64,000 nucleotides of DNA from Parvicella tangerina (GCF_907165195.1 NZ_OU015584.1:2614978-2678977), one strand, 5' to 3'; shown: positions 1 through 64,000, counted from the stretch's first letter. Program-made: numbers and translations. Notes: generated from the sequence alone by a model not told the origin.

Positions 1-1
1 C

Positions 2-286
2 AGTACGAGTTCTAATGCTTCAAACATGTACGTTCTTCCTGAACTCTGCTATCAATTTCGTTTTCCATCAGGAAATCATATCTTAGACTTTTCGGTCGGT
101 TACAAGTACGCTCTCTCTGATGTAGCCACTGTGGATATGACTTTTTTGGATAGCGGAAACCTTAACGAACAGAATTCTAGTAACCTCACCGGGAGATTTA
201 TTGGGGCCAGCGTTAGGTATTCGTTTTTATTTAAAGGATTTGAAAAGAACGATCCTACCAAAAGGAAAGTTGACAATCATTTTTAA
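2..286 (+). CDS. Outer-membrane beta-barrel protein, C-terminal end (partial)
   Basis: The reading frame is open from the window edge, so the gene starts upstream and only about 94 C-terminal residues are visible. The segment alternates polar and aromatic/hydrophobic residues as membrane beta-strands do (the stretches around YQFRFP, ILDFSVGYKYAL and FIGASVRYSFLF), and the last strand is followed by a short charged tail. This fits an outer-membrane porin-like or OmpW/OprF-like barrel, but the family cannot be fixed from this fragment. Its stop codon overlaps the stop of the convergent gene on the other strand by three bases. Confidence 0.55.
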   Translation, partial: STSSNASNMYVLPELCYQFRFPSGNHILDFSVGYKYALSDVATVDMTFLDSGNLNEQNSSNLTGRFIGASVRYSFLFKGFEKNDPTKRKVDNHF

Positions 287-2331
287 TTCGCGTTCAGGAG
301 TATCTTAACCAACGCTTTGTCATCAATTTGATCCAAATTGAAAAGGTTTATGTTTTTAAACTTTTTAAACTGGTTGCCAAAACTAACAAAGTGATCAGGT
401 TCTCCTATAAAGAAAATAGTCAGATGCCCTCCGTTATTTGTGAATTGATCTAGTTTTGACGAAGCTAGTGATACGTCTAAATTTTCGTCAGCGATGAGCA
501 CCAAGTGATTAAGGTTGACCTCATCAGTACCATCCCCAAATAAAATTATCTCTGTATTTAGTTCGGGGTGCTTGATTTTTCTTGCCGTTTTGGGTTTACC
601 TATTTTTCGAAGGATTTTTTTCTTATTGATAATCGCATTGGGTTCAAGAATGACAGGTTCCTTTTTTCTTTGATCAACAATACAGATGGCATCTTCAACA
701 CGAAGAACCTGTTGCGCGCTGATCAGCACTTTTTTGACTTTTTCTAATCGCTTCTCAACAAGATCACCTTTCTTCACCTCAGAAAAAATAATTTCTAATT
801 GCACTCTCTTCCCAGGAGGATAGCCAATTGCGTAATGCTGGTCTGAACTTGCCTCGGTGAGCACCACATTATCCAGTTGAAACCGTGCAAATAAAGAGTC
901 TTTGTAGTAGACATATCTACTCATCAAACAATTGCTTTCATGAGGGCCACAAGCACTTTGAAACTGTCGCTTAAAGTGCTGGTTACGAACAATTCCCTGA
1001 ACAGCAGGAAGATGTCCTAAAACCACAAACTTTTCTCCACCTCGGGCAGTATAATCCAGGTTAAACTCACTCCACGCCTCACTCGTTGCGAGATGTTCCA
1101 CTCCCAGGATATCTTCTGGCAATCTCTGCCAAATGGAATCGTACACATTTTCAGGAAAACTTTCCAAGAAGTGTATTCCCAAATGGGATATTCCAAAACT
1201 AGCACCTTCACTCATTTTAAGCATGGCGGACCAATGATAAACCCCTCCTTTTTTCAAAGGTTCAGCCAATGAAAAAACCAGATACTCCCCTATCGCATAG
1301 GGAGATACTGGACTACCAGATGCTTTCTCATAAATGTGATAGGTATCATACTCCTCTCCTTCTTGCTTCCAAGTTGCATCTCCATACTCATGGAAAAGGT
1401 TAGTTTTTAAGGCATCAAGTATAAACTGACCGTCTCCCATGTAGCAAAGTTCGCTTACATCATAAACAGATCGATAATCGTTGCTATCTAGTTGATTAAC
1501 TTCAGGAGAAAATGAGGTAAGTGAATAGACATAAGGAGCGATTAAGGATCCTGAAGTTCCATGCGTAACCTCATTCGTGAAGTATCTTTTCTTCAGTTCA
1601 GTCTCTGCACCTCCATTCACCACCAAGTTAGATAGGTCTTCCTGAGAATTGTAGAAATTCTCGTCCAAACTTTCCTCCACCTTTTTGCCAGAATCCTTTT
1701 TACTGACTACCTTGACTTTACTGATGTAGTAAGTCGAATTATAGGGCATTTCACGGTAAGTTCTGTCCGCCATCAACAACCCTAGTTTGGTTGACTCTAC
1801 CAGATTAAATCTTTGCAATATGGACCCCAGAAAAATGTACTCCTCCCCTCCCTGAGCTTCATAGGTCATTTTAAGATCTGTGAAATGATCACTGTTTACA
1901 TGTTCAAGGTCAAACGAAAGCAGTTGTCGCTCAGCTGCTCCATGCAAAAAAGAGGTATTCTGGCTGAATGAACTCCCTAAATAAACTTGAAGTGCGTTAA
2001 TAGAAAATGGAGAAAGTCGGTCTTTTCTGACGCTGATCGTAAGTTCGTAAAGCTGACCAGCAAGTAATTCTTCCGTAAGTTGAGCTACAATGAAATTCGG
2101 ATCAACCTGAACGGAATTCACACGAAATCTAAAGGCAGCTACGTCTCGATCATCAAGTGCTTTTAATTCAATTTCTCCTCTAGAAAAACCATCTTTGTGC
2201 CAGCGAATATGCAAACCTTCTGTTTGATAAAAATCACCCAGTCGATTAAAAGAGCTATCTACTACCAGATTCTGGCCAAACCCCATAGCACTCAACAACG
2301 CAACAACTACGATTATTATTCCTTTCAGCAT
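283..2331 (-). CDS. Large secreted protein with duplicated jelly-roll-like domains and a VWA-like C-terminus
   Basis: I start at the ATG at 2331 because it begins a good signal peptide (MLKGIIIVVVALLSAMGFGQ); a longer frame to 2433 would bury it. Two similar halves follow, each with a GGAE/DSSF-type opening, an LxxGxxYxxxxxx core, and a later GGEE/KyxxLG segment (roughly residues 20-215 and 240-490). This looks like the duplicated carbohydrate-binding-like modules common in Bacteroidota surface proteins. The last 190 residues include a stretch around HLVLIADENLDVS followed by GGHLTIFFIGE, which resembles a von Willebrand A fold without a clear metal-ion site. I do not recognise a named family. 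An extracellular or periplasmic binding role is inference. Confidence 0.7.
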   Translation of the reverse strand: MLKGIIIVVVALLSAMGFGQNLVVDSSFNRLGDFYQTEGLHIRWHKDGFSRGEIELKALDDRDVAAFRFRVNSVQVDPNFIVAQLTEELLAGQLYELTISVRKDRLSPFSINALQVYLGSSFSQNTSFLHGAAERQLLSFDLEHVNSDHFTDLKMTYEAQGGEEYIFLGSILQRFNLVESTKLGLLMADRTYREMPYNSTYYISKVKVVSKKDSGKKVEESLDENFYNSQEDLSNLVVNGGAETELKKRYFTNEVTHGTSGSLIAPYVYSLTSFSPEVNQLDSNDYRSVYDVSELCYMGDGQFILDALKTNLFHEYGDATWKQEGEEYDTYHIYEKASGSPVSPYAIGEYLVFSLAEPLKKGGVYHWSAMLKMSEGASFGISHLGIHFLESFPENVYDSIWQRLPEDILGVEHLATSEAWSEFNLDYTARGGEKFVVLGHLPAVQGIVRNQHFKRQFQSACGPHESNCLMSRYVYYKDSLFARFQLDNVVLTEASSDQHYAIGYPPGKRVQLEIIFSEVKKGDLVEKRLEKVKKVLISAQQVLRVEDAICIVDQRKKEPVILEPNAIINKKKILRKIGKPKTARKIKHPELNTEIILFGDGTDEVNLNHLVLIADENLDVSLASSKLDQFTNNGGHLTIFFIGEPDHFVSFGNQFKKFKNINLFNLDQIDDKALVKILLNAN

Positions 2332-2495
2332 TCCATTACCATTAACAAAAACTATACCTCGAGTAGTGTCAATATGGCACAAAAAGAAAAAAGGTACAAT
2401 TTGTGACCAAAGAACGTCAAAATTTGTATTCAAATTATTATTAAAACTTTGCTATTAACCCTACCTTTGTAGGCTATCAAGAAATAAAGAGAAGA

Positions 2496-5400
2496 ATGAT
2501 TAAGTCGATATTAAACAAGATATTCGGAGATAAAAGCCAGAAAGATTTAAAAGAATTGGAACCTTATGTGGGTTTAATCAATGAAGAATATGCTAAACTG
2601 TCATCAATTAGTAATGACGATCTAAGAAAAAAGACAGTAGAGTTTAAAAATAAGATCAAGGACTACACGAAGGAAATTGATACTGAAATTGTGGAAATGC
2701 AGGAAAAAGCAGAATCTGCTGATACTCCTGTAAATGAGAAAGAGTTGCTATTCGAGCAGATCGAGAAGAAAAAGAAGGAAGCAGACGAAAAGATCGAAGA
2801 GATTTTGATGGAGTTACTTCCTCAAGCTTTTGCTGTAATCAAAGAAACTGCCAGAAGGTTCACTGAAAACGAAACCATTGAAGTTCCAGCGAACGAATCT
2901 GACGAATACTTTGCCGCAAACAGAGATCATGTTGAGATCGTTGACGGAAAAGCGATCTGGCAAACTACCTGGGATGCTGCGGGGACTGAAGTAACTTGGA
3001 ACATGGTACATTATGACGTTCAGTTAATGGGTGGTACAGCACTTCATCAAGGAAAAATTGCAGAGATGCAAACTGGTGAAGGTAAAACACTAGTTGCTAC
3101 TCTTCCTGTATACCTCAATGCACTCGCTGGTAAAGGTGTTCACTTGGTTACCGTAAACGACTACCTGGCAAAAAGAGATAGTGAGTGGATGGGACCATTG
3201 TATGAATTCCACGGTCTTAGAGTAGATTGTATTGATAAGCATCAACCCAACTCTGCTTCGAGAAGGTTAGCGTATGAGGCGGACATTACATTTGGTACAA
3301 ATAACGAATTTGGGTTTGATTACCTAAGAGATAACATGACGAGCAGTGCGAAGAGTATTGTTCAAAAGAAACACCACTATGCGATTATTGATGAGGTGGA
3401 TTCTGTTTTGATCGATGATGCTCGTACACCATTGATCATCTCTGGTCCAACTCCTAAAGGAGATGAGCAAGAGTACAACTTCCTGAAGCCCAAAGTGGAG
3501 AAGTTGGTGAATGCGCAGAAAAAAGTGGTGACATCATTCCTTACTGAAGCGAAACAAAAGCTCGCTCAAGCAGAAAAAGAAGGAATTGATAAAAAGGAAC
3601 AGAAGAAGTTATTAGAGGAAGGTGGACTAGCACTTTTCAGAGCTTATCGAGGTCTTCCAAAAACAAAGGCGGTGATCAAATACCTTAGTGAACCTGGTAT
3701 TAAAACGCACATGCAAAAAGTGGAGAATTTCTACCTTCAGGATAACCGTAAGGAAATGCCTAAAGCAGATGCTCCATTATTCTTTACCATCGAAGAGAAA
3801 ACCAACTCCATTGATCTCACCGAAAAAGGAATTGACTTGATCTCAGGTTCTGATGATCCTTCATTCTATATATTACCGGATATTGGGGTTTCCATGACAG
3901 AGATTGATAATTCTGGAAAGTCTGCAGAGGAAAAAGCAGCAATGAAGGACGAGTTGATCACTGATTATTCTGCTAAAGCGGAACGTATTCACTCCATCAA
4001 TCAATTATTGAAAGCTTATGCGCTTTTTGAAAAAGATGTTGAATATGTAGTGCTTGACAATAAAGTGAAGATCGTTGATGAGCAGACAGGGCGTATCATG
4101 GATGGAAGGAGATATTCTGACGGTCTTCACCAGGCGATAGAAGCTAAAGAGAACGTAAAGGTTGAGGCTGCAACTCAGACTTACGCTACGATTACCCTTC
4201 AGAACTTCTTTAGAATGTATCACAAGTTAGCGGGTATGACGGGTACAGCTGAAACTGAAGCAAAAGAACTTTGGGACATCTATGAACTGGATGTAGTAGT
4301 TGTTCCTACAAACAAGCCCATTGCCCGTGAAGATAAAGACGACTTGGTTTACAAAACAGCTCGTGAAAAATACAACGCAATCATCGATGAGGTAGAATCG
4401 TTAAGAAATGCTGGAAGACCTGTTCTGGTAGGTACAACGAATGTGGAGATCTCGGAATTGTTGAGTAGAATGCTTAAAATGAAGAAGATCCCTCATCAAG
4501 TGTTGAATGCGAAGTTACACCAAAGTGAGGCGGAAGTAGTTGCTGAAGCAGGAAAGGCTGGAACGGTAACAATCGCAACTAACATGGCGGGTCGTGGTAC
4601 GGATATCAAACTACAAGAAGGAGTAAAAGAAGCAGGTGGTCTTGCCATTATTGGTACCGAGAGACACGATTCGAGACGAGTGGATAGACAGTTAAGAGGT
4701 CGTGCTGGTCGACAAGGAGATGTGGGTAGTTCACAATTCTTCGTATCGCTAGAGGATAACTTGATGCGTTTGTTTGGTTCTGAAAGAATCTCCAGAATGA
4801 TGGATAGAATGGGCCACAAGGATGGTGAGGTCATTCAACATGGCATGATCACGAAATCAATTGAGCGAGCGCAGAAGAAAGTAGAGGAAAATAACTTTGG
4901 AGTCCGTAAGCGACTACTGGAGTTTGATGATGTCATGAACTCTCAGCGTACGGCCATTTATAGCAGAAGAAGAAATGCGCTATTTGGTGATAAGCTGGAT
5001 TTGGATATTGACAACATGTTCTACGAGACCTCGATGGCTATTGTCAATGATCATCACGAAGGAGGTTTGTATGAAGACCTTTCTTTTGATACGATCGTTA
5101 ATCTAGGAATCGAACCTCCATTTAGTGAGGAAGAATTCTTTGAGATGGATATCAACGAAGCTACCGAGAAGTTGTACCATAAAGCTGTTGAACACTACAA
5201 CAAAAAGAAAAAGATCATTCAGGATAAGATATTCACCGTTGTTCAAAACATCTATCAACAACATGAAAACCCTGAAGGAAAGATTACGATTCCATTTACA
5301 GATGGCAAAAAAGGAGTTCAGGTAAGAGTAGACATAAAGGAAGCTCACGAATCAAAAGGAGCCAAAGTGCTGAAGGAGCTTGAAAAAGGAATTATCCTTG

Positions 5401-5897
5401 CGTTGATCGATAATGAATGGAAAGAGCACCTGAGAGAAATGGATGACCTGAAATCTTCTGTTTACCATGCGCAGTACGAACAAAAAGATCCTTTATTAAT
5501 CTATAAATTGGAAGGGTATAACTTGTTCCGAGAAATGCTGGATAACATGAATAAGGAGATTCTGTCTTTCATTACGAAGGTTCAGTTACCAGAGGCACAA
5601 GAAAAGCCAAATGTCTTAAAACCTGTTGAAGTAAGACCGCTACAGCAGCCAGACAATTCGAATGTTCAGACTTCTAGAGAAGATGTAACACAAGCTACTC
5701 AACAAAATCAACAAGCCGCTAACCGACCACAAAATGCTCCGGTTAAGAAGCAACCAGCCGTTTCTACCAAGAAATACGGAAGAAATGATCGCGTAAAAGT
5801 GCTTAACCTGAGAAGTGGAGAAACACAAGAGATGAAATTTAAACAAGCCGAATCTCTTATTGTTTCAGGAGCTTATCAGTTGGTTGAGGAAGACTAA
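2496..5897 (+). CDS. secA: Protein translocase ATPase SecA
   Basis: SecA is the motor ATPase that pushes preproteins through SecYEG. The 1133-residue product has the DEAD-type Walker A motif MQTGEGKT near residue 194, the DEVD Walker B near residue 298, the preprotein cross-linking region, the ATMAGRGTDI-type motif (NMAGRGTDIKL) and the RLRGRAGRQGD arginine-finger motif of the second helicase lobe, then the helical wing/scaffold domain. It is longer than the E. coli protein (about 900 residues), which is usual for Bacteroidota. The C-terminus lacks the zinc-binding Cys motif and ends in a small basic module (YGRNDRVKVLNLRSGETQEM) that I associate with SecA of this phylum. It is monocistronic with its own terminator. 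Confidence 0.98.
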   Translation: MIKSILNKIFGDKSQKDLKELEPYVGLINEEYAKLSSISNDDLRKKTVEFKNKIKDYTKEIDTEIVEMQEKAESADTPVNEKELLFEQIEKKKKEADEKIEEILMELLPQAFAVIKETARRFTENETIEVPANESDEYFAANRDHVEIVDGKAIWQTTWDAAGTEVTWNMVHYDVQLMGGTALHQGKIAEMQTGEGKTLVATLPVYLNALAGKGVHLVTVNDYLAKRDSEWMGPLYEFHGLRVDCIDKHQPNSASRRLAYEADITFGTNNEFGFDYLRDNMTSSAKSIVQKKHHYAIIDEVDSVLIDDARTPLIISGPTPKGDEQEYNFLKPKVEKLVNAQKKVVTSFLTEAKQKLAQAEKEGIDKKEQKKLLEEGGLALFRAYRGLPKTKAVIKYLSEPGIKTHMQKVENFYLQDNRKEMPKADAPLFFTIEEKTNSIDLTEKGIDLISGSDDPSFYILPDIGVSMTEIDNSGKSAEEKAAMKDELITDYSAKAERIHSINQLLKAYALFEKDVEYVVLDNKVKIVDEQTGRIMDGRRYSDGLHQAIEAKENVKVEAATQTYATITLQNFFRMYHKLAGMTGTAETEAKELWDIYELDVVVVPTNKPIAREDKDDLVYKTAREKYNAIIDEVESLRNAGRPVLVGTTNVEISELLSRMLKMKKIPHQVLNAKLHQSEAEVVAEAGKAGTVTIATNMAGRGTDIKLQEGVKEAGGLAIIGTERHDSRRVDRQLRGRAGRQGDVGSSQFFVSLEDNLMRLFGSERISRMMDRMGHKDGEVIQHGMITKSIERAQKKVEENNFGVRKRLLEFDDVMNSQRTAIYSRRRNALFGDKLDLDIDNMFYETSMAIVNDHHEGGLYEDLSFDTIVNLGIEPPFSEEEFFEMDINEATEKLYHKAVEHYNKKKKIIQDKIFTVVQNIYQQHENPEGKITIPFTDGKKGVQVRVDIKEAHESKGAKVLKELEKGIILALIDNEWKEHLREMDDLKSSVYHAQYEQKDPLLIYKLEGYNLFREMLDNMNKEILSFITKVQLPEAQEKPNVLKPVEVRPLQQPDNSNVQTSREDVTQATQQNQQAANRPQNAPVKKQPAVSTKKYGRNDRVKVLNLRSGETQEMKFKQAESLIVSGAYQLVEED

Positions 5898-5928
5898 ATC
5901 GTTAAAGTTATTCTTAAGATCATGTCAA

Positions 5929-5956
5929 AGAGGGACGAGTTCGTCCCTCTTTTTTT
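5929..5956 (+). terminator. Rho-independent terminator of secA
   Basis: A perfect 10-bp stem (AGAGGGACGA / TCGTCCCTCT) with a two-base loop is followed by a run of seven T. It lies about 30 bases after the secA stop. Confidence 0.92.
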
Positions 5957-6006
5957 GTACAACTAATCCATTTCTGAATTACATTTGCTCGCCTTTATTC
6001 GCATGA

Positions 6007-6639
6007 ATGAACATCAATATTGAATGGGATCAGTATTTCGAGGAAATGGCTACCCAGGAATTCACTGTAGTGGATAATTTTCTACCCACAGCATTATATG
6101 AGCACTTACAAGCTCAATTCAAAACTTATCTTAAACAGGATCAATTAGAACCTGCGGGTATTGGTAGTTTAACTACTTATCAAATCAATGAAAACATCAG
6201 AACGGATGAGATTCTCTGGTTGGAGAGAAATGATTGTACTCCAGAAGTGGCAAGCTACTTTGCGTTTATCGAAAATGATTTAATCCCTCAATTGAATAGA
6301 AATCTATTTCTTTCCATTAAAGATTTTGAATTCATGTTGGCCTACTACCCTCCTGGAGGGTTTTACAAACGTCATTTAGATCAATTTAAGGAACGAAACA
6401 ACCGTTTACTCTCTATGGTGATTTACATGAATGACAACTGGCAAAAAGGAGATGGAGGCGAACTGGAGATCTTCCACAACAACTCAGAAGCTACGACTAT
6501 TGTTGAGCCCATTGGAAATCGACTAGTACTTTTTAACAGTGCTACGGTTTGGCATCAGGTGCTACCCGCCCAAAAGGAGAGAAAGAGTGTAACGGGGTGG
6601 TTATTGAAGATGCCGCAGGGGTTAGGGTTTTTGGGGTAG
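6007..6639 (+). CDS. 2-oxoglutarate/Fe(II)-dependent oxygenase (prolyl 4-hydroxylase-like)
   Basis: The 210-residue protein carries the double-stranded beta-helix metal site of 2-oxoglutarate oxygenases: H123-x-D125 (in YKRHLDQ), the distal H183 (in VWHQVLPA), and R192 for binding the 2-oxoglutarate carboxylate. The surrounding sequence (YYPPGGFYKRHLDQF, then the GDGGELEIF strand) matches the prolyl 4-hydroxylase/PiuC-like group. Substrate is unknown; bacterial members hydroxylate proteins such as EF-Tu or act in iron homeostasis. It stands alone between the secA terminator and the repeat-rich island. An ATG at 6003 is out of frame, so 6007 is the start. Confidence 0.88.
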   Translation: MNINIEWDQYFEEMATQEFTVVDNFLPTALYEHLQAQFKTYLKQDQLEPAGIGSLTTYQINENIRTDEILWLERNDCTPEVASYFAFIENDLIPQLNRNLFLSIKDFEFMLAYYPPGGFYKRHLDQFKERNNRLLSMVIYMNDNWQKGDGGELEIFHNNSEATTIVEPIGNRLVLFNSATVWHQVLPAQKERKSVTGWLLKMPQGLGFLG

Positions 6640-6691
6640 GAAATGGCAGAAATAGGATGCGATACCATGGAGTTCTGAATTAATTCAGATG

Positions 6692-6723
6692 GCCAAACGA
6701 TGTAATCGTGCGGAAGCGGGGGG
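6692..6723 (+). repeat. REP-like palindrome a
   Basis: A short hairpin (ACGAT-GTA-ATCGT) runs directly into the tail GCGGAAGCGGGGGG. The tail is shared with the other copies at 6752, 6926, 7632 and 7673, which makes these a dispersed family and not chance hairpins. Confidence 0.6.
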
Positions 6724-6751
6724 TCAGTCATGTTTTCTTCTTATGTCATGA

Positions 6752-6786
6752 TACCACGCGAAGGGATTCGCGCGGGAGCGGGGGGG
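6752..6786 (+). repeat. REP-like palindrome b
   Basis: The stem CGCGAA / TTCGCG, within TACCACGCGAAGGGATTCGC, is followed by the tail GCGGGAGCGGGGGG. It is the clearest example of the family and has an inverted near-copy at 7632-7663. Confidence 0.75.
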
Positions 6787-6925
6787 TTCATTTCCCAAGA
6801 ATAGATCATAATAGTCTTTTATATGACTTGTACAGTTAACAAAATGTGGGGCTCCTTGTATGAACCTTTCTTCAATAATAAAATATTCCATAATAATCTA
6901 AAACTATTTAATGAATTCAGTCAGA

Positions 6926-6962
6926 ATACCACACGAAAGGATTTGTGCGGTAGAGGGAGGGG
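6926..6962 (+). repeat. REP-like palindrome c
   Basis: This copy starts with ATACCACACGAAAGGATTTG and ends with the tail GTGCGGTAGAGGGAGGGG. Stem changes are largely compensatory relative to copy b (CCACACGAA against TTTGTGCGG), as expected if the hairpin itself is selected. Confidence 0.65.
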
Positions 6963-6993
6963 ATTCGACCTGCAGCGAGGAGGTACTTTACAG

Positions 6994-7584
6994 TCACTTA
7001 CCACCGCTAAGACATTCCCCAAAAAGATAATATACATCTCCTGTATCTATATAATTCCTTAGCCCAACACCCCACTTCGGATCATTGAACACACCTTTTT
7101 CTTCTAAATAGGTTTTAAGTGAATCTTTCGAACCACCTTTTAATAGATAAAGAAATGAAAAATTGCCATAATCTTCTTGGTTAAGTCTATGATCCATGTA
7201 AATTTTCATTATTGAATCATTCTTCTCCAATTGGGATTCACAATATAATAGTTTTAGTGAATAATACTCAAATTCCCAAATATCTGGATACCTATCAATA
7301 GCTTGATTAGTATATTTTTTTGCACTATCCGTTTCGCCAAGATCAAAATAAATTTCTGTCAAATAAGAATAATATTGAACATTGAAATACATGCTGTCTT
7401 TCATTTCATGAAGCAAAGGAATTAATTGTTCATAGTCTTTTTTACTATGTAGATCAGATATTTCATCCAAGAGGTTTTCTCTAGAAAAAACCGAAATATC
7501 CTTATTGGTTTTTTGTTGTTCACTGGGATTTCCACAGCTTGACAAAACAAACAGAAATAAAATAAATCTAAATACACTTTTCAT
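6994..7584 (-). CDS. Hypothetical lipoprotein with TPR-like helical repeats
   Basis: The start at 7584 gives a lipoprotein signal (MKSVFRFILFLFVLSSCGN) with lipobox LSSC, so the protein is probably membrane-anchored in the envelope. The mature part (about 175 residues) is helical and charged. The segment from YYSYLTEIYFDLGETDSAKK to NQAIDRYPD has the small/large residue spacing of a tetratricopeptide repeat. I do not recognise a specific family or function. It sits alone, flanked by REP-like repeats on both sides and with no operon partner. Confidence 0.6.
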   Translation of the reverse strand: MKSVFRFILFLFVLSSCGNPSEQQKTNKDISVFSRENLLDEISDLHSKKDYEQLIPLLHEMKDSMYFNVQYYSYLTEIYFDLGETDSAKKYTNQAIDRYPDIWEFEYYSLKLLYCESQLEKNDSIMKIYMDHRLNQEDYGNFSFLYLLKGGSKDSLKTYLEEKGVFNDPKWGVGLRNYIDTGDVYYLFGECLSGGK

Positions 7585-7631
7585 ATTATTTAATAATCTT
7601 AAGGTCAAAAATACCTTCTAGCTCTAAAGAA

Positions 7632-7663
7632 CCCCAGCTCCCGCGCGAATCGTTCGCGTGGGT
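7632..7663 (-). repeat. REP-like palindrome d (inverted)
   Basis: On the minus strand this reads TACCCACGCGAACGATTCGC then GCGGGAGCTGGGG, a near-copy of element b in the opposite orientation. With copy e it forms an inverted pair separated by about ten bases, like the paired units (BIMEs) known for REP sequences. Confidence 0.7.
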
Positions 7664-7672
7664 AATTGTCAG

Positions 7673-7710
7673 AATACCGCATGATACCTTCGTGCGGTAG
7701 CGGAGGGGTA
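7673..7710 (+). repeat. REP-like palindrome e
   Basis: This copy reads AATACCGCATGATACCTTCG followed by the tail TGCGGTAGCGGAGGGG. It abuts the remnant of the transposase gene start at 7713. Confidence 0.7.
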
Positions 7711-7712
7711 CT

Positions 7713-7857
7713 CCGTTTTGATTGTATACCCGCCAGTTTCTGCTCATTGAACTTCTAAGATACTGTTTTATGTCAAGCTAGCGCTTGATGCAAGTTGAAA
7801 ACTTGCCTTACTAAAACCCACAAGTTACGCTCCGCTAAACTTGCGGGAACGGGGGGG
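7713..7857 (-). pseudogene. Remnant: 5' end plus upstream hairpins of a RAYT transposase gene
   Basis: This stretch matches 9444-9588 at roughly nine bases in ten with a few single-base indels. On the minus strand it contains the first 12 codons of the transposase (MSRNWRVYNQNG) and then diverges into REP copy e, so the rest of the gene is absent. Upstream of the start codon it keeps three tandem hairpins: TCAAGC/GCTTGA (7773-7788), CAAGTT/AACTTG (7791-7805), and an imperfect one from 7818 ending in the tail TTGCGGGAACGGGGGGG. It is either a decayed second copy or a mobilised end of the element. Confidence 0.8.
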
Positions 7858-7976
7858 CAATACATAACGAAAACGACTACTTACGATATTATCCAAGTAA
7901 ATGAGTCACAAAATTCTGGACACAAAAAAGCCCAGAAAAATATCTGGGCAAACACTTAATTTTATTGGCTTTTGGA

Positions 7977-8369
7977 CTATGCTGACATCAATAAAAAGTG
8001 AGCATCAATATCCAATTTTGAATGTAGTTTTCTTGCTAAGTCAATGCTTAATTTTCTACGACCAGAAAGCAATCCAGAAATTGAAGCTTCGCTAATATCA
8101 AGAATGGCAGCCAGTTGTTTTTGTCTCCACCCTTTTTCATACATTTTGTAACGTAGCATTTCAGCTAATGACTTCGGTGCTTTCATTGGCATCAACGGAA
8201 TATCATCCTCAAATTGTTCTGCCATAGCAGACCATTGAGCTAAGTTTGTTCTATCGTCTTTAGATAGTTTTTCAAACCCACCCAACTTAGTAGCTTTTTG
8301 TAATAGCTTCTCAATTTGCTTCATTACTTTGTCGTAATCAGCTCTCGATGTTATTTGTTCTACTTTCAT
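7977..8369 (-). CDS. higA: HigA-type antitoxin (XRE family)
   Basis: The C-terminal half is a helix-turn-helix DNA-binding domain (GWRQKQLAAILDISEASISG, then LLSGRRKLSIDLARKLHSKL), typical of HigA antitoxins that bind the toxin and repress their own operon. The N-terminal half (KLLQKATKLGGFEKLSKDDR onward) matches the family's toxin-contacting region. I start at the ATG at 8369 (MKVEQITSRADYD), just after the toxin gene; an in-frame start at 8399 would overlap it. Toxin-first order is usual for hig loci. The location in a repeat-rich island fits horizontal acquisition. Confidence 0.85.
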   Translation of the reverse strand: MKVEQITSRADYDKVMKQIEKLLQKATKLGGFEKLSKDDRTNLAQWSAMAEQFEDDIPLMPMKAPKSLAEMLRYKMYEKGWRQKQLAAILDISEASISGLLSGRRKLSIDLARKLHSKLDIDAHFLLMSA

Positions 8370-8383
8370 AATTCTATCGTTTA

Positions 8384-8677
8384 TCAAACCGTTGCACAAT
8401 CAATTCTATCATACTCACTATGTGTGCCTATAAACCGAATGTATATGGTTCTAATGTCAAAAAATATCATGGTAACCAACCTGTAATCATTCCCTTTAAT
8501 GTTAAACACATATCGGTCATTGCCTACTGCATCCACCGAATTAAATGTCTTTTTCATTTCTGGGCGGTTCTTCCAATCTGCTTTTTTAGTTAGTTCATAC
8601 CATCTATTTAATGGTTCAATAGCATCTGCATGTTTAATGCCAAATTCAACTAAAATAGCCTTTGAAATAATTACCAT
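8384..8677 (-). CDS. higB: HigB-type toxin (RelE-like mRNA interferase)
   Basis: The product (97 residues from the ATG at 8677, MVIISKAILVEFG) matches the HigB toxin family: the opening HADAIEPLNRWYELTKKADW, the central RYVFNIKGNDYRLVTMIFFD and the closing IRFIGTHSEYDRID. Family members fold like RelE and cleave mRNA on the ribosome, with the following gene as antidote. A longer reading from 8716 would add 13 hydrophobic residues with no family match, so I prefer 8677. It is followed after 14 bases by the antitoxin gene. Confidence 0.88.
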   Translation of the reverse strand: MVIISKAILVEFGIKHADAIEPLNRWYELTKKADWKNRPEMKKTFNSVDAVGNDRYVFNIKGNDYRLVTMIFFDIRTIYIRFIGTHSEYDRIDCATV

Positions 8678-8906
8678 ACCATTAATTATATTACAAATAT
8701 ATAAATTTTCTTTCACATCTGAAATTTAACCAAATATTCCAGCATGTAATTCATTAACTACATTTCTATGTTCACTACTCCCCCCATTAATATGTTTTTC
8801 AGTAGAACTTGGGTACTTGTGTACTGCGATTATTTGAACTCTGGAATATTTTAGTTACGGAAATAAGCAACGAATTCGACAAAGACAATCCTTAGAGGCT
8901 TACCTG

Positions 8907-8939
8907 CAAAAAGGGGGGGAGTAAAGTTACTCCACCCCC
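8907..8939 (-). terminator. Terminator overlapping the RAYT stop codon
   Basis: On the minus strand GGGGGTGGAGTAA pairs with TTACTCCCCCCC-type sequence and is followed by TTTTT. The TAA stop codon of the transposase lies within the stem. Confidence 0.75.
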
Positions 8940-9478
8940 TCTATCTTTAACTTTCCTTGCATGCCCGCATAGTCTCTGGCACTACTGTATAGATAGTCTT
9001 CTGCTTTTTCTACATAGCCATCCTCTACTGGGTTGTTATGGATGTAGTTCATTTTGATGTCTATGGTTTCGGCTTTGTAGAGTTCTATGGGTTTGTTGTC
9101 TTGCCGCCAAAACTGATAGGTGGTATTATTGCTATTATGTTCTCCTGATTTTTTGAAGATGCTTAACATCCACTCTTTTCTGCTTTCTTGTGGATTCTCT
9201 TGAATGGCTTTTATTACTTGTTTGCTGGTATGCCGCTTGAAGTCTCTGAGTATGTTGGATAGCTCAAAACCTTCTTTTGCTTTACCGATAAAATGAACGT
9301 GGTTACTCATGATGCACCAACTATACAGCTCTAGCCCCTTATGCTCCTGGCAGTACTTAAAACTGTCTATTAATATCTCTTTGTAACTGGCTCTGGTAAA
9401 TACATCTATCCAACCTACCACAGCAAAGCTCACAAAGTGTAACCCGTTTTGATTATATACCCGCCAGTTTCTGCTCAT
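8927..9478 (-). CDS. REP-associated tyrosine transposase (RAYT, Y1/IS200-like)
   Basis: The 183-residue protein has the HUH nuclease motif of Y1 transposases, H60-V-H62 in MSNHVHFI, and the catalytic tyrosine Y145 in YIHNNPVEDGYV, the C-terminal signature of the RAYT group. It also has the WRQDNKPIEL region typical of Bacteroidota members. RAYTs are single-copy, domesticated relatives of IS200/IS605 transposases that nick and spread REP palindromes. REP-like palindromes lie on the same side of the gene, within about 3 kb, and its first 12 codons recur in the remnant at 7.7 kb. The gene looks intact. Confidence 0.93.
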   Translation of the reverse strand: MSRNWRVYNQNGLHFVSFAVVGWIDVFTRASYKEILIDSFKYCQEHKGLELYSWCIMSNHVHFIGKAKEGFELSNILRDFKRHTSKQVIKAIQENPQESRKEWMLSIFKKSGEHNSNNTTYQFWRQDNKPIELYKAETIDIKMNYIHNNPVEDGYVEKAEDYLYSSARDYAGMQGKLKIEGVE

Positions 9479-9588
9479 GGACTTCTAAGATACTGTTTTA
9501 TGTCAAGCTAACGCTTGATGCAAGTTGAAAACTTGCCTTACTTATGCCCACAAGTTACGCTAGCGCTAAACTTGCGGGAACTCGGGGG
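9444..9588 (-). repeat. Direct-repeat copy 2: RAYT gene 5' end with three upstream hairpins
   Basis: This is the intact counterpart of the remnant at 7713-7857. Upstream of the transposase ATG are hairpins at 9503-9518 (TCAAGC/GCTTGA), 9521-9535 (CAAGTT/AACTTG) and 9547-9588 (CACAAGTTACGC paired imperfectly with GCTAAACTTGCGG, then AACTCGGGGG). The order and spacing match the remnant. Such subterminal hairpins are what Y1 transposases recognise; that these are the substrates is inference. Confidence 0.75.
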
Positions 9589-9621
9589 AACACTTTGGTT
9601 GCGGAATGCTTGGAGGCTAAC

Positions 9622-10152
9622 TTACCAGTCACTACCATCTCTCAGTTTATCTATCGGTTTGATAAAGTATATATTGATAGTATCAATTTTCTGAAATGTA
9701 TTGACTATATCCTCAAACATATCACAATTAATTGGGTACAAAAAAGAATACGAACTAGTACTGGCTTTCTTAAACTCTTTCAAACTTAATAGGCTATCAA
9801 CTTCAAAAAAGTCTCCGTTGAAGAAGTACTCCACTTCATATACCTCTTGTATCAAATTGTCGAAGTAGTCTGGTGCACATCCTACTCCATGAGCCAAGGT
9901 CTCCAAGTATTTTAGTCTTATAATTACATTTTGAAATTCAAAAATTGAATCACATTGAAAACTTTCTACTTTCACCCCATCTAAGTATCCTGATAATTCA
10001 CATAGGTCTGGATTAGTTGGTTTCTTTTCTTTATTTGAATTGTTTCTAGCTTCTACTTTTTTCTTATCCCCTTGACCACATTGAAGCAAGAAACCAAGTA
10101 ATAATAATACTATTGAAAATAATACCCTATTCTTTATTGTAATCTCCCTCAT
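9622..10152 (-). CDS. Hypothetical lipoprotein, possible partner of the RHS tip
   Basis: The 176-residue product begins with a basic then strongly hydrophobic segment ending in LLLLGFLLQCGQ, a plausible but imperfect lipobox (Q before the Cys). The mature part is acidic (repeated EF, EVD, EEVYEVEYFF) with four further Cys residues. I recognise no family. Its start lies 26 bases inside the end of the upstream RHS gene, so the two are translated from one message. In polymorphic toxin loci the gene directly after the toxin tip usually encodes its immunity protein, so an immunity role is a reasonable guess only. Confidence 0.6.
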   Translation of the reverse strand: MREITIKNRVLFSIVLLLLGFLLQCGQGDKKKVEARNNSNKEKKPTNPDLCELSGYLDGVKVESFQCDSIFEFQNVIIRLKYLETLAHGVGCAPDYFDNLIQEVYEVEYFFNGDFFEVDSLLSLKEFKKASTSSYSFLYPINCDMFEDIVNTFQKIDTINIYFIKPIDKLRDGSDW

Positions 10153-11143
10153 AGTTTTCGTTCAGTTTAATGTTTTTCAATGTTCCTTGCCCTGCAATAT
10201 GATTACCTCCCATTTCTTTCATTTTAGATAATTGCCCGGACCAGTCAAAATCGACTCCTATAGCCTTAACCCTTTCAACATGTTCTTCATACTTTATTGT
10301 CTGTGGTCCTTTGCCTAACTCCTCTTCAAACTTCTTTTCATAAAGCTGATCATTCTTCAAATAAAACATCCATCCCGCAGCATCTCTTAGCATTTTTTCT
10401 TGATGCCCAATGTCTGATTTCGCAAATGATTCGTCCTCCATTGCTCTAATTACACCGTTCAGCTCTCTAATATAGTTATTGTTAGTTCCTAAGTGATAAT
10501 CACTCATGTGAGTTACTTCTTTGGTTAGAATATTGACTATAGTAAAATAGTTTGACGAGCCACCGCCAATTTCAATTTGCATTGGTTTGCTGGGACCGAA
10601 ACAATAACAAGAACCTCCCTCTGTTATAATATCTATTTTGTTGTTTTCCATGAGAAATCTACTATATCCCATTTCCTCAAAGATTTCTGTTGCAACATTT
10701 TGTTTTTCAGCTAGATTTCCTAAGCTAAACCGAACTGAACGATCCAAAACATCTCGTTTCATAAATATTTCTTTTCTGGCGTCCCCATTAAAATAAGCTC
10801 TTGCTTTTTTCTCAACACCATCACTTCTTATTATTCTTACCTGAGGGTTATCTCCATATTGACCAATCAATGACCCATTAGCAGCATAGTATCTTTCAAG
10901 TCCTTCTAATTCAACAAATGCAACGACACTATTCTCACTAAATGCATATGGACTATTCCATGGATATTCAGAAACAAGAGGGTCCACCGCAAAGAACCTT
11001 CCCAAACGAGGGTCGTGCATTCTGTACTTGTAATTGATGCTGTTACCCGCTCCCTTCTCCTCATCATCTCTCTCCATACCGTTGAATCCGTATCTATACA
11101 CATCATCACTAATACACCTATATTTTAACGCTTCATTGATCAT
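10127..11143 (-). CDS. Truncated RHS protein: core end plus variable C-terminal tip
   Basis: Residues about 14-80 are the end of the RHS repeat-associated core: YRYGFNGMERDDE, YRMHDPRLGRFFAVDPL and NSPYAFSENSVVAFVELEGLE. This motif normally sits at the end of a protein of 1000 residues or more and precedes a toxin domain. Here nothing is left upstream: the frame opens only as far as the nqrF terminator (in-frame stop at 11210). The remaining 255 residues are a variable tip I do not recognise, with a region around MSDYHLGTNNNYIRELNGVI and an end near GGNHIAGQGTLKNIK. There is no signal peptide. It is an orphan tip cassette or a pseudogene. Confidence 0.75.
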   Translation of the reverse strand: MINEALKYRCISDDVYRYGFNGMERDDEEKGAGNSINYKYRMHDPRLGRFFAVDPLVSEYPWNSPYAFSENSVVAFVELEGLERYYAANGSLIGQYGDNPQVRIIRSDGVEKKARAYFNGDARKEIFMKRDVLDRSVRFSLGNLAEKQNVATEIFEEMGYSRFLMENNKIDIITEGGSCYCFGPSKPMQIEIGGGSSNYFTIVNILTKEVTHMSDYHLGTNNNYIRELNGVIRAMEDESFAKSDIGHQEKMLRDAAGWMFYLKNDQLYEKKFEEELGKGPQTIKYEEHVERVKAIGVDFDWSGQLSKMKEMGGNHIAGQGTLKNIKLNENYEGDYNKE

Positions 11144-11154
11144 ATAAATATAAC

Positions 11155-11191
11155 AAAAAAGTCCTGACGCTCTTATGAGGTCAGGACTTCT
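11155..11191 (-). terminator. Terminator of the nqr operon
   Basis: On the minus strand AAGTCCTGAC and GTCAGGACTT form the stem, followed by TTTTTT, 23 bases after the nqrF stop. The stem also has an A-run on the other side and could act in both directions. Confidence 0.88.
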
Positions 11192-11213
11192 ATATCTCTT
11201 GTCTGGAGTTTAC

Positions 11214-12509
11214 TTATCCTCCAAAATCATCAAATCTTACGTTCTCTGGTGGAACTCCCCACTCATCACACATCTTCACAACTGCATCGTTCATCATTGG
11301 TGGTCCACAGAAATAGAATTCGATATCCTCTGGAGCTTCATGCTTCGTAAGGTATTGATCAATCACCGCCTGGTGAACGAAACCTACAAAACCATCACCT
11401 TCTTCATCATGGATATCTTTCTTCTCTACCCAGTTATCTTCTGGCAATGCATCAGACAATACCAAATAGAACTTAAAGTTTGGAAACTCTTTCTCCAAAT
11501 CTCTAAAGTAGTGGATATAGAACAACTCTGCTCTTGAACGACCTCCGTACCAGTACGTAACTTTACGGTCTGTTTTCAACGTCTTGAACAACTCATAAAG
11601 GTGAGATCTCATTGGCGCCATTCCAGCACCACCACCGATATATAACATCTCTGCATCCGAGTGGTTAATAAAGAACTCTCCATAAGGTCCGGAGATGGTA
11701 GCCTTATCTCCTACCTTCAAGTTAAAGATGTAAGAAGATGCAATACCTGGATTTACTTTCATCCATGTGTTATTAGCTCTATCCCATGGTGGAGTAGCCA
11801 CCCTTACGTTCAACATAATTCTTCTTCCCTCAGCAGGGTAAGAAGCCATAGAATAAGCTCGAACTACTTCTTCCGTGTTTTTCATCACCAATGGCCATAA
11901 ACCGAACTTATCCCAATCTTTTTTGAATTTATCTGGTTCACCTGGGTGATCTTGTGGATGTGCAGTGATATCCATTTCTTCATACTTCACCTCACATGGT
12001 GGTATTTTGATCTGGATGTAACCACCAGCCTTGTAATCCATATCCTCAGGGATCTCAACAATAAATTCCTTAATGAAAGTCGCTACGTTATAGTTAGAAA
12101 CTACTTCAGCTTCCCATTCCTTAATTCCAAGAACTTCCTCTTCTACTTCGATCTCCATGTCTTCCTTCACCTTCACCTGACACCCTAAACGCATCCCTGA
12201 AGCGATCTCTTTTCTGGAGAAATGAGGTTCTTCTGTTGGAAGAATACTTCCACCACCTTTAAGCACGTGACAGGTACACTGGATACATGTACCACCACCT
12301 CCACACGCTGATGGCAGATAAATTCCTGCATTACCTAATGTAGACAGAAGCGTTCCTCCTCCATCTACTTCAAGTTCCTTCTCACCGTTAATCGTGATCT
12401 TGATCTTGCCCGAAGGCATCAGTTTTGCCTTAGCGAATAATAATACTGAAGTTAATAGCAATACTACTACTAAGAAAACTGCAATTGTAATTATGATAAC
12501 TTGACCCAT
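11214..12509 (-). CDS. nqrF: Na+-NQR subunit F (NADH-oxidising flavoprotein)
   Basis: NqrF is the electron entry subunit of the sodium-pumping NADH:quinone reductase. It has one N-terminal membrane helix (residues 3-25), a plant-type 2Fe-2S domain with C69, C75, C78 (in [12 protein letters not shown]) and C110, then a ferredoxin reductase-like part with the FAD motif RAYSMASYP and the NADH-side [16 protein letters not shown]. The C-terminus ends [15 protein letters not shown]...VRFDDFGG as expected. At 431 residues it is slightly longer than the Vibrio protein. It is the last gene of nqrABCDEF. Confidence 0.97.
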
Positions 12510-12537
12510 AGTATTTGTTGAGTTATAAAGTTCTTAA

Positions 12538-13146
12538 TTAAAATCCTAGGAAACCTAAGAATGCTAATCCCATCAATCCTGTAAGTATAAATGCCATACC
12601 TACACCTCTAACTGGTGCTGGAACATGTGAATACTTGATTTTCTCCCGAATGGCGGCAATAAGCACGATGGCGATGAACCATCCAAATCCTGCACCTAAT
12701 CCGTAGGATGTTGCTTCTCCAATGTCAACAAATTGCTTTTGCTGCATAAACAAAGCACCTCCTAGAATCGCACAGTTTACAGCGATCAATGGCAAGAAGA
12801 TCCCCAATGCTCCGTAAAGCGAGGGAGAGAATTTCTCTACCAACATTTCAACCAACTGCACGATAGAGGCAATTACGGCAATAAACATGATGAAACTCAA
12901 GAAGCTTAAATCATATTGAGCATATTCTTCTCCTAACCATGATAAAGCCCCTTCCTGCAAAACATACGTATCTAGTAAATAGTTAACTGGAATGGTAACT
13001 CCCAATACAAAGATCACTGCAGCTCCTAATCCAACAGCTGTCTTAACTGTTTTTGATACCGCCAGATATGAACACATTCCGAAGAAGAATGTAAAGATCA
13101 TATTGTCGATAAATGCTGCTCTATAAAATATATCGAAATAATTCAT
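12538..13146 (-). CDS. nqrE: Na+-NQR subunit E
   Basis: The product is an integral membrane protein of 202 residues with six predicted helices, including the conserved NCAILGGALF segment whose Cys helps hold the intramembrane iron site between NqrD and NqrE. The opening (FIDNMIFTFFFGMC) carries the second conserved Cys. It lies between nqrD and nqrF with gaps of 27-28 bases. Length and helix pattern match the family. Confidence 0.96.
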   Translation of the reverse strand: MNYFDIFYRAAFIDNMIFTFFFGMCSYLAVSKTVKTAVGLGAAVIFVLGVTIPVNYLLDTYVLQEGALSWLGEEYAQYDLSFLSFIMFIAVIASIVQLVEMLVEKFSPSLYGALGIFLPLIAVNCAILGGALFMQQKQFVDIGEATSYGLGAGFGWFIAIVLIAAIREKIKYSHVPAPVRGVGMAFILTGLMGLAFLGFLGF

Positions 13147-13173
13147 TTTCTTTCTTTTTACTGCAGTTTATAA

Positions 13174-13821
13174 TTAAGCTTCAATCAGTTTCGGGTTTCT
13201 CACTTTCTGTACCCAGATGATAATTGCCACAATCACCAAAGAGGATGGAGGCAATAGCATGATACCAATGTTCTCATAACCGAAATCGTACATAGCATCA
13301 GGAACAACCTGGAATCCAAATAGTTTTCCTGATCCAAACAATTCTTTGAAGAATGCCGTGATCAAAAGAATGATTCCATAACCTAATCCGTTTCCTAGTC
13401 CATCTAAAGCTGAAGGCCAAGGCTTGTTTCCTAACGCAAAAGCTTCCAAACGTCCCATAATGATACAGTTGGTAATGATCAGTCCGACAAAAACTCCGAT
13501 TTGTTTCCAGACATCGTAGACATAAGCCTTGAGCACCTGGTCTACTACAATTACCAACATGGCCACCACTACTAACTGAACGATAATTCTGATTCGAGGA
13601 GGAATCGCATTTCTCATTAATGATACTACTACGTTACCTACGATCAATACGAAGATCACGGCCAATGTCATTACAAAGGCTCCTTTCATCTGAACGGTTA
13701 CCGCTAATGCAGAACAGATACCTAATACCTGAATCGTTACCGGGTTGTTGTCGTTGAGTGGATCACTTAACAACTTCTTATTTTTTGCCGAAAATAAAGG
13801 CTCTCTAGCTGTTGCACTCAT
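13174..13821 (-). CDS. nqrD: Na+-NQR subunit D
   Basis: This 215-residue membrane protein has six hydrophobic segments and the family motif TNCIIMGRLEAFAL, whose Cys is one of the iron-site ligands paired with NqrE. The early GICSALAVT segment carries the other. Its ATG overlaps the stop of nqrC as TAATG, which indicates translational coupling. Confidence 0.96.
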   Translation of the reverse strand: MSATAREPLFSAKNKKLLSDPLNDNNPVTIQVLGICSALAVTVQMKGAFVMTLAVIFVLIVGNVVVSLMRNAIPPRIRIIVQLVVVAMLVIVVDQVLKAYVYDVWKQIGVFVGLIITNCIIMGRLEAFALGNKPWPSALDGLGNGLGYGIILLITAFFKELFGSGKLFGFQVVPDAMYDFGYENIGIMLLPPSSLVIVAIIIWVQKVRNPKLIEA

Positions 13822-14582
13822 TACTTAATAGATTTAAAATATTTAACGTATACTGCAAAGTTTCTCTCCATCATTTCCTCAACACCTTTACCTGTAAATG
13901 TAGCTCCAGAAAGTCCATCTACTTTATGCTCGGTCAACTCCTGACTTCCTGGCTTAACCACTTTAATAGGTTGATATTCTCCTTGATCATTAACCAATGT
14001 TTTTCCTACAAACTGATCTTGAAATGGATCCTCGTTAATGATTGATCCTAAACCAGCTGTTTCTCCTTTATGGTCAAATTTAGCAGCAACAATCTCATCT
14101 GTAGCAAGGTCGTACCCAACATATCCCCAAACGTCATCCCAAAGTCCTTTGCCACTGCAAGAGATTACATAAATGGTCTTGCCTTCATTCTCACAAACAA
14201 ACAACGGATACTGTCTGTCTTCTTTATCGGAGATATTCATGTATTGCTTGCGCATATTTACGTTGAAGGCATCCTTTGTGTTCTTGAGGTCAATTTCGTC
14301 TTCTGCAGTCAATTTCTCAACTACTTTACCTTCAAAATCTAAGATGATTCTTTCTTTGACAAATTCACCAAAATAATCAGCTGCATTGTCACGAGTTACA
14401 TCTTCTTTCTTATCAAAGAATCCTGTTGCCTGAATGATATTTTGTTTCTTTTCATTTAAGACATTGGCCTGTTGAGCAGGCTTCAATCCCATTGCAAGAG
14501 CAGCTAAACCTCCTCCTACAATTACCACCATAATAATGGCAAAGATGATGGTATAAGCGTTACTTTCTTTATTAATAGCCAT
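13821..14582 (-). CDS. nqrC: Na+-NQR subunit C (covalent FMN)
   Basis: NqrC has one N-terminal membrane helix (residues 10-32) and a periplasmic domain that carries covalently bound FMN. The attachment motif DGLSGATFTGKGVEEM is present near residue 230, with the threonine of SGAT the expected FMN-bearing residue. The product has 253 residues. It overlaps the next gene, nqrD, by one base and follows nqrB after two. Confidence 0.96.
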   Translation of the reverse strand: MAINKESNAYTIIFAIIMVVIVGGGLAALAMGLKPAQQANVLNEKKQNIIQATGFFDKKEDVTRDNAADYFGEFVKERIILDFEGKVVEKLTAEDEIDLKNTKDAFNVNMRKQYMNISDKEDRQYPLFVCENEGKTIYVISCSGKGLWDDVWGYVGYDLATDEIVAAKFDHKGETAGLGSIINEDPFQDQFVGKTLVNDQGEYQPIKVVKPGSQELTEHKVDGLSGATFTGKGVEEMMERNFAVYVKYFKSIK

Positions 14583-14584
14583 GA

Positions 14585-15832
14585 TTATGCAGTTTTAAGT
14601 CTTTTTAATCGTTTCTGAACATTCGCTCGAATAACCATGTGGTCAATTGTTGGTGCACATACGTTAGCAATCAAAATACCAAGCATTACACCCTCTGGAT
14701 AGGCTGGGTTGGCCATACGGATCAAAATACCCAATGCCCCTGCCAGGAATCCATAAACAAATTTACCTGTACTTGTTTGAGCTGCAGTCACGGGGTCTGT
14801 AACCATAAACACCATTCCAAACATAAATCCTCCCAACATCAACTGGTGAATAGGATCAAACTCAAAGTAAGGGTTACCTCCTACCGCATTTAGGATACCT
14901 GCAATGGTTAAACCTCCCAAGAAGAAGGAAAGCATTACTTTCCAGCTTGCGATGCCTGTTTTAAGCAACAATGCTGCACCTATAAGAATCGCTAAAGCAG
15001 AAGTCTCTCCAATCGATCCTGGAACGAATCCAAGGAATGAATCCATAAAAGCATCTTTTCCATCAAGATAAGCAACCATCGCATCACCTTCTGCCATCAG
15101 GTTCTTAGCTTCTTCTCCTGTCTTTAATGCCGCTTCAGCATATTTAGATTTTGCTGCTGCCAGATCTCCTAGACGTGTTGCTCCAGAAATAGAGTCAACT
15201 AACGTTCCTTTATCCTTCATCTCCATAATACCACTGATCCAAGTCTTGTCTCCCGACATACTGGTTGGGTGAGAGAAGAACAAGAATGCTCTGGCCGTCA
15301 AAGCCACGTTTAACACGTTCATTCCAGTACCTCCAAATACTTCTTTTCCAATCAATACCGCAAAAGCAGTTGCCACAGCAACCATCCAAAGGGGAACATC
15401 TACAGGCATGATTAGGGGGATAAGCATCCCGGAAACCAGAAAACCTTCAGCCACTGAATGACCATTTCTGATTGCAAAGATGAATTCGATTCCCAGACCA
15501 ACACCGTAAGAAACTACGATCAATGGAAGCACACGAATCAAACCATGAATAAACATATCCAAGAAAGACGCTTCTTCTCCCAATGCTGCATAATGCCAAT
15601 AACCTACGTTGTACATTCCGAACAGTAAAGCTGGAACCATCGCAATGATTACTAACATCATTGTTCTTTTTAAATCAATTGCATCTCTGATGTGCGCACC
15701 ATTCTTTGTAGTATGGTTTGGCGTAAACATCAAAGTATCAAACGCATCAACCAACGGGAAAAACTTCTTTGTCTTTTCTGACTTATTCAGCTTTTCGTGA
15801 GCGTTATCAAATATATTTCTTAAAAATTTCAC
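14585..15832 (-). CDS. nqrB: Na+-NQR subunit B (covalent FMN, riboflavin, Na+ path)
   Basis: NqrB is the main membrane subunit (415 residues, about ten helices) and forms the sodium pathway. The FMN attachment motif SGAT lies in LVDSISGATRLGDLAAAK, a segment between helices. Conserved surroundings include GKEVFGGTGMNVLNVALTAR and MVTDPVTAAQT. The loop after SGAT (KYAEAALKTGEEAKNLMAEG) is charged and helical and seems longer than in Vibrio. It sits between nqrA and nqrC. Confidence 0.97.
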   Translation of the reverse strand: MKFLRNIFDNAHEKLNKSEKTKKFFPLVDAFDTLMFTPNHTTKNGAHIRDAIDLKRTMMLVIIAMVPALLFGMYNVGYWHYAALGEEASFLDMFIHGLIRVLPLIVVSYGVGLGIEFIFAIRNGHSVAEGFLVSGMLIPLIMPVDVPLWMVAVATAFAVLIGKEVFGGTGMNVLNVALTARAFLFFSHPTSMSGDKTWISGIMEMKDKGTLVDSISGATRLGDLAAAKSKYAEAALKTGEEAKNLMAEGDAMVAYLDGKDAFMDSFLGFVPGSIGETSALAILIGAALLLKTGIASWKVMLSFFLGGLTIAGILNAVGGNPYFEFDPIHQLMLGGFMFGMVFMVTDPVTAAQTSTGKFVYGFLAGALGILIRMANPAYPEGVMLGILIANVCAPTIDHMVIRANVQKRLKRLKTA

Positions 15833-15862
15833 CTCTTTATACTTTAAGTTCTTAAATAAGCA

Positions 15863-17224
15863 TTAGAAACATTCTTTCTCTACGAGATCTAAGGCTTCAC
15901 GAATGTGTTTTTGTACTTCAATCTTAGAAGTACATACCACTTCACATAAAGCAAAATCTTCTGGAGCTACTTCGTAAATACCCAGTTGTTCCATTTTATC
16001 AATATCACTGGTAATAGCTGCTTTAACCAACTGAACCGGATAGATATCAAAAGGAAAAACCTTGTCGTACTGTCCAGTAACTACAAAAGCTCTCTCCTCT
16101 CCATTCAAGTTTGTGTCAACACTATACTTTTTAGATTTCGGCATCAACCAAGCAGGATATGCTCTTGAGTTAGAGAATCTTCCAAACCCAAGACCTAACC
16201 ACCCTTTGGTCAAGAAAAACTTATATTCATCTCCTTCCTTAATGGCTGTTACTTGCGAATGATAATATCCCAAGTGATCTTCTTCACTTACCTGAGAACC
16301 GGTAAGCACGTTACCAGAAATGATTCTATTGTTATCACCTTCCAGATTTCCTGACGTTATCGTCTTGATCTCTGTTCCAATGGTTGTTCTGTAATATTTT
16401 CTATTCTTAGCTTGCTCGCCAGCCAGTGCAATCAATCGAGTAGCATCAAATTTTCCATTCAATGCTGTTGAACCGATCAAGGCAACGTCCTGAGCATTCA
16501 CAGTCCAAACCACTTCACCTTTATTCAATGGTTTGATGTGGTGAATCTGAACACCAACGTTTCCTGCTGGATGCGGGCCAGAAATGCTGTTAATCTCACA
16601 ACCTCTAACACCTTTCATCGCGTTGTCTGCCATTCCATTTCTAAGTGTAAGGTGAACTGGCCCTGAAGTTAATTTCTTTAGGATATCTACACCCGCTTGA
16701 AATTCTTTCTCCTTACCGTGAAGTGTGAAATCATAATCAGCGGCTAAAGGAGCGCTATCGAAGCCAGATATATAAATGGCAATAGGTGAATCTGAAGGTT
16801 TAGCGATCACATCCAATGGGCGCATCTTGATGAATGGCCAAAGTCCTGCAGTTAACAAAAACTGCTTAGCCGCTTCGGCATCCATGCTATCCATTGACGG
16901 CACGTTTATTGTTTCATACTCATCTACATCATCAGCATCAATGACTACAGATAAAATTCTTCTTTTAGCTCCTCGCACGATGTCTTTAATTGTACCACTC
17001 ACTGGTGAGACAAAATTGACATCCATGTTGTACTTGTTTTTGAAAACAACACCTCCAGCTTTTACTTTCTCGCCAACTTTGAGGGCCATTTTTGGAACTA
17101 CACCGTGGAAATCAACTGGTTTGAGCGCATACGTCTTGGCTCTTGGAGTATCAACAATCACCTTGTCTGCTTCTCCAATCAAGTTAATATCCAGTCCTTT
17201 ACGGATTTTAATGGATTTCGACAT
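15863..17224 (-). CDS. nqrA: Na+-NQR subunit A
   Basis: NqrA is the cytoplasmic subunit implicated in quinone interaction. The protein begins MSKSIKIRKGLDINLIGEAD, the usual family start, so the ATG at 17224 is right; a frame opening to 17272 only adds an unrelated leader. Further landmarks are ALKPVDFHGVVPKMALKVG, VSGTIKDIVRGAKRRILSV and the C-terminal CEVVCTSK. It is the first gene of a six-gene operon in the standard order A to F, with all gaps under 31 bases. Confidence 0.96.
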   Translation of the reverse strand: MSKSIKIRKGLDINLIGEADKVIVDTPRAKTYALKPVDFHGVVPKMALKVGEKVKAGGVVFKNKYNMDVNFVSPVSGTIKDIVRGAKRRILSVVIDADDVDEYETINVPSMDSMDAEAAKQFLLTAGLWPFIKMRPLDVIAKPSDSPIAIYISGFDSAPLAADYDFTLHGKEKEFQAGVDILKKLTSGPVHLTLRNGMADNAMKGVRGCEINSISGPHPAGNVGVQIHHIKPLNKGEVVWTVNAQDVALIGSTALNGKFDATRLIALAGEQAKNRKYYRTTIGTEIKTITSGNLEGDNNRIISGNVLTGSQVSEEDHLGYYHSQVTAIKEGDEYKFFLTKGWLGLGFGRFSNSRAYPAWLMPKSKKYSVDTNLNGEERAFVVTGQYDKVFPFDIYPVQLVKAAITSDIDKMEQLGIYEVAPEDFALCEVVCTSKIEVQKHIREALDLVEKECF

Positions 17225-17251
17225 AGAATATTTTTTCAAAAAATTCGTTGA

Positions 17252-17259
17252 CAAAATTA
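17252..17259 (-). promoter_or_regulatory. Candidate -7 box for the nqr operon
   Basis: The minus strand reads TAATTTTG here, a full match to the Bacteroidota -7 consensus TAnnTTTG, and would give a leader of about 20 bases before nqrA. No TTG lies 17-23 bases upstream; the nearest is about 10 bases away. Confidence 0.35.
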
Positions 17260-17321
17260 TAAATTTGTCCAAGATTTAATTCGTCTCATCCAGTTTCTAA
17301 ACCCACTCAACACAATTTAGA

Positions 17322-18626
17322 ATGATTATAAATAACAAGAAAATATCTACATCTTATGTTTTACTGGCTTTATCGATGATATTGAGTCATCAATTGGTAA
17401 TTTCCCAAAATTTCGATTACTACACACACACCTATGAAAACGCCTCTTTTCATAAAAGTATTCGTACGGTAAGACTCTATAAGTTGAATTGGGAACAAGG
17501 AGATCCAGTAATTGCTCTGGGCAGTGGTGAGCAACTTGAAATGCACTGGGATGTATTGGATCAAGAGATTACTAATTTTCAGTACAAAATTGTACACTGT
17601 AACCGTGATTGGCAGATGAGTGACCTCAATGAAATGGAATACCTTGAAGGATTCAACGATAATTACGTAGAATACTTCGAAAACTCTTACAACACCTTTC
17701 AAACCTACACCCATTATGCGATTGCTTTCCCAAATGATCAGATTTCGTTTAAAAAATCAGGAAACTATGCGGTGATCATCTATCCTGAGGGTTATGAAGA
17801 TGAGCCAATAATCACGAGGAGGTTTTATGTAACAGAAGGAGGCTTCACATTAGAGCCAGACATTCACTATCCTTCTAACGTGGAAGAGCGATACTACAGT
17901 CAGGAAGTGGATTATAACATCTACTTTAATCCGCAGGAAGTTACCAATCCTTACGACAATGTACATGTATACCTTTCCCAGAATCATCGATCTGACAACA
18001 TTTGTACGGGTATAGAGCCCAACTTTGTAAAAGAAAATCAATTGGTTTACAATTATGAGAAATGCAACGTTTTTGAAGGAGGAAATGAATTCCGTCACCT
18101 GGATCTAACAACTCATCAGTCTAAAACAGTTCATGTGAGGGAATACGAACTAGAAGGCGACACGATACATGCAATTTTGTTGAATGATGAGCGAAGACAA
18201 TTCAAAGCTTACACGCAATACCAAGATATTAACGGTAGGTATATTATCAAAACCCTAAACGGAAGCAATTATCATCTAGAAAGCCAATATGTGATGACTC
18301 ATTTCTACCTTCCCTACTCAACGCCTTTAACCAATGGTAGTATCTATGTTTATGGAGAATTATCTGATTGGCAAATAAAAGATGAGTTTAGAATGCACTA
18401 TAACAAAGCTTCCAAAACGTACTATGCAAATATTTTGCTGAAGCAGGGATACTACAACTATAACTATTTGTTTGTTCCTGAGTACGGAGACCCAACACTT
18501 GAAACGGTTGAAGGCACACATTTCGACACAGAAAATGAATATGTTTTTAAGGTTTACTACTCAGACCCTCAGAATTTCTATGATCGTTTGATGCTTTATG
18601 AAGTCGTGAAAAGCAGAAATAACTAG
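17322..18626 (+). CDS. Type IX secretion system plug protein (DUF5103 family)
   Basis: After a signal peptide (cleavage near LVISQNFDY), the protein matches the DUF5103/T9SS plug family: the opening IRTVRLYKLNWEQGDPVIAL, then YKIVHCNRDWQMSDLNEMEY and FENSYNTFQTYTHYAIAFPN, and a C-terminal half ending with a YYNYNYLFVPEYG-like repeat and PQNFYDRLMLYEVV. In flavobacteria the plug seals the lateral gate of the giant SprA translocon in the outer membrane. The length of 434 residues is normal. It is a single gene facing away from nqrA. Two T9SS cargo proteins in the same window support an active system. Confidence 0.9.
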   Translation: MIINNKKISTSYVLLALSMILSHQLVISQNFDYYTHTYENASFHKSIRTVRLYKLNWEQGDPVIALGSGEQLEMHWDVLDQEITNFQYKIVHCNRDWQMSDLNEMEYLEGFNDNYVEYFENSYNTFQTYTHYAIAFPNDQISFKKSGNYAVIIYPEGYEDEPIITRRFYVTEGGFTLEPDIHYPSNVEERYYSQEVDYNIYFNPQEVTNPYDNVHVYLSQNHRSDNICTGIEPNFVKENQLVYNYEKCNVFEGGNEFRHLDLTTHQSKTVHVREYELEGDTIHAILLNDERRQFKAYTQYQDINGRYIIKTLNGSNYHLESQYVMTHFYLPYSTPLTNGSIYVYGELSDWQIKDEFRMHYNKASKTYYANILLKQGYYNYNYLFVPEYGDPTLETVEGTHFDTENEYVFKVYYSDPQNFYDRLMLYEVVKSRNN

Positions 18627-19181
18627 CTATTTCCACTTAATATTACAACCCAAACTTGGCTTTTGTTCAAAATCGATTTCCTTCCCTGCTAGCAGATAAT
18701 CGAGCACCTTTCGCATATCCTTTCCGTTGACAGGTTCATCATTTCCTGGTCGGCTATCATCTAGTTGACCTCTGTAAACACATACGTTATCCGAATTAAA
18801 TACGCTAAAGTCTGGTGTACAGGCAGCATCATAAGCTTTGGCTACTTCCTGAGTCTCATCATACAGGTATGGAAAAGGGAAGTTTAACTCTTCTGCCAGT
18901 TCCTTCATTTTCTCAGGAGAATCATCAGGATAGTTCTCTACATCATTTGAACTGATTACCACAAAGCCAATACCTTTGGAGAGATAATCATTAGCTAATC
19001 TAACCAGCTCTTCTCTCACGTGAATCACGAAAGGACAATGATTGCAAATAAACATCACGACTGTACCTTTCTCTCCTTTTAGCTGTTCAAACGAATAATT
19101 CTTTCCAGATACCGAATCAGGCAGTGTAAAGTCTGGTGCTGTAAATCCTAATGGGATCTGAGTTGTTGGAGTTCTTGCCAT
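18627..19181 (-). CDS. Thioredoxin-fold redoxin (AhpC/TSA-like)
   Basis: The 184-residue protein has a peroxiredoxin/thioredoxin fold: GFTAPDFTLPDSVSGKNYSF opens the fold, and FICNHCPFV holds the active-site pair C46/C49 in a CNHC arrangement. The later KAYDAACTPDFSVFNSD contains a further Cys followed by the cis-Pro. This is the widespread thioredoxin-family group related to the peroxiredoxin-like PRX_like1 clade. There is no signal peptide, so it is cytoplasmic. Its stop is directly adjacent to the stop of the convergent plug gene. Confidence 0.88.
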   Translation of the reverse strand: MARTPTTQIPLGFTAPDFTLPDSVSGKNYSFEQLKGEKGTVVMFICNHCPFVIHVREELVRLANDYLSKGIGFVVISSNDVENYPDDSPEKMKELAEELNFPFPYLYDETQEVAKAYDAACTPDFSVFNSDNVCVYRGQLDDSRPGNDEPVNGKDMRKVLDYLLAGKEIDFEQKPSLGCNIKWK

Positions 19182-19237
19182 AATAATTACGTATTTTTCC
19201 GTAGTACAAAGGTGTTCATTTTTTGTATTTTTGGAGG

Positions 19238-20611
19238 ATGAATAGCTATAAAATATTACTCATTTCATTCCTTTTGTTTTGCTCAGGCGTTTTTTTTTCT
19301 AACAACAAAGACTCTGCAGCATTAGCAAGAATTCACGAGCATATTCTCATTAAAGGTCAGAGCTACGACAACCTGGAAGAACTGTGCAAGAACATTGGAC
19401 ATCGGATTACCGCTTCACCAGCCTCTTATGAAGCTATAGAATGGGGTAAGCAAAAACTCGAAGAACTCAAATTAGATTCTGTCTGGCTGCAGCCAATTAC
19501 TGTCCCACACTGGGTTAGAGGCGATATTGAACGATTAGACTTCAGCAGCAAATCCACTCCACTTCACATATCACATTGCACGGCACTTGGAGGCTCAGTT
19601 GGAACTGACGGAAACGTAATTTCAGGCCAAGTAATTGAAGTAAAAGACTGGGATGAACTAGATCAAATTGACAGAAAAGCAATTGAAGGGAAAGTGGTAT
19701 TCTTTAATCAACCCATGAATCCGGCCTTGATTAATACTTTCAGAGCTTATGGAGGTTGTGCTGGATATCGGGTTTACGGCAGTATTAAAGCAGCAGAGAA
19801 GGGAGCCTCTGCAGTGATCATCCGTTCACTTACCCTAAAAAATGATGAGAATCCACATACAGGAATGATGAAATATGTTGATAGTATTCCGAAAATTCCT
19901 GGTGTAGCCATTAGCTCAAAAGATGCTTACACTTTAAGTGAAATGATCAAAGACGACCCAAAAACATCGGTCAAACTAAAACTAAGTTGTCAAACCTTAC
20001 CGGACACCATTTCTTACAATGTGATTGGCGAAATAAAAGGGACAGAAAAGCCAGAAGAAGTTATTTTAGTAGGAGGTCATTTAGACTCATGGGACATTGG
20101 TGAAGGAGCACATGATGATGGAGCTGGCGTAGTACAGAGCTTAGAAACGATCAGGACCTTCCAAATGTTACAGATCAAACCTAAGCATACCATTCGGTGC
20201 GTGCTTTACATGAACGAAGAAAATGGCAACATGGGTGGTAAAGGATACGCAAAATACGTTAAAGAGTATAACGAAAAGCATTTATTGGCGCTTGAAACAG
20301 ATCGTGGAGGCTTTAGCCCAAGAGGTTTCAGTATTGATGGAACAGACGAACAAGTTAAGGCCATTAAAAGCTTTCAGAACCTCTTTGATCCCTACTGGAT
20401 TCACTTATTTCAAAAAGGTTATGGAGGTGTAGACATAGGCCCATTAAAAGATGGGAAAGTTTGTCTAGTTGGATTGGTTCCAGATTCTCAACGTTACTTT
20501 GATTTTCACCATGCAAAAAGTGATGTTTTTGAAAATGTAAATGAGCGAGAATTAAAACTTGGTGCAGCCGCAATTACCTCATTGATCTATTTGGCTGACA
20601 GATATTGGTAG
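19238..20611 (+). CDS. Secreted M28-family metallopeptidase (carboxypeptidase Q-like)
   Basis: I start at the ATG at 19238, which gives a signal peptide (MNSYKILLISFLLFCSGVFF); a TTG at 19223 is less likely. A PA domain (roughly residues 130-240) is inserted before the catalytic metal-binding part. Zinc ligands of the M28 family are visible: H in GGHLDSWDIG, D in AHDDGAG, the EE of MNEENGNMGG, D in ETDRGG, and the C-terminal DFHHAKSD histidine. It probably cleaves small peptides in the periplasm or outside the cell. Its 3' end overlaps gldD, on the opposite strand, by 33 bases. Confidence 0.9.
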   Translation: MNSYKILLISFLLFCSGVFFSNNKDSAALARIHEHILIKGQSYDNLEELCKNIGHRITASPASYEAIEWGKQKLEELKLDSVWLQPITVPHWVRGDIERLDFSSKSTPLHISHCTALGGSVGTDGNVISGQVIEVKDWDELDQIDRKAIEGKVVFFNQPMNPALINTFRAYGGCAGYRVYGSIKAAEKGASAVIIRSLTLKNDENPHTGMMKYVDSIPKIPGVAISSKDAYTLSEMIKDDPKTSVKLKLSCQTLPDTISYNVIGEIKGTEKPEEVILVGGHLDSWDIGEGAHDDGAGVVQSLETIRTFQMLQIKPKHTIRCVLYMNEENGNMGGKGYAKYVKEYNEKHLLALETDRGGFSPRGFSIDGTDEQVKAIKSFQNLFDPYWIHLFQKGYGGVDIGPLKDGKVCLVGLVPDSQRYFDFHHAKSDVFENVNERELKLGAAAITSLIYLADRYW

Positions 20612-21190
20612 TTTCCACTCCATTGTGTTCATCAAATGCTCAATATCTTCTGTAATATAGTCTATACAAGGTTGCAGCGAATCATAATTAGGAACAGTCT
20701 CAAAATATAGCTTTCCAGCAAAATAATGATGATTGCTATCCGTAACAAAAAACACCTGATTAACGGCAACTTCGCCCATCAATTTGTAGGAAGTACCGTA
20801 CACGTGCTTTTCTTCATTACTCACCTCATCCACCTGAATACCTGATGCCATATTATGATGCTCATAGACGATATCATCCGCTGTTTTTACCAACTCTTCA
20901 AAATTATCATTAATTGGGAAGTAGGTAAAATAAACCCCTGCCTTTAACTCTGGATAAATCATAGACTTAAAGCAATTCTGACCTTGCTGATCATTATCAA
21001 CGATCAAGGCATTTTTTGGCGCTTCAAAAGAAAATGGACATTCTGGATCGTCATATACTTCATACTCATGATCTGGAAGTTCAATCCTGTAGTATCCGTA
21101 AGGCTTGGGAATATCCTTTGTATCATCAACGCATGAATTGAGTAAAACACCCAACATGATTGATACCCATATTACCTTAATTGCTTTCAT
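20579..21190 (-). CDS. gldD: Gliding motility lipoprotein GldD
   Basis: The protein has a lipoprotein signal (MLGVLLNSCVDD) followed by the family opening PKPYGYYRIELPDHEYEVYD. GldD is a lipoprotein required for gliding and is widespread in Bacteroidota even where gliding is absent. The body (FSFEAPKNALIV through VYFTYFPINDNFEELVKTAD) fits, and the length of 203 residues is usual. It lies one base after gldE in the classic gldE-gldD order, downstream of ssb and mutY. Confidence 0.95.
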   Translation of the reverse strand: MKAIKVIWVSIMLGVLLNSCVDDTKDIPKPYGYYRIELPDHEYEVYDDPECPFSFEAPKNALIVDNDQQGQNCFKSMIYPELKAGVYFTYFPINDNFEELVKTADDIVYEHHNMASGIQVDEVSNEEKHVYGTSYKLMGEVAVNQVFFVTDSNHHYFAGKLYFETVPNYDSLQPCIDYITEDIEHLMNTMEWKLPISVSQIDQ

Positions 21191-21191
21191 C

Positions 21192-22523
21192 TTAATCTTT
21201 AACCTCTAATTCTGGTAAAGTTACTTTAATCTGTTTTATTCTTCTCTTATCGGCTGCTTCAACGGTGAATACTATATCCTCAAAAACAACCTTCTCATTT
21301 TTTAGCAGAATCTTACCTGCCTGTTCAATACAAAAACCCGCAATGGTGTCTGACTCTCCTTTCTCTTCTTCAAAATTATCCCCGTTGATACCGATAATTC
21401 TGTACATATCTTTTAAAGGCGTCTTTCCTTCAAAAACATAGTTATGGTCATCCAATTTACTGTAAACCATATCCTCATCATCAAATTCATCAGTGATATC
21501 TCCTACCACTTCTTCCAGAACATCCTCGAGGGTAACCACTCCAGAGGCACCTCCGTACTCATCCACTACTACCGCCATGTGATTCTTACTTTCCTGAAAC
21601 TCGGACAACAGGTCATCTAATTTCTTATTCTCCGGTATAAACTTAGCTGGTCTCAGCAGTTTTTGCCAGACGAGATCATTGTCTCCAATATGCTTTAACA
21701 AGTCCTTAACGTAAATTATTCCTTTAATTTGGTCGAATGTATCCTCGTATATTGGTAATCTCGAGTACTTGGAGTCCAAAATCCCCTGCCTGAGCTCGTC
21801 ATAGGAAATAGACACATCAAAAGCAACTACGTCAACTCTTGGAGTCATGATCTGCTTTGCATCTGTGTTACCAAATTTCACTATCCCCTCCAAGATACGC
21901 TTCTCATCTTCTGAATCCCCCACATCCTTGGTTATGGTAAGTGCATGTTCCAGATGATCAACTGAGATGGAATCTGTCTTTTTCTTGATCCTACCATCAA
22001 TCAAATTACTAGAGGACACTAACAAATAAGTCAAGGGCGCTGTTATTGTCTTAATGACCAAGAGAGAACTTGACATCACCTTTGCCAAACCTACATTGTA
22101 TTTAGTTGCATAAACTTTCGGAATCACTTCACCAAACAATAGAATTATAAAAGTCACGAGAACCGCCTGAATAATAAAAGCGGTTGTGGGAGATATTGAG
22201 CTGCTCACCCATTCATTCGTGATAAAAGTGGAAACAGCTACAATTGCAACGTTTACAAAGTTATTTGCGATCAAGATCGTAGCCAATAGCTTCTTTGGAG
22301 TCTCTAACAATCTTAACACCCGCTCACCACTACTCGACCCGCTTTTCTTGAGTTTATCTTTATCTGAAGCAGAAAGAGAGAAATAAGCCACCTCAGAACC
22401 TGACATTAGGCCTGACAACAAGAGAAGAAACGCCATAACACCAAGTGCTATTCCTACTTGAAAAGAAAAAGGTTCTAGGATATTTAATAACGCCCCGAAG
22501 GGCATGATCTGGACAGTTTCCAA
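21192..22523 (-). CDS. gldE: Gliding motility-associated protein GldE (CNNM/CorC-like)
   Basis: The protein has an N-terminal CNNM (DUF21) membrane domain with about four helices (GLMSGSEVAYFSLSASDKDK then LLATILIANNFVNVAIVAVS), a pair of CBS domains around ILDSKYSRLPIYEDTFDQIK and NHMAVVVDEYGGASGVVTLE, and a C-terminal transporter-associated domain. Relatives transport or sense Mg2+/Co2+; GldE is thought to support GldD. The length of 443 residues is typical. The position between ssb and gldD is diagnostic. Confidence 0.94.
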   Translation of the reverse strand: METVQIMPFGALLNILEPFSFQVGIALGVMAFLLLLSGLMSGSEVAYFSLSASDKDKLKKSGSSSGERVLRLLETPKKLLATILIANNFVNVAIVAVSTFITNEWVSSSISPTTAFIIQAVLVTFIILLFGEVIPKVYATKYNVGLAKVMSSSLLVIKTITAPLTYLLVSSSNLIDGRIKKKTDSISVDHLEHALTITKDVGDSEDEKRILEGIVKFGNTDAKQIMTPRVDVVAFDVSISYDELRQGILDSKYSRLPIYEDTFDQIKGIIYVKDLLKHIGDNDLVWQKLLRPAKFIPENKKLDDLLSEFQESKNHMAVVVDEYGGASGVVTLEDVLEEVVGDITDEFDDEDMVYSKLDDHNYVFEGKTPLKDMYRIIGINGDNFEEEKGESDTIAGFCIEQAGKILLKNEKVVFEDIVFTVEAADKRRIKQIKVTLPELEVKD

Positions 22524-22545
22524 ATTAGTCTACTTTAATTAAACT

Positions 22546-22986
22546 TTAGAATGGTAAGTCATCATCATCACTTTCACCCGTAAACTCATTCACTTTAGGG
22601 TTCGCTCCTGAAGCTGAATTTCCTTCATGATTTCCAGCTGCACCTGTTTCTGGTTTACCCATCATCACCAGGTTATCACCAACTATTTCTGTGATATATT
22701 TGGTTATCCCTTCTTGATCTTGATAGCTCCTATTACGGATTTTACCTTCAATGTAAACCTTATCACCTTTCTTCAGGTACTTCTCCGCAATTTCAGCTAA
22801 CCCCCGCCACAAAACAATATTATGCCAATCCGTATTGGTGATCAACTCTCCAGAGTTACGATCTTTGTAAGACTCTGAGGTAGCAATGGGAAAATTGGCC
22901 ACAGCTGCACCACTTTCAAGATGTCTTACTTCTGGATCTTTACCTAAATTTCCTACTAAAATTACTTTGTTTACACTTCTTGCCAT
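22546..22986 (-). CDS. ssb: Single-stranded DNA-binding protein
   Basis: The OB fold is clear from VNKVILVGNLGKDPEVRHLE, TDWHNIVLWRGLAEIAEKYL and KGDKVYIEGKIRNRSYQDQE. A low-complexity linker of about 30 residues leads to the acidic tip DDDDLPF, which docks partner proteins. The length of 146 residues is standard. It lies between mutY and gldE. Confidence 0.97.
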   Translation of the reverse strand: MARSVNKVILVGNLGKDPEVRHLESGAAVANFPIATSESYKDRNSGELITNTDWHNIVLWRGLAEIAEKYLKKGDKVYIEGKIRNRSYQDQEGITKYITEIVGDNLVMMGKPETGAAGNHEGNSASGANPKVNEFTGESDDDDLPF

Positions 22987-23062
22987 TCTTCTTTACATCA
23001 ATATTAGGTGTGACGTTTCAAATACTAAAACATCTTCTTTATCAAAAGTATTAATTTTTTAA

Positions 23063-24088
23063 TCAATCGAATAAATAATTGCTGATCAATTTGGGAAAAG
23101 CATATTGATGAAGATCATTTCTTTTCACCCACCTGTAATCACCGTTTAGATGTTTCAAGTCATCTATCTCAACCTTGTAAAAGGTAGTATGCAGACGTTG
23201 ATGAGACAAGACATGCTTCTTCTCATAAACTTCACTGATTTCTAGTCCTTTTGTATCGATTAGTTGTGAAATATTTGCAGCTCCTTTTTCTAAACGATTC
23301 TTTACCTCAACCAATGGAAGTTGATATAGTCCTTTCCAGACATCATTTTGATCTCGTTGTTGAATTGCTATAAGATCGCCTTTATACACCTCAAAGTAAT
23401 CAAAGTAGCGATTGCTTACCTTCACTTTTTTTGATTTCACTGGTCTTTCCTGAACTACCCCATCGTGATAAGCTTCGCATTTTTCCTTTAAAAAGCACTT
23501 TTCGCACAGGGGATTTTTAGGCGTGCAAACCATTGCTCCAAAATCCATAATTGCCTGATTGTAATCGCCTGGAGATTCTGGATCAATCAATTCATCCGCC
23601 AGTTCTTGAAAATACTTTTTACCCCCAGAGGAATCTATGGGTTTGTCAATATTAAAAAGTCTTGAAAGAACTCGGTAAACATTACCATCCACAACCGCTT
23701 TAGGTTGATTGAATGCAATTGAGGCGATAGCTGCAGCAGTGTAATCTCCAACCCCCTTTAGGGTTTTGAGCTCTTTAAATGTTGTAGGGAAAGAACCGTC
23801 ATAAGTCTCCATTATTTGGTTCGCAGCTACATGCATATTTCGACCTCTTGAATAATAGCCTAACCCCTGCCAAAGGTGAAGAATTTGATCTTGATCAGCC
23901 TTAGCAAAAGCTTCTATTGTAGGAAGTTCCCTGAAAAACTTTTCAAAATAAGGTAACCCTTGAGCGACCCGAGTTTGTTGCATGATGATTTCAGACAACC
24001 ACACCTTGTAAGGCGTAATATTCTGCCTCCAAGGAAGGTCACGTCCCTCTTTGCTATACCAGCCTAATAGTGGTTCTGCTAAGTTCAT
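23063..24088 (-). CDS. mutY: A/G-specific adenine glycosylase MutY
   Basis: MutY removes adenine mispaired with 8-oxoguanine. The helix-hairpin-helix LKGVGDYTAAAIASIAFNQP, the catalytic Asp in AVVDGNVYRVLSR and the 4Fe-4S ligands (C-x6-C-x2-C-x5-C in MVCTPKNPLCEKCFLKEKC) are all present. The C-terminal part is the Nudix-like 8-oxoguanine reading domain (PVKSKKVKVSNRYFDYFEVY). I start at the ATG at 24088 (MNLAEPLLGWYSKEGRDLPW). It precedes ssb in the conserved cluster and diverges from the HU gene. Confidence 0.95.
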   Translation of the reverse strand: MNLAEPLLGWYSKEGRDLPWRQNITPYKVWLSEIIMQQTRVAQGLPYFEKFFRELPTIEAFAKADQDQILHLWQGLGYYSRGRNMHVAANQIMETYDGSFPTTFKELKTLKGVGDYTAAAIASIAFNQPKAVVDGNVYRVLSRLFNIDKPIDSSGGKKYFQELADELIDPESPGDYNQAIMDFGAMVCTPKNPLCEKCFLKEKCEAYHDGVVQERPVKSKKVKVSNRYFDYFEVYKGDLIAIQQRDQNDVWKGLYQLPLVEVKNRLEKGAANISQLIDTKGLEISEVYEKKHVLSHQRLHTTFYKVEIDDLKHLNGDYRWVKRNDLHQYAFPKLISNYLFD

Positions 24089-24213
24089 AAGGCACAAAGG
24101 TTTACATTTTTTTCAAAAAATAGCCACCATATTACCATAATATGAAATATAAAATTATCTTTGCACCCCTCTTTAAAAAAGTGATAACCAAATTAATAAA
24201 ACAGAATTTTAAG

Positions 24214-24504
24214 ATGACTAAAGCAGAGATTGTAAGTGAAATTTCGGATAAAACTGGAATTGAAAAAGTGGCGGTGATGGCTACTGTTGAGGCGTTCATG
24301 GACTCTATCATCAACGCAATGGAAAATGGAAATAACGTATACCTTAGAGGCTTTGGTTCTTTCGTAATTAAGGAAAGAGCACAAAAGACAGGTAGAAATA
24401 TTTCGAAGAACACTACTATAATTATCCCTGCACATAATATTCCTGCTTTCAAACCTTCAAAATCATTTGTTGAAAGCATTAAAACGAAAGTAAAGGTGAA
24501 ATAA
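24214..24504 (+). CDS. HU-family DNA-binding protein
   Basis: The product is a 96-residue histone-like protein: MTKAEIVSEISDKTGIEKVA helical start, then the GFGSFVIKERAQKTGRNIS beta-arm region with the PAH-like INIPA equivalent (IIIPAHNIPAFKPSKSF). It bends and compacts DNA. I choose the ATG at 24214 because the family begins with MTK; upstream in-frame codons to 24142 are unrelated. The gene diverges from mutY and is followed by a 30-codon basic gene and rng. Confidence 0.95.
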   Translation: MTKAEIVSEISDKTGIEKVAVMATVEAFMDSIINAMENGNNVYLRGFGSFVIKERAQKTGRNISKNTTIIIPAHNIPAFKPSKSFVESIKTKVKVK

Positions 24505-24547
24505 CCTTTGAAGCATTTATAGTATTAACTTTTTAAAATATTCAATT

Positions 24548-24640
24548 ATGCCAAGCGGTAAGAAGAGAAAAAGACATAAGATAGCAACGCATAAGCGTAA
24601 GAAAAGATTGAGAAAAAATCGTCATAAGAAGAAGAAATAA
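24548..24640 (+). CDS. Small basic AURKAIP1/COX24-domain protein (mS38-like)
   Basis: This gene encodes only 30 residues beginning MPSGKKRKRHKIATHKRKKR, of which more than half are Lys, Arg or His. It resembles the C-terminal COX24/AURKAIP1 motif (S-x-x-K-R-x-x-K-x-x-x-H-K-x-x-K-R) of the mitochondrial ribosomal protein mS38. Proteins of this size and sequence are widely annotated in Bacteroidota under that name, so a ribosome-associated role is likely but is inferred. It lies 43 bases after the HU gene and 152 bases before rng. Confidence 0.85.
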   Translation: MPSGKKRKRHKIATHKRKKRLRKNRHKKKK

Positions 24641-24672
24641 TACACATTGATTTTCAATGTATTTTACTCACT

Positions 24673-24702
24673 AAAGGAAATGAAAGGAATTTTATTTCCT
24701 TT
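24673..24702 (+). terminator. Weak hairpin between the small basic gene and rng
   Basis: AAAGGAAAT and ATTTCCTTT can pair across a 12-base loop, with only a scattered T-run after. A second small hairpin (ACATTGA/TCAATGT, 24644-24660, then ATTTT) lies just before. Either could be an attenuating terminator for the upstream genes. Confidence 0.3.
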
Positions 24703-24792
24703 GTGTGTTTAAACACGTTTGGTCACATATAGTGCAGTAAATCGCATTATAAAGGCACCGTAAACGTTATTTATTAACTAAAAACTTCTTCT

Positions 24793-26343
24793 GTGAATCA
24801 TGAATTAATTATCAATTCATCATCAACAGAAGTTACTATAGCCTTATTACGTGACAAGAAGCTGATCGAGCTTCACAAGGATAAGCACGATACAAGTTTC
24901 AATGTTGGTGATATATACCTGGGAAAGATCAGGAAGATCGTTCCTAGTCTCAATGCTGCGTTCGTAGATGTTGGTTATGAAAAAGATGCCTTTCTGCATT
25001 ATTTGGATCTTGGCCCACAGTTCAGATCTCAGAACAAATACATTCAGTCTATCCTGAAAGGGAAGCAGCAAAGCTCTAACATCTCCCGTTTACGTCTTGA
25101 GAAAGACATCAATAAGGACGGAAAGATTAAAGAGTTACTTTCTTCAAAACAGCAGATCGCTGTTCAAGTAGCGAAAGAACCTATTTCTAGCAAAGGTCCT
25201 CGTTTGAGTGCGGAACTGACTTTAGCAGGCAGGTATATCGTACTAGTTCCTTTTACAGACAAAATTTCTGTTTCTCAAAAGATCAAATCTCAAGAGGAAA
25301 AGGAACGGTTAAAAAAACTGATTGCGAGTATTAAACCAAAGAATTTTGGAGTGATCATTCGAACAGTAGCTGAGAACAAAAAAGTTGCTGATCTTGATCA
25401 GGACCTTAGAAATCTTGTTGAAAAATGGGATAAACTCTATCAAGGACTCAAGAACGCCCAGCCACCAAAAAGAGTACTGGGAGAATTAAACAGAGCTTCC
25501 ACTGTACTAAGAGACCTTTTGTCTGCTAGTTTTTCTAATATTCATGTTAACGACCCTAAACTCTTTGAAGAGATTAAAGCTTATGTGCAACGTATTGCTC
25601 CTAAAAAGGAATCAATAGTTAAGCTGTATAAAGGAAAAAATGAAATTTTTGAGCACTTTGGGATCAACAAACAGATCAAAGCTTCCTTCGGTAAGAAAGT
25701 AATGCTTCCGAGCGGTGCTTATCTTATCATAGAGCATACAGAAGCTATGCACGTGATTGATGTAAACAGCGGGAATCGAAAGGCCTCTGAACAGAACCAG
25801 GAGCAAAATGCAATTGAAACCAACTTAGAAGTTGCCGAAGAGATCGCCAGAATCCTTCGTTTAAGAGATATGGGCGGAATTATCGCTATCGACTTTATCG
25901 ATATGCATCAGCGAGACAACAACAAGAAACTCTACGACAAATTAAAACAGTGTATGAGTGATGATCGTGCCAAGCACAACATCATTCCTCCTACTAAATT
26001 TGGTGTAATTGAGTTGACAAGACAACGTGTTCGTCCGGAAACAGAGATTAAAACAGCTGAAGTATGTCCAACCTGTAATGGCACGGGAGAGATCACGGCT
26101 TCAATTTTGTTGATCGATGAAATTGAGAATAACGTGAGATATCTCGTTGAACAAGTTGGTCAAAAGAATATTACATTGTTGGTTCACCCATTTGTTGAAG
26201 CTTACATTAAAAAAGGGATAAAGAGTGTTCAAAGACAGTGGTTTGTCAAGTTTAAAAAGTGGATTGCTGTTAAAGGTATTACCACACTTCCATTCTTGAC
26301 CTATAAGTTTGTGGATGCTGAGAATGAAGAGATTGAACTTTAG
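24793..26343 (+). CDS. rng: Ribonuclease G/E family protein
   Basis: The protein (516 residues) starts at a GTG codon with the usual family opening MNHELIINSSSTEVTIALLR. An S1 RNA-binding domain occupies about residues 35-130. Catalytic magnesium ligands are in HVIDVNSGNRK and GGIIAIDFIDMH, and the Zn-link cysteines are in EVCPTCNGTGEI. The C-terminal scaffold of RNase E is absent, as in RNase G. It processes rRNA and mRNA. It closes the conserved cluster and has a strong terminator. Confidence 0.96.
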   Translation: MNHELIINSSSTEVTIALLRDKKLIELHKDKHDTSFNVGDIYLGKIRKIVPSLNAAFVDVGYEKDAFLHYLDLGPQFRSQNKYIQSILKGKQQSSNISRLRLEKDINKDGKIKELLSSKQQIAVQVAKEPISSKGPRLSAELTLAGRYIVLVPFTDKISVSQKIKSQEEKERLKKLIASIKPKNFGVIIRTVAENKKVADLDQDLRNLVEKWDKLYQGLKNAQPPKRVLGELNRASTVLRDLLSASFSNIHVNDPKLFEEIKAYVQRIAPKKESIVKLYKGKNEIFEHFGINKQIKASFGKKVMLPSGAYLIIEHTEAMHVIDVNSGNRKASEQNQEQNAIETNLEVAEEIARILRLRDMGGIIAIDFIDMHQRDNNKKLYDKLKQCMSDDRAKHNIIPPTKFGVIELTRQRVRPETEIKTAEVCPTCNGTGEITASILLIDEIENNVRYLVEQVGQKNITLLVHPFVEAYIKKGIKSVQRQWFVKFKKWIAVKGITTLPFLTYKFVDAENEEIEL

Positions 26344-26377
26344 TAGTTGATAATTTAGTATTTGACAATGATAATTG

Positions 26378-26403
26378 AAAGGGAGCTATCGCTCCCTTTT
26401 TTA
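26378..26403 (+). terminator. Terminator of rng
   Basis: AAAGGGAGC-TATC-GCTCCCTTTTTTAT: a GGGAGC stem with a four-base loop and a T-run, about 35 bases after the stop codon. Confidence 0.92.
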
Positions 26404-26507
26404 TTCCCTATATCGCCATAATGCTTAGTTCAATCATAAAAAGAACGTATGATGAGATGATAAAGCGAAAATGCCATTCTTGTGCATTTTGGAACGGAGA
26501 GTAACTA

Positions 26508-26543
26508 AAAAAGAAAAAGCCCTGAACTCATAGAGTTCAGGGC
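26508..26543 (-). terminator. Terminator of the T9SS cargo gene
   Basis: On the minus strand GCCCTGAACTC-TAT-GAGTTCAGGGC forms an 11-bp stem, followed by TTTTTCTTTTTT. Confidence 0.92.
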
Positions 26544-26569
26544 TTAAACTTATAAATCTTCGAATCTAA

Positions 26570-28411
26570 TTACTTCGCAATATTCATTGCTTTAGTAACT
26601 TTTCCGTTTGATGTAATTACTGAGTAGTAGTAAGTACCAGCAGCCAATCCGTTGCTGTTAATAACAACAGTGTGGTTACCTGCAGACTTCACTCCTTCAT
26701 TCATAACAGAAATCACTTTCCCAGTAAGGTCTGTAATTTCAACGATTACTTCATCAGCATTCTCAAGAGAGTAACCGATAGTACTGTTTCCGTTGAATGG
26801 GTTAGGATAGTTTTGTCCAACGTGAACATTCAATCCATTTTCAGCAACGTTTGCATCAGCTGGAGCCGCTACCAATCTAACTACTGGAGCTGGAGGTGAT
26901 AATAATTGGAATGCACTTCCGTCAGCAGTAAATCCAATTACAGACCCTTCTTGAGAAACACCTGCTGTAGCAAATCTAACGTGGTCTGATGCATCAGTCG
27001 CACCACCATAGTGACCTGCAACTACAAGTAGTTCCATTCCAGCTGTAACAGATACAGGCGATAATAATGGCAATTCAAGGATAGTTCCTCCATCTGTAGC
27101 ATTGTTGATCGTGTGATCATCCGTTGATTCTAAGAAAACCCATGAACCAGCATTACCATCATAGTACCAAAGCTCACCAAACATTAGTTGTCCGTCATGA
27201 GCTGTAGTATTCACAAGACCAATGTGAATAGAAGCAAAATCTTGGTCGGCAGTTGCTACTAGCAAGTGACCAATCTTCACCCCTTCACCATTTGTTTGGC
27301 TGGAAACATTGTAGAAACCACCATCAAATGTAGTGAAATCTCTTGCCCATACGGTATCAGTCATTTCAACACTAGCAGAAGCTTCATTGTTTGAGTTGTC
27401 AAGATCTGTAGCAGACATTGTTGTAGTACCAGTAATCGTGTAAGTACCAGTAGCTGTAGGTGTAAAAGTAGATACACCAGTCAAAGTATCTGCAGCGAAA
27501 CTAGCAATAGAAGCAGTCACTCCTTCAGAACCAGTTCCTACAGAAGAACCTCCAGTAGTGATATCAAAGTCAAACCCAGCATCAGCCTGCGTGTTGGTTC
27601 CCTGATTAGTAATTCTCATTGTAGCTCCCATTGGTCTTGCCTGACCCATTGGAATCATTGTGTAAGCATAGTCAGTTGAGATATCTGCTGGTAATAACCA
27701 GTTAGCAGCCAAATCATCTGCAACAGCATTTTCCATAACGATGTTGTCAATTGCTAGACCAGTACCCCAGTTAGTGTCCGTTGTACTTCCGCAAAGACCA
27801 CCATCATTCCACCAGAAACCTACTGTTACACTAGCGTTACCATCGTAAGCAGAAAGGTCAACTACAATATTCTGCCAGTTAGCAGCATCAACAGGAAGTG
27901 TCAAAACATCTGTCCATGTTGAACCACCATCAGTTGAAACTCTTACGATTGCATCACCTGTACCATAATTTTGGTCGTGAAATGCAGAGAATTTCAACAC
28001 CATTCCTGTTTGACCCTGGAAGTCTTGTGCTGGAAGAATCAACATTTCTTCAGTTTTATCTTGATCATCTGCATCATCGTTGATCATAGCAAACGTAGAA
28101 GATCCATTACTTGGAACTGGCCAATAGCCTCCAGTATTCGCATCAACTTCGTCTCCAGTGTACCAATACCCCATAGAACAACCAGTAGTTGTCATACCTG
28201 CTGGCAAAGCTGGAGTAGTCACTGATTCAAAGTCTTCAGAATACAAAACTGCTTTTTCTTGAAGATTTGTGCCTTTCACTACTGAAGCGCTCTCAAATCT
28301 AAGACTATTAGATCTGTTAAGAGATTCAAAAGGCAAGTTACCGTGATTTGCTTGAGCGAAGGCACATGTACCTGCTGCTAGAGCAAACAAACTTGTGTAA
28401 ATTTTTCTCAT
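26570..28411 (-). CDS. Secreted T9SS cargo protein with choice-of-anchor/MAM-like domain
   Basis: A signal peptide (MRKIYTSLFALAAGTCAFAQ) leads into a jelly-roll domain of the cleaved-adhesin/choice-of-anchor J kind (EDFESVTTPALPAGMTTTG through VGFWWNDGG...GLAIDNI, about residues 58-225). A beta-rich middle follows. The last 85 residues are a type A T9SS sorting domain: VGQNYPNPFNGNSTIGYSLE, then VEITDLTGKVISVMNEG and GTYYYSVITSNGKVTKAMNI. The protein is therefore exported across the outer membrane and probably attached to the surface. Binding target is unknown. The gene stands alone with its own terminator. Confidence 0.9.
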   Translation of the reverse strand: MRKIYTSLFALAAGTCAFAQANHGNLPFESLNRSNSLRFESASVVKGTNLQEKAVLYSEDFESVTTPALPAGMTTTGCSMGYWYTGDEVDANTGGYWPVPSNGSSTFAMINDDADDQDKTEEMLILPAQDFQGQTGMVLKFSAFHDQNYGTGDAIVRVSTDGGSTWTDVLTLPVDAANWQNIVVDLSAYDGNASVTVGFWWNDGGLCGSTTDTNWGTGLAIDNIVMENAVADDLAANWLLPADISTDYAYTMIPMGQARPMGATMRITNQGTNTQADAGFDFDITTGGSSVGTGSEGVTASIASFAADTLTGVSTFTPTATGTYTITGTTTMSATDLDNSNNEASASVEMTDTVWARDFTTFDGGFYNVSSQTNGEGVKIGHLLVATADQDFASIHIGLVNTTAHDGQLMFGELWYYDGNAGSWVFLESTDDHTINNATDGGTILELPLLSPVSVTAGMELLVVAGHYGGATDASDHVRFATAGVSQEGSVIGFTADGSAFQLLSPPAPVVRLVAAPADANVAENGLNVHVGQNYPNPFNGNSTIGYSLENADEVIVEITDLTGKVISVMNEGVKSAGNHTVVINSNGLAAGTYYYSVITSNGKVTKAMNIAK

Positions 28412-28439
28412 CTTAAATGTTTTTTTGGTTTAAGTCTTA

Positions 28440-28470
28440 CAAATTTCGTTAAAAACAAGTTAAATCGCAA
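28440..28470 (-). promoter_or_regulatory. Candidate promoter of the T9SS cargo gene
   Basis: On the minus strand TTG is followed 20 bases later by GAAATTTG, six of eight bases different only in the first position from TAnnTTTG-type -7 boxes (TA replaced by GA). Spacing fits the 17-23 bases described for flavobacteria. Confidence 0.4.
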
Positions 28471-28495
28471 TGAAAAACCTTAATATTTAATTAAC

Positions 28496-28524
28496 AAAAA
28501 TGGGAACCTTTCAAGGGTCCCCAT
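28496..28524 (-). terminator. Terminator of gcvP
   Basis: On the minus strand GGGGACC-CTTGAAA-GGTTCCC is followed by ATTTTTGTT, about 30 bases after the gcvP stop. Confidence 0.85.
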
Positions 28525-28551
28525 TATTCATTAATCTATCGTAGATGTTAG

Positions 28552-31407
28552 CTAGTCTGCTGAAACATAACTTTCAACGGAAGGACAGGTACAAATCAAG
28601 TTTCTGTCACCGTGCGCATTATTGACTCTTCCCACACTCACCCAGAATTTGTTATTTCTTAAGTACGGTAAAGGGTAAACAGCCGTTTCTCTCGAATACT
28701 TTCTATCCCAACTATCACTAATCACTACTTCTGCAGTATGTGGAGCATGTTTTAAAGGGTTATCTTCTGTATCATAAATACCATCCTTTACCCTTTCTAT
28801 TTCATTGTAAATTTCTAGCATGGCATCACAAAAACGATCCAATTCAGCTTTACTTTCACTCTCAGTCGGTTCTATCATAAGCGTGCCCGCTACTGGGAAA
28901 CTAACCGTAGGAGCATGAAACCCATAATCGATCAGCCTTTTTGCAATATCTTCAACCTCAATACCTGCATCTTTTTTGAAGTTCCTACAATCCACTATCA
29001 TTTCATGAGCAACAGTATTATTCTTACCAGTGTACAACACATCATATCTTTCTGAGAGGCGCTTCTTTATATAATTAGCGTTAAGAATAGCCATTTCGGT
29101 AGACTCTCTGACCCCTTCTCTTCCCAACATTTTAATGTAGCCATAAGAAATTAAGAGAATAAGAGCACTCCCAAAAGGTGCTGAACTTACCGCTTTTATT
29201 GCCTGATCTCCTCCTGTATTAACAATTGGGTTGCTGGGTAAAAAAGGTACTAGATGCTCAGCAACACCAATAGGCCCAACTCCAGGTCCACCACCACCGT
29301 GTGGAATAGCAAAGGTCTTGTGTAAGTTCAAGTGACAAACATCGGCTCCGATATTACCAGGGTTGGTTAATCCCACTTGAGCATTCATGTTTGCCCCATC
29401 CATATAAACCTGTCCGCCATTTTCGTGAACTATCGATGTTATTTCGGTAATACCATCCTCATAAACACCATGGGTTGAAGGGTATGTTACCATTAATGCA
29501 CTCAGACTATCTTTGTGCTCTTCCGATTTCGCTTTAAGGTCATCAATATCTATGTTCCCTTCTTCATCACATTTCACAACAACTACTTTCATACCAGCCA
29601 TCACAGCACTTGCTGGGTTCGTTCCGTGAGCTGATGAAGGAATCAAACAAATATCCCTATGTCCTTCTCCTCTACTTTGGTGATAGGCTCTTATCACCAT
29701 CAAACCTGCGTATTCTCCTTGTGCTCCACTATTGGGTTGGAAAGAAACTTTAGCAAAACCCGTGATCTGACTTAAATAGCGATCTAGTTCTTCTATAATC
29801 TCACTGTACCCAACAGCTTGCTCTGAGGGAACAAAAGGATGAAGGTTAGCAAACTCAGGCCAGGTAATTGGGATCAATTCGCTGGCAGCGTTCAATTTCA
29901 TCGTACAAGAACCCAAAGCGATCATGGAATGAACAAGAGAAATATCCTTGTTTTCCAATTTCTTGAGGTAACGCATCATTTCTGTTTCTGAATGATACTT
30001 ATTGAATACCTCATTCGTGAGAACCTCATCGTTTCTTAACTCCTCATGTAAGTTGGATACAATAGCTTTAACAGAATCGTATTCTCCACCATTTGCCTGC
30101 GCAAAAACGTTTACAATATCCATTAAATCCTTCTCGGTAACTGTCTCATCAAGACTAACACCAATAGCTCCTTCAAAGTAAGCAAAGTTAATTTCATTTT
30201 CATCTGCCAACTTTTGAATAGCACTCACATTGTCTGTTTCTATGGTGAGTGTATCAAAATACTTTTCATTCGCTAAATCATAACCTAACTCTTGAATGGC
30301 ATTAGCAAGAGTTGCTGTTTTAGCATGAATATCTTCTGCAATGGCTCTCAACCCTTTTGGACCGTGATACACAGCATACATTGAAGCCATAACAGCTAAT
30401 AATGCCTGAGCCGTACAAATATTCGAAGTAGCATTTGCTCTTTTGATGTGTTGTTCTCTTGTTTGCAGTGCCATACGAAGCGCAGGATTTCCGTTGCTGT
30501 CAATTGAAACCCCAATAATTCTGCCTGGAACTTGACGTTTGAACGATTCTCTTGTTGCAAAATAAGCTGCATGTGGTCCTCCAAAGCCCATAGGCACGCC
30601 AAAACGCTGGGTTGTACCTACTACACAATCAGCCCCCCAAGAACCTGGTGATTTTAACAATACTAAACTCATGATGTCTGCAGCAACTGCAACATACGTT
30701 TTTCTTTCATGACATTTCGATACAAAATCAGCGTAATCATTTACTTCACCTCTAGCATCTGGGTATTGAACAAGCGCTCCGAAAAATTCTTCGGTAACAT
30801 CGTAATCCCTAAAATCCCCAAAAACAAGCTCGATACCAACTGGTTCAGCCCGATTCTCTAGAATATCAATGGTTTGAGCAAAACAGTGCTCATCCACAAA
30901 AAATTTATTTACACCTCCCTTCACTTGTGCTCTGGTTCTTGCATGAAAGAACATCAGCATTGCTTCAGCTGCCGCTGTACCCTCATCCAAAAGCGAAGCA
31001 TTGGCAAGCTCCATCCCTGTTAGGTCAGACACCATAGTTTGAAAGTTCAACAATGCTTCCAGACGTCCTTGTGAAATTTCAGCTTGATATGGTGTATAAG
31101 CGGTATACCAACCTGGGTTTTCGAGTACATTTCTTAAAATCACAGAAGGAGTTATAGTTCCATAGTACCCCTGACCGATATAAGATCTATACAACTTATT
31201 CTTTTTTCCTTTAGCCTCAAGCTCAGAGAGATATTCAGCTTCTGACATGGCCATCGGAAGGTCCAACTCTTTCTTCAGACGAATGTGAGCTGGAACCGTC
31301 TTATCAACGAGTTCTTCAATTGATGAAACACCGATTTCGGATAACATTTGATGCTGCTCTACAACATCAGGACCAATGTGCCTACGTGTAAAAGTGTGTT
31401 GAGACAT
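28552..31407 (-). CDS. gcvP: Glycine dehydrogenase (decarboxylating), P-protein of the glycine cleavage system
   Basis: GcvP decarboxylates glycine and passes the aminomethyl group to the lipoyl H-protein. At 951 residues it is the single-chain form with both halves. The start [20 protein letters not shown] is typical, and the PLP-binding lysine lies in [20 protein letters not shown]. Other landmarks are [20 protein letters not shown] and [19 protein letters not shown]. Other glycine cleavage genes are not adjacent. No glycine riboswitch is seen upstream. Confidence 0.98.
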
Positions 31408-31430
31408 ATGCTTGTGTTTGTAATTTTGGG

Positions 31431-31438
31431 CAAATATA
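31431..31438 (-). promoter_or_regulatory. Candidate -7 box for gcvP
   Basis: The minus strand reads TATATTTG, a full match to TAnnTTTG, about 24 bases before the gcvP ATG. No good -33 TTG is visible. Confidence 0.35.
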
Positions 31439-31511
31439 CTCTCGTTTTATTAAGGCATTAAAAAGGATTGCATGTTTTTTATGAACCTTTTCGATGCTTT
31501 CGGTTGAAAAC

Positions 31512-31796
31512 TTAAACTTTCGATCGGATTTCTTCCAGATTAATGATGCCAGAGGCAGAGAATAGTTTCTTTCCTTCTTTGAATAAAATCACAGACGGTA
31601 CACCAACCACTCCCATTTTTCTGGCTACGGCTTCATTTTTATCGAAATCAATTCTAACCATTTTGAAGGCCGAGCCTAATTCTGCTTTAAGCTTTTTCAA
31701 ATCTCCGCTAACCTCCTCACAGGTTGGTGCCCAATCAGCATAAAACTCAACTAAAACTGGTGTTTCACCCTTAATTAATTCATTAAACTTCGACAT
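31512..31796 (-). CDS. Thioredoxin-like protein with a single active-site Cys
   Basis: The 94-residue protein has the thioredoxin fold: PVLVEFYADWAPTC, then the central IDFDKNEAVARKMGVVGVPS with its cis-Pro, and FKEGKKLFSASGI. In the active site the usual WCGPC is WAPTC, so the nucleophilic N-terminal Cys is replaced by Ala23 and only C26 remains. Normal dithiol oxidoreductase chemistry is therefore unlikely; a binding or monothiol role is possible. A perfect -7 box TAATTTTG lies at 31815-31822 on the minus strand. The gene is separate from trxB. Confidence 0.85.
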   Translation of the reverse strand: MSKFNELIKGETPVLVEFYADWAPTCEEVSGDLKKLKAELGSAFKMVRIDFDKNEAVARKMGVVGVPSVILFKEGKKLFSASGIINLEEIRSKV

Positions 31797-31819
31797 GCTT
31801 CAAATTTTGAAATACAAAA

Positions 31820-33184
31820 TTAGTCTTCTGGTAATGATATCCTAAAATATTGGGTTGCTTCGTTCGTTGAATTTTGGACATTTCGTGCCATATATTCGTT
31901 AGTTGAAGAGTTTTCACAACCTCCTCGGTTCTTTTTGAGTCTGCCTTTCACCTCATTATTGCAACTCTCCACTTGATTATTTGCAAGCTTTAACTTTCCT
32001 TTGAAACATCCTGCTTTTGTAATGTAGTTATCTAAAAAATAGGTGATTCCATCTACTGCATTTCTATTCATGTATACCCCAAATAACAATGTTTTATTGT
32101 GCTCAAACAGATTACCAGGACCATTAAGTCCATGTGAATGATCAATGACGATGTTATTACAGATATTACCCTGAATGAAATTCAAAAATGGATAGTTTCC
32201 ATGCAGCACAATATCTCCAGCAGCTCTCTTTGGTAAAGAGACGTCAGTCCAGAAACCATTTTTGAAGTAATTCTCGAAAATGAAGTTGTTGTTTGCACCA
32301 AGTTGCAAAACCACACCATGTCTTAATGAGTCAAATAGGCATCCACTTACCTCATTTGCTGTTGCCCCATATTGTAGCGTTACGCCATAAGCCTTTCCGC
32401 CATTACCATGATCGAAAGCATTCTTAAACTTACAGTGATTGACCAAGACTCCGTGCGAGTTTTCAATAGTAACATGACTGTAATTGCAGTAGTTGCTTTC
32501 AACATCAATTATCTGACAAGCTCTTGCATATTGTACGTAAATATTTGAAGTTTGTCCCTCCGAATTATCTTTCCGCACAATGGTCAGGTCCTGAATGGAT
32601 ATTCCTGAGACATAATTTAGTTTGTAGCAAAGGATTGAATCTCCTAAGACATCTTTCTCAATATCGTATAATCGTTTCGTAATCAGAAGTTGACCTTTTA
32701 CCAAGCTTCCAGGAATTACTTCACCAAGTGATTCTTTTCCCCATGCCGACAATCCCACACCCTCGGGAGAAGCATTATAGATTTTGTATAAGTCTTCCAA
32801 ATCAAAGTCAGGCTTATCCAAACCTGACTGGTAGTTCAGTCGAACAGCAGATATCGATTTCTCTCGACTGCCTTTAATGTTTATACAATTTCCTTTTCCT
32901 TTAAGATCAAAAACTAAAGTTGTTTGGGCTGCCGAATCTCCTCTTAGAATTGTATTTGAGTTCAAAAACAGAGATTGATCTAAATAATACACTCCAGGAG
33001 AAAAATCAACGACCTTCCTTCCTACATTTTTTAACAAAAGAAATTCGTTTAGCTTTTTAGCGATGTTTTCATCATCTGGCTTTAACTTAAGAACATAACT
33101 TTCCTCACCATAAGCTAAAACAGTCATAAAAAAGAAAATCAGTCCGAAGACTGATTTTCTAACATATATAAAAGGGCTATTCAA
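31820..33184 (-). CDS. Secreted right-handed parallel beta-helix protein
   Basis: After a signal peptide (SVFGLIFFFMTVLAYGEE) the protein shows beta-helix coils rich in N, G and short hydrophobic strands: the early PGVYYLDQSLFLNSNTILRG, then YVQYARACQIIDVESNYCN, VTIENSHGVLVNHCKFKNAF, VSGCLFDSLRHGVVLQLGAN and NNFIFENYFKNGF. This is the pectate-lyase/polysaccharide-lyase superfamily fold. I see no clear catalytic set, so enzyme activity is uncertain; carbohydrate binding or lyase action is likely. It lacks a T9SS tail although it lies only 11 bases after a T9SS protease gene and is probably co-transcribed with it. Confidence 0.8.
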   Translation of the reverse strand: MNSPFIYVRKSVFGLIFFFMTVLAYGEESYVLKLKPDDENIAKKLNEFLLLKNVGRKVVDFSPGVYYLDQSLFLNSNTILRGDSAAQTTLVFDLKGKGNCINIKGSREKSISAVRLNYQSGLDKPDFDLEDLYKIYNASPEGVGLSAWGKESLGEVIPGSLVKGQLLITKRLYDIEKDVLGDSILCYKLNYVSGISIQDLTIVRKDNSEGQTSNIYVQYARACQIIDVESNYCNYSHVTIENSHGVLVNHCKFKNAFDHGNGGKAYGVTLQYGATANEVSGCLFDSLRHGVVLQLGANNNFIFENYFKNGFWTDVSLPKRAAGDIVLHGNYPFLNFIQGNICNNIVIDHSHGLNGPGNLFEHNKTLLFGVYMNRNAVDGITYFLDNYITKAGCFKGKLKLANNQVESCNNEVKGRLKKNRGGCENSSTNEYMARNVQNSTNEATQYFRISLPED

Positions 33185-33195
33185 TCGAATTGTAA

Positions 33196-35514
33196 TTATC
33201 TAAGCGCTAACTTTTTGGTAACTACTCCCTGATCAGTTGTAATGTTTACGAAGTATACTCCTTTAGAAAGGTTTGATACATCAACATTGGTTTGGGTTGT
33301 TGTTTGAGTTTTTGACAGATTCATCACTACAGCTCCACGAACGTCAACAATATTCACTGATGCAATTTTCAAATCACTATTACCCAATAAAATACTGAAG
33401 TTATCTTCTGCAGGATTCGGGAATACGTTTACCATTGTAGCCAAGTTGTTTTCATCTACTCCTACCGAAGTAATGCAAAAATCATGTGATGTACCAGTTC
33501 CATAGTCAGCCTGCGCCATGGTAAAGAACTGATTACCGTAATAATCTTCCAGATTATAATCACCGTCCGTATCACAACCTCCATACTGAGCTCCAGACAT
33601 TCCATCACCATAATCATCTGTAATTTCAAACGTATAGCAGCCATTCGATAGACACATTTCCTCCGTAACTTGCGTTCCAGTCGCAACAGGAGAAGTACCT
33701 GTACCAGGGTAGTTGTTACCAGAGAAAAGCACTGTAGTAGATCCCTGCTCAGTAAGTTCCCAGGCAACTTCCTCACCATAACAATCCACTAAAAGGTTCA
33801 GATAAACTGGCATACTATTCGGAATAGCGTTAAAACTTTCTACAATCGCATCATTCACTGAGTTTTCATCAGCGTTACCATTCGGGTTGGAAACCGTTGC
33901 ATTAAAAGTATGTGATCCACTTCCTGAAACAGAAATAGACCCCAAAACAACAACTTCAGATGCATTAGTAGCCAAAGAACCTGTCCAATTGTAAGTGTTA
34001 CTGGTTCCTCCATCCACATCATAAGTAATTGTACAAGAGGTTAACGTAACCACACCCGTGTTTTTTAGGATAATCTCTGGCTCATATACACTTGAACAAA
34101 GTGTTCCTGTAACAACGTTGTTGGTAATACCAGCATCATAATCTACCGTAGGCTGGTTAGGATCCCAACCGGGCATTGTTGTAGCTCCAGTATTTTGAGG
34201 GTCTAACCAATCTTGAAGTCGTTCTGAAGCCTGACTAGATCCATTACCGTCCCAAGACATGGAGAATTTCCCGTAATAGTCATTTACACTGTTACCACAA
34301 GCCGCTTGTCCACCATGTAATTGACCAATGATCAGGTGATTTTCGTCCCAAAGTCCAGAACCAGAAGAACCTCCTTCGGTAGTTGTATTTCTTTCCCACT
34401 GTTCAATTCTCCACTCTGAGTTAGCTACTGAACTCAAGCCAGAAGCTGATTGCAATGGATCATCATCAAAAGAGATCTTCTTCACATCTCCTGAAGGGTG
34501 GTGAATTCCAACTGCTGTTTGAGGTGTGTTCCCAGAATTATTCCATCCTGCGTAATAAACGTTATAACTTGCTGGCGGTGTTGAATTCAACTCTACCAAA
34601 CCAAAATCGGAGTCAGCGTTACGTGCTCTAAGGACAGAACCATTGATAGATTTCACATCTGACGCACTAGGGGCGGTAGAGTTAGATGTTGTTTGACTAC
34701 CACAGGTTGGACTATCGTAATGAAATTGAAAGACGTAACTACCCATACTTTGCGGACTACAGTGATTAGCGGTAAGGAAATACGGTGTTCCACTTTGAGG
34801 AACATCGTTCAATAAAGTTCCTGAACAAACACCTCCCCCATTAACAATTCTCGCTACCGATCGAATCTCATTTCTCCAGTCATCTCCATCAGGACAGATT
34901 GCATCCATGTTACAGCCTCCCGAATCATTCAAGGCTTTTTCTGAATACCACCCCATGATGTCGTTATATCCATGCACGACCATCGTTAACTGCAATCTAC
35001 CAACACTAGCCGCAGATTTGGGCACATAATATTCTATCGTTGCATCATCTCCCTTGATCAATTCTGTACCCAACTCGTCATTAGGATTATTATTCTCATG
35101 TGTATATGCACCAACCACCATAGAACGGTCAGCATTGTATATATGAAGATGAGCTCCTTTTGGTAGTTTAAAATCACTAAATACGAAGTTCAAAGAAAGT
35201 GCGCCAGGAGAAGCAATTCTTATTCTCCATACTTTATCTCCGTTATCTAATGTTTGCCATTCTCCTGAGTTATTCAGGTTATAGTTTACAGCATGCTCAT
35301 AACCGAACATGTAAGGTCCAATCTTGTTCGCAGCATTTGCCTCATTAGCAGCTATTACAGCATCAAGGTCAAAAGAGGGCATAACCTCCATATCCTTGAC
35401 ATCACTAAACGAATACTTAGTATGATTGGTAACTGGGCCCCCGACATCGAATGTCTGCCCCAATAATGAACCTGCCAGAGCAGATCCAATTAATAAGGTG
35501 TATAATCTTTTCAT
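33196..35514 (-). CDS. Secreted trypsin-like serine protease (lysyl endopeptidase-like) with T9SS tail
   Basis: The 772-residue protein has a signal peptide, an N-terminal propeptide-like region (about 21-195), and a chymotrypsin-fold protease with H251 in FLTANHCS, D303 in DSDFGLVEL and S384 in GGSSGSGLWDE. The layout resembles the lysyl endopeptidase group with its conserved RSVARIVNGGGVCSGTLLN. A CARDB-like beta domain (about 460-560), a region with acidic repeats (EITDDYGDGMSGAQYGGCDT) and a C-terminal T9SS sorting domain (VNVFPNPAEDNFSILLGNSD ... GVYFVNITTDQGVVTKKLAL) follow. It is secreted via T9SS and probably digests external protein. Confidence 0.93.
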   Translation of the reverse strand: MKRLYTLLIGSALAGSLLGQTFDVGGPVTNHTKYSFSDVKDMEVMPSFDLDAVIAANEANAANKIGPYMFGYEHAVNYNLNNSGEWQTLDNGDKVWRIRIASPGALSLNFVFSDFKLPKGAHLHIYNADRSMVVGAYTHENNNPNDELGTELIKGDDATIEYYVPKSAASVGRLQLTMVVHGYNDIMGWYSEKALNDSGGCNMDAICPDGDDWRNEIRSVARIVNGGGVCSGTLLNDVPQSGTPYFLTANHCSPQSMGSYVFQFHYDSPTCGSQTTSNSTAPSASDVKSINGSVLRARNADSDFGLVELNSTPPASYNVYYAGWNNSGNTPQTAVGIHHPSGDVKKISFDDDPLQSASGLSSVANSEWRIEQWERNTTTEGGSSGSGLWDENHLIIGQLHGGQAACGNSVNDYYGKFSMSWDGNGSSQASERLQDWLDPQNTGATTMPGWDPNQPTVDYDAGITNNVVTGTLCSSVYEPEIILKNTGVVTLTSCTITYDVDGGTSNTYNWTGSLATNASEVVVLGSISVSGSGSHTFNATVSNPNGNADENSVNDAIVESFNAIPNSMPVYLNLLVDCYGEEVAWELTEQGSTTVLFSGNNYPGTGTSPVATGTQVTEEMCLSNGCYTFEITDDYGDGMSGAQYGGCDTDGDYNLEDYYGNQFFTMAQADYGTGTSHDFCITSVGVDENNLATMVNVFPNPAEDNFSILLGNSDLKIASVNIVDVRGAVVMNLSKTQTTTQTNVDVSNLSKGVYFVNITTDQGVVTKKLALR

Positions 35515-35563
35515 TGGTTTGGTTTTTCTGATTAACTGACTGACTAAGTTAATGAATTTAAAC

Positions 35564-35602
35564 TAAAAAGGTTGCCTATGTTGAAAAATAAGCAACCTTT
35601 TA
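35564..35602 (-). terminator. Terminator downstream of trxB
   Basis: AAAAGGTTGC at 35566 pairs with GCAACCTTTT at 35592 across a 16-base AT-rich loop. The minus strand ends in CCTTTTTAG, so it can end trxB transcription, and the sequence is symmetric enough to work in both directions. Confidence 0.7.
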
Positions 35603-35621
35603 AACTCATGAGTTATTGTGA

Positions 35622-36575
35622 TTAGTGTCCTTTTGCTGCGAGGTATCTTTCTGCATCAAGAGCCGCCATACACCCTGTACCTGCAGCCGTAACTGCTTGT
35701 CTATAGGTTTTGTCAGCCGCATCTCCTGATACAAACACACCTGGCACATTGGTTAAAGATGTTCCAGGCTTTTCATACTTGATATACCCCGTCTCATCCA
35801 TGTTAAGGTAAGGCTTAAACACATCTGTATTCGGTTTGTGACCAATAGCTACGAAGAAACCTGTACATGGAATGTCTTGAGTTTCACCAGTTTGATTATT
35901 TTTAACTCTTACTCCAGTAACACCGTGCTCATCTCCTAATACTTCTTCTGTTTCCGTATTATATAGAATCTCAATATTATCTGTTCCCTTTACTCGCTCT
36001 TCCATGATCTTCGAAGCTCTAAACACATCTCTTCTCACAAGCATAGTTACTTTTGAGCAGAGTTTTGACAAATAATGTGCTTCTTCACAGGCAGAGTCAC
36101 CAGCTCCAACGATCACTGTTTCCTGACCTTTATAGAAAAATCCATCACAAACGGCACAAGCTGAAACACCTCCTCCAATTTTGAGGTAATGCTGTTCGGA
36201 CTCTAATCCAAGATACTTTGCAGAAGCTCCAGTTGCAATGATCACTGTATCCGCATGAATTTCTTTCGTTTCATCTACCCAAATCTTATGGACATCTCCT
36301 GAGAAGTCTACCTTAGTTACCCATCCCGTTCTAACATCTGTTTCAAACCTCTTTGCCTGATTCTCGAGCTCGACCATCATCTCAGGGCCAGTGATCCCGT
36401 CAGGATATCCTGGAAAGTTCTCTACCTCATTGGTCGTAGTTAACTGCCCTCCGGGCTGCATCCCCTGATAAAGGACTGGTTCCATATTTGCCCGAGCCGC
36501 ATAAATTGCTGCTGTGTAACCAGCTGGTCCTGACCCAATGATCAGACACTTAATTCTTTCTATTCCTTCTGCCAT
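35622..36575 (-). CDS. trxB: Thioredoxin-disulfide reductase
   Basis: TrxB uses NADPH to reduce thioredoxin. The FAD dinucleotide motif is in CLIIGSGPAGYTAAIYAARA, the redox-active pair is in SACAVCDGFFYKGQ, and the NADPH motif is GAGDSACEEAHYLS. The C-terminal GVFVSGDAADKTYRQAVTAA closes the FAD site. The length of 317 residues is standard. It is a single-gene unit between a MutS-like gene and the T9SS protease gene. Confidence 0.97.
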   Translation of the reverse strand: MAEGIERIKCLIIGSGPAGYTAAIYAARANMEPVLYQGMQPGGQLTTTNEVENFPGYPDGITGPEMMVELENQAKRFETDVRTGWVTKVDFSGDVHKIWVDETKEIHADTVIIATGASAKYLGLESEQHYLKIGGGVSACAVCDGFFYKGQETVIVGAGDSACEEAHYLSKLCSKVTMLVRRDVFRASKIMEERVKGTDNIEILYNTETEEVLGDEHGVTGVRVKNNQTGETQDIPCTGFFVAIGHKPNTDVFKPYLNMDETGYIKYEKPGTSLTNVPGVFVSGDAADKTYRQAVTAAGTGCMAALDAERYLAAKGH

Positions 36576-36674
36576 TTTATCTTATTGTTAATTCGAATTC
36601 AAAAATATAGATTTTGCAATTGTTGAACACCCGTAAAAATGAAATTTAATTCAACATTATAGTAAAGCTATTCA

Positions 36675-38438
36675 CTAATCTGACACGATGTCCATTTTTT
36701 TCAACAGAAAGGAAGCGTTCATATTTTTGCAAACGCCATCTTTCATTTTATAATCAAAATGAAGTTCATCATTAATAATTTCTGCGTCAAAATAGTAATT
36801 ATTGATCTGAGGAAGATCTTTTTCTATGGTACACAACCCTAAATCGTGTGTAGCTATTATTCCTGTAGCGCCCATGTTCACTAATCTTCTTACAAACTTC
36901 TTAGACCCCTCTTCCTTATCTTTACTATTCGTGCCTTTTAAAATCTCATCCAGTACGATGAAATACTTTTCTTCTTTAATTTTCTCGACAATGAATTTGA
37001 GTCGTTTTAATTCTGCAAAAAAGTAGGATTCATCTTCAAGCAAGGAATCTGTTGAACGCATACTCGTAATGAGTTTTTGTGGTTTCAGTCTCAATTCGTC
37101 TGCAAAAACGGGCAGTCCAAGATTGGTCATTAATATGGCCAAACTCACCGTTCTTAGAAACGTGCTCTTTCCTGCCATGTTTGCTCCCGTAATGATCAAA
37201 AAATTCTGAGGTTCTATTTGCACATTATTGGTAACGCATTGTTCCCTGTGAATCAACGGATGCCCTAGGTTCTTACCACTTAAATTAAGACTTTCATCTA
37301 CAATTGGGTAATTGAAAGCTGGATGGTTATTTGCACATACAGCCAAAGAAATTAACGCATCAAACTCATACAATACCTCCAACCATTCTGTTACCTCACG
37401 TCCGTGAGAGACAAACCACTTTTGTAACCTACTGGAGGTTTGTAAATCCCAAAGTAGAAACCCATTCCCCAAAAAGGCAACAATCAAGTTATTCCGATTA
37501 TTAAAAAGATCAATTGACTGGCTAAGATCATCTATTACATTGGATGATATAAGTTCTTGGTTGACTACTTTCTTCTTTAAATCCAAAAGCAGTGCTGATT
37601 CAAATTGCTCATCCTCTATTAACCGAAAAAGTTTGCCGTACGATTTTATGGAAGACACAATTTTATTGATCTCTCCATTGAGCTTAGTTATTTGCTTCAA
37701 CCATATTCCCACAATAAGCAGTCCCAGAATCAACCAACTTGAAAAGAGGTAACCCGACAAGTTTCCCAATGCGAATAGAACAAATACGGCAACAGAAATT
37801 GCAGAAAAACTCCAACTTAAAACGCGTACGTATGATGGTAAAAAAGGCTTAAACGCCAGTAACCAGTTCTTTAATGTTTTAGGAGAGACATCAGCATCGT
37901 TAATCCTTGAATATCCGATGAAGTGTTCTATAAAATGCTCCTTACCTCTCAACTCCCTATTGGCATCTTGTAAAACATGAATTTGTGAACTATCATTGCT
38001 CAAACATCTCGCAGCCAAAAGTTCTTCTCCTCCTTTAAGGCTAGTCCTATTTAATCGCTGAAAAAAGGAGCGCTCCCCGAAAAGGTCTATATCATGAGCA
38101 AAATCGTGATCAGCCACATGATGCTCCTCTCCTCCAGATGCAAATGACCAATCTCCATTTAACCCTTTAATTTCATTCTCGTAAAACTCATCGATTGCTT
38201 TCCAGTAGGATCTCTCCTCATTTTTGGCAACATGTATTTTGATTAACAACCCGAAAGTAACGGCTGTGGCAATTCCAATAGAAAGACTAAGCCATAACAC
38301 GGACCAAAAAAATATGACTAATGCAACACCTAACCCAAAAACTGCAACTCTAAGAAATACCAAAACATTGATCGAACGATTCAATGTCCTGATCATATCC
38401 TTTGCATAATCAGCTCTCCTCTGGTACTTTTCCTGCAT
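36675..38438 (-). CDS. Membrane-anchored MutS-family ATPase
   Basis: The C-terminal third is a MutS ATPase domain: Walker A in TGANMAGKSTFLRTVS, Walker B in YFIVLDEILKGTN and the following IIATHDLGL. The N-terminal part instead carries about four hydrophobic helices (residues about 20-70 and 210-250: FLRVAVFGLGVALVIFFWSV and FSAISVAVFVLFALGNLSGY). The mismatch-recognition domain of true MutS is absent. Such membrane MutS-like proteins are conserved in Bacteroidota and their function is not known to me. The ZIP gene lies just 9 bases upstream (its stop before this start), suggesting co-transcription. Confidence 0.85.
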   Translation of the reverse strand: MQEKYQRRADYAKDMIRTLNRSINVLVFLRVAVFGLGVALVIFFWSVLWLSLSIGIATAVTFGLLIKIHVAKNEERSYWKAIDEFYENEIKGLNGDWSFASGGEEHHVADHDFAHDIDLFGERSFFQRLNRTSLKGGEELLAARCLSNDSSQIHVLQDANRELRGKEHFIEHFIGYSRINDADVSPKTLKNWLLAFKPFLPSYVRVLSWSFSAISVAVFVLFALGNLSGYLFSSWLILGLLIVGIWLKQITKLNGEINKIVSSIKSYGKLFRLIEDEQFESALLLDLKKKVVNQELISSNVIDDLSQSIDLFNNRNNLIVAFLGNGFLLWDLQTSSRLQKWFVSHGREVTEWLEVLYEFDALISLAVCANNHPAFNYPIVDESLNLSGKNLGHPLIHREQCVTNNVQIEPQNFLIITGANMAGKSTFLRTVSLAILMTNLGLPVFADELRLKPQKLITSMRSTDSLLEDESYFFAELKRLKFIVEKIKEEKYFIVLDEILKGTNSKDKEEGSKKFVRRLVNMGATGIIATHDLGLCTIEKDLPQINNYYFDAEIINDELHFDYKMKDGVCKNMNASFLLKKMDIVSD

Positions 38439-38447
38439 AATTTTTCT

Positions 38448-39281
38448 TTAAAATAACAACACTCCTATTCCAGCTCCAATTATGATCAACAAAATATGCA
38501 AATTGGTTTCCTTCCTCGAATGTCCATGTTCAAAAAGAATTGAGGTAATGATATGAAGTAACATACCTGTAGACAACGCCAGAAGATAGTACTTATAAAC
38601 ATCCAGACTAGGATTATTCATTAGTGTTTTCCCAATAAACATTCCTAATGGTGTCATGGATGCAAATAACGACAATAAAAGAAAGAAATTAATCGGTTTA
38701 ACACCAACCGAAAGAAGGAAAAGGCTCAACATTATCGTAACAGGTATCTTATGCATAAGGACGGCAGTAACGAACTTCGTTGTCAGCTTTGTTCCTTCCT
38801 TGCTCATATCCAAATGTTCGTGACCATGTCCTGAATGGTCATGATGATGGTGATGCTCGTGGGATTCTCCCCCATCTTCCTGATGAACTTGATGAGTGCT
38901 GGCTACATCCTGTTCTTCAACAGAGATGGGCATACCTTCTATAAAAGAATGTGCACAAAGTCCGAGCATAACACCAATTAGAATTGACTTATGATTTTTT
39001 GCGTGTGAATGATCATGTCCATGACCAACACCGTGAGTCATTTTTTCCAGAATGAGTTGCAGGATCAAGCCTATTAATAAAGTGAGCCCTAACCAATTTA
39101 CTCCAGCGCCTGAGTTATAAATATCAGGTAAGATATGAACAAAGATCAACGAGGCTACGAGTGCAGCAGAAAATGTACTGAATAATCGGTGATTTGTTTT
39201 GATCTTATCCGAGAACAGGAAAGCTACTCCACCTGTTAACAGGACTACAACTATAAGTATTAAAATGGTCATAAAATGCAA
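38448..39281 (-). CDS. ZIP-family divalent metal transporter
   Basis: The protein (277 residues) has about eight hydrophobic segments. It has the ZIP signature H-S-F-I-E-G-M-P in helix 4 and the paired HKIPVT in helix 5, which form the metal channel. Two histidine-rich loops (HGVGHGHDHSHAKNH and HEHHHHHDHSGHGHEH) are typical metal sensors or traps for Zn or Fe. It imports or balances transition metals in the inner membrane. The gene precedes the MutS-like gene in the same direction. Confidence 0.9.
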   Translation of the reverse strand: MHFMTILILIVVVLLTGGVAFLFSDKIKTNHRLFSTFSAALVASLIFVHILPDIYNSGAGVNWLGLTLLIGLILQLILEKMTHGVGHGHDHSHAKNHKSILIGVMLGLCAHSFIEGMPISVEEQDVASTHQVHQEDGGESHEHHHHHDHSGHGHEHLDMSKEGTKLTTKFVTAVLMHKIPVTIMLSLFLLSVGVKPINFFLLLSLFASMTPLGMFIGKTLMNNPSLDVYKYYLLALSTGMLLHIITSILFEHGHSRKETNLHILLIIIGAGIGVLLF

Positions 39282-39467
39282 TAGGGTTGCAAATATAGGT
39301 TAAAAAGTAGTTAGGCCTTCTTTAATTGAGATACGTTCGTCTTACTTACTTAACGTATTTACTCACCATGCAAGATCTGGAAAATATATTTTGATTTCGA
39401 AATTATAACCCTCTTCTTATATTATTCATTAATTTCGCAGCCTTAATTCAATCTGAAAGCAAAACGA

Positions 39468-41447
39468 ATGGACAAAAATTCGCTAATAGGTTTATTTTTA
39501 ATTGGTGCGATCTTACTGACGTTCACCTTGATGAACAATGACGAAGAAGAATCAAAAGATGATAAAAAAGAATCAGTAGAAACAAAAGTAGATTCAAATA
39601 AATCTGCAACTGCTGATGTTGCTGTGCTAACCACTGCACAAAAAGACTCGATGATCATTGCTTCGATTCCTGATTCATTACAAAAAGACTCGGTGTACGT
39701 AACCAATTACATTGATTCAGTTCACAAAGTTGAGCAATTGACGTTACAAAATGAGTCTGAGAAAACCTTACAAAATAAGTTTGGAATCTTCGCTCCAGCG
39801 GGTAAAGAACAAGAAGAAACTTTTACTACTATTGAAAATGACAAACTCATTGTCAAATTTTCTTCCAAAGGAGGAACCATTGTTGATGTAAAGTTAAAAG
39901 AGTATCAGTCTTATGACGACTATAAGGAAAATCCTGACGAGATTTCTCCACTACAGCTGGTTAACGAGTCTAACTCCAAGTTTGGACTTAGTGTGATGAC
40001 TCCAGAGACGATCATAAAAACTGACGAACTGAACTTTACTCCACAGCATACGGCTTCGCACGTTAAAGTTGGAGAGAATGACAGTGTTTCATTATCCTAC
40101 AAGCTCCTATCCAATGATCCAAACAAGTATATTGAATTTAACTATGCCTTATACCCTGGGAAGTATGAAGTTGACTTTACGATCAACTATGTAGGACTCA
40201 ACAACATAGACGACATGATGTATGATAAGTCGTTCATTTATTGGGGTATGAAGGGGCTATCCACAGAGAAACTTGCGGATGATGAGAGAAGGATCGCGAC
40301 CTTAATGTACCGTTATTCTGGATTGAAAAGAGATTACCTGTCTGAAGGAAGTGACAGTGAAGAAGAATTGAATGAAGGAAAAGTAACTTGGGTAGCATTT
40401 AAACACAAGTTCTTCAGTTCTGCTATTATTTGCGAAGAAGGGTTTGAAGGAGGGAAAGTGAAACAAAAACAACTAGAAAGTGAAGATTTCACACTAGACT
40501 ATTTTGCAAAATTAGACCTCCCTGCTAGTCCAACTGTTAAGACCAAACTATTCTTTGGACCTAATGAATACGAGACGTTGGCTGCTTATGACAACGGCAT
40601 GGAAGAGATCATCAATCTTGGATGGGGAATTTTTGGATGGGTGAACAAATGGTTCATTCAACCCGTATTCAACCTACTAAGAAGTTGGGGGTTAGCCATG
40701 GGGTTAATCATACTGCTAGTGACTTTAGTGATCAAAACAGTAATCACCCCATTAACTTACAAGAACTACATTTCATCGGCTAAAATGAGGGTACTAAAGC
40801 CTGAAATTGATCGCATCAATGAAAAGTATCCCGGACAAGACCAAATGATGAAAAGGCAACAAGAAACGTCAGCACTCTACCGATCAAGTGGTGTGAACCC
40901 TATGGCAGGTTGTATTCCAATGCTGATTCAAATGCCAATTCTTTTAGCGGCATTTAGGTTCTTCCCTTCATCTATCCATCTAAGACAAACGAATTTCCTT
41001 TGGGCAGATGATTTATCCTCATACGATGCTATTCTTTCCTGGTCAGGAGACATCCCGTTTCTGACATGGGCGTACGGTAACCACATTAGTTTGTTTACGC
41101 TATTGATGGCCGCTTCTACGATGATTTATACCATTATGAACAGCGGAAATATGGCACAACCTTCTCAACCCGGAATGCCAAACATGAAGGTGATCATGTA
41201 CATTTTTCCTGTATTAATGATCTTCTTCTTTAACAACTATTCTTCAGGCTTGAGCTACTATTACCTCTGTGGCAACTTGTTCAATATCGGAATTATGTAC
41301 GCCATAAAGAACTACTTTATTGATGAAGAAAAGCTAAAAGCCAAGATCGAGGCAAATAAGAAAAAGCCTAAGAAGAAATCTAAGTTCATGCAGCGCTTGG
41401 AAGAGGTTCAAAAGCAACAGCAAATGCAACAAAAGAACCGCAAGTAG
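39468..41447 (+). CDS. yidC: Membrane protein insertase YidC
   Basis: YidC inserts and folds inner-membrane proteins. The first helix (LIGLFLIGAILLTFTLM) is followed by an acidic, lengthy periplasmic domain (about residues 25-380) and the conserved five-helix catalytic core, starting RSWGLAMGLIILLVTLVIKT and including CIPMLIQMPILLAAFRFFP and MPNMKVIMYIFPVLMIFFF. The basic C-terminal tail (KKKPKKKSKFMQRLEEVQKQ) probably contacts the ribosome. The length of 659 residues is normal for the phylum. Confidence 0.97.
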   Translation: MDKNSLIGLFLIGAILLTFTLMNNDEEESKDDKKESVETKVDSNKSATADVAVLTTAQKDSMIIASIPDSLQKDSVYVTNYIDSVHKVEQLTLQNESEKTLQNKFGIFAPAGKEQEETFTTIENDKLIVKFSSKGGTIVDVKLKEYQSYDDYKENPDEISPLQLVNESNSKFGLSVMTPETIIKTDELNFTPQHTASHVKVGENDSVSLSYKLLSNDPNKYIEFNYALYPGKYEVDFTINYVGLNNIDDMMYDKSFIYWGMKGLSTEKLADDERRIATLMYRYSGLKRDYLSEGSDSEEELNEGKVTWVAFKHKFFSSAIICEEGFEGGKVKQKQLESEDFTLDYFAKLDLPASPTVKTKLFFGPNEYETLAAYDNGMEEIINLGWGIFGWVNKWFIQPVFNLLRSWGLAMGLIILLVTLVIKTVITPLTYKNYISSAKMRVLKPEIDRINEKYPGQDQMMKRQQETSALYRSSGVNPMAGCIPMLIQMPILLAAFRFFPSSIHLRQTNFLWADDLSSYDAILSWSGDIPFLTWAYGNHISLFTLLMAASTMIYTIMNSGNMAQPSQPGMPNMKVIMYIFPVLMIFFFNNYSSGLSYYYLCGNLFNIGIMYAIKNYFIDEEKLKAKIEANKKKPKKKSKFMQRLEEVQKQQQMQQKNRK

Positions 41448-41599
41448 TTCTCTGCTACTTTATTAACAAATGGAGTTAATTTTTCATGTTGAAGAATTGG
41501 CACATCAATTAATTTATTATTTTGTGCGACTGACAATAATGTTGGCTTTTCTGAGTTGTCCTCAGAGAGGATTTTCTACATTAATCTAATTTAATCGAG

Positions 41600-41980
41600 A
41601 TGGAAAAAGTTAAATACGAATTAGAGTTCATGGTGAACACAAGTACATCGATCCTATATAAATGCATGACTACCCCAAGTGGTCTTTCTGAATGGTTTGC
41701 AGACAATGTAAACGTAAAAGGTGATGATTATACTTTCTTTTGGGATGGCAGTGAAGAAACAGCTAAAATGATCAAGAAGAAAAAGGGAGAATCAGTAAGG
41801 TTTCAATGGGAAGATGACGAAGGAGAAGATTATTATTTCGAACTGTTGATCCGTGTTGACCCGATGACAAAACAGGTGGCCTTGATCGTAACTGATTTTG
41901 CGGAAGAAGATGAAATTGATGATGCTAAGCTCCTTTGGGAAAATGCAATCTCTAGTCTTCGGCAATCGATTGGTTGCTAA
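41600..41980 (+). CDS. START-like (SRPBCC fold) domain protein
   Basis: This 126-residue protein belongs to the START-like family common in Bacteroidota: VKYELEFMVNTSTSILYKCM, then TPSGLSEWFADNVNVKGDDY and VRFQWEDDEGEDYYFELLI. The fold is the AHA1/SRPBCC helix-grip pocket for a hydrophobic ligand. No substrate is known. It is acidic and has no signal sequence. It lies 17 bases before an LptF/G gene in the same direction and may be co-transcribed with it. Confidence 0.85.
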   Translation: MEKVKYELEFMVNTSTSILYKCMTTPSGLSEWFADNVNVKGDDYTFFWDGSEETAKMIKKKKGESVRFQWEDDEGEDYYFELLIRVDPMTKQVALIVTDFAEEDEIDDAKLLWENAISSLRQSIGC

Positions 41981-41997
41981 ACCGCTAAACACGCTGA

Positions 41998-43437
41998 ATG
42001 ACAAAGTTAAGCTGGGTAGTTCTTAAATCCTTTATAGGACCGTTCATCCTTAACTTCACCGTATGGATGATTCTTCTGGATATGCAGTCTTTGTGGCTGT
42101 ATATTGACGACCTTATGGGCAAAGGTCTGGAATGGACTGTCATCATGGAGTTGATGTTTTATTTCTCTGCCAATTGGGTACCCATGGCTCTTCCTTTATC
42201 CATCCTTCTGGCCTCAATTATGACATTGGGAAGGCTGGGTGAAAATAATGAGTTAGTGGCCATGAAAGCCGCGGGCATGTCGCTTTTCAAAATCATGAAG
42301 CCACTAGCCCTGTTGATGATACTTGTTGCTGTTGGAGCGTTTTATTTTACCAACAACCTTTGGCCGAGAGCTAACTTCAAATTAAGGGTGCTAATTACGG
42401 ACATTCAGAATACAAAAGCTGGTATCATTTTTAAAGATGGCATCTTCTATGACGATATTGAAGGTTATAATATTCGAGTAGGCAGCAAGAGTGAAGATGG
42501 GGGTACGTTGTATGACATTCTCATCTATGATTACACAGGGTTGAAAGCGAACCCCGGCAACGCAAAAGACCCTCGTGACCTCAAACGTGTGATCAGTGCA
42601 AAAAGTGGCACCATCTTACAAAATAAAAAACAGAACATTCTTGAACTAAATCTTCAAACAGGATTCATTTTTCAGGAAATGAGCAAAAATGAGATCAAGA
42701 ATAGTAAAATGCCCTATAGCAGGTACTACTTTGATCACGCTTCCTTGACTATTCAACTTGAGTCATTTGATTTTGAACGATCAGATGAAGATCAATATGA
42801 GAAAGAGGAGTACCTCATGACGCTCAAGCAAATCAACCAAAAATTAGACTCTACCGACCTTAATTTGCAGATTAAACAGAAGACCTGGTTTGACTTTTAT
42901 AAAAATAGTTTTAATGTGACAAGAGGCAAAGGAGATACTAATCTTATTGCTCTCGGAGATATTCCACCCTCTTTTGGCTACTATGACTATTTATCTGATG
43001 GCGACAAGAAACTTAATCTTGGAGATGCCATTGATAAACTAGAAAGTAAAAAGCAGAATACCGACAAGTTTATCCAGATCAAAAGAATTATGGATGAATA
43101 TAAACTAAACCTTATTGTCAAAAGACATGAAAAGTTTACCCTTAGCTATGCTGTAATCATGCTTTTCTTTCTTGGCGCATCACTTGGAGCCGTCATAAAA
43201 AAAGGTGGTTTCGGTGTTCCTGTTCTTATAGCCGTTGGATTGTTTCTTGTTTATTTTCTACTGACAAGAGGCGGTCAAGAAATGGCCACAGCAGGTACGC
43301 TTAGTCCTTTTTTAGGCATGTGGCTGTCTGCTATTATCCTTACTCCAATTACTTTGTGGATATTTTTCAAGGCCAACAAGGACTCTAAAATTTTTGATTT
43401 TGACTTCTATACCAAGTTGTTCAAGCGAAAAAAATAA
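41998..43437 (+). CDS. LptF/LptG-family lipopolysaccharide export permease
   Basis: The product has the typical topology of the LptF/LptG ABC-transporter permeases: three N-terminal helices with the motif SILLASIMTLGRLGENNELVAMKAAGMSLF, a large periplasmic domain with beta-jellyroll character (about residues 130-370) and three C-terminal helices. LptF/G extract LPS from the inner membrane with LptB. The length is 479 residues. I cannot tell F from G. It is followed by two glycosyltransferase genes, fitting LPS or capsule assembly. Confidence 0.9.
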   Translation: MTKLSWVVLKSFIGPFILNFTVWMILLDMQSLWLYIDDLMGKGLEWTVIMELMFYFSANWVPMALPLSILLASIMTLGRLGENNELVAMKAAGMSLFKIMKPLALLMILVAVGAFYFTNNLWPRANFKLRVLITDIQNTKAGIIFKDGIFYDDIEGYNIRVGSKSEDGGTLYDILIYDYTGLKANPGNAKDPRDLKRVISAKSGTILQNKKQNILELNLQTGFIFQEMSKNEIKNSKMPYSRYYFDHASLTIQLESFDFERSDEDQYEKEEYLMTLKQINQKLDSTDLNLQIKQKTWFDFYKNSFNVTRGKGDTNLIALGDIPPSFGYYDYLSDGDKKLNLGDAIDKLESKKQNTDKFIQIKRIMDEYKLNLIVKRHEKFTLSYAVIMLFFLGASLGAVIKKGGFGVPVLIAVGLFLVYFLLTRGGQEMATAGTLSPFLGMWLSAIILTPITLWIFFKANKDSKIFDFDFYTKLFKRKK

Positions 43438-43465
43438 CTTTGCAAAGCAAAAATCTTCTTTTTCA

Positions 43466-44677
43466 ATGAGAGTACTTCAACTATGCTTAAAACCGCCACA
43501 ACCTGCAAAAGATGGAGGCTGCATAGCAATCAATAATATTTCTAGAGGCTTAATCAACTTAGGAGCTGAATTGAAAATTCTCACATTGAGTACACATAAG
43601 CACCCCTTTAGACTTGAAGCTTTTGATGAAGAGTTTGTTAATCAGTCTGGTATTGAAGGTGTTTTTATTGACACGAAAGTGAATGTTGTCGATGCATTCT
43701 CAAGTCTGGTCACTTCCGACTCTTATAATATCTCGCGTTTTTTCTCAACTGATTTTGATATTTTGCTTAGAAAGACGCTGGAGAATGATGAGTTTGACAT
43801 CGTTCACTTGGAAAGTCTTTTCATGACCACATACATTCATACGATTAGGAGATTTTCAAAGGCAAAGATTGTACTGAGGTCACATAACCTCGAATACATG
43901 ATCTGGGAACGTTTGGCAAGACAATCAAATAATCCCGCTAAAAAAGTATACCTCACTCACTTGGCAAAACAGCTAAAAAAGTATGAGGTTAATGTGCTAA
44001 GCGGTGTGGATGGAATTGCAGCTATTACAGACGAAGACCAACTCAAATATAAAAATCTGGGATGTAAAAAACCTATGATCACTATTCCTTTTGGCATTAA
44101 TTTGAGTGATTATCACATTCAGGAAGAACGAAAAAGTACAGATCAGCTCAACTTTAAATTATTTCATCTTGGAGCGATGGATTGGAAACCCAACCTGGAA
44201 GGAATCGCATGGTTTTTAGAAGAAATATGGAACAAGTCTCAACAAAATCACCCTGCGTTTAGCCTACATCTTGCCGGCCGTCACATGCCTGATTGGTTGT
44301 TGGAAAACAACTTTCCGAACGTTTTTAATCATGGTGAAGTAGATAGTGCTAATCAGTTTATGCTGGATCACGACATTATGATAGTTCCACTGCTTTCTGC
44401 AGGTGGAATGCGTGTAAAAATAATAGAAGGTATGGCCTTGGGTAAAGTGGTGATTTCTACTCGTATAGGAGCTGAAGGAATTAACTGTAAGAACAGGGAA
44501 AACATCCTGATTGCAAACAACCTTGATGAATTTGAAGATCAGCTCAAATGGATTGAAGAAGATCCTGAGCGTCTTTCCTTAATTGGATCTAACGCCAGAC
44601 GATTGGTGGAAGGATACTACGACAATGAATCGATTATGAAAGATCTCTACGGATTCTATGTGAACTTGATTCAATGA
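43466..44677 (+). CDS. Glycosyltransferase, GT4-type
   Basis: The GT-B glycosyltransferase (403 residues from the ATG at 43466) shows MRVLQLCLKPPQPAKDGGCI at the start, the linker IITIPFGINLSDY and the GT4 motif PLLSAGGMRVKIIEGMALGKV-VISTRIGAEGI, where the conserved E of the sugar-nucleotide site lies. It is cytoplasmic. Its first codons overlap the end of the upstream permease frame only if the longer start at 43394 is used, so I prefer 43466. It overlaps the next glycosyltransferase by four bases. Confidence 0.87.
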   Translation: MRVLQLCLKPPQPAKDGGCIAINNISRGLINLGAELKILTLSTHKHPFRLEAFDEEFVNQSGIEGVFIDTKVNVVDAFSSLVTSDSYNISRFFSTDFDILLRKTLENDEFDIVHLESLFMTTYIHTIRRFSKAKIVLRSHNLEYMIWERLARQSNNPAKKVYLTHLAKQLKKYEVNVLSGVDGIAAITDEDQLKYKNLGCKKPMITIPFGINLSDYHIQEERKSTDQLNFKLFHLGAMDWKPNLEGIAWFLEEIWNKSQQNHPAFSLHLAGRHMPDWLLENNFPNVFNHGEVDSANQFMLDHDIMIVPLLSAGGMRVKIIEGMALGKVVISTRIGAEGINCKNRENILIANNLDEFEDQLKWIEEDPERLSLIGSNARRLVEGYYDNESIMKDLYGFYVNLIQ

Positions 44678-45846
44678 AGAAAAAACTTTTCGTCATATCA
44701 TCCCGCGTACCTTATCCTTTGGACAAAGGGGATAAACTAAGATTATATCATCAGCTGAAAGAATTATCCAAAGAGTTTGAAATCTGTCTTTGCTCGCTAG
44801 ATGACAGCGGTAAAGGACACTTATATTTAAATGAGCTAAAAAAGGTAGTCCAGAATACGCACATCATTAAACTAACAAAGTGGCGCATTTATTTGAATCT
44901 GCTATTGGGTGCTTTTGGTCGCAAACCCTACCAAGTTCATTACTTTTATCAAAAGGCTGCTAAGAAAAAGGTAGATCAACTGATCAAATCGTTTCAACCA
45001 GATCATATTTATTGTCAACTTATTCGTGCAGCTGAATATGTTAAGGGGTATCATGAGATTCCCAAAACCATCGATTATCAAGATGCCTTCAGCAAAGGTA
45101 TCGAAAGAAGAATAGATAAAGCAGGTTGGCTAAAAGGGCTTTTCAGATCTGAGCACAAACGTTTATTGAAATACGAAAATCTCACCTTTGATTATTTTGA
45201 TCATCATACAATCATAAGCGAAGAGGATCGCAACTTTATTTTTCATGAAAAGCGAAAACAGATTAAGATTATTCCCAATGGAATTGACACGCATTATTTT
45301 ACGCCAAAGGACGAAGAAAGATCGTATGAATTGCTGTTTGTTGGCAATATGAGCTATGCCCCAAATATCGACAGTGCTAAGTATATTGTTGAAGAAATTA
45401 TGCCACTGATTTGGAAGGAACGACCTCGTGTAAAAGTTCTCATTGCTGGTTCAAACCCCACTCATGAAGTAAAAAAATTGACCAGTGACCTGATCACTAT
45501 CTCTGGCTGGGTTGATGACATCCGAACAGCTTATTTAGATGCAAAAATTTTCATTGCTCCAATGCGAATAGGCAGTGGGTTGCAGAATAAATTATTAGAA
45601 GCCATGTCAATGGAACTTCCATGTATTACCTCTTCACTAGCAAATAAATCTTTGAACGCTCAACATGAGAAAGAGGTGATCGTTTGTTCTTCTTCCTCCT
45701 CCTATGCTAAAGCAGTACTTGAGTTATTGGATAATCAAATGGGTTACGAACGTCTTTCCAAGAGCGGAAGGTCTTTTGTAGAGTCAAAATTCTCCTGGAA
45801 GAAGTCCGTTGAAGAGCTAGCTGTATTGCTCAATTCTTCCCATTAA
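44674..45846 (+). CDS. Glycosyltransferase, GT4-type (stp1-like)
   Basis: A second GT-B enzyme (390 residues) begins MKKKLFVISSRVPYPLDKGDK, the hallmark start of the subgroup found with polysaccharide/exosortase loci. The donor site motif is PMRIGSGLQNKLLEAMSMEL with IIPNGIDTHYF before it. The four-base overlap (ATGA) with the preceding gene shows coupling. The pair probably adds sugars to LPS or an exopolysaccharide. The gene ends against a convergent gene with a four-base overlap. Confidence 0.87.
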   Translation: MKKKLFVISSRVPYPLDKGDKLRLYHQLKELSKEFEICLCSLDDSGKGHLYLNELKKVVQNTHIIKLTKWRIYLNLLLGAFGRKPYQVHYFYQKAAKKKVDQLIKSFQPDHIYCQLIRAAEYVKGYHEIPKTIDYQDAFSKGIERRIDKAGWLKGLFRSEHKRLLKYENLTFDYFDHHTIISEEDRNFIFHEKRKQIKIIPNGIDTHYFTPKDEERSYELLFVGNMSYAPNIDSAKYIVEEIMPLIWKERPRVKVLIAGSNPTHEVKKLTSDLITISGWVDDIRTAYLDAKIFIAPMRIGSGLQNKLLEAMSMELPCITSSLANKSLNAQHEKEVIVCSSSSSYAKAVLELLDNQMGYERLSKSGRSFVESKFSWKKSVEELAVLLNSSH

Positions 45847-46895
45847 TCCTGATCAAAAAAGAAATTTACCAATCCATTGATTTGGGTTAATGTAATGGAT
45901 TCATCTTCGAAAAACTCGTTTACCGCATAATCCAGTTCTTTGTTGCTTATGAAAGCATCCTGATCCTTGTCGAATCGCACAAAATTCTCAGGAATTATTG
46001 TCGCATTTTTCGCTTCAAAACCTTCGTCAGGAAAAGACTCGTTTACTCCATCGCTACTGGCAGTATTGTCTTCTCCAGGTTCATAAGAAAAATAAGCTAT
46101 TGCAGCCTCCTCCCGATCTTCCATTTTGATCTCCTTCACATTTCCTCCAGCGTAAATTACTTCAGAGGTCAATTCCCCATCTCTATCATAAGTATAATAA
46201 GGCCCCTCATTTATTATGACTCCAGAATTCGTATCAAGAACCATTCTACCATAAGCCATTTTACCACCTCCCACACGATTCACTTCTTTCGAGTAGATCA
46301 AGGAGTCTGCATCGATAAGCTCAATTTTCGTAATAATTGTATTCTCATTGTTTTTTGTCACCTTTAGTGTTGGAATCAACGTTTCTTCATCGAGTACAAT
46401 CTTTTCTTTCAACACCCCATTATTATAGTAATTCTCTGATTCGATTACGTTGTAGTCATTAAAGTTCTTGACTTCTTTGACATATCCATTAATGAAATAA
46501 CAAATCAAACTTCCTTCTCCTTGTTTCTTTCCTTTGAATTTCCGCTCTTTTGCTCCGTTGACATAATAGTTGGTAAAGCTTGTCAGAACGCCATCATCGT
46601 AATTTCCTTTGTGCAAAATAAATCCGTTCGAATAAAAATCTTCAATCTTCCCTTTTGCTGGTGCTCCATTTTCGATATTCCGAATTAAAGGCTGCTGCTG
46701 ATAGGAACTGTACAGGTCATATATAGTAATGCCTTCAACATAGTCTTCCACCTCTTCGGGTTCTGGCGAAAAGGTCCCTTCTGGCAGTTGTGTGATGAAA
46801 TCTTGAGCGTTCAGATTAAAATGACTAATGAGTATCAGCATAAGTATTGAACATGATAATCTGACTATCTTTGGTGTAAATTCCTTTAAAAACAT
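45843..46895 (-). CDS. Secreted protein with MORN/YwqK-like repeats and a C-terminal EF-hand
   Basis: The ATG at 46895 gives a signal peptide (MFLKEFTPKIVRLSCSILML ... NLNAQDF). The middle has a run of beta-hairpin repeats of the type found in MORN/YwqK proteins (FYSNGFILHKGNYDDG, YYVNGAKERKFKGKKQGEGS, YFINGYVKEVKNF, YYNNGVLKEKIV). Close to the end lies a canonical calcium loop, DKDQDAFISNKE, with acidic residues at 1, 3, 5 and 12. Function is unknown; it is likely a periplasmic or surface protein. A longer start (46961) would overlap the divergent gene deeply. Confidence 0.72.
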   Translation of the reverse strand: MFLKEFTPKIVRLSCSILMLILISHFNLNAQDFITQLPEGTFSPEPEEVEDYVEGITIYDLYSSYQQQPLIRNIENGAPAKGKIEDFYSNGFILHKGNYDDGVLTSFTNYYVNGAKERKFKGKKQGEGSLICYFINGYVKEVKNFNDYNVIESENYYNNGVLKEKIVLDEETLIPTLKVTKNNENTIITKIELIDADSLIYSKEVNRVGGGKMAYGRMVLDTNSGVIINEGPYYTYDRDGELTSEVIYAGGNVKEIKMEDREEAAIAYFSYEPGEDNTASSDGVNESFPDEGFEAKNATIIPENFVRFDKDQDAFISNKELDYAVNEFFEDESITLTQINGLVNFFFDQD

Positions 46896-46899
46896 TGCG

Positions 46900-47466
46900 T
46901 TGAAAAAATACAAAACTGCGCTTAAGTACGTATGGGTTAGTCTTTTGGTTACAATACTCATTATTTACCTCTTACAACCAACTGCTTTTTCCATCGAAGG
47001 ATTCACTTCTTTTTTTCGGGATAATGAAACAGCGATTCTCATAGGATATGTGCTTCTCGTGCTCATACGATCCATTTTTTTTATTCCAGCGACTGTTCTA
47101 TTAATCTTAGGTATGGCGTTGTATCCAGAGGCTTTTTGGTTTCTGCTGATGGTTAATATGATCGGCATCTTGATTGGAGCAACAGTCATCTATATTGCTG
47201 GCAAACTATTCACTGAAGATGATTTTTTCAGTGCCAAACATCAAGCTAAACTACCAGTGGTAAAAAAGAAGATCAACGAGTATGGATTTTGGATTGTTTT
47301 ATTGTGGTCTTTTTTTCCGTTGGTTCCTACTGATCTTGTTTGCTACATTTCAGGTGCAACACACATGAAATATTTCAAATTCATTTCTGCAGTATTCATT
47401 GGAGAGGTAATACTTGTCAGCACTTATCTGTATACTGGTAAAAGTCTCTTTGAGTGGTTATTCTAA
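46900..47466 (+). CDS. TVP38/TMEM64-family (DedA-like) membrane protein
   Basis: The protein has four to five hydrophobic segments and the family motifs RSIFFIPATVLLILGMALYP and WSFFPLVPTDLVCYISGATH. Members of this SNARE-associated family affect membrane lipid flipping or homeostasis. The start is unclear: an ATG at 46828 lies inside the divergent gene's coding region, and a TTG at 46900 gives the more typical MKKYKTALKYVWVSLL. I report the TTG. Upstream, the divergent gene starts at 46895, so the two initiation sites are almost back to back. The gene ends against the glycosyltransferase on the other strand. Confidence 0.75.
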   Translation: MKKYKTALKYVWVSLLVTILIIYLLQPTAFSIEGFTSFFRDNETAILIGYVLLVLIRSIFFIPATVLLILGMALYPEAFWFLLMVNMIGILIGATVIYIAGKLFTEDDFFSAKHQAKLPVVKKKINEYGFWIVLLWSFFPLVPTDLVCYISGATHMKYFKFISAVFIGEVILVSTYLYTGKSLFEWLF

Positions 47467-48785
47467 ATACCAATCTCTTTTGCTTTTGCAGAGGTTTTCT
47501 CGGGATTCCAGGCGTCTTCATAAGACGCTTTGAAAAAGAGCTCTTTTACGTATGATATGGTTCTAACAAAACGTAAAAAGTACCCATGATAGAGCACCAT
47601 CAACGGAGCAAATGGAATAAAATAGGAAAAAGGCGAATTTTTTCTTTCTCTAAAGAAATTAAATACGATAAGTTTAAAGTAGTTGGTCATGGTGTAAAGA
47701 AAGAAATTCATGATTATGATGATTCCGATCATTCCGGAATAATTAAACAGCATATCAAAAGCATAAACATACCATTTGATATTTAGAATTAAGGTATAGG
47801 TAATGTTTTCTGCAAATGAAGCAAAGTTCAGGAGATTGAAGTTCTCTGATGGAAGCAACACATCTTTGTGCTTTCTCAATCTAAATCTGATCAGTGATTT
47901 ATCCCACCTCAATCGCTGCTTCGCTAACTTTCTAAACGTATTTGGTACGCTGGTTTGACATACTGCCCTATCCTCAAAAACAATCTTATAACCCAGTTTC
48001 CTGTACTTTACAGTAATATCTCCATCCAGCCCTGGACCAATATCCCAGCCTTTAATGTTTCTCAGCACATCCATCCTAAAAGCTCCGAAAGCACCAGAAA
48101 TTATCTTGTAAATTCCGAGATAACTGGAGACCATCCTACCAATACTAATGGCATCAGAATACTCAAACGCCTGCAAGGTAGTTGCCAGACTTTCTTTGTA
48201 GTTTCTAACCATAACATTTCCACCAACGGCTCCTACCCTACTATCTTCATAAAAAGGGATAATGATCTGTTCTATCGCATCCATATCGTAAGAGCAATCA
48301 GCATCCAAATGCACAACGTACTTACCACTTGCCAGACGAAGAGCAGTATTAGCTCCAGAAGCTTTACCCCCTCTCACTTCATTTCTAATGAAGATATCTA
48401 TCAATCCATTCTTTTTCAAGGATCGACAGATCTCCTCTGTATTATCATCAGACCCATCATCTACAATAATCAACTCAAAGTTTTGGTAGGTCTGTTCTCT
48501 CAGTGAGTTGGCTAGTTTATAGATGTGTTTACCTTCATTCTTTCCTGGTACGAGTATGGATATTAGCGGCTGTTCTCTTAAAAAAAGGGCTCTGGCAGCT
48601 GAACGTTTGTCTTTAGTGAAATAACGCTTAACTTTTATGACAATTAAAGCGAGTAGGTCAATGATCAGGTAGCGGAATAATTCAAATGTAAAAAAGAACC
48701 AGAATATTCGAAATAACTTACTGACGCCTACTTCAGAAATATAATTGAGAAAGTTATCTATTTCTATTGAAATCGTTTCTACCAC
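47463..48785 (-). CDS. Processive family-2 glycosyltransferase (polysaccharide synthase)
   Basis: This is a membrane polysaccharide synthase of the cellulose/hyaluronan/alginate synthase type. It has a hydrophobic N-terminal segment, a GT2 catalytic domain with DD109-110 (IIVDDGSDDN), D-A-D 161-163 (HLDADCS), D254 in GLDGD and the QRLRW box at 290-294, then three to four C-terminal helices. The QxxRW motif indicates processive synthesis. It is the last gene of a five-gene operon with an adaptor and a TolC-like protein, and its two-base gap from the previous gene shows coupling. The sugar is unknown. Confidence 0.93.
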   Translation of the reverse strand: MVETISIEIDNFLNYISEVGVSKLFRIFWFFFTFELFRYLIIDLLALIVIKVKRYFTKDKRSAARALFLREQPLISILVPGKNEGKHIYKLANSLREQTYQNFELIIVDDGSDDNTEEICRSLKKNGLIDIFIRNEVRGGKASGANTALRLASGKYVVHLDADCSYDMDAIEQIIIPFYEDSRVGAVGGNVMVRNYKESLATTLQAFEYSDAISIGRMVSSYLGIYKIISGAFGAFRMDVLRNIKGWDIGPGLDGDITVKYRKLGYKIVFEDRAVCQTSVPNTFRKLAKQRLRWDKSLIRFRLRKHKDVLLPSENFNLLNFASFAENITYTLILNIKWYVYAFDMLFNYSGMIGIIIIMNFFLYTMTNYFKLIVFNFFRERKNSPFSYFIPFAPLMVLYHGYFLRFVRTISYVKELFFKASYEDAWNPEKTSAKAKEIGI

Positions 48786-48787
48786 CT

Positions 48788-50227
48788 TTATTCAGAATCT
48801 TTTTCAACATTGCTGGGTGTCCGATCAATGGTTTTCATCAAATTTTGAAGTTGAAGTTCATGTGACGTTGCCGTGTTCAATTTGATCGCGTTCGTTTTAA
48901 TATGAACTTCTACGGTTTTGAAGTTACGCTTCATTAAACTTACCGTGAGATCTGCAATGTCATTAAGTATCTTATTTGCAATTTTTGTGGGTATCTCATT
49001 GAGCGAGAGAACCAGTGTAGAAGCGTCATAAAACGCAATAAAATCTGCTGATCTTAGATTATGTCTAAGAATACCTATCATCTCTGTTATCAAAGACTTT
49101 TGTCTTTCTAACCCTAGTCTTGAATAGATCTCTCCTGCATTGGCGAGATGCATAAAACCAATATTACTGGTATAGTCATTTTGTCTTAGTCGCTCAATCT
49201 CATACTTTAACATGATCTTGAAAACATCATATTTCACCGTACCTGGCACATCATCGAAGTCTCTGGTCGTACTCACATATCCATTAAAAGCTATTGACCT
49301 GCCTTTTCTGGTTAACGTATAATTCTTTATTTCCTTGGAGATCAGGTTTTCGATATGATTGTCGTGATGACAGGAAATACATTTTGCTTTTACGTGATAA
49401 TCCTGATATTTATGATTACACTTTTGACAGGTATGTAGAACCGATGGTTTATCATAATCTACACCAATATGCCGTAGTGTTTTGTTACACTTCGGACAAT
49501 TGAGCTCATCATCTATGGTATTCTGAAAGTCTTTTATCGGACCAATATAGGCACAGGGGAAATGATGTACCATATCTTCTGTTGTGCTATGCGAGCTACT
49601 ACACTGCGGACAAACCTCCCGGTAATTCAAATAAGCTCCACTGCAACTCGTACATAAATAAACACGATCATTAAACGAACTCGTCAGTAAGCCGTCATCT
49701 TCTGCCATTTTAAGGATGGACAACACATTGTGCTCATCCTCTCTTGGAAAGTTGACAGACATTTCAGGATAGTAATACCCTATTCCAGAACGATTGTATG
49801 GATAAGCCTCTAATCGCTTTTTATCTCTGGTAACAAGCAAGTTGAATGTCTTATTGATGACCTCTGCCTCGAATGACATTGACTTTACCTCAAGAACCTC
49901 TTTACTTTTCATTGAGATATCTTTGGTGCGGTCCAATAAAAGTTCAACCTGTTCTAATGAAAAGACAACACCATCTATCAGCTCGTTCACCACAGGATCT
50001 TTGATGGTGACATTCTTTAATAAGAATACTGGTTTAAGATAGACTTCGGCTCTATGATGACGTCTTATCCTGGCTACTATTTCTCTGACAAACTCATCGT
50101 TCACCCCGTCAATGATAATACCATCGTAATAGGCCACACGATCAGAACTCCATCGTTCATTTTCTGACAAGATTCCAAATTCGAAACCTCCAACTTTCAG
50201 CGCGTTATTTTCATAAGTGATCTTCAC
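48788..50227 (-). CDS. Zinc-ribbon (TackOD1-like) protein with a degenerate GGDEF-like domain
   Basis: This cytoplasmic protein (479 residues) has a receiver-like N-terminus (about 1-100), a zinc-ribbon block with pairs C192/C195, C206/C209, C244/C247, C267/C270 and C283/C286, and motifs HHFPCAYIGPIKDF and CPKCNKTLRHIGVDYDKP that match my recollection of the TackOD1 metal-binding family. Residues about 330-430 have the length and helix/strand order of a GGDEF domain but the active-site loop is YDASTL. An RxxD (R392-D395) sits exactly where GGDEF proteins have the inhibitory c-di-GMP site. A regulator of the downstream synthase is likely by position. Confidence 0.75.
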   Translation of the reverse strand: MKITYENNALKVGGFEFGILSENERWSSDRVAYYDGIIIDGVNDEFVREIVARIRRHHRAEVYLKPVFLLKNVTIKDPVVNELIDGVVFSLEQVELLLDRTKDISMKSKEVLEVKSMSFEAEVINKTFNLLVTRDKKRLEAYPYNRSGIGYYYPEMSVNFPREDEHNVLSILKMAEDDGLLTSSFNDRVYLCTSCSGAYLNYREVCPQCSSSHSTTEDMVHHFPCAYIGPIKDFQNTIDDELNCPKCNKTLRHIGVDYDKPSVLHTCQKCNHKYQDYHVKAKCISCHHDNHIENLISKEIKNYTLTRKGRSIAFNGYVSTTRDFDDVPGTVKYDVFKIMLKYEIERLRQNDYTSNIGFMHLANAGEIYSRLGLERQKSLITEMIGILRHNLRSADFIAFYDASTLVLSLNEIPTKIANKILNDIADLTVSLMKRNFKTVEVHIKTNAIKLNTATSHELQLQNLMKTIDRTPSNVEKDSE

Positions 50228-50237
50228 AAATGCTCTT

Positions 50238-51323
50238 TTACCATTTATTTACCCTAACAGTTACATTCATCTTATAGAAAGCCTTCCATTTAATTTCACT
50301 TTCGTTCTCTATTGGAAAAATATCGACAGCTATTGCACGGGTGGTACTTTCATATTTCTTTTGAAACTCCTCTGGCATTCTGTAGGTGGCAAAATAGAAC
50401 CGTTTGATATGTCCGGTACTTTTTTCTCCATCAGGAAAAATGATCGTTACCTCATCACCTTCCTTGAAATAAGCTAAGTCTTCTTGATTGAAAAATGCCT
50501 TGATATAAATATCCTTCTTTTCATGCATATTAAGAATGCTTTCAGACTTCAGCGCCACTTCATAATCACTTTTGTAAAGTCTGGTGATCGTGCCTGCCGT
50601 TGGAGCAAGGTAATACCTAAGAACTGGTCCATTACCAAGGGTACTGTAATTCGAAGTCAACGTTGCATCCTTTTCTATAATAGCGGCAGAACTCATTGAA
50701 TTTAACTCGGCAATTAGTGCTTGAAAAACCTTATTCTCATCTTGCAATGCCAGTATTTCAAGTTCTAGTTTCTCCACCTCTTTCTTATAACTGTCCATCT
50801 TAGATTTTGGAGATATTTCTAGAATTACCTCATTCACCAACTTATCTATTTCTGTGTTGTAAAAGTTGATAAGCTCTTGCTTTTCTTTTATCTCAATTAG
50901 ATTTAGTTGAATGTTTTTATTCAGCTGGTAGACTTCCTTTTCTTTCCAGGTGGAATTATCCTTATCATCCAAAATCCCCGTTAAATCCCCACTCAAACTT
51001 TGTTCAAAGGCCGCTTTTTGATCTTCATACGAGTAATAGGAAAACAGTGTATCTCCCTTGATCACATCATCACCTTCAAACTTGTAAAAAACATCTATGG
51101 TAATATCTTCTGGAACTCGCACCACTAAACTCTTAAACAATACATGACCAGGGGCTGAAACGTATAGTACGCGCGTAAAAGCGTACCTAAAAATAAAGAA
51201 AATGATCAAGCCTAAGATCAAAAAATAGACGATCTTATCCCAGTTTACCTTTTTCTTTTGCTTCGGCTTTTCCTCGAGGTTTCGGAGGACACTGTCTTTT
51301 CTATTGAAATATATATTTTTCAA
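50238..51323 (-). CDS. HlyD-type membrane fusion (periplasmic adaptor) protein
   Basis: The adaptor has a basic cytosolic start, one membrane helix (about residues 31-49, IVYFLILGLIIFFIFRYAF), split lipoyl/biotinyl half-domains (VSAPGHVLFKSLVVRVPEDI and YYLAPTAGTITRLYKSDYEV), a coiled-coil hairpin (about 115-210) and a beta-barrel end (FFNQEDLAYFKEGDEVTIIF). Such proteins bridge an inner-membrane machine to a TolC-type outer-membrane channel. The start overlaps the end of the TolC-like gene by four bases and the next gene follows after ten, so it belongs to the same operon. An Alg44-like role is plausible. Confidence 0.88.
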   Translation of the reverse strand: MKNIYFNRKDSVLRNLEEKPKQKKKVNWDKIVYFLILGLIIFFIFRYAFTRVLYVSAPGHVLFKSLVVRVPEDITIDVFYKFEGDDVIKGDTLFSYYSYEDQKAAFEQSLSGDLTGILDDKDNSTWKEKEVYQLNKNIQLNLIEIKEKQELINFYNTEIDKLVNEVILEISPKSKMDSYKKEVEKLELEILALQDENKVFQALIAELNSMSSAAIIEKDATLTSNYSTLGNGPVLRYYLAPTAGTITRLYKSDYEVALKSESILNMHEKKDIYIKAFFNQEDLAYFKEGDEVTIIFPDGEKSTGHIKRFYFATYRMPEEFQKKYESTTRAIAVDIFPIENESEIKWKAFYKMNVTVRVNKW

Positions 51324-53395
51324 GGATCAAACTTTAACAACCTTTCAAGATCATGAATAATAAAACGTTTGGTTTGCAACAAGCCACTGAGTTCATCAAT
51401 TTTCTTATTCATCTCAATAGCATCTGCAAAATCTTCTGGCCTAAGTGCTATCGTGAAGTCATTACCTACGTAACCCCCAAGTCTTTTTTCTAGATAAGAA
51501 GCCGTGACATTCTCATAACACATAAAAAAGACTTCCCCTCCTTGATCGAAGACTTTGTTTACCGCTTCCTCAGGAAAGTAGGTAGGTAAACTAGCAGCTA
51601 ATTTTAAACTGTTAGATTGACACCAAAGATGAACAGTTTCGAACATCTTAACATAAGCTTCAGCATAAAAGGCTTTCTTGTCATCCCAATCGTCAAAAGT
51701 TTGCGGCTCCACGTCCAAGTGAACTCCATCTACTAAACTCAGGTCCTTTCCAGATAACTTATCTTCTAGAATCTCAGTAGAGAAATTATTAATAAATTCA
51801 TTATCCCCAATCATTATATCTACTGTGATCCCAAACTGTTGGCACTTTTCAGCAAACTCATTAAACTTAGCGGATTCAGAAGATGAGCTGACTACAACTC
51901 CAGAGATATTATTGATCATGCAATAATTTACCAATGTTCCTATATCATGAATAGCCAAGGTTTTGGACCATACATAAACTTCTTTTGGGTCTTTTTGAAC
52001 CTTTTTGATCTCCAGATCTGCCAACTCCAATGGTTTAATGAGTTGATCAACGTCTAATTGGGGAGCTACACTTAACATCTTAAGTACGTAGAGATATAAT
52101 TGTTGCTTTAGGTCTATGAGTTCGATATCTACAGACATTGATTCATCCAACCACCTCAGCGCCTTCAGGGGATTAAAGTCTAATGTATTGACATCATACC
52201 TTGCCTGCTCCTTGCGGAGCATCTCCTCAAGTTTAAGTTTTTTGTAGTAAAAAGCATTGAATTGCTTTAGTTTATAACGAAATTCATACAAATAGCTTAA
52301 AAGATCATTCTTAAGACTAATTTGCCCAGCATCTTCTTCATAATCTCCCATCAAAATTTGCTGTTTTTCAAGTTTCATCAGCTCTGCTCGCTCTTTCTTT
52401 TGAAATGAGATTGGCATTCCTACTCCAACGCCAAGTGTCAGAAAAGCCCTGTTATCAAGTGGATTATTGATCAGATCATAATAGTTGTAACGTGAATAAA
52501 TGTTCAAACTAACCCTATCAATAAAACGATTCTCCAGTTCTATATTTCTCATCATCAAATGCTTACTTGAATCAGAGCTCTCTGTAGATAGCATGTCCAG
52601 ACTATAGTTGTAATCTATATCAATAAGAGGAAGTGATCCCATTGAGTCCAGCTGAATGTCTTGTGAAATATTGTCGTTATAGTCTTTGTATATACTATAG
52701 AGGCTGCTAATCTCCGCATAGCTCTCTAAATTATTGAGAAGTTCTTCATGCGTTATTTTTCCTAAGTTTTGTAACTGATAAGAAATTGCCACTCGTTTTT
52801 CTGCCAATAAGAGACGTTCATCAAGAATTTCAATCTTGAACCGATTAAATTGATAAATCACCCTATGCCAATTCTGAAGTATATCTTGATTAACGTAGTT
52901 ACCTTTATGCTGATCGAGTTCGGCCAAAACACTTCTATTCTTTAGTACCTGACTTTTTTTCTTATTCTCCAGAAAACCATTATTCAGAATATTCCAGGAC
53001 ACTTGAGCTTGTACTCTTGATTTATACAAAATATTATCAGCCACCTCCATTCCTGGAGAGGTATTATAAATATAGCCAGCCCCCCAGCTTACCCCCCAGT
53101 CTTTAGCCACAAGATCACTTTCTGCCTTCATAATTTTCGCTTTAAGATCTTGACTGTAAACCGTTGAATCATCTAGTATGAATAGCTTTTTTCCTGCACT
53201 TAATTCACCGGTCATATGATCAACGTCATAACCTATATAAGCGCGCTCCCAAACCGCATACATTTCTTGAATCAATGAGTCGACTACCCTCTGACTGAAT
53301 AAAGGACTAGCAAGCATCATTATCAAAACTACAAGGTATGTTCGGGGTTTTCTCAAGTAGAAATTTTGGACGACAAATGTAAGGCTATTGTCCAA
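51320..53395 (-). CDS. Fusion: TolC-like outer-membrane channel plus glycosidase-like barrel
   Basis: Residues about 36-460 look like a TolC-family efflux duct: helical repeats (IQLDSMGS; VSWNILNNGFLENKKKSQVL; LNNLESYAEISSLYSIYKDY) and short barrel strands such as RAFLTLGVGVGMPISFQKKE. Residues 474-691 form a different domain with TIM-barrel beta-strands (ISGVVVSS; GITVDIMIG; KLAASLP; EVFFMCYENV) and VDGVHLDVEP (555-564), which resembles the GH18-type acid motif D-G-x-D/H-x-D-x-E, with E563 as candidate acid. The first 35 residues carry a signal sequence. It is the second gene of the operon, 51 bases after the channel gene. Confidence 0.82.
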   Translation of the reverse strand: MDNSLTFVVQNFYLRKPRTYLVVLIMMLASPLFSQRVVDSLIQEMYAVWERAYIGYDVDHMTGELSAGKKLFILDDSTVYSQDLKAKIMKAESDLVAKDWGVSWGAGYIYNTSPGMEVADNILYKSRVQAQVSWNILNNGFLENKKKSQVLKNRSVLAELDQHKGNYVNQDILQNWHRVIYQFNRFKIEILDERLLLAEKRVAISYQLQNLGKITHEELLNNLESYAEISSLYSIYKDYNDNISQDIQLDSMGSLPLIDIDYNYSLDMLSTESSDSSKHLMMRNIELENRFIDRVSLNIYSRYNYYDLINNPLDNRAFLTLGVGVGMPISFQKKERAELMKLEKQQILMGDYEEDAGQISLKNDLLSYLYEFRYKLKQFNAFYYKKLKLEEMLRKEQARYDVNTLDFNPLKALRWLDESMSVDIELIDLKQQLYLYVLKMLSVAPQLDVDQLIKPLELADLEIKKVQKDPKEVYVWSKTLAIHDIGTLVNYCMINNISGVVVSSSSESAKFNEFAEKCQQFGITVDIMIGDNEFINNFSTEILEDKLSGKDLSLVDGVHLDVEPQTFDDWDDKKAFYAEAYVKMFETVHLWCQSNSLKLAASLPTYFPEEAVNKVFDQGGEVFFMCYENVTASYLEKRLGGYVGNDFTIALRPEDFADAIEMNKKIDELSGLLQTKRFIIHDLERLLKFDP

Positions 53396-53446
53396 TAAAA
53401 GTCAAGCAAGGATAAAGAATGTCTTAAATTTTGAGTAAAAACAGCG

Positions 53447-55126
53447 TTAACGCAGGATCTTCCGAACAAAGGCAACTGTGAAATATGCCATCATAAAGAC
53501 ACCAAACCACCCCTCTAGAGGCGCTACCACTTTGAAAAAACCAGTGGGCACACACTCCCCATAACCAATGGTTAACCAAGTAACCGCACTAAAATACAAG
53601 CTATCTATAATCTTCTCAAAAATTGATAAGTCACTCGCGATACAGCTAATTGCTCCATGATCCGTAATTTCAAAGACTACGTAGATCATACTGAACATAC
53701 CGTAAAGCACGAAAATACTGAGTAATACACGTACTGGACTTGTTGCATAAAGCCCCATCCAATCAAATACTAACTTTTGAAACCCAACATTAAAATAATT
53801 GACAATTTTCTGATACCACTTTGCCTTCCTAGATTCATGCAAGATATTCGCTAACTCGCTTCGTTTAAATTCAATGTATGCTTTGTCTTCGTCTTCATAT
53901 TGTCCAAGGTTATGAAATTCTTCCTTCAGCAACCTAAATTGTTCTGCCTTCTGATTATGAGAAGTCTTTTTCTGTCCGCCAATGATCTTCGGAATGTCAT
54001 TGCCTTCCCATGAAATGAATAACTTTCCAAGGTTTCTAACTCCATAGAGGTACAACGTCTCCACCTCAACAGGAGTTACGCCTTTCTTGAAGTCTATGAT
54101 ATTTTGAATAATTGCATTAGACAAATCTATAACTTCACACTTCGTAACGCGCATATCTACATAGCTAGACAAAATACTACTCTTAATGCTAATCGTCTTA
54201 ACATAGCTTTCGAAAAATGACACCCTACCTTCACCAAACTCAACTTCATCCAGAACGATGGATGCTTCTGGGAAATGAGCCATTCTAAAACTTACGGGAC
54301 GTTCTCCAAATTTAGCTCTTCTAAACAGCAACCTACCATCAGCCAATTCTATTTCTTCAAATGACACCTCAGTCTTTCCAAATTGACACCTTCTGAAATC
54401 CACTTTTCCAGTACCAAAGTTTACCTTTGAAAAATCTACAAAAGGACCATTGAACACAGCACGATCAAAGTTCACATCTCCTTTACCAAATTCAGCAAAC
54501 CTAAATAACACCCCTCCATCACCAAAATCAACGTTCTTGAAGTTTACTCTCCCATCATTGAACTGAGCATTAACAAACGATATATCTCCATTGATGAAGG
54601 ATGCATTTTCAAAGTTCAAGGTTCCCGAACCAAAATCAGTATACTGGAAACTGTTGAACCCTTCACTGTAAGAAGTATTTTTGAAGAGCACGGTATCGGT
54701 ATGAAACCACGCCTTTGAAAAGCTCAGGTTTCCAGCTCCAAAATGTGCATCACTAAAGTTAGAGGCTTCACCAATAAAGTGAGCAAAAGAAAAATCTACC
54801 TCTTTATCTGCCTCAAATAGGGCTCCAGTAGCTTTGAAGTTCTTGATTTCAACCCAACTGTCCTTTTCAAGGTTATACTTTTTTCTATAATCGTGTAGCG
54901 AAAAATTATGCACCAAACAATCGCTGATATCCACCTCTTCTCCATCAAAAATTGATTGATACAGCTTATCAAGGTCCACAACGGCTAACTTCTGTCTTTT
55001 GACAAGGTTTTTTGTTTCGTCTCTGAAAGAGACTCGAGCAGTTTGAGGATAAACCTTTCCATTCACCTCAATCTCTTCGTCTGCCACCTTAACAGAGTAG
55101 CTAACTATTTTTTTAACGACTCGCAT
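53447..55126 (-). CDS. K+-channel-like protein with an N-terminal 12-residue-repeat solenoid
   Basis: The N-terminal third (residues 109-312) is 17 consecutive 12-residue repeats with consensus x-V-x-F-x-x-A-x-F-G-x-G, for example VNFKNVDFGDG, VNFDRAVFNGP and VDFRRCQFGKT. It must form a beta-solenoid. A helical linker follows, then two membrane segments (about 465-487 and 536-555) flanking the selectivity filter TIGYG at 519-523, as in potassium channels. The solenoid lacks a signal and is probably cytoplasmic. It is the first gene of the operon with the TolC-like protein. A few pentapeptide-repeat channels are known; the 12-residue period is less usual. Confidence 0.85.
   Translation of the reverse strand: MRVVKKIVSYSVKVADEEIEVNGKVYPQTARVSFRDETKNLVKRQKLAVVDLDKLYQSIFDGEEVDISDCLVHNFSLHDYRKKYNLEKDSWVEIKNFKATGALFEADKEVDFSFAHFIGEASNFSDAHFGAGNLSFSKAWFHTDTVLFKNTSYSEGFNSFQYTDFGSGTLNFENASFINGDISFVNAQFNDGRVNFKNVDFGDGGVLFRFAEFGKGDVNFDRAVFNGPFVDFSKVNFGTGKVDFRRCQFGKTEVSFEEIELADGRLLFRRAKFGERPVSFRMAHFPEASIVLDEVEFGEGRVSFFESYVKTISIKSSILSSYVDMRVTKCEVIDLSNAIIQNIIDFKKGVTPVEVETLYLYGVRNLGKLFISWEGNDIPKIIGGQKKTSHNQKAEQFRLLKEEFHNLGQYEDEDKAYIEFKRSELANILHESRKAKWYQKIVNYFNVGFQKLVFDWMGLYATSPVRVLLSIFVLYGMFSMIYVVFEITDHGAISCIASDLSIFEKIIDSLYFSAVTWLTIGYGECVPTGFFKVVAPLEGWFGVFMMAYFTVAFVRKILR
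54191..54802 (-). repeat. Seventeen 36-base coding repeats (12-residue units)
   Basis: The block encodes seventeen unbroken 12-residue units; sequence drift at the DNA level is high, but the F, A, F and G positions are kept in most units. I counted units from residue 109 to 312 of the channel protein. Confidence 0.8.
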
Positions 55127-55155
55127 AAATCGGTATGAAGGTAATTATTTTATTA

Positions 55156-55182
55156 TTTTACACGCTGAAATCAAGTGTAAAA
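55156..55182. promoter_or_regulatory. Inverted repeat in the divergent promoter region
   Basis: TTTTACAC at 55156-55163 and GTGTAAAA at 55175-55182 form a perfect 8-base inverted repeat 30 bases before the channel gene and 48 bases before the lipoprotein gene. It could be an operator for the exopolysaccharide operon or a weak bidirectional terminator. Confidence 0.35.
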
Positions 55183-55229
55183 TTGAACGTTAAGTAATGG
55201 TTGCTGTATTATTGAGAAAAGGAAAACCT

Positions 55230-55793
55230 ATGAATGTAATATTCTACTTCATTACTACTTCGGTCGTACTCTTTTCGTGTACGCTTAATAAGGTGAACGA
55301 GACTACACCCTCTGAAAAGACTGTTGATCCACCTTCGGAACCTGTTGAAATCTTCAATAAAGACTACAACGTACAAATCAAGATAACGGAATACATACCT
55401 TATTGTGGAGGTGCCGCTCCTGGACCAGATCAATTAAACAATTCTGTATCCTACACGGGTAAACTTATTGTAACAAACCTATCTGACGATACGCAAACAG
55501 AGCTTTTGCCAAATGCTGGTGTATATCAAATCCAATTGAGACCGGGAGCATATACTATCAAAGAAGCTTATAAAAACCTACCTTTTACAGAGTTTATGGC
55601 TCAAAATCAGCGGAGTGGGATGTATTATATGGATGGTACGGAGGAGTGTTACAAGAAATGGTGGCAGTCCAATTTATTTGAATTTGAGGTAACTGACATT
55701 GATACGCTTATCAACTTAGAAACAAGTATTGGATCTAGTTGCTTCACAGGAACCAACCCTTGTCTTCAGTACACTGGTCCTTATCCTCCTTGA
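55230..55793 (+). CDS. Hypothetical lipoprotein
   Basis: The start at 55230 gives a lipoprotein signal (MNVIFYFITTSVVLFSCTLN) with lipobox LFSC. The mature region includes a carboxypeptidase-regulatory-like stretch (YTGKLIVTNLSDDTQTELLP then LRPGAYTIKEAYKNLP). I recognise no specific family. An upstream start (55197) would add only 11 residues. It diverges from the channel gene and its stop abuts the FKBP gene. Confidence 0.6.
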   Translation: MNVIFYFITTSVVLFSCTLNKVNETTPSEKTVDPPSEPVEIFNKDYNVQIKITEYIPYCGGAAPGPDQLNNSVSYTGKLIVTNLSDDTQTELLPNAGVYQIQLRPGAYTIKEAYKNLPFTEFMAQNQRSGMYYMDGTEECYKKWWQSNLFEFEVTDIDTLINLETSIGSSCFTGTNPCLQYTGPYPP

Positions 55794-56252
55794 TTATAAA
55801 ACGTCTAGCAGTTCAATATCAAAAATCAGTACACTACCTCCGGGAATATCACCATAATCATCTAATCCATAACCAAGGTGTGATGGTATAAACAATCTTC
55901 CCGTACTTCCCTCTGGAAATAGCTGAAGCCCCTCTGTCCATCCTGGGATTACACTACGCAAACTAAAATTTGACCCAGAACCTGGACTTTGATCAAAAAC
56001 ATCACCATCAATAAAATACCCCTTATAGTAAGCTGTTACGCTTCCATCTGCAGTTGGATAAGCTCCAGTTCCGATACTATCAATAATATAGTAGAGTCCT
56101 GAGCCAGTCGCAGTAGCATCGATATTATTCTCTCTTAGATAATCTGTAATTACCACTTCATCAACTTCAGCTTGCTTACGCACCTTTCGCTTGCGACAAG
56201 ACCCCAAAAAAACAACTGCAACAAGCATTATCAATACGATTCTTGAACTCAT
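55794..56252 (-). CDS. FKBP-type peptidyl-prolyl isomerase lipoprotein
   Basis: The 152-residue protein has a lipoprotein signal (VAVVFLGSCRKRK) and an FKBP domain: GSVTAYYKGYFIDGDVFDQS, VIPGWTEGLQLFPEGSTGRL, FIPSHLGYGLDDYGDIPGGS, and VLIFDIELLDV. Active-site Tyr/Asp/Phe/Trp positions are preserved. It folds envelope proteins by isomerising proline bonds in the periplasm or at the outer membrane. Two bases separate it from the next gene on the same strand, suggesting an operon. Confidence 0.92.
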   Translation of the reverse strand: MSSRIVLIMLVAVVFLGSCRKRKVRKQAEVDEVVITDYLRENNIDATATGSGLYYIIDSIGTGAYPTADGSVTAYYKGYFIDGDVFDQSPGSGSNFSLRSVIPGWTEGLQLFPEGSTGRLFIPSHLGYGLDDYGDIPGGSVLIFDIELLDVL

Positions 56253-56254
56253 TT

Positions 56255-56710
56255 CTAAATCTTTTTAATCAGATCAACAAATTTAGCAACTTCCTTGAAA
56301 AATGAGTCTTCTCGGTAATAGGTTATGATCAACCTTCCTCCATTTTCAATAGACCTTAATTCCTGGCTATTGAACCAGCTAAGTTTTTTAGGTATCTCAT
56401 TCAAGTAATTATCGTTATTCGTCATTCCAAAATGTTCCCAAATGTACTCTTTGTGTGTAATCAAGTTAACTATTGTAAAATCTGGAAAGACCAATCTATC
56501 TGTTCCTTGAAATGCCTTTTCATACTCAACGTGAAGACCTTCTTGTTCCAATAGGTATTCATAGATCTGCAACTCTTGTTTTGAAACCAGCGCTTCTCCA
56601 TTACTGGCAATCCATTTTTTAGCATGCTTATGTTTTAAATTTGTGCTTAAAGTGTAAGCCGCTTTGATGTGTATTTCTTCAGAGGGTTTGAACATTTTTG
56701 AAGATTCCAA
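56255..56710 (-). CDS. Small PD-(D/E)XK-like nuclease-fold protein
   Basis: The 151-residue protein has the pattern RLVFPDFTIVNLITHKEYIW-EHFGM (D77 and E92), a PDF-then-xEH motif like that at the end of helicase-linked and very-short-patch-like nucleases. The usual Lys after the Glu is His93, so catalysis is uncertain. An earlier Glu (E51) is a possible first acid. No DNA-binding partner is adjacent. Initiation may be at 56695 (MFKPSEEIHIKA), which would drop five residues. The role is unknown. Confidence 0.65.
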   Translation of the reverse strand: MESSKMFKPSEEIHIKAAYTLSTNLKHKHAKKWIASNGEALVSKQELQIYEYLLEQEGLHVEYEKAFQGTDRLVFPDFTIVNLITHKEYIWEHFGMTNNDNYLNEIPKKLSWFNSQELRSIENGGRLIITYYREDSFFKEVAKFVDLIKKI

Positions 56711-56793
56711 AATTGTAATGATGCATAGATAATAAATTCCTTTGGATTCATTAGCTTTGACATTTTGATATCAAAAAAAGAAGAAATCAATAC

Positions 56794-58023
56794 ATGGCAA
56801 AAATAAAAGCATTCAAAGCCGTAAGGCCTCCGCGAGACAAGGTATATTTAGTTGCCTCACGCCCCTTCTACACCTATAAAAAGAAAATTCTTGAGGCGAA
56901 GTTAAAATCGAATAAATTTACTTTTCTCCATGTCATTAACCCTGAATTTCAAAAAGATGATCGAACGGAACCAAACTCAGTGGAACGTTTTGAAAAAGTA
57001 AGGAGTAAATACGATGAGTTTCTTGACCTCGGCTACTTTTTTAAAGATGAAAAGGATTCCTTTTACGTTTACAGGCAGCAATATCAAGGGTTTGATTGTT
57101 TAGGTATCATTGCTGGAGTTGCAGTGGAGGAATATTTGAACGGTAAAATAAGAATCCATGAGCACACCCTGACAAAACGAGAAGAAACGTTTAAAAGGTA
57201 TCTAGATGTTTGTAATTTCAATGCAGAACCAGTGCTACTAACGTACGAAGATAATCCGAAGATTAACTCGCTTATTGAGTCCTACCTGACCCAAAGAGCC
57301 GAATATGAGTTCACTACGACTGATGATAAGACCCATCATCTTTGGACCATTTCTGATGACAATGCAAAAGAGCAACTCATCAAATATTTTGAAGAGGTTG
57401 AGGCCTTATATATCGCTGATGGACATCACAGGAGTGCTTCTTCAGTTCTTTATGCAAAGTCCAACCAAAATGAAGATAATGAACTGAAACAACACTTTCT
57501 GGGCATGATGGTTCCGCATAGCAAACTTAAGATCTACGATTATAATCGAGTCGTAACCAGTTTAAATGGAATGTCGGAAGAGGAGTTTCTACTAAAAGTT
57601 GGTGCTTTTTGTGATGTCACACCTATTCCTGACCTCCAAAAACCTTCAAAGAGTCATCAATTCAGCATGCTCTTAGGAACTGAAGCCTATCAAGTCACTC
57701 CAAAAGCGGAGTTCATTGATTTGGGGCACCCTGTTAAAAGTCTTGATGCTCAAATTCTTAATGATCTGATTCTGGATCAAATATTAGGCATTAAAGACGC
57801 AAAAACTGACAATCGATTGCTATTTGTAGATGGTACAAAAGGAATGAAAGGCATAAAACGCTTAATGATGAAAGCCCAAGGCAAAGTAGCCTTTGCTCTT
57901 TTCCCAGTTTCATTTGAAGAACTGAAAAAAGTAGCTGATACTGGCAACGTCATGCCCCCGAAGAGCACCTGGATCGAGCCAAAACTAAGAAGTGGGTTAA
58001 CCATTTATGAATATGACCGTTGA
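56794..58023 (+). CDS. DUF1015 family protein
   Basis: This 409-residue protein matches DUF1015: IKAFKAVRPPRDKVYLVASR, VNPEFQKDDRTEPN-like, YRQQYQGFDCLGIIAGVAVE, and the hallmark YIADGHHRSASSVLYAKS with DGHHR. The C-terminus, FALFPVSFEELKKVADTGNV then MPPKSTWIEPKLRSGLTIY, is also typical. Members often lie beside serine biosynthesis genes and resemble free serine kinases, but here serA/serC are not seen. The next gene overlaps by four bases, so they are co-translated. Confidence 0.93.
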   Translation: MAKIKAFKAVRPPRDKVYLVASRPFYTYKKKILEAKLKSNKFTFLHVINPEFQKDDRTEPNSVERFEKVRSKYDEFLDLGYFFKDEKDSFYVYRQQYQGFDCLGIIAGVAVEEYLNGKIRIHEHTLTKREETFKRYLDVCNFNAEPVLLTYEDNPKINSLIESYLTQRAEYEFTTTDDKTHHLWTISDDNAKEQLIKYFEEVEALYIADGHHRSASSVLYAKSNQNEDNELKQHFLGMMVPHSKLKIYDYNRVVTSLNGMSEEEFLLKVGAFCDVTPIPDLQKPSKSHQFSMLLGTEAYQVTPKAEFIDLGHPVKSLDAQILNDLILDQILGIKDAKTDNRLLFVDGTKGMKGIKRLMMKAQGKVAFALFPVSFEELKKVADTGNVMPPKSTWIEPKLRSGLTIYEYDR

Positions 58024-58664
58024 AGATTATCTCTACAAATATTGGACAACGTAAATCAGTAGTTTGGAAAGGTGAAATGTTGGAAACTGGCTTTTTCAAA
58101 TACCCTGTTCATCATGCCATTGAACTAGGAGAAACCGATGTATTAAAAGATAACGTTGTTGACAGAAAGCATCATGGCGGTATTGACAAAGCTTGCTACA
58201 TTTATAGTGCAGATCACTACTCTTTTTGGAAGAAGTTGTTCCCAGAAGTTGACCTAACCTACGGTGCATTTGGTGAAAACTTAACACTCCAAGGACTTAA
58301 CGAAAAAGACATAAGAATTGGGGATCGCTTTGAAATAGGTAAAAAGGGAGATGTAATTGTTGAAGTTGCTCAACCGCGACAACCCTGCATGAAATTGGGC
58401 ATTCGATTTAATACTCAAAAAGTGATTAAAGCTTTTGTCAATCAGCCTTACCCAGGTATTTATTTACGTATATTGAAAACCGGAGAAGTTAATACGGGGG
58501 ATACTTTTCAGCTCATTCACGGCAATGAGAAAAATCTTAGCATTGCAGAAGTTCATGGTTTGTTAAGTAAGCAAAAGGATCTAAGATTAGCTAAAAAAGC
58601 CATCCAAATGGATGATCTTGCAGAAAGCTACAAAAAAGAAATTAAAAGATTATATCAATTATAA
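58020..58664 (+). CDS. MOSC domain protein (YiiM-like)
   Basis: A TTG start (58020) overlaps the DUF1015 stop as TTGA; the only nearby ATG (58013) is out of frame. The protein has the MOSC sulfur-carrier fold: VVDRKHHGGIDKACYIYSAD, YGAFGENLTLQGLNEKDIRI and VEVAQPRQPCMKLGIRF with the conserved Cys. The C-terminal helical extension matches YiiM/3-alpha domain proteins. Members detoxify N-hydroxylated compounds or carry molybdenum cofactor sulfur. The length of 214 residues is typical. Confidence 0.92.
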   Translation: MKIISTNIGQRKSVVWKGEMLETGFFKYPVHHAIELGETDVLKDNVVDRKHHGGIDKACYIYSADHYSFWKKLFPEVDLTYGAFGENLTLQGLNEKDIRIGDRFEIGKKGDVIVEVAQPRQPCMKLGIRFNTQKVIKAFVNQPYPGIYLRILKTGEVNTGDTFQLIHGNEKNLSIAEVHGLLSKQKDLRLAKKAIQMDDLAESYKKEIKRLYQL

Positions 58665-58913
58665 ATGCAGTCTAGCGCCAGACATTTATTGCTTATCCTA
58701 GGTTCCGTAATGACAATTTTCGGAGTGCTCCTATTCTTTTTTATACAAGATCAACAAAGGTTCAGGATTATTGGAGGATTAATGTTTATTGCTGGTGCTA
58801 TTATGATCTCCAGAGGGATAAAGAATCCGCAACAAAATAAGAATCGGAAACCAGATATTCGCAAAAGATACAAAGCAGAAAAAAAGAAGGAGTCGTCAAA
58901 TGAAGTACATTAA
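58665..58913 (+). CDS. Small two-helix membrane protein
   Basis: This 82-residue product has two hydrophobic helices (LLLILGSVMTIFGVLLFFFI and IIGGLMFIAGAIMISRGI) and a highly basic cytosolic tail (RKPDIRKRYKAEKKKESSNE). It starts immediately after the MOSC stop and overlaps the acyltransferase by 14 bases, so it is part of the same unit. No family is recognised. Confidence 0.65.
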   Translation: MQSSARHLLLILGSVMTIFGVLLFFFIQDQQRFRIIGGLMFIAGAIMISRGIKNPQQNKNRKPDIRKRYKAEKKKESSNEVH

Positions 58914-59919
58914 AGGATTTGATACACTAAGGGCGATCTCAATAGCGATGGTAGTCACTGCTCACAGTCTCCCCAATTTATGGATACAAGATCACCGCAT
59001 CTGGTATTTGATTTCTGGCGATACAGGAGTACTGGTCTTCTTCGTAATCAGTGGATTCCTGATCACTACCCTATTGCTTAAAGAGAAGCGGATGAATGGA
59101 ATTATCAATTTGAAAAAATTCTTTGCTCGGAGATTCTTGCGTCTCCTGCCACCTCTTGTAATCTTTTATTTAGCAATTCTAGTTCTGATGACCACAGGCT
59201 TAATTCAAGAAACCTACATTGGCTTAGCTATTTCTGCATGCTACTTATACAACTTCGTTCCAAATAAATTCTACACTGCGGAACTTGGTCATACCTGGTC
59301 ACTAGCTCTTGAGGAACAGTTTTACTTCTCCTGGCCATTTATTATTAGTTTCATTAAGGAAAAGAGAACGTTATTGGTGTTAGGAGCTTTTGCAATATTA
59401 TTTAGTTTGCTCTTTCTTTTATTCATCTACCCGATTGAGTTCTTAGGGCATTTTAAAGCACATCGATGGTTTATTCCAGCCATATCACCAATCATGATCG
59501 GAGCGATGTTAGCCATAGCTAAAGACCAAATTTCCGAAGTGATAAGTAAGAATTGGTTGCTGGTTATTGGGCTTGTATTTTTCTACACCACACCACTATA
59601 TTTCCCCAAAGAACTCTTGATGATTTCCCCTATTTTCCAATCATTTGGAATAGCCTTTCTGCTTTTATTAATTCTGAACAATCAGGGCTCAACTGGAGTT
59701 GCGGTCCTTAACAATTCGGCAACCAGTTATATCGGCAAAATTTCTTACGGAATTTATGTTTATCAGGGTCTTTTCTTGAGAACCGGACCAGGAAGCGACC
59801 AGTGGTTCCAACAATTTCCACAAAATATTATTCTCACCTTAGTTTGTGCTATTCTTTCCTTCGAGTTTCTTGAAAAATACTTCTTGAAAAAGAAAAAAAG
59901 TTATTCTGTGGTCAATTAA
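58900..59919 (+). CDS. Acyltransferase family 3 (OafA/YrhL-like) membrane protein
   Basis: The protein (339 residues) has about ten helices and the family signatures YIKGFDTLRAISIAMVVTAH with the catalytic His, FFVISGFLITTLLL, and HTWSLALEEQFYFSWPF. Such enzymes O-acetylate LPS, peptidoglycan or exopolysaccharide. It overlaps the small membrane gene. Location near glycosylation loci fits modification of a surface glycan, although this is inference. Confidence 0.92.
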   Translation: MKYIKGFDTLRAISIAMVVTAHSLPNLWIQDHRIWYLISGDTGVLVFFVISGFLITTLLLKEKRMNGIINLKKFFARRFLRLLPPLVIFYLAILVLMTTGLIQETYIGLAISACYLYNFVPNKFYTAELGHTWSLALEEQFYFSWPFIISFIKEKRTLLVLGAFAILFSLLFLLFIYPIEFLGHFKAHRWFIPAISPIMIGAMLAIAKDQISEVISKNWLLVIGLVFFYTTPLYFPKELLMISPIFQSFGIAFLLLLILNNQGSTGVAVLNNSATSYIGKISYGIYVYQGLFLRTGPGSDQWFQQFPQNIILTLVCAILSFEFLEKYFLKKKKSYSVVN

Positions 59920-59962
59920 TTATGGAATTATTATCGTGACTGCATCTCTTCAATAAAAAAAC

Positions 59963-60643
59963 ATGAGTTTTAGCATTGTTCCTTGTCTCAAGAAGTTCAA
60001 CCTAGATTCTGAAAACACTTGTAATCTCTGTCGAAAAAGAATTATCCATGAAGCGGAATTGGATACCTCTTCCATAAATCCCGAAGAAGAAATTTGCGTC
60101 ATTACTACCCTAGAAAATGTAAGTTCAAAATACCTTCTTCACCCCATGAGAGTTTTTGGGTTATCCGTTTTTATTGTATTTGGCAGTTCTCTGTTTACCA
60201 TCGAAGCTCAAGGCCAAGAGAATCTGATGAATCTTCAGAATAATCAACGATTTGTGCAAGCTGAAATTCGAGGTACGGTTTATGACAAAGAGACCAGTGA
60301 ACCCCTACCCTTCGTCAAAATAAAAGTGAAGGACCATGAGTTCGGATGCATGAGTGATCTTGATGGTCACTTCAAGTTGAAGTTAGATGTTGAGCATACT
60401 TCTGGTCCTTTGACCATTCAGTTTTTATGTGTTGGATTTAAAGATTTTGAACTCACGACCGAAAACAAGCTAAAGGCCGATGAAGTTCTTTATCTGGGTG
60501 ATATTTTCCTCGAGGCAGACTATCATTCAATTTCAGTTGGTATTCTAATTGAAACCGACCCCCAAATCAACTTTGACCCTGATGCCCACAGAAGCACAAC
60601 GATAAAAAGTGAAGAAATAAAACGAAGTCCTTATCGAGACTAG
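59963..60643 (+). CDS. Membrane protein with Cys-rich N-terminus and carboxypeptidase-regulatory-like domain
   Basis: The N-terminus (CLKKFNLDSENTCNLCRKRI then EEEICVIT) is a short cysteine module seen in Bacteroidota before a membrane helix (about residues 62-80, VFGLSVFIVFGSSLFTIEAQ). Residues about 95-190 are a CarboxypepD-reg-like beta-sandwich: VQAEIRGTVYDKETSEPLPF, then VKIKVKDHEFGCMSDLDGHF. It is likely a cytoplasmic-to-periplasmic sensor or scaffold, not an enzyme. It overlaps the stop of mlaF by four bases. Confidence 0.7.
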   Translation: MSFSIVPCLKKFNLDSENTCNLCRKRIIHEAELDTSSINPEEEICVITTLENVSSKYLLHPMRVFGLSVFIVFGSSLFTIEAQGQENLMNLQNNQRFVQAEIRGTVYDKETSEPLPFVKIKVKDHEFGCMSDLDGHFKLKLDVEHTSGPLTIQFLCVGFKDFELTTENKLKADEVLYLGDIFLEADYHSISVGILIETDPQINFDPDAHRSTTIKSEEIKRSPYRD

Positions 60644-61395
60644 ATAATCTTCTCTCTATACATCTTCATGAACTTGGAAGAATACACAAAATCCACTACC
60701 TCCTGATTTTGAGTCGTTAGTATGGACTCCTTATTTCCTGTCCAGTGATTGTGTCCTTTGTAGATAAACATGATATTATCACCTATTTCAAGCACAGAGT
60801 TCATATCATGCGTAATCACTACGGTTGTCATGTCATACTCTTGGGTAAGATCTTTGATTAGCTCATCAATAAGAATAGATGTTTTAGGGTCTAATCCCGA
60901 GTTTGGTTCATCGCAAAATAAGTACCTTGGTTTCATGGCTATAGCTCTGGCTATTGCCACCCTTTTCTGCATTCCTCCACTAATTTCAGAAGGATAAAGG
61001 TCATTCTTGCCGATAATATCAACCCGATCCAAACAGAACTTTGCCCGTTCTTTCATCTCAGCTTTATTCATTTTGGTAAACATCGTTAATGGATACATCA
61101 CATTCTCCATTACCGTCAAGCTGTCAAAAAGCGCTGAGCCTTGAAAAAGCATTCCAATTTCCTTTCTAACGGACTTTTTATCGCGATTATTCATTTTCAC
61201 CATATCCCTTCCGTTAAAGAGAATTTCGCCTTGCTCTGGCTTATGCAACCCCACTATACACTTCGTTAGGACAGACTTTCCACTACCACTTTGTCCGATG
61301 ATTAGATTAGTTTTCCCTTTTTCAAAACAAAAAGATATATCGTGCAGAATTTGAGTATCTCCAAATGTTTTTGATATGTTCTTAACCTCTATCAC
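60640..61395 (-). CDS. mlaF: MlaF-like ABC transporter ATPase
   Basis: The ATPase has Walker A GQSGSGKSVLTK, signature EISGGMQKRVAIARA, Walker B RYLFCDEPNSGLD and the H-loop VVITHDMNS. The ISGGMQKR signature is specific for MlaF/TTG2A lipid transporters. With MlaE it moves phospholipids between the membranes to keep outer-membrane asymmetry. The gene follows mlaE after three bases, so the two are coupled. The substrate-binding MCE protein is not in this window. Confidence 0.94.
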   Translation of the reverse strand: MIEVKNISKTFGDTQILHDISFCFEKGKTNLIIGQSGSGKSVLTKCIVGLHKPEQGEILFNGRDMVKMNNRDKKSVRKEIGMLFQGSALFDSLTVMENVMYPLTMFTKMNKAEMKERAKFCLDRVDIIGKNDLYPSEISGGMQKRVAIARAIAMKPRYLFCDEPNSGLDPKTSILIDELIKDLTQEYDMTTVVITHDMNSVLEIGDNIMFIYKGHNHWTGNKESILTTQNQEVVDFVYSSKFMKMYREKII

Positions 61396-61398
61396 TTC

Positions 61399-62148
61399 TT
61401 AATCGATCAGTACTAATTGGGTTATGATATAATTGAAAACAAGAATAAGCACACTTGAGTAGACCACTGCTCTGGTGCTCGCCTTTCCAACCTCTAAAGC
61501 TCCTCCTTTCACAAAATACCCTTGATATGCACTAATGGAAGTCATGATAAATGCGAAAACAGCCGTTTTACCCAGTGCATAGCTTAAATACAACAAGTCA
61601 TTTTCATGAAAGAGCTGAATACCATATTCATAAGTATCAACGGTCACTAACCCTGTGGAAATACAAGCTAAATAGCCTCCAGCAAAAGCAGCAGCCATAC
61701 TACAAACAATGACAATCGGAAAGATTAATACTGCTCCAATAATTTTAGGAGTAATCAGAAAATTCATTGAATTTACCCCCATGATTTCAAGTGCATCAAT
61801 TTGCTCCGTAACACGCATCGAACCTAATTCTGAAGCGATGTTCGAGCCTACTTTTCCCGCTAGAATCAATGCAATAATTGTGGGGCTAAATTCCAGCAAT
61901 ATGGACTGTTTTGAGGTAAATCCAACAGTATATGTTGGTATCAGCGGACTATCAATGGATGAAGCAGTTTGAATAACCAGAACCATTCCCATAAAGACAG
62001 ACATGAGCACTACTATGCCAACTGATTTTATCCCAAGTTGTACAATCTCCTCCATTAGTCTATTCCAGTAAACCTTGAATTTCTCTGGCTTGGAGAACAT
62101 TTGTCCAACCATAATCGTATAACGACCTATGTGATAAAAGATATTCAA
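61399..62148 (-). CDS. mlaE: MlaE-like ABC transporter permease
   Basis: The permease (249 residues) has about five helices and the family motif VGSNIASELGSMRVTEQIDALEIMGVN, with the IGSIIALGLP-type region and a short N-terminal interface helix. It is the membrane partner of MlaF in phospholipid trafficking. It is the first gene of the pair, and its upstream region faces a small divergent lipoprotein gene. Confidence 0.94.
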   Translation of the reverse strand: MNIFYHIGRYTIMVGQMFSKPEKFKVYWNRLMEEIVQLGIKSVGIVVLMSVFMGMVLVIQTASSIDSPLIPTYTVGFTSKQSILLEFSPTIIALILAGKVGSNIASELGSMRVTEQIDALEIMGVNSMNFLITPKIIGAVLIFPIVIVCSMAAAFAGGYLACISTGLVTVDTYEYGIQLFHENDLLYLSYALGKTAVFAFIMTSISAYQGYFVKGGALEVGKASTRAVVYSSVLILVFNYIITQLVLID

Positions 62149-62243
62149 ACCCGCAATTTTTCATAACAAATTTAAAGAAAGATACTTGGCATATTTGTCA
62201 AAAATTGCGTACTTTTAAACATTGATTTTTTAATCGGTTTCTT

Positions 62244-62411
62244 ATGAGAAAAAAACTAGTCATATTCACGTTAACCCTAGGGTGTGCTTTAATTTTAAAT
62301 AGTTGCTTTCTATTTGGAGGGGGGAAAAGCAAGTGTGGAGATTGTCCAACTTGGAGTCAAAATGATCAGGAGCTAGAACAAGAAGAGGTTGTTGAAAGAG
62401 AAAGAGTCTAA
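62244..62411 (+). CDS. Small lipoprotein (55 residues)
   Basis: The gene encodes 55 residues with a lipoprotein signal (MRKKLVIFTLTLGCALILNS then CFLF), and a mature part with a CGDC motif and an acidic tail. It has a sound ATG and a clear stop and overlaps the SprT-like gene start by about 20 bases, as expected for a coupled pair. Similar short Cys-containing lipoproteins are common in flavobacteria, but I do not recognise a family. Confidence 0.65.
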   Translation: MRKKLVIFTLTLGCALILNSCFLFGGGKSKCGDCPTWSQNDQELEQEEVVERERV

Positions 62412-63012
62412 GAATCATCTTCATCCGCTTTATGGCTACGCGCCTGACTATGCTTTGCATTATATAGACGATCTTGTCAAATTTTACAACGTTCATTTCA
62501 AGGTGGTCTCTCCGAGAAAAACGAAGTTCGGAGATTGTCGGTATCCCTTAAAGAGTCGAGGGCAGATTATTATCACGGTTAATCTTGACCTTCCTAAAAT
62601 TCAATTTCTTATTACAAGTCTACATGAGTTAGCCCATGCGAAAACTTTTAGAGAATATCATAATAAAGTAAGCGCTCACGGAAACGAATGGAAAAACAAT
62701 TTCTCTTTGATTCTGAGAGAATTATATGAAACTGCAGACATTCCTTTTGAAGAAAAGCAAGTACTGAAGTCTATTGCTTTGAAACCTACTGCGTCAAGTT
62801 ATGGGAGCGTAAGTTTGCAAAACTTAACCAAGCGTAAAGAAACTATCTTTCTAAAAGATATTGCAAACGGAAATGTGTTTACGTTCAATGATAGATCTTT
62901 TCGAAAAATAAGACTCCTGCGAACTTATGTACTTTGCTCTTGTGAATCTTCAGCAAGGAAGTATAAAATCCATAGATTGGCCGAGATAAACGCCTCATCC
63001 ATCATTGAATAG
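62389..63012 (+). CDS. SprT-like zinc metalloprotease-fold protein
   Basis: The zinc motif HELAHAKTFREYHNKVSAHG contains HExxH and a downstream His, as in the SprT family. The start is TTG at 62389 or 62392, within the end of the lipoprotein gene; no ATG is available near the N-terminus. The C-terminal half is a variable zinc-ribbon-like part with cysteines (CSCESSARKYKIHRLAEINA). Function in bacteria is unknown. It precedes the guanylyltransferase gene by 39 bases. Confidence 0.82.
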   Translation: MLKEKESKNHLHPLYGYAPDYALHYIDDLVKFYNVHFKVVSPRKTKFGDCRYPLKSRGQIIITVNLDLPKIQFLITSLHELAHAKTFREYHNKVSAHGNEWKNNFSLILRELYETADIPFEEKQVLKSIALKPTASSYGSVSLQNLTKRKETIFLKDIANGNVFTFNDRSFRKIRLLRTYVLCSCESSARKYKIHRLAEINASSIIE

Positions 63013-63051
63013 TTTGAAATTTTCTTACATTCGCAAACTATTTCATTAGAT

Positions 63052-64000
63052 ATGAATAACAACTTTGTAGTCATTATGGCAGGGGGAATCGGAAGTAGAT
63101 TCTGGCCCATGAGTACCTCTAAGCATCCTAAACAATTTCATGACGTACTGGGAATTGGAAAATCCCTTCTTCAAATGACCGTTGAAAGGTATCTCCCAAT
63201 TTGCGATGAAAAGAACATTTATATCGTCACTAATGAAAATTATAAAGGATTAGTTAAAGAGCAGCTTCCCAATTTTTCTGACGACCAAATCCTTTTGGAA
63301 CCGAGCAGAAAGAATACCGCACCCTGTATTGCCTATGCAGCCTACAAAATACATCAGCAAAATCCAGAAGCTAAGATGATTGTTGCTCCTAGTGATCACT
63401 TAATCATGAAAGAGCATGAGTTCCAACAAACTATTAAGGCGGCTCTTACAGCTGCAGACACGTTAGGACAACTCATTACAATTGGGATTAAACCCAACCG
63501 ACCAGACACAGGTTATGGTTATATACAATTCGAAAATGGAGAAACTAATGTTCGAAAGGTTAAGACTTTCACAGAAAAACCGTCTCTTGATATCGCTCAG
63601 CGATTTATTGATAGTGGTGACTTCTATTGGAACTCTGGAATGTTTATCTGGTCTTCAGCTACGATCATTGATGCCTTTGAGAAATACCTACCAGAAATAG
63701 GTAAACTGTTCAATGACATAAAAGATGATTTTTATTCGACAGAAGAAGAAGCGTCTATCAACCGCATCTATCCACTTTGCAAGAATATCTCAATAGACTA
63801 CGGCATCATGGAGAAAGCGGAGCACGTCAGTGTTATCTTAGCTGATTTAGGATGGAGCGACCTCGGCACGTGGGGATCACTTTACACGCATATTGAACAA
63901 GATTCCAATAAGAATGCTATTGTAGGAAAAAATGTTCTTACTTATGACGCGAACGATAACATGATCAAAGTTAGTGATGAAAAATTAGTTGTTATTCAGG
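63052..64000 (+). CDS. manC: Mannose-1-phosphate guanylyltransferase (partial, 3' end outside window)
   Basis: The product makes GDP-mannose from mannose-1-phosphate. It begins MNNNFVVIMAGGIGSRFWPM with the G-x-G-x-R-x-x-P nucleotide site, followed by LEPSRKNTAPCIAYAAY, IVAPSDHLI and KTFTEKPSLDIAQRFIDSGD, and ADLGWSDLGTWGSLY near the end. The frame remains open at the window edge with 316 codons, close to the full length of about 350-360. GDP-mannose feeds LPS, capsule and fucose pathways, which fits the nearby glycosyltransferases. Confidence 0.95.
   Translation, partial: MNNNFVVIMAGGIGSRFWPMSTSKHPKQFHDVLGIGKSLLQMTVERYLPICDEKNIYIVTNENYKGLVKEQLPNFSDDQILLEPSRKNTAPCIAYAAYKIHQQNPEAKMIVAPSDHLIMKEHEFQQTIKAALTAADTLGQLITIGIKPNRPDTGYGYIQFENGETNVRKVKTFTEKPSLDIAQRFIDSGDFYWNSGMFIWSSATIIDAFEKYLPEIGKLFNDIKDDFYSTEEEASINRIYPLCKNISIDYGIMEKAEHVSVILADLGWSDLGTWGSLYTHIEQDSNKNAIVGKNVLTYDANDNMIKVSDEKLVVIQ

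Follow-up and report, generated by a model that had tools for sequence, protein, structure and literature searches.

Organization of the locus

The window, a stretch of 64,000 nucleotides from the Parvicella tangerina genome (GCF_907165195.1, NZ_OU015584.1:2614978-2678977), carries on its minus strand an operon of four packed genes (47463-53395), in the order OMP-HlyD-TackOD1-GT2. The features of the locus, numbered from the first base of the window, are the following:

51320-53395, minus strand: OMP, TolC-type channel with GH18-like barrel (ORF)
52013-53395, minus strand: OMP residues 1-461, signal-peptide-like N terminus and TolC/OEP-type outer-membrane channel (PF02321; hydrophobic segment 20-38)
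51320-52012, minus strand: OMP residues 462-691, GH18-like (beta/alpha)8 barrel fused to the channel (alignment, PF00704, AF2, fold matches)
51704-51721, minus strand: HLDVEP motif, residues 559-564, with D561 and E563, where strand 4 ends, as candidate catalytic residues (alignment and AF2)
50238-51323, minus strand: HlyD-type periplasmic adaptor (ORF; 4-base overlap with OMP)
48788-50227, minus strand: TackOD1/degenerate GGDEF regulator (ORF; 10-base gap to HlyD), with a receiver-like N terminus (residues 1-110), a TackOD1 zinc domain (122-305) and a degenerate GGDEF domain (330-470) (Pfam, PDB profiles)
49313-49864, minus strand: TackOD1 domain, 11 invariant Cys and one invariant His
49043-49054, minus strand: RxxD, R392-D395, I-site-like; 5 residues further on, DASTL replaces GG(D/E)EF (alignment of 54)
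47463-48785, minus strand: membrane GT2, predicted processive synthase (ORF; 2-base gap to the TackOD1 gene)
53447-55126, same strand as the operon: pentapeptide/K+-channel ORF, 51 bases upstream of OMP (Pfam pentapeptide and Ion_trans_2)

The ORF positions reproduce exactly the overlap of 4 and the gaps of 10 and 2 bases of the original prediction. The products it named were also recovered: a TolC-like protein with a barrel (Pfam OEP), a HlyD protein (weak HlyD_3), a zinc-ribbon/GGDEF-like protein (TackOD1, weak GGDEF) and a GT2 (Glycos_transf_2). Its zinc ribbon corresponds to a known Pfam domain, TackOD1 (PF18551). The four genes are presumably co-transcribed; promoter and terminator scans both stayed at chance level (32 vs 26.6 +/- 6.0 and 5 vs 4.9, respectively).

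The K+-channel-like gene lies where it had been placed, 51 bases upstream on the same strand, but its presence does not follow that of the operon. Only one congener (L002/L104, same contig) shares it with the window; it is absent from the other congener (L003/L099, with about 2.6 kb of upstream sequence) and from all remaining loci. It was rejected as a part of the system.

Conservation of the four-gene set

Scans of 399 genomes of the order and 395 of the phylum detected TackOD1 above cut-off in 40 and 12 genomes, respectively, and the DNA around the TackOD1 genes was searched with profiles grown from the window's proteins. OMP, HlyD, TackOD1 and GT2 were present in the same order and on the same strand at 50 of 50 TackOD1 loci (49 Bacteroidota genomes, window included, one of which carries two operon copies); as genomes were chosen for TackOD1, this count describes what TackOD1 travels with, not the frequency of the operon. 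A few loci contain insertions or are truncated at a contig edge. Clustering of all neighbouring ORFs yielded no fifth gene in common beyond local synteny. Since all 50 loci carry the four genes in one order and direction, the set is not due to chance. Collecting neighbourhoods across Bacteroidota was one of the checks that the original prediction had proposed, and co-location survived it; its idea of one dedicated exopolysaccharide synthesis and export machine agrees with the finding that the four homologues are co-located in every relative examined.

Outside Bacteroidota, the TackOD1-GT2-HlyD trio occurs in alpha- and gammaproteobacteria: it was observed in plasmid records of Photobacterium, Plesiomonas, Palleronia, Roseibium, Phyllobacterium and Alisedimentitalea. 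In Aeromonas caviae pKAM329_3 the order is TackOD1-GT2-TolC-HlyD, and the TolC protein (694 residues) has the same barrel, with HLDLEVE, at its C-terminal end. Methylocystis encodes the barrel in an ORF of its own (E 7e-8, HFDVEP, twin-arginine-like leader), flanked by the genes for HlyD and TolC. The barrel is thus fused to the channel in some lineages and its separate neighbour in another, which is good evidence that the two work together. The TackOD1 gene of the haloarchaeon Haladaptatus has an unrelated neighbourhood. As a side observation, galE comes next after the trio in Alisedimentitalea.

The channel, its barrel and the adaptor

The OMP matches PF02321 (OEP/TolC) with 31.8 bits against a cut-off of 22, and a homologue is present at all 50 Bacteroidota loci. 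The HlyD adaptor, also found at all loci, matches PF13437 (HlyD_3) at 0.0014, which is under the Pfam cut-off on its own, and TIGR00998 at 2.7e-5; it has one TM segment (31-49), TM segments being called by a crude hydropathy scan. Pore, periplasmic part and regulator share one operon, and the pore is TolC-type, not TPR-coupled.

The hydrolase had been predicted to lie within the channel protein, and the barrel is indeed the C-terminal part of the OMP. Alignment of these 230 residues over 38 members revealed invariant W15, H98, D100, E102, M164, Y166 and D194, among others. PF00704 (GH18) matches 7 of the 38 members (best 1.6e-6), and not the window's own domain. The motif is HLDxE, the first Asp positions of DxxDxDxE being absent. 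Against PDB sequences, the best match of the barrel profile is a C. fimi enzyme (7.1e-6), with chitinases at 0.03 and weaker. The AF2 model (mean pLDDT 81.8) has eight strands, in agreement with the glycosidase-like barrel of the original prediction; D/E directly follow strand 4 and M-x-Y-E stands at strand 6, as in GH18. Fold matches obtained with VIA-align are Cwp19 (Z 18), GH18 chitinases (about 16), PgaB (16.3) and PslG (15.9). GH18 features seen in the domain are its TIM barrel, the DxE pair where strand 4 ends, and M-x-Y-D/E on strand 6; because TIM barrels are common, it is the sequence motif that carries the GH18 argument. TolC termini face the periplasm, so the barrel is probably periplasmic.

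An intact barrel is lacking in some Bacteroidota loci (L058, L060-L062, L066), hence trimming would not be universal. In L058 and L060-L062 the barrel is missing or reduced to a remnant without the motif, and HlyD and TackOD1 are separated by the gene of a TviB-like UDP-HexNAc dehydrogenase (453-463 bits in the two scanned, same cluster in all four). This correlation is a hint and not a statistical result: L058, L060 and L066 group in a single GT2 clade, so that it seems to reflect one evolutionary event. GH18 enzymes use the N-acetyl group of their substrate; together with the TviB-like dehydrogenase, this leads us to favour an N-acetylated hexosamine-type polymer.

The synthase

The GT2 matches Glycos_transf_2 (PF00535, 1.3e-29), and in an alignment of 42 sequences D110, D161/D163, D254/D256 and Q290-R-x-R-W294 are invariant. 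The processive signature (D, DxD, third-site D, QxxRW) is complete, and the protein is predicted from these features to be a processive inner-membrane synthase. Its best NCBIfam model is PgaC_IcaA, with 169 bits, far under the cut-off of 422; the NodC and CelA models give 65 and 27.6 bits (cut-off of CelA: 699), and PDB profile matches include chondroitin and hyaluronan synthases. In an IQ-TREE tree with midpoint root, the GT2s linked to TackOD1 cluster together and separately from PgaC, IcaA and other GT2s (support 100/96); within this group, those of Bacteroidota are a clean subgroup (support 100/99). The sole member of the group labelled as "other" is that of S. medicae, where GT2, HlyD and a TackOD1 fragment stand in a row.

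The regulator and its signal

The regulator matches PF18551 at 1.8e-48, with a sub-threshold GGDEF match (0.0027); PDB profiles detect receiver domains over about 6-115 and GGDEF over 331-436 (2.5e-10). The hydropathy scan gave no TM segment in this protein, and its AF2 model, built from three sequences, has a pLDDT of 36. The Palleronia protein has a true receiver domain ahead of TackOD1. In an alignment of 54 sequences, RxxD at I-site spacing retains R in 33 and D in 49; the motif persists in most members from Flavobacteriales and also in Photobacterium, Plesiomonas and Aeromonas. No operon regulator in the alignment has an intact GG(D/E)EF. The sole intact motif (GGEEF) belongs to a separate Roseibium GGDEF protein picked up by the profile. 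The GGDEF part is absent in two members, L069 (317 aa) and Alisedimentitalea (312 aa), so TackOD1 seems to be the core.

TackOD1, which takes its name from archaeal response regulators, has been described as a Cys-rich, zinc-ribbon-like archaeal output domain, linked to receivers in many members and also present in some bacteria, with a role called obscure (PMC5847659); here, unlike in that description, it is linked to a GT2 operon. The degenerate GGDEF proteins PelD and BcsE bind c-di-GMP via an RxxD-type site (PMC8461298), and c-di-GMP is also bound by MxdA (PMC7666153, PMC11395469). The least expected feature of the carriers is the absence of other GGDEF proteins: the complete P. tangerina genome has none, and no EAL, PilZ or DAC, and in the 48 other carrier genomes GGDEF matches are restricted to the TackOD1 protein itself. 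As a control, the same search gives a match above cut-off in 108 of 198 sampled Bacteroidota genomes. Because carriers have no other GGDEF protein, c-di-GMP from a GGDEF enzyme is an improbable signal in these Bacteroidota. A different source, e.g. a CD-NTase, may exist. As to c-di-AMP, it was discarded as the signal for want of a DAC cyclase in the P. tangerina genome.

Proposed function and alternatives

What the analysis shows is which genes are present and in what order, their domains and conserved residues, how the set is conserved, and the fold of the barrel. This points to a synthase-dependent exopolysaccharide machine in which polymerisation and translocation fall to the GT2, regulation to TackOD1, export to HlyD and TolC, and trimming to a periplasmic GH18-like domain (probability about 0.78). 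We infer function, topology and direction of control as follows: the membrane GT2 would polymerise a nucleotide sugar and pass the chain across the inner membrane; the cytoplasmic TackOD1 protein would switch the synthase on or off, in the manner of PelD and, probably, MxdA; the TolC-type channel, with the HlyD adaptor, would carry the chain through the periplasm and the outer membrane; and the barrel at the C terminus of the channel, probably on the periplasmic side, would trim or release the chain during export. To a more ambitious reading we give nearly even odds: the locus would represent a class of its own among synthase-dependent exopolysaccharide secretion systems, beyond the five usual polymers, present in at least two phyla, with a hydrolase built into the channel and a TackOD1/degenerate GGDEF switch re-purposed for another signal where there is no GGDEF-made c-di-GMP.

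Efflux and type I secretion are the most frequent settings of TolC/HlyD pairs, and the GT2 could accordingly modify a glycolipid or the cell wall beside an unrelated small-molecule efflux channel. We regard this as very improbable: no RND, MFS or ABC pump is found among the four conserved genes, and the conserved inner-membrane partner, at 50 of 50 loci, is a GT2 with the processive QxxRW signature. It is also unlikely that the barrel only binds or guides the polymer. Several GH18-fold proteins, present among the fold matches, are lectins or inhibitors, and some Bacteroidota loci have lost the barrel; against this, H98, D100, E102 and M-x-Y are invariant in the 38 members and are placed as in GH18, where strands 4 and 6 end.

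A closer contender, at somewhat less than even odds, is that the locus belongs to the Mxd family of Shewanella and is regulated by c-di-GMP on the degenerate GGDEF domain. The kinds and order of TackOD1/GGDEF, GT2 and HlyD match those described for mxdA-B-C (PMC7666153, PMC3691769, PMC3409153), and RxxD is retained in most Flavobacteriales, Photobacterium, Plesiomonas and Aeromonas. Set against it are the lack of any other GGDEF protein here and in the 48 other carriers, when 108 of 198 sampled Bacteroidota have one, the absence of EAL and PilZ from this genome, and the missing GGDEF domain of the L069 and Alisedimentitalea members. If the exopolysaccharide-machine reading is true, TackOD1 would gain a functional context, its role having been called obscure in the paper describing it (PMC5847659); a compact polymer-export machine with a built-in hydrolase would join the known set; and the ligand of a c-di-GMP-type receptor in bacteria without GGDEF enzyme would become a testable question.

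Comparison with known systems

A survey of synthase-dependent polymers gives five: cellulose, acetylated cellulose, PNAG, alginate and Pel (PMC7112194). None of them fits the locus, which, in keeping with the original prediction, is neither Pel, Alg nor Bcs; nor is it Pga. Pel has in common with it a periplasmic hydrolase and a degenerate GGDEF with RxxD as regulatory subunit (PelD), but PelF is a GT4, PelD has a GAF and no TackOD1, and export proceeds via PelB/C, not TolC/HlyD (PMC8461298 and general knowledge). Neither the GT4 PelF nor PelG is found among the conserved operon genes, where the transferase is a GT2. For PNAG (PgaABCD), the GT2 is nearest to the PgaC/IcaA model, and the best fold matches of the barrel include the hydrolase domain of PgaB (Z 16.3); the GT2 nevertheless falls outside the PgaC/IcaA group of the tree and has 169 bits against that model's cut-off of 422, and there is no PgaD or PgaA porin, nor a PgaB deacetylase among the conserved genes. 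Zymomonas BcsZC is a precedent for a hydrolase fused to an outer-membrane pore (PMC7112194), but hydrolase, pore and synthase of Bcs are of other families (27.6 bits for the CelA model, cut-off 699). Two further candidates were rejected. Vibrio mfpABC is described in abstracts as a membrane-fusion-protein locus, and no link to GT2 or GGDEF was seen there. The mixed-linkage glucan genes bgsA/bgsB of S. meliloti are set apart by description, BgsA being cellulose-synthase-like and the GT2 here PgaC-like.

Judged by gene order and by what has been published, mxdABCD of Shewanella oneidensis comes closest among named systems, and the locus may be called Mxd-like. The original prediction, which recognised no named system with this set, had overlooked it: its published parts, a degenerate GGDEF effector, a GT2 and an efflux/HlyD-like protein encoded side by side, match the TackOD1-GT2-HlyD core in kind and order. 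The mxdABCD genes are needed for a three-dimensional biofilm, with an EPS as proposed product (PMC7666153, PMC3691769, PMC3409153), and mxd mutants lose aggregation and biofilm structure (PMC3691769). The mxdA-B-C order is that of TackOD1-GT2-HlyD in Photobacterium and Plesiomonas; the gene order in Bacteroidota differs (OMP-HlyD-TackOD1-GT2), the host of mxdABCD uses c-di-GMP, and mxdABCD as described is without a TolC-barrel fusion, MxdD being of unknown function. If the relationship holds, the poorly understood Mxd polymer becomes part of a wider family through which its chemistry could be approached.

Insertions within the operon

Among the compared loci (L-numbers), the interval between the genes for the HlyD adaptor and the TackOD1 regulator holds a small ORF of 106-119 aa in six, all of one family (f25), for example:
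L064 7789-8118 (+), small ORF
L068 9756-10112 (-), small ORF
L059 8950-9276 (-), small ORF
This ORF matched the profile of the TackOD1 protein and no Pfam family; it may be a separate receiver-like domain. The operon is interrupted in four loci (L058, L060, L061 and L062) by a gene for a TviB-like UDP-HexNAc 6-dehydrogenase, and the channel protein there lacks an intact barrel:
L058 6256-7620 (+), TviB-like gene
L060 9719-11083 (-), TviB-like gene
An insertion of 1 kb without a clear gene was observed in one genome:
L095 9802-10826 (+), between TackOD1 and GT2

Flanking genes and probable mobility

The operon is flanked in the window by:
53447-55126 (-), pentapeptide repeats and two-TM ion channel domain fused in one protein
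46828-47466 (+), VTT-domain gene
45843-46961 (-), MORN/EF-hand-like ORF
The operon starts 51 bases downstream of the first; outside the window, the examined loci yielded this gene only on a single contig, from a congener (L002/L104). The GT2 and VTT-domain genes are convergent and overlap by 4 bases. Since the listed VTT start overlaps the MORN/EF-hand-like ORF, on the opposite strand, by 134 bases, one of these two starts is probably misplaced.

The complete four-gene set is carried by a small mobilizable plasmid (Aeromonas caviae pKAM329_3, MOBP; L112), with toxin-antitoxin and recombinase genes nearby, and therefore can probably move between hosts.
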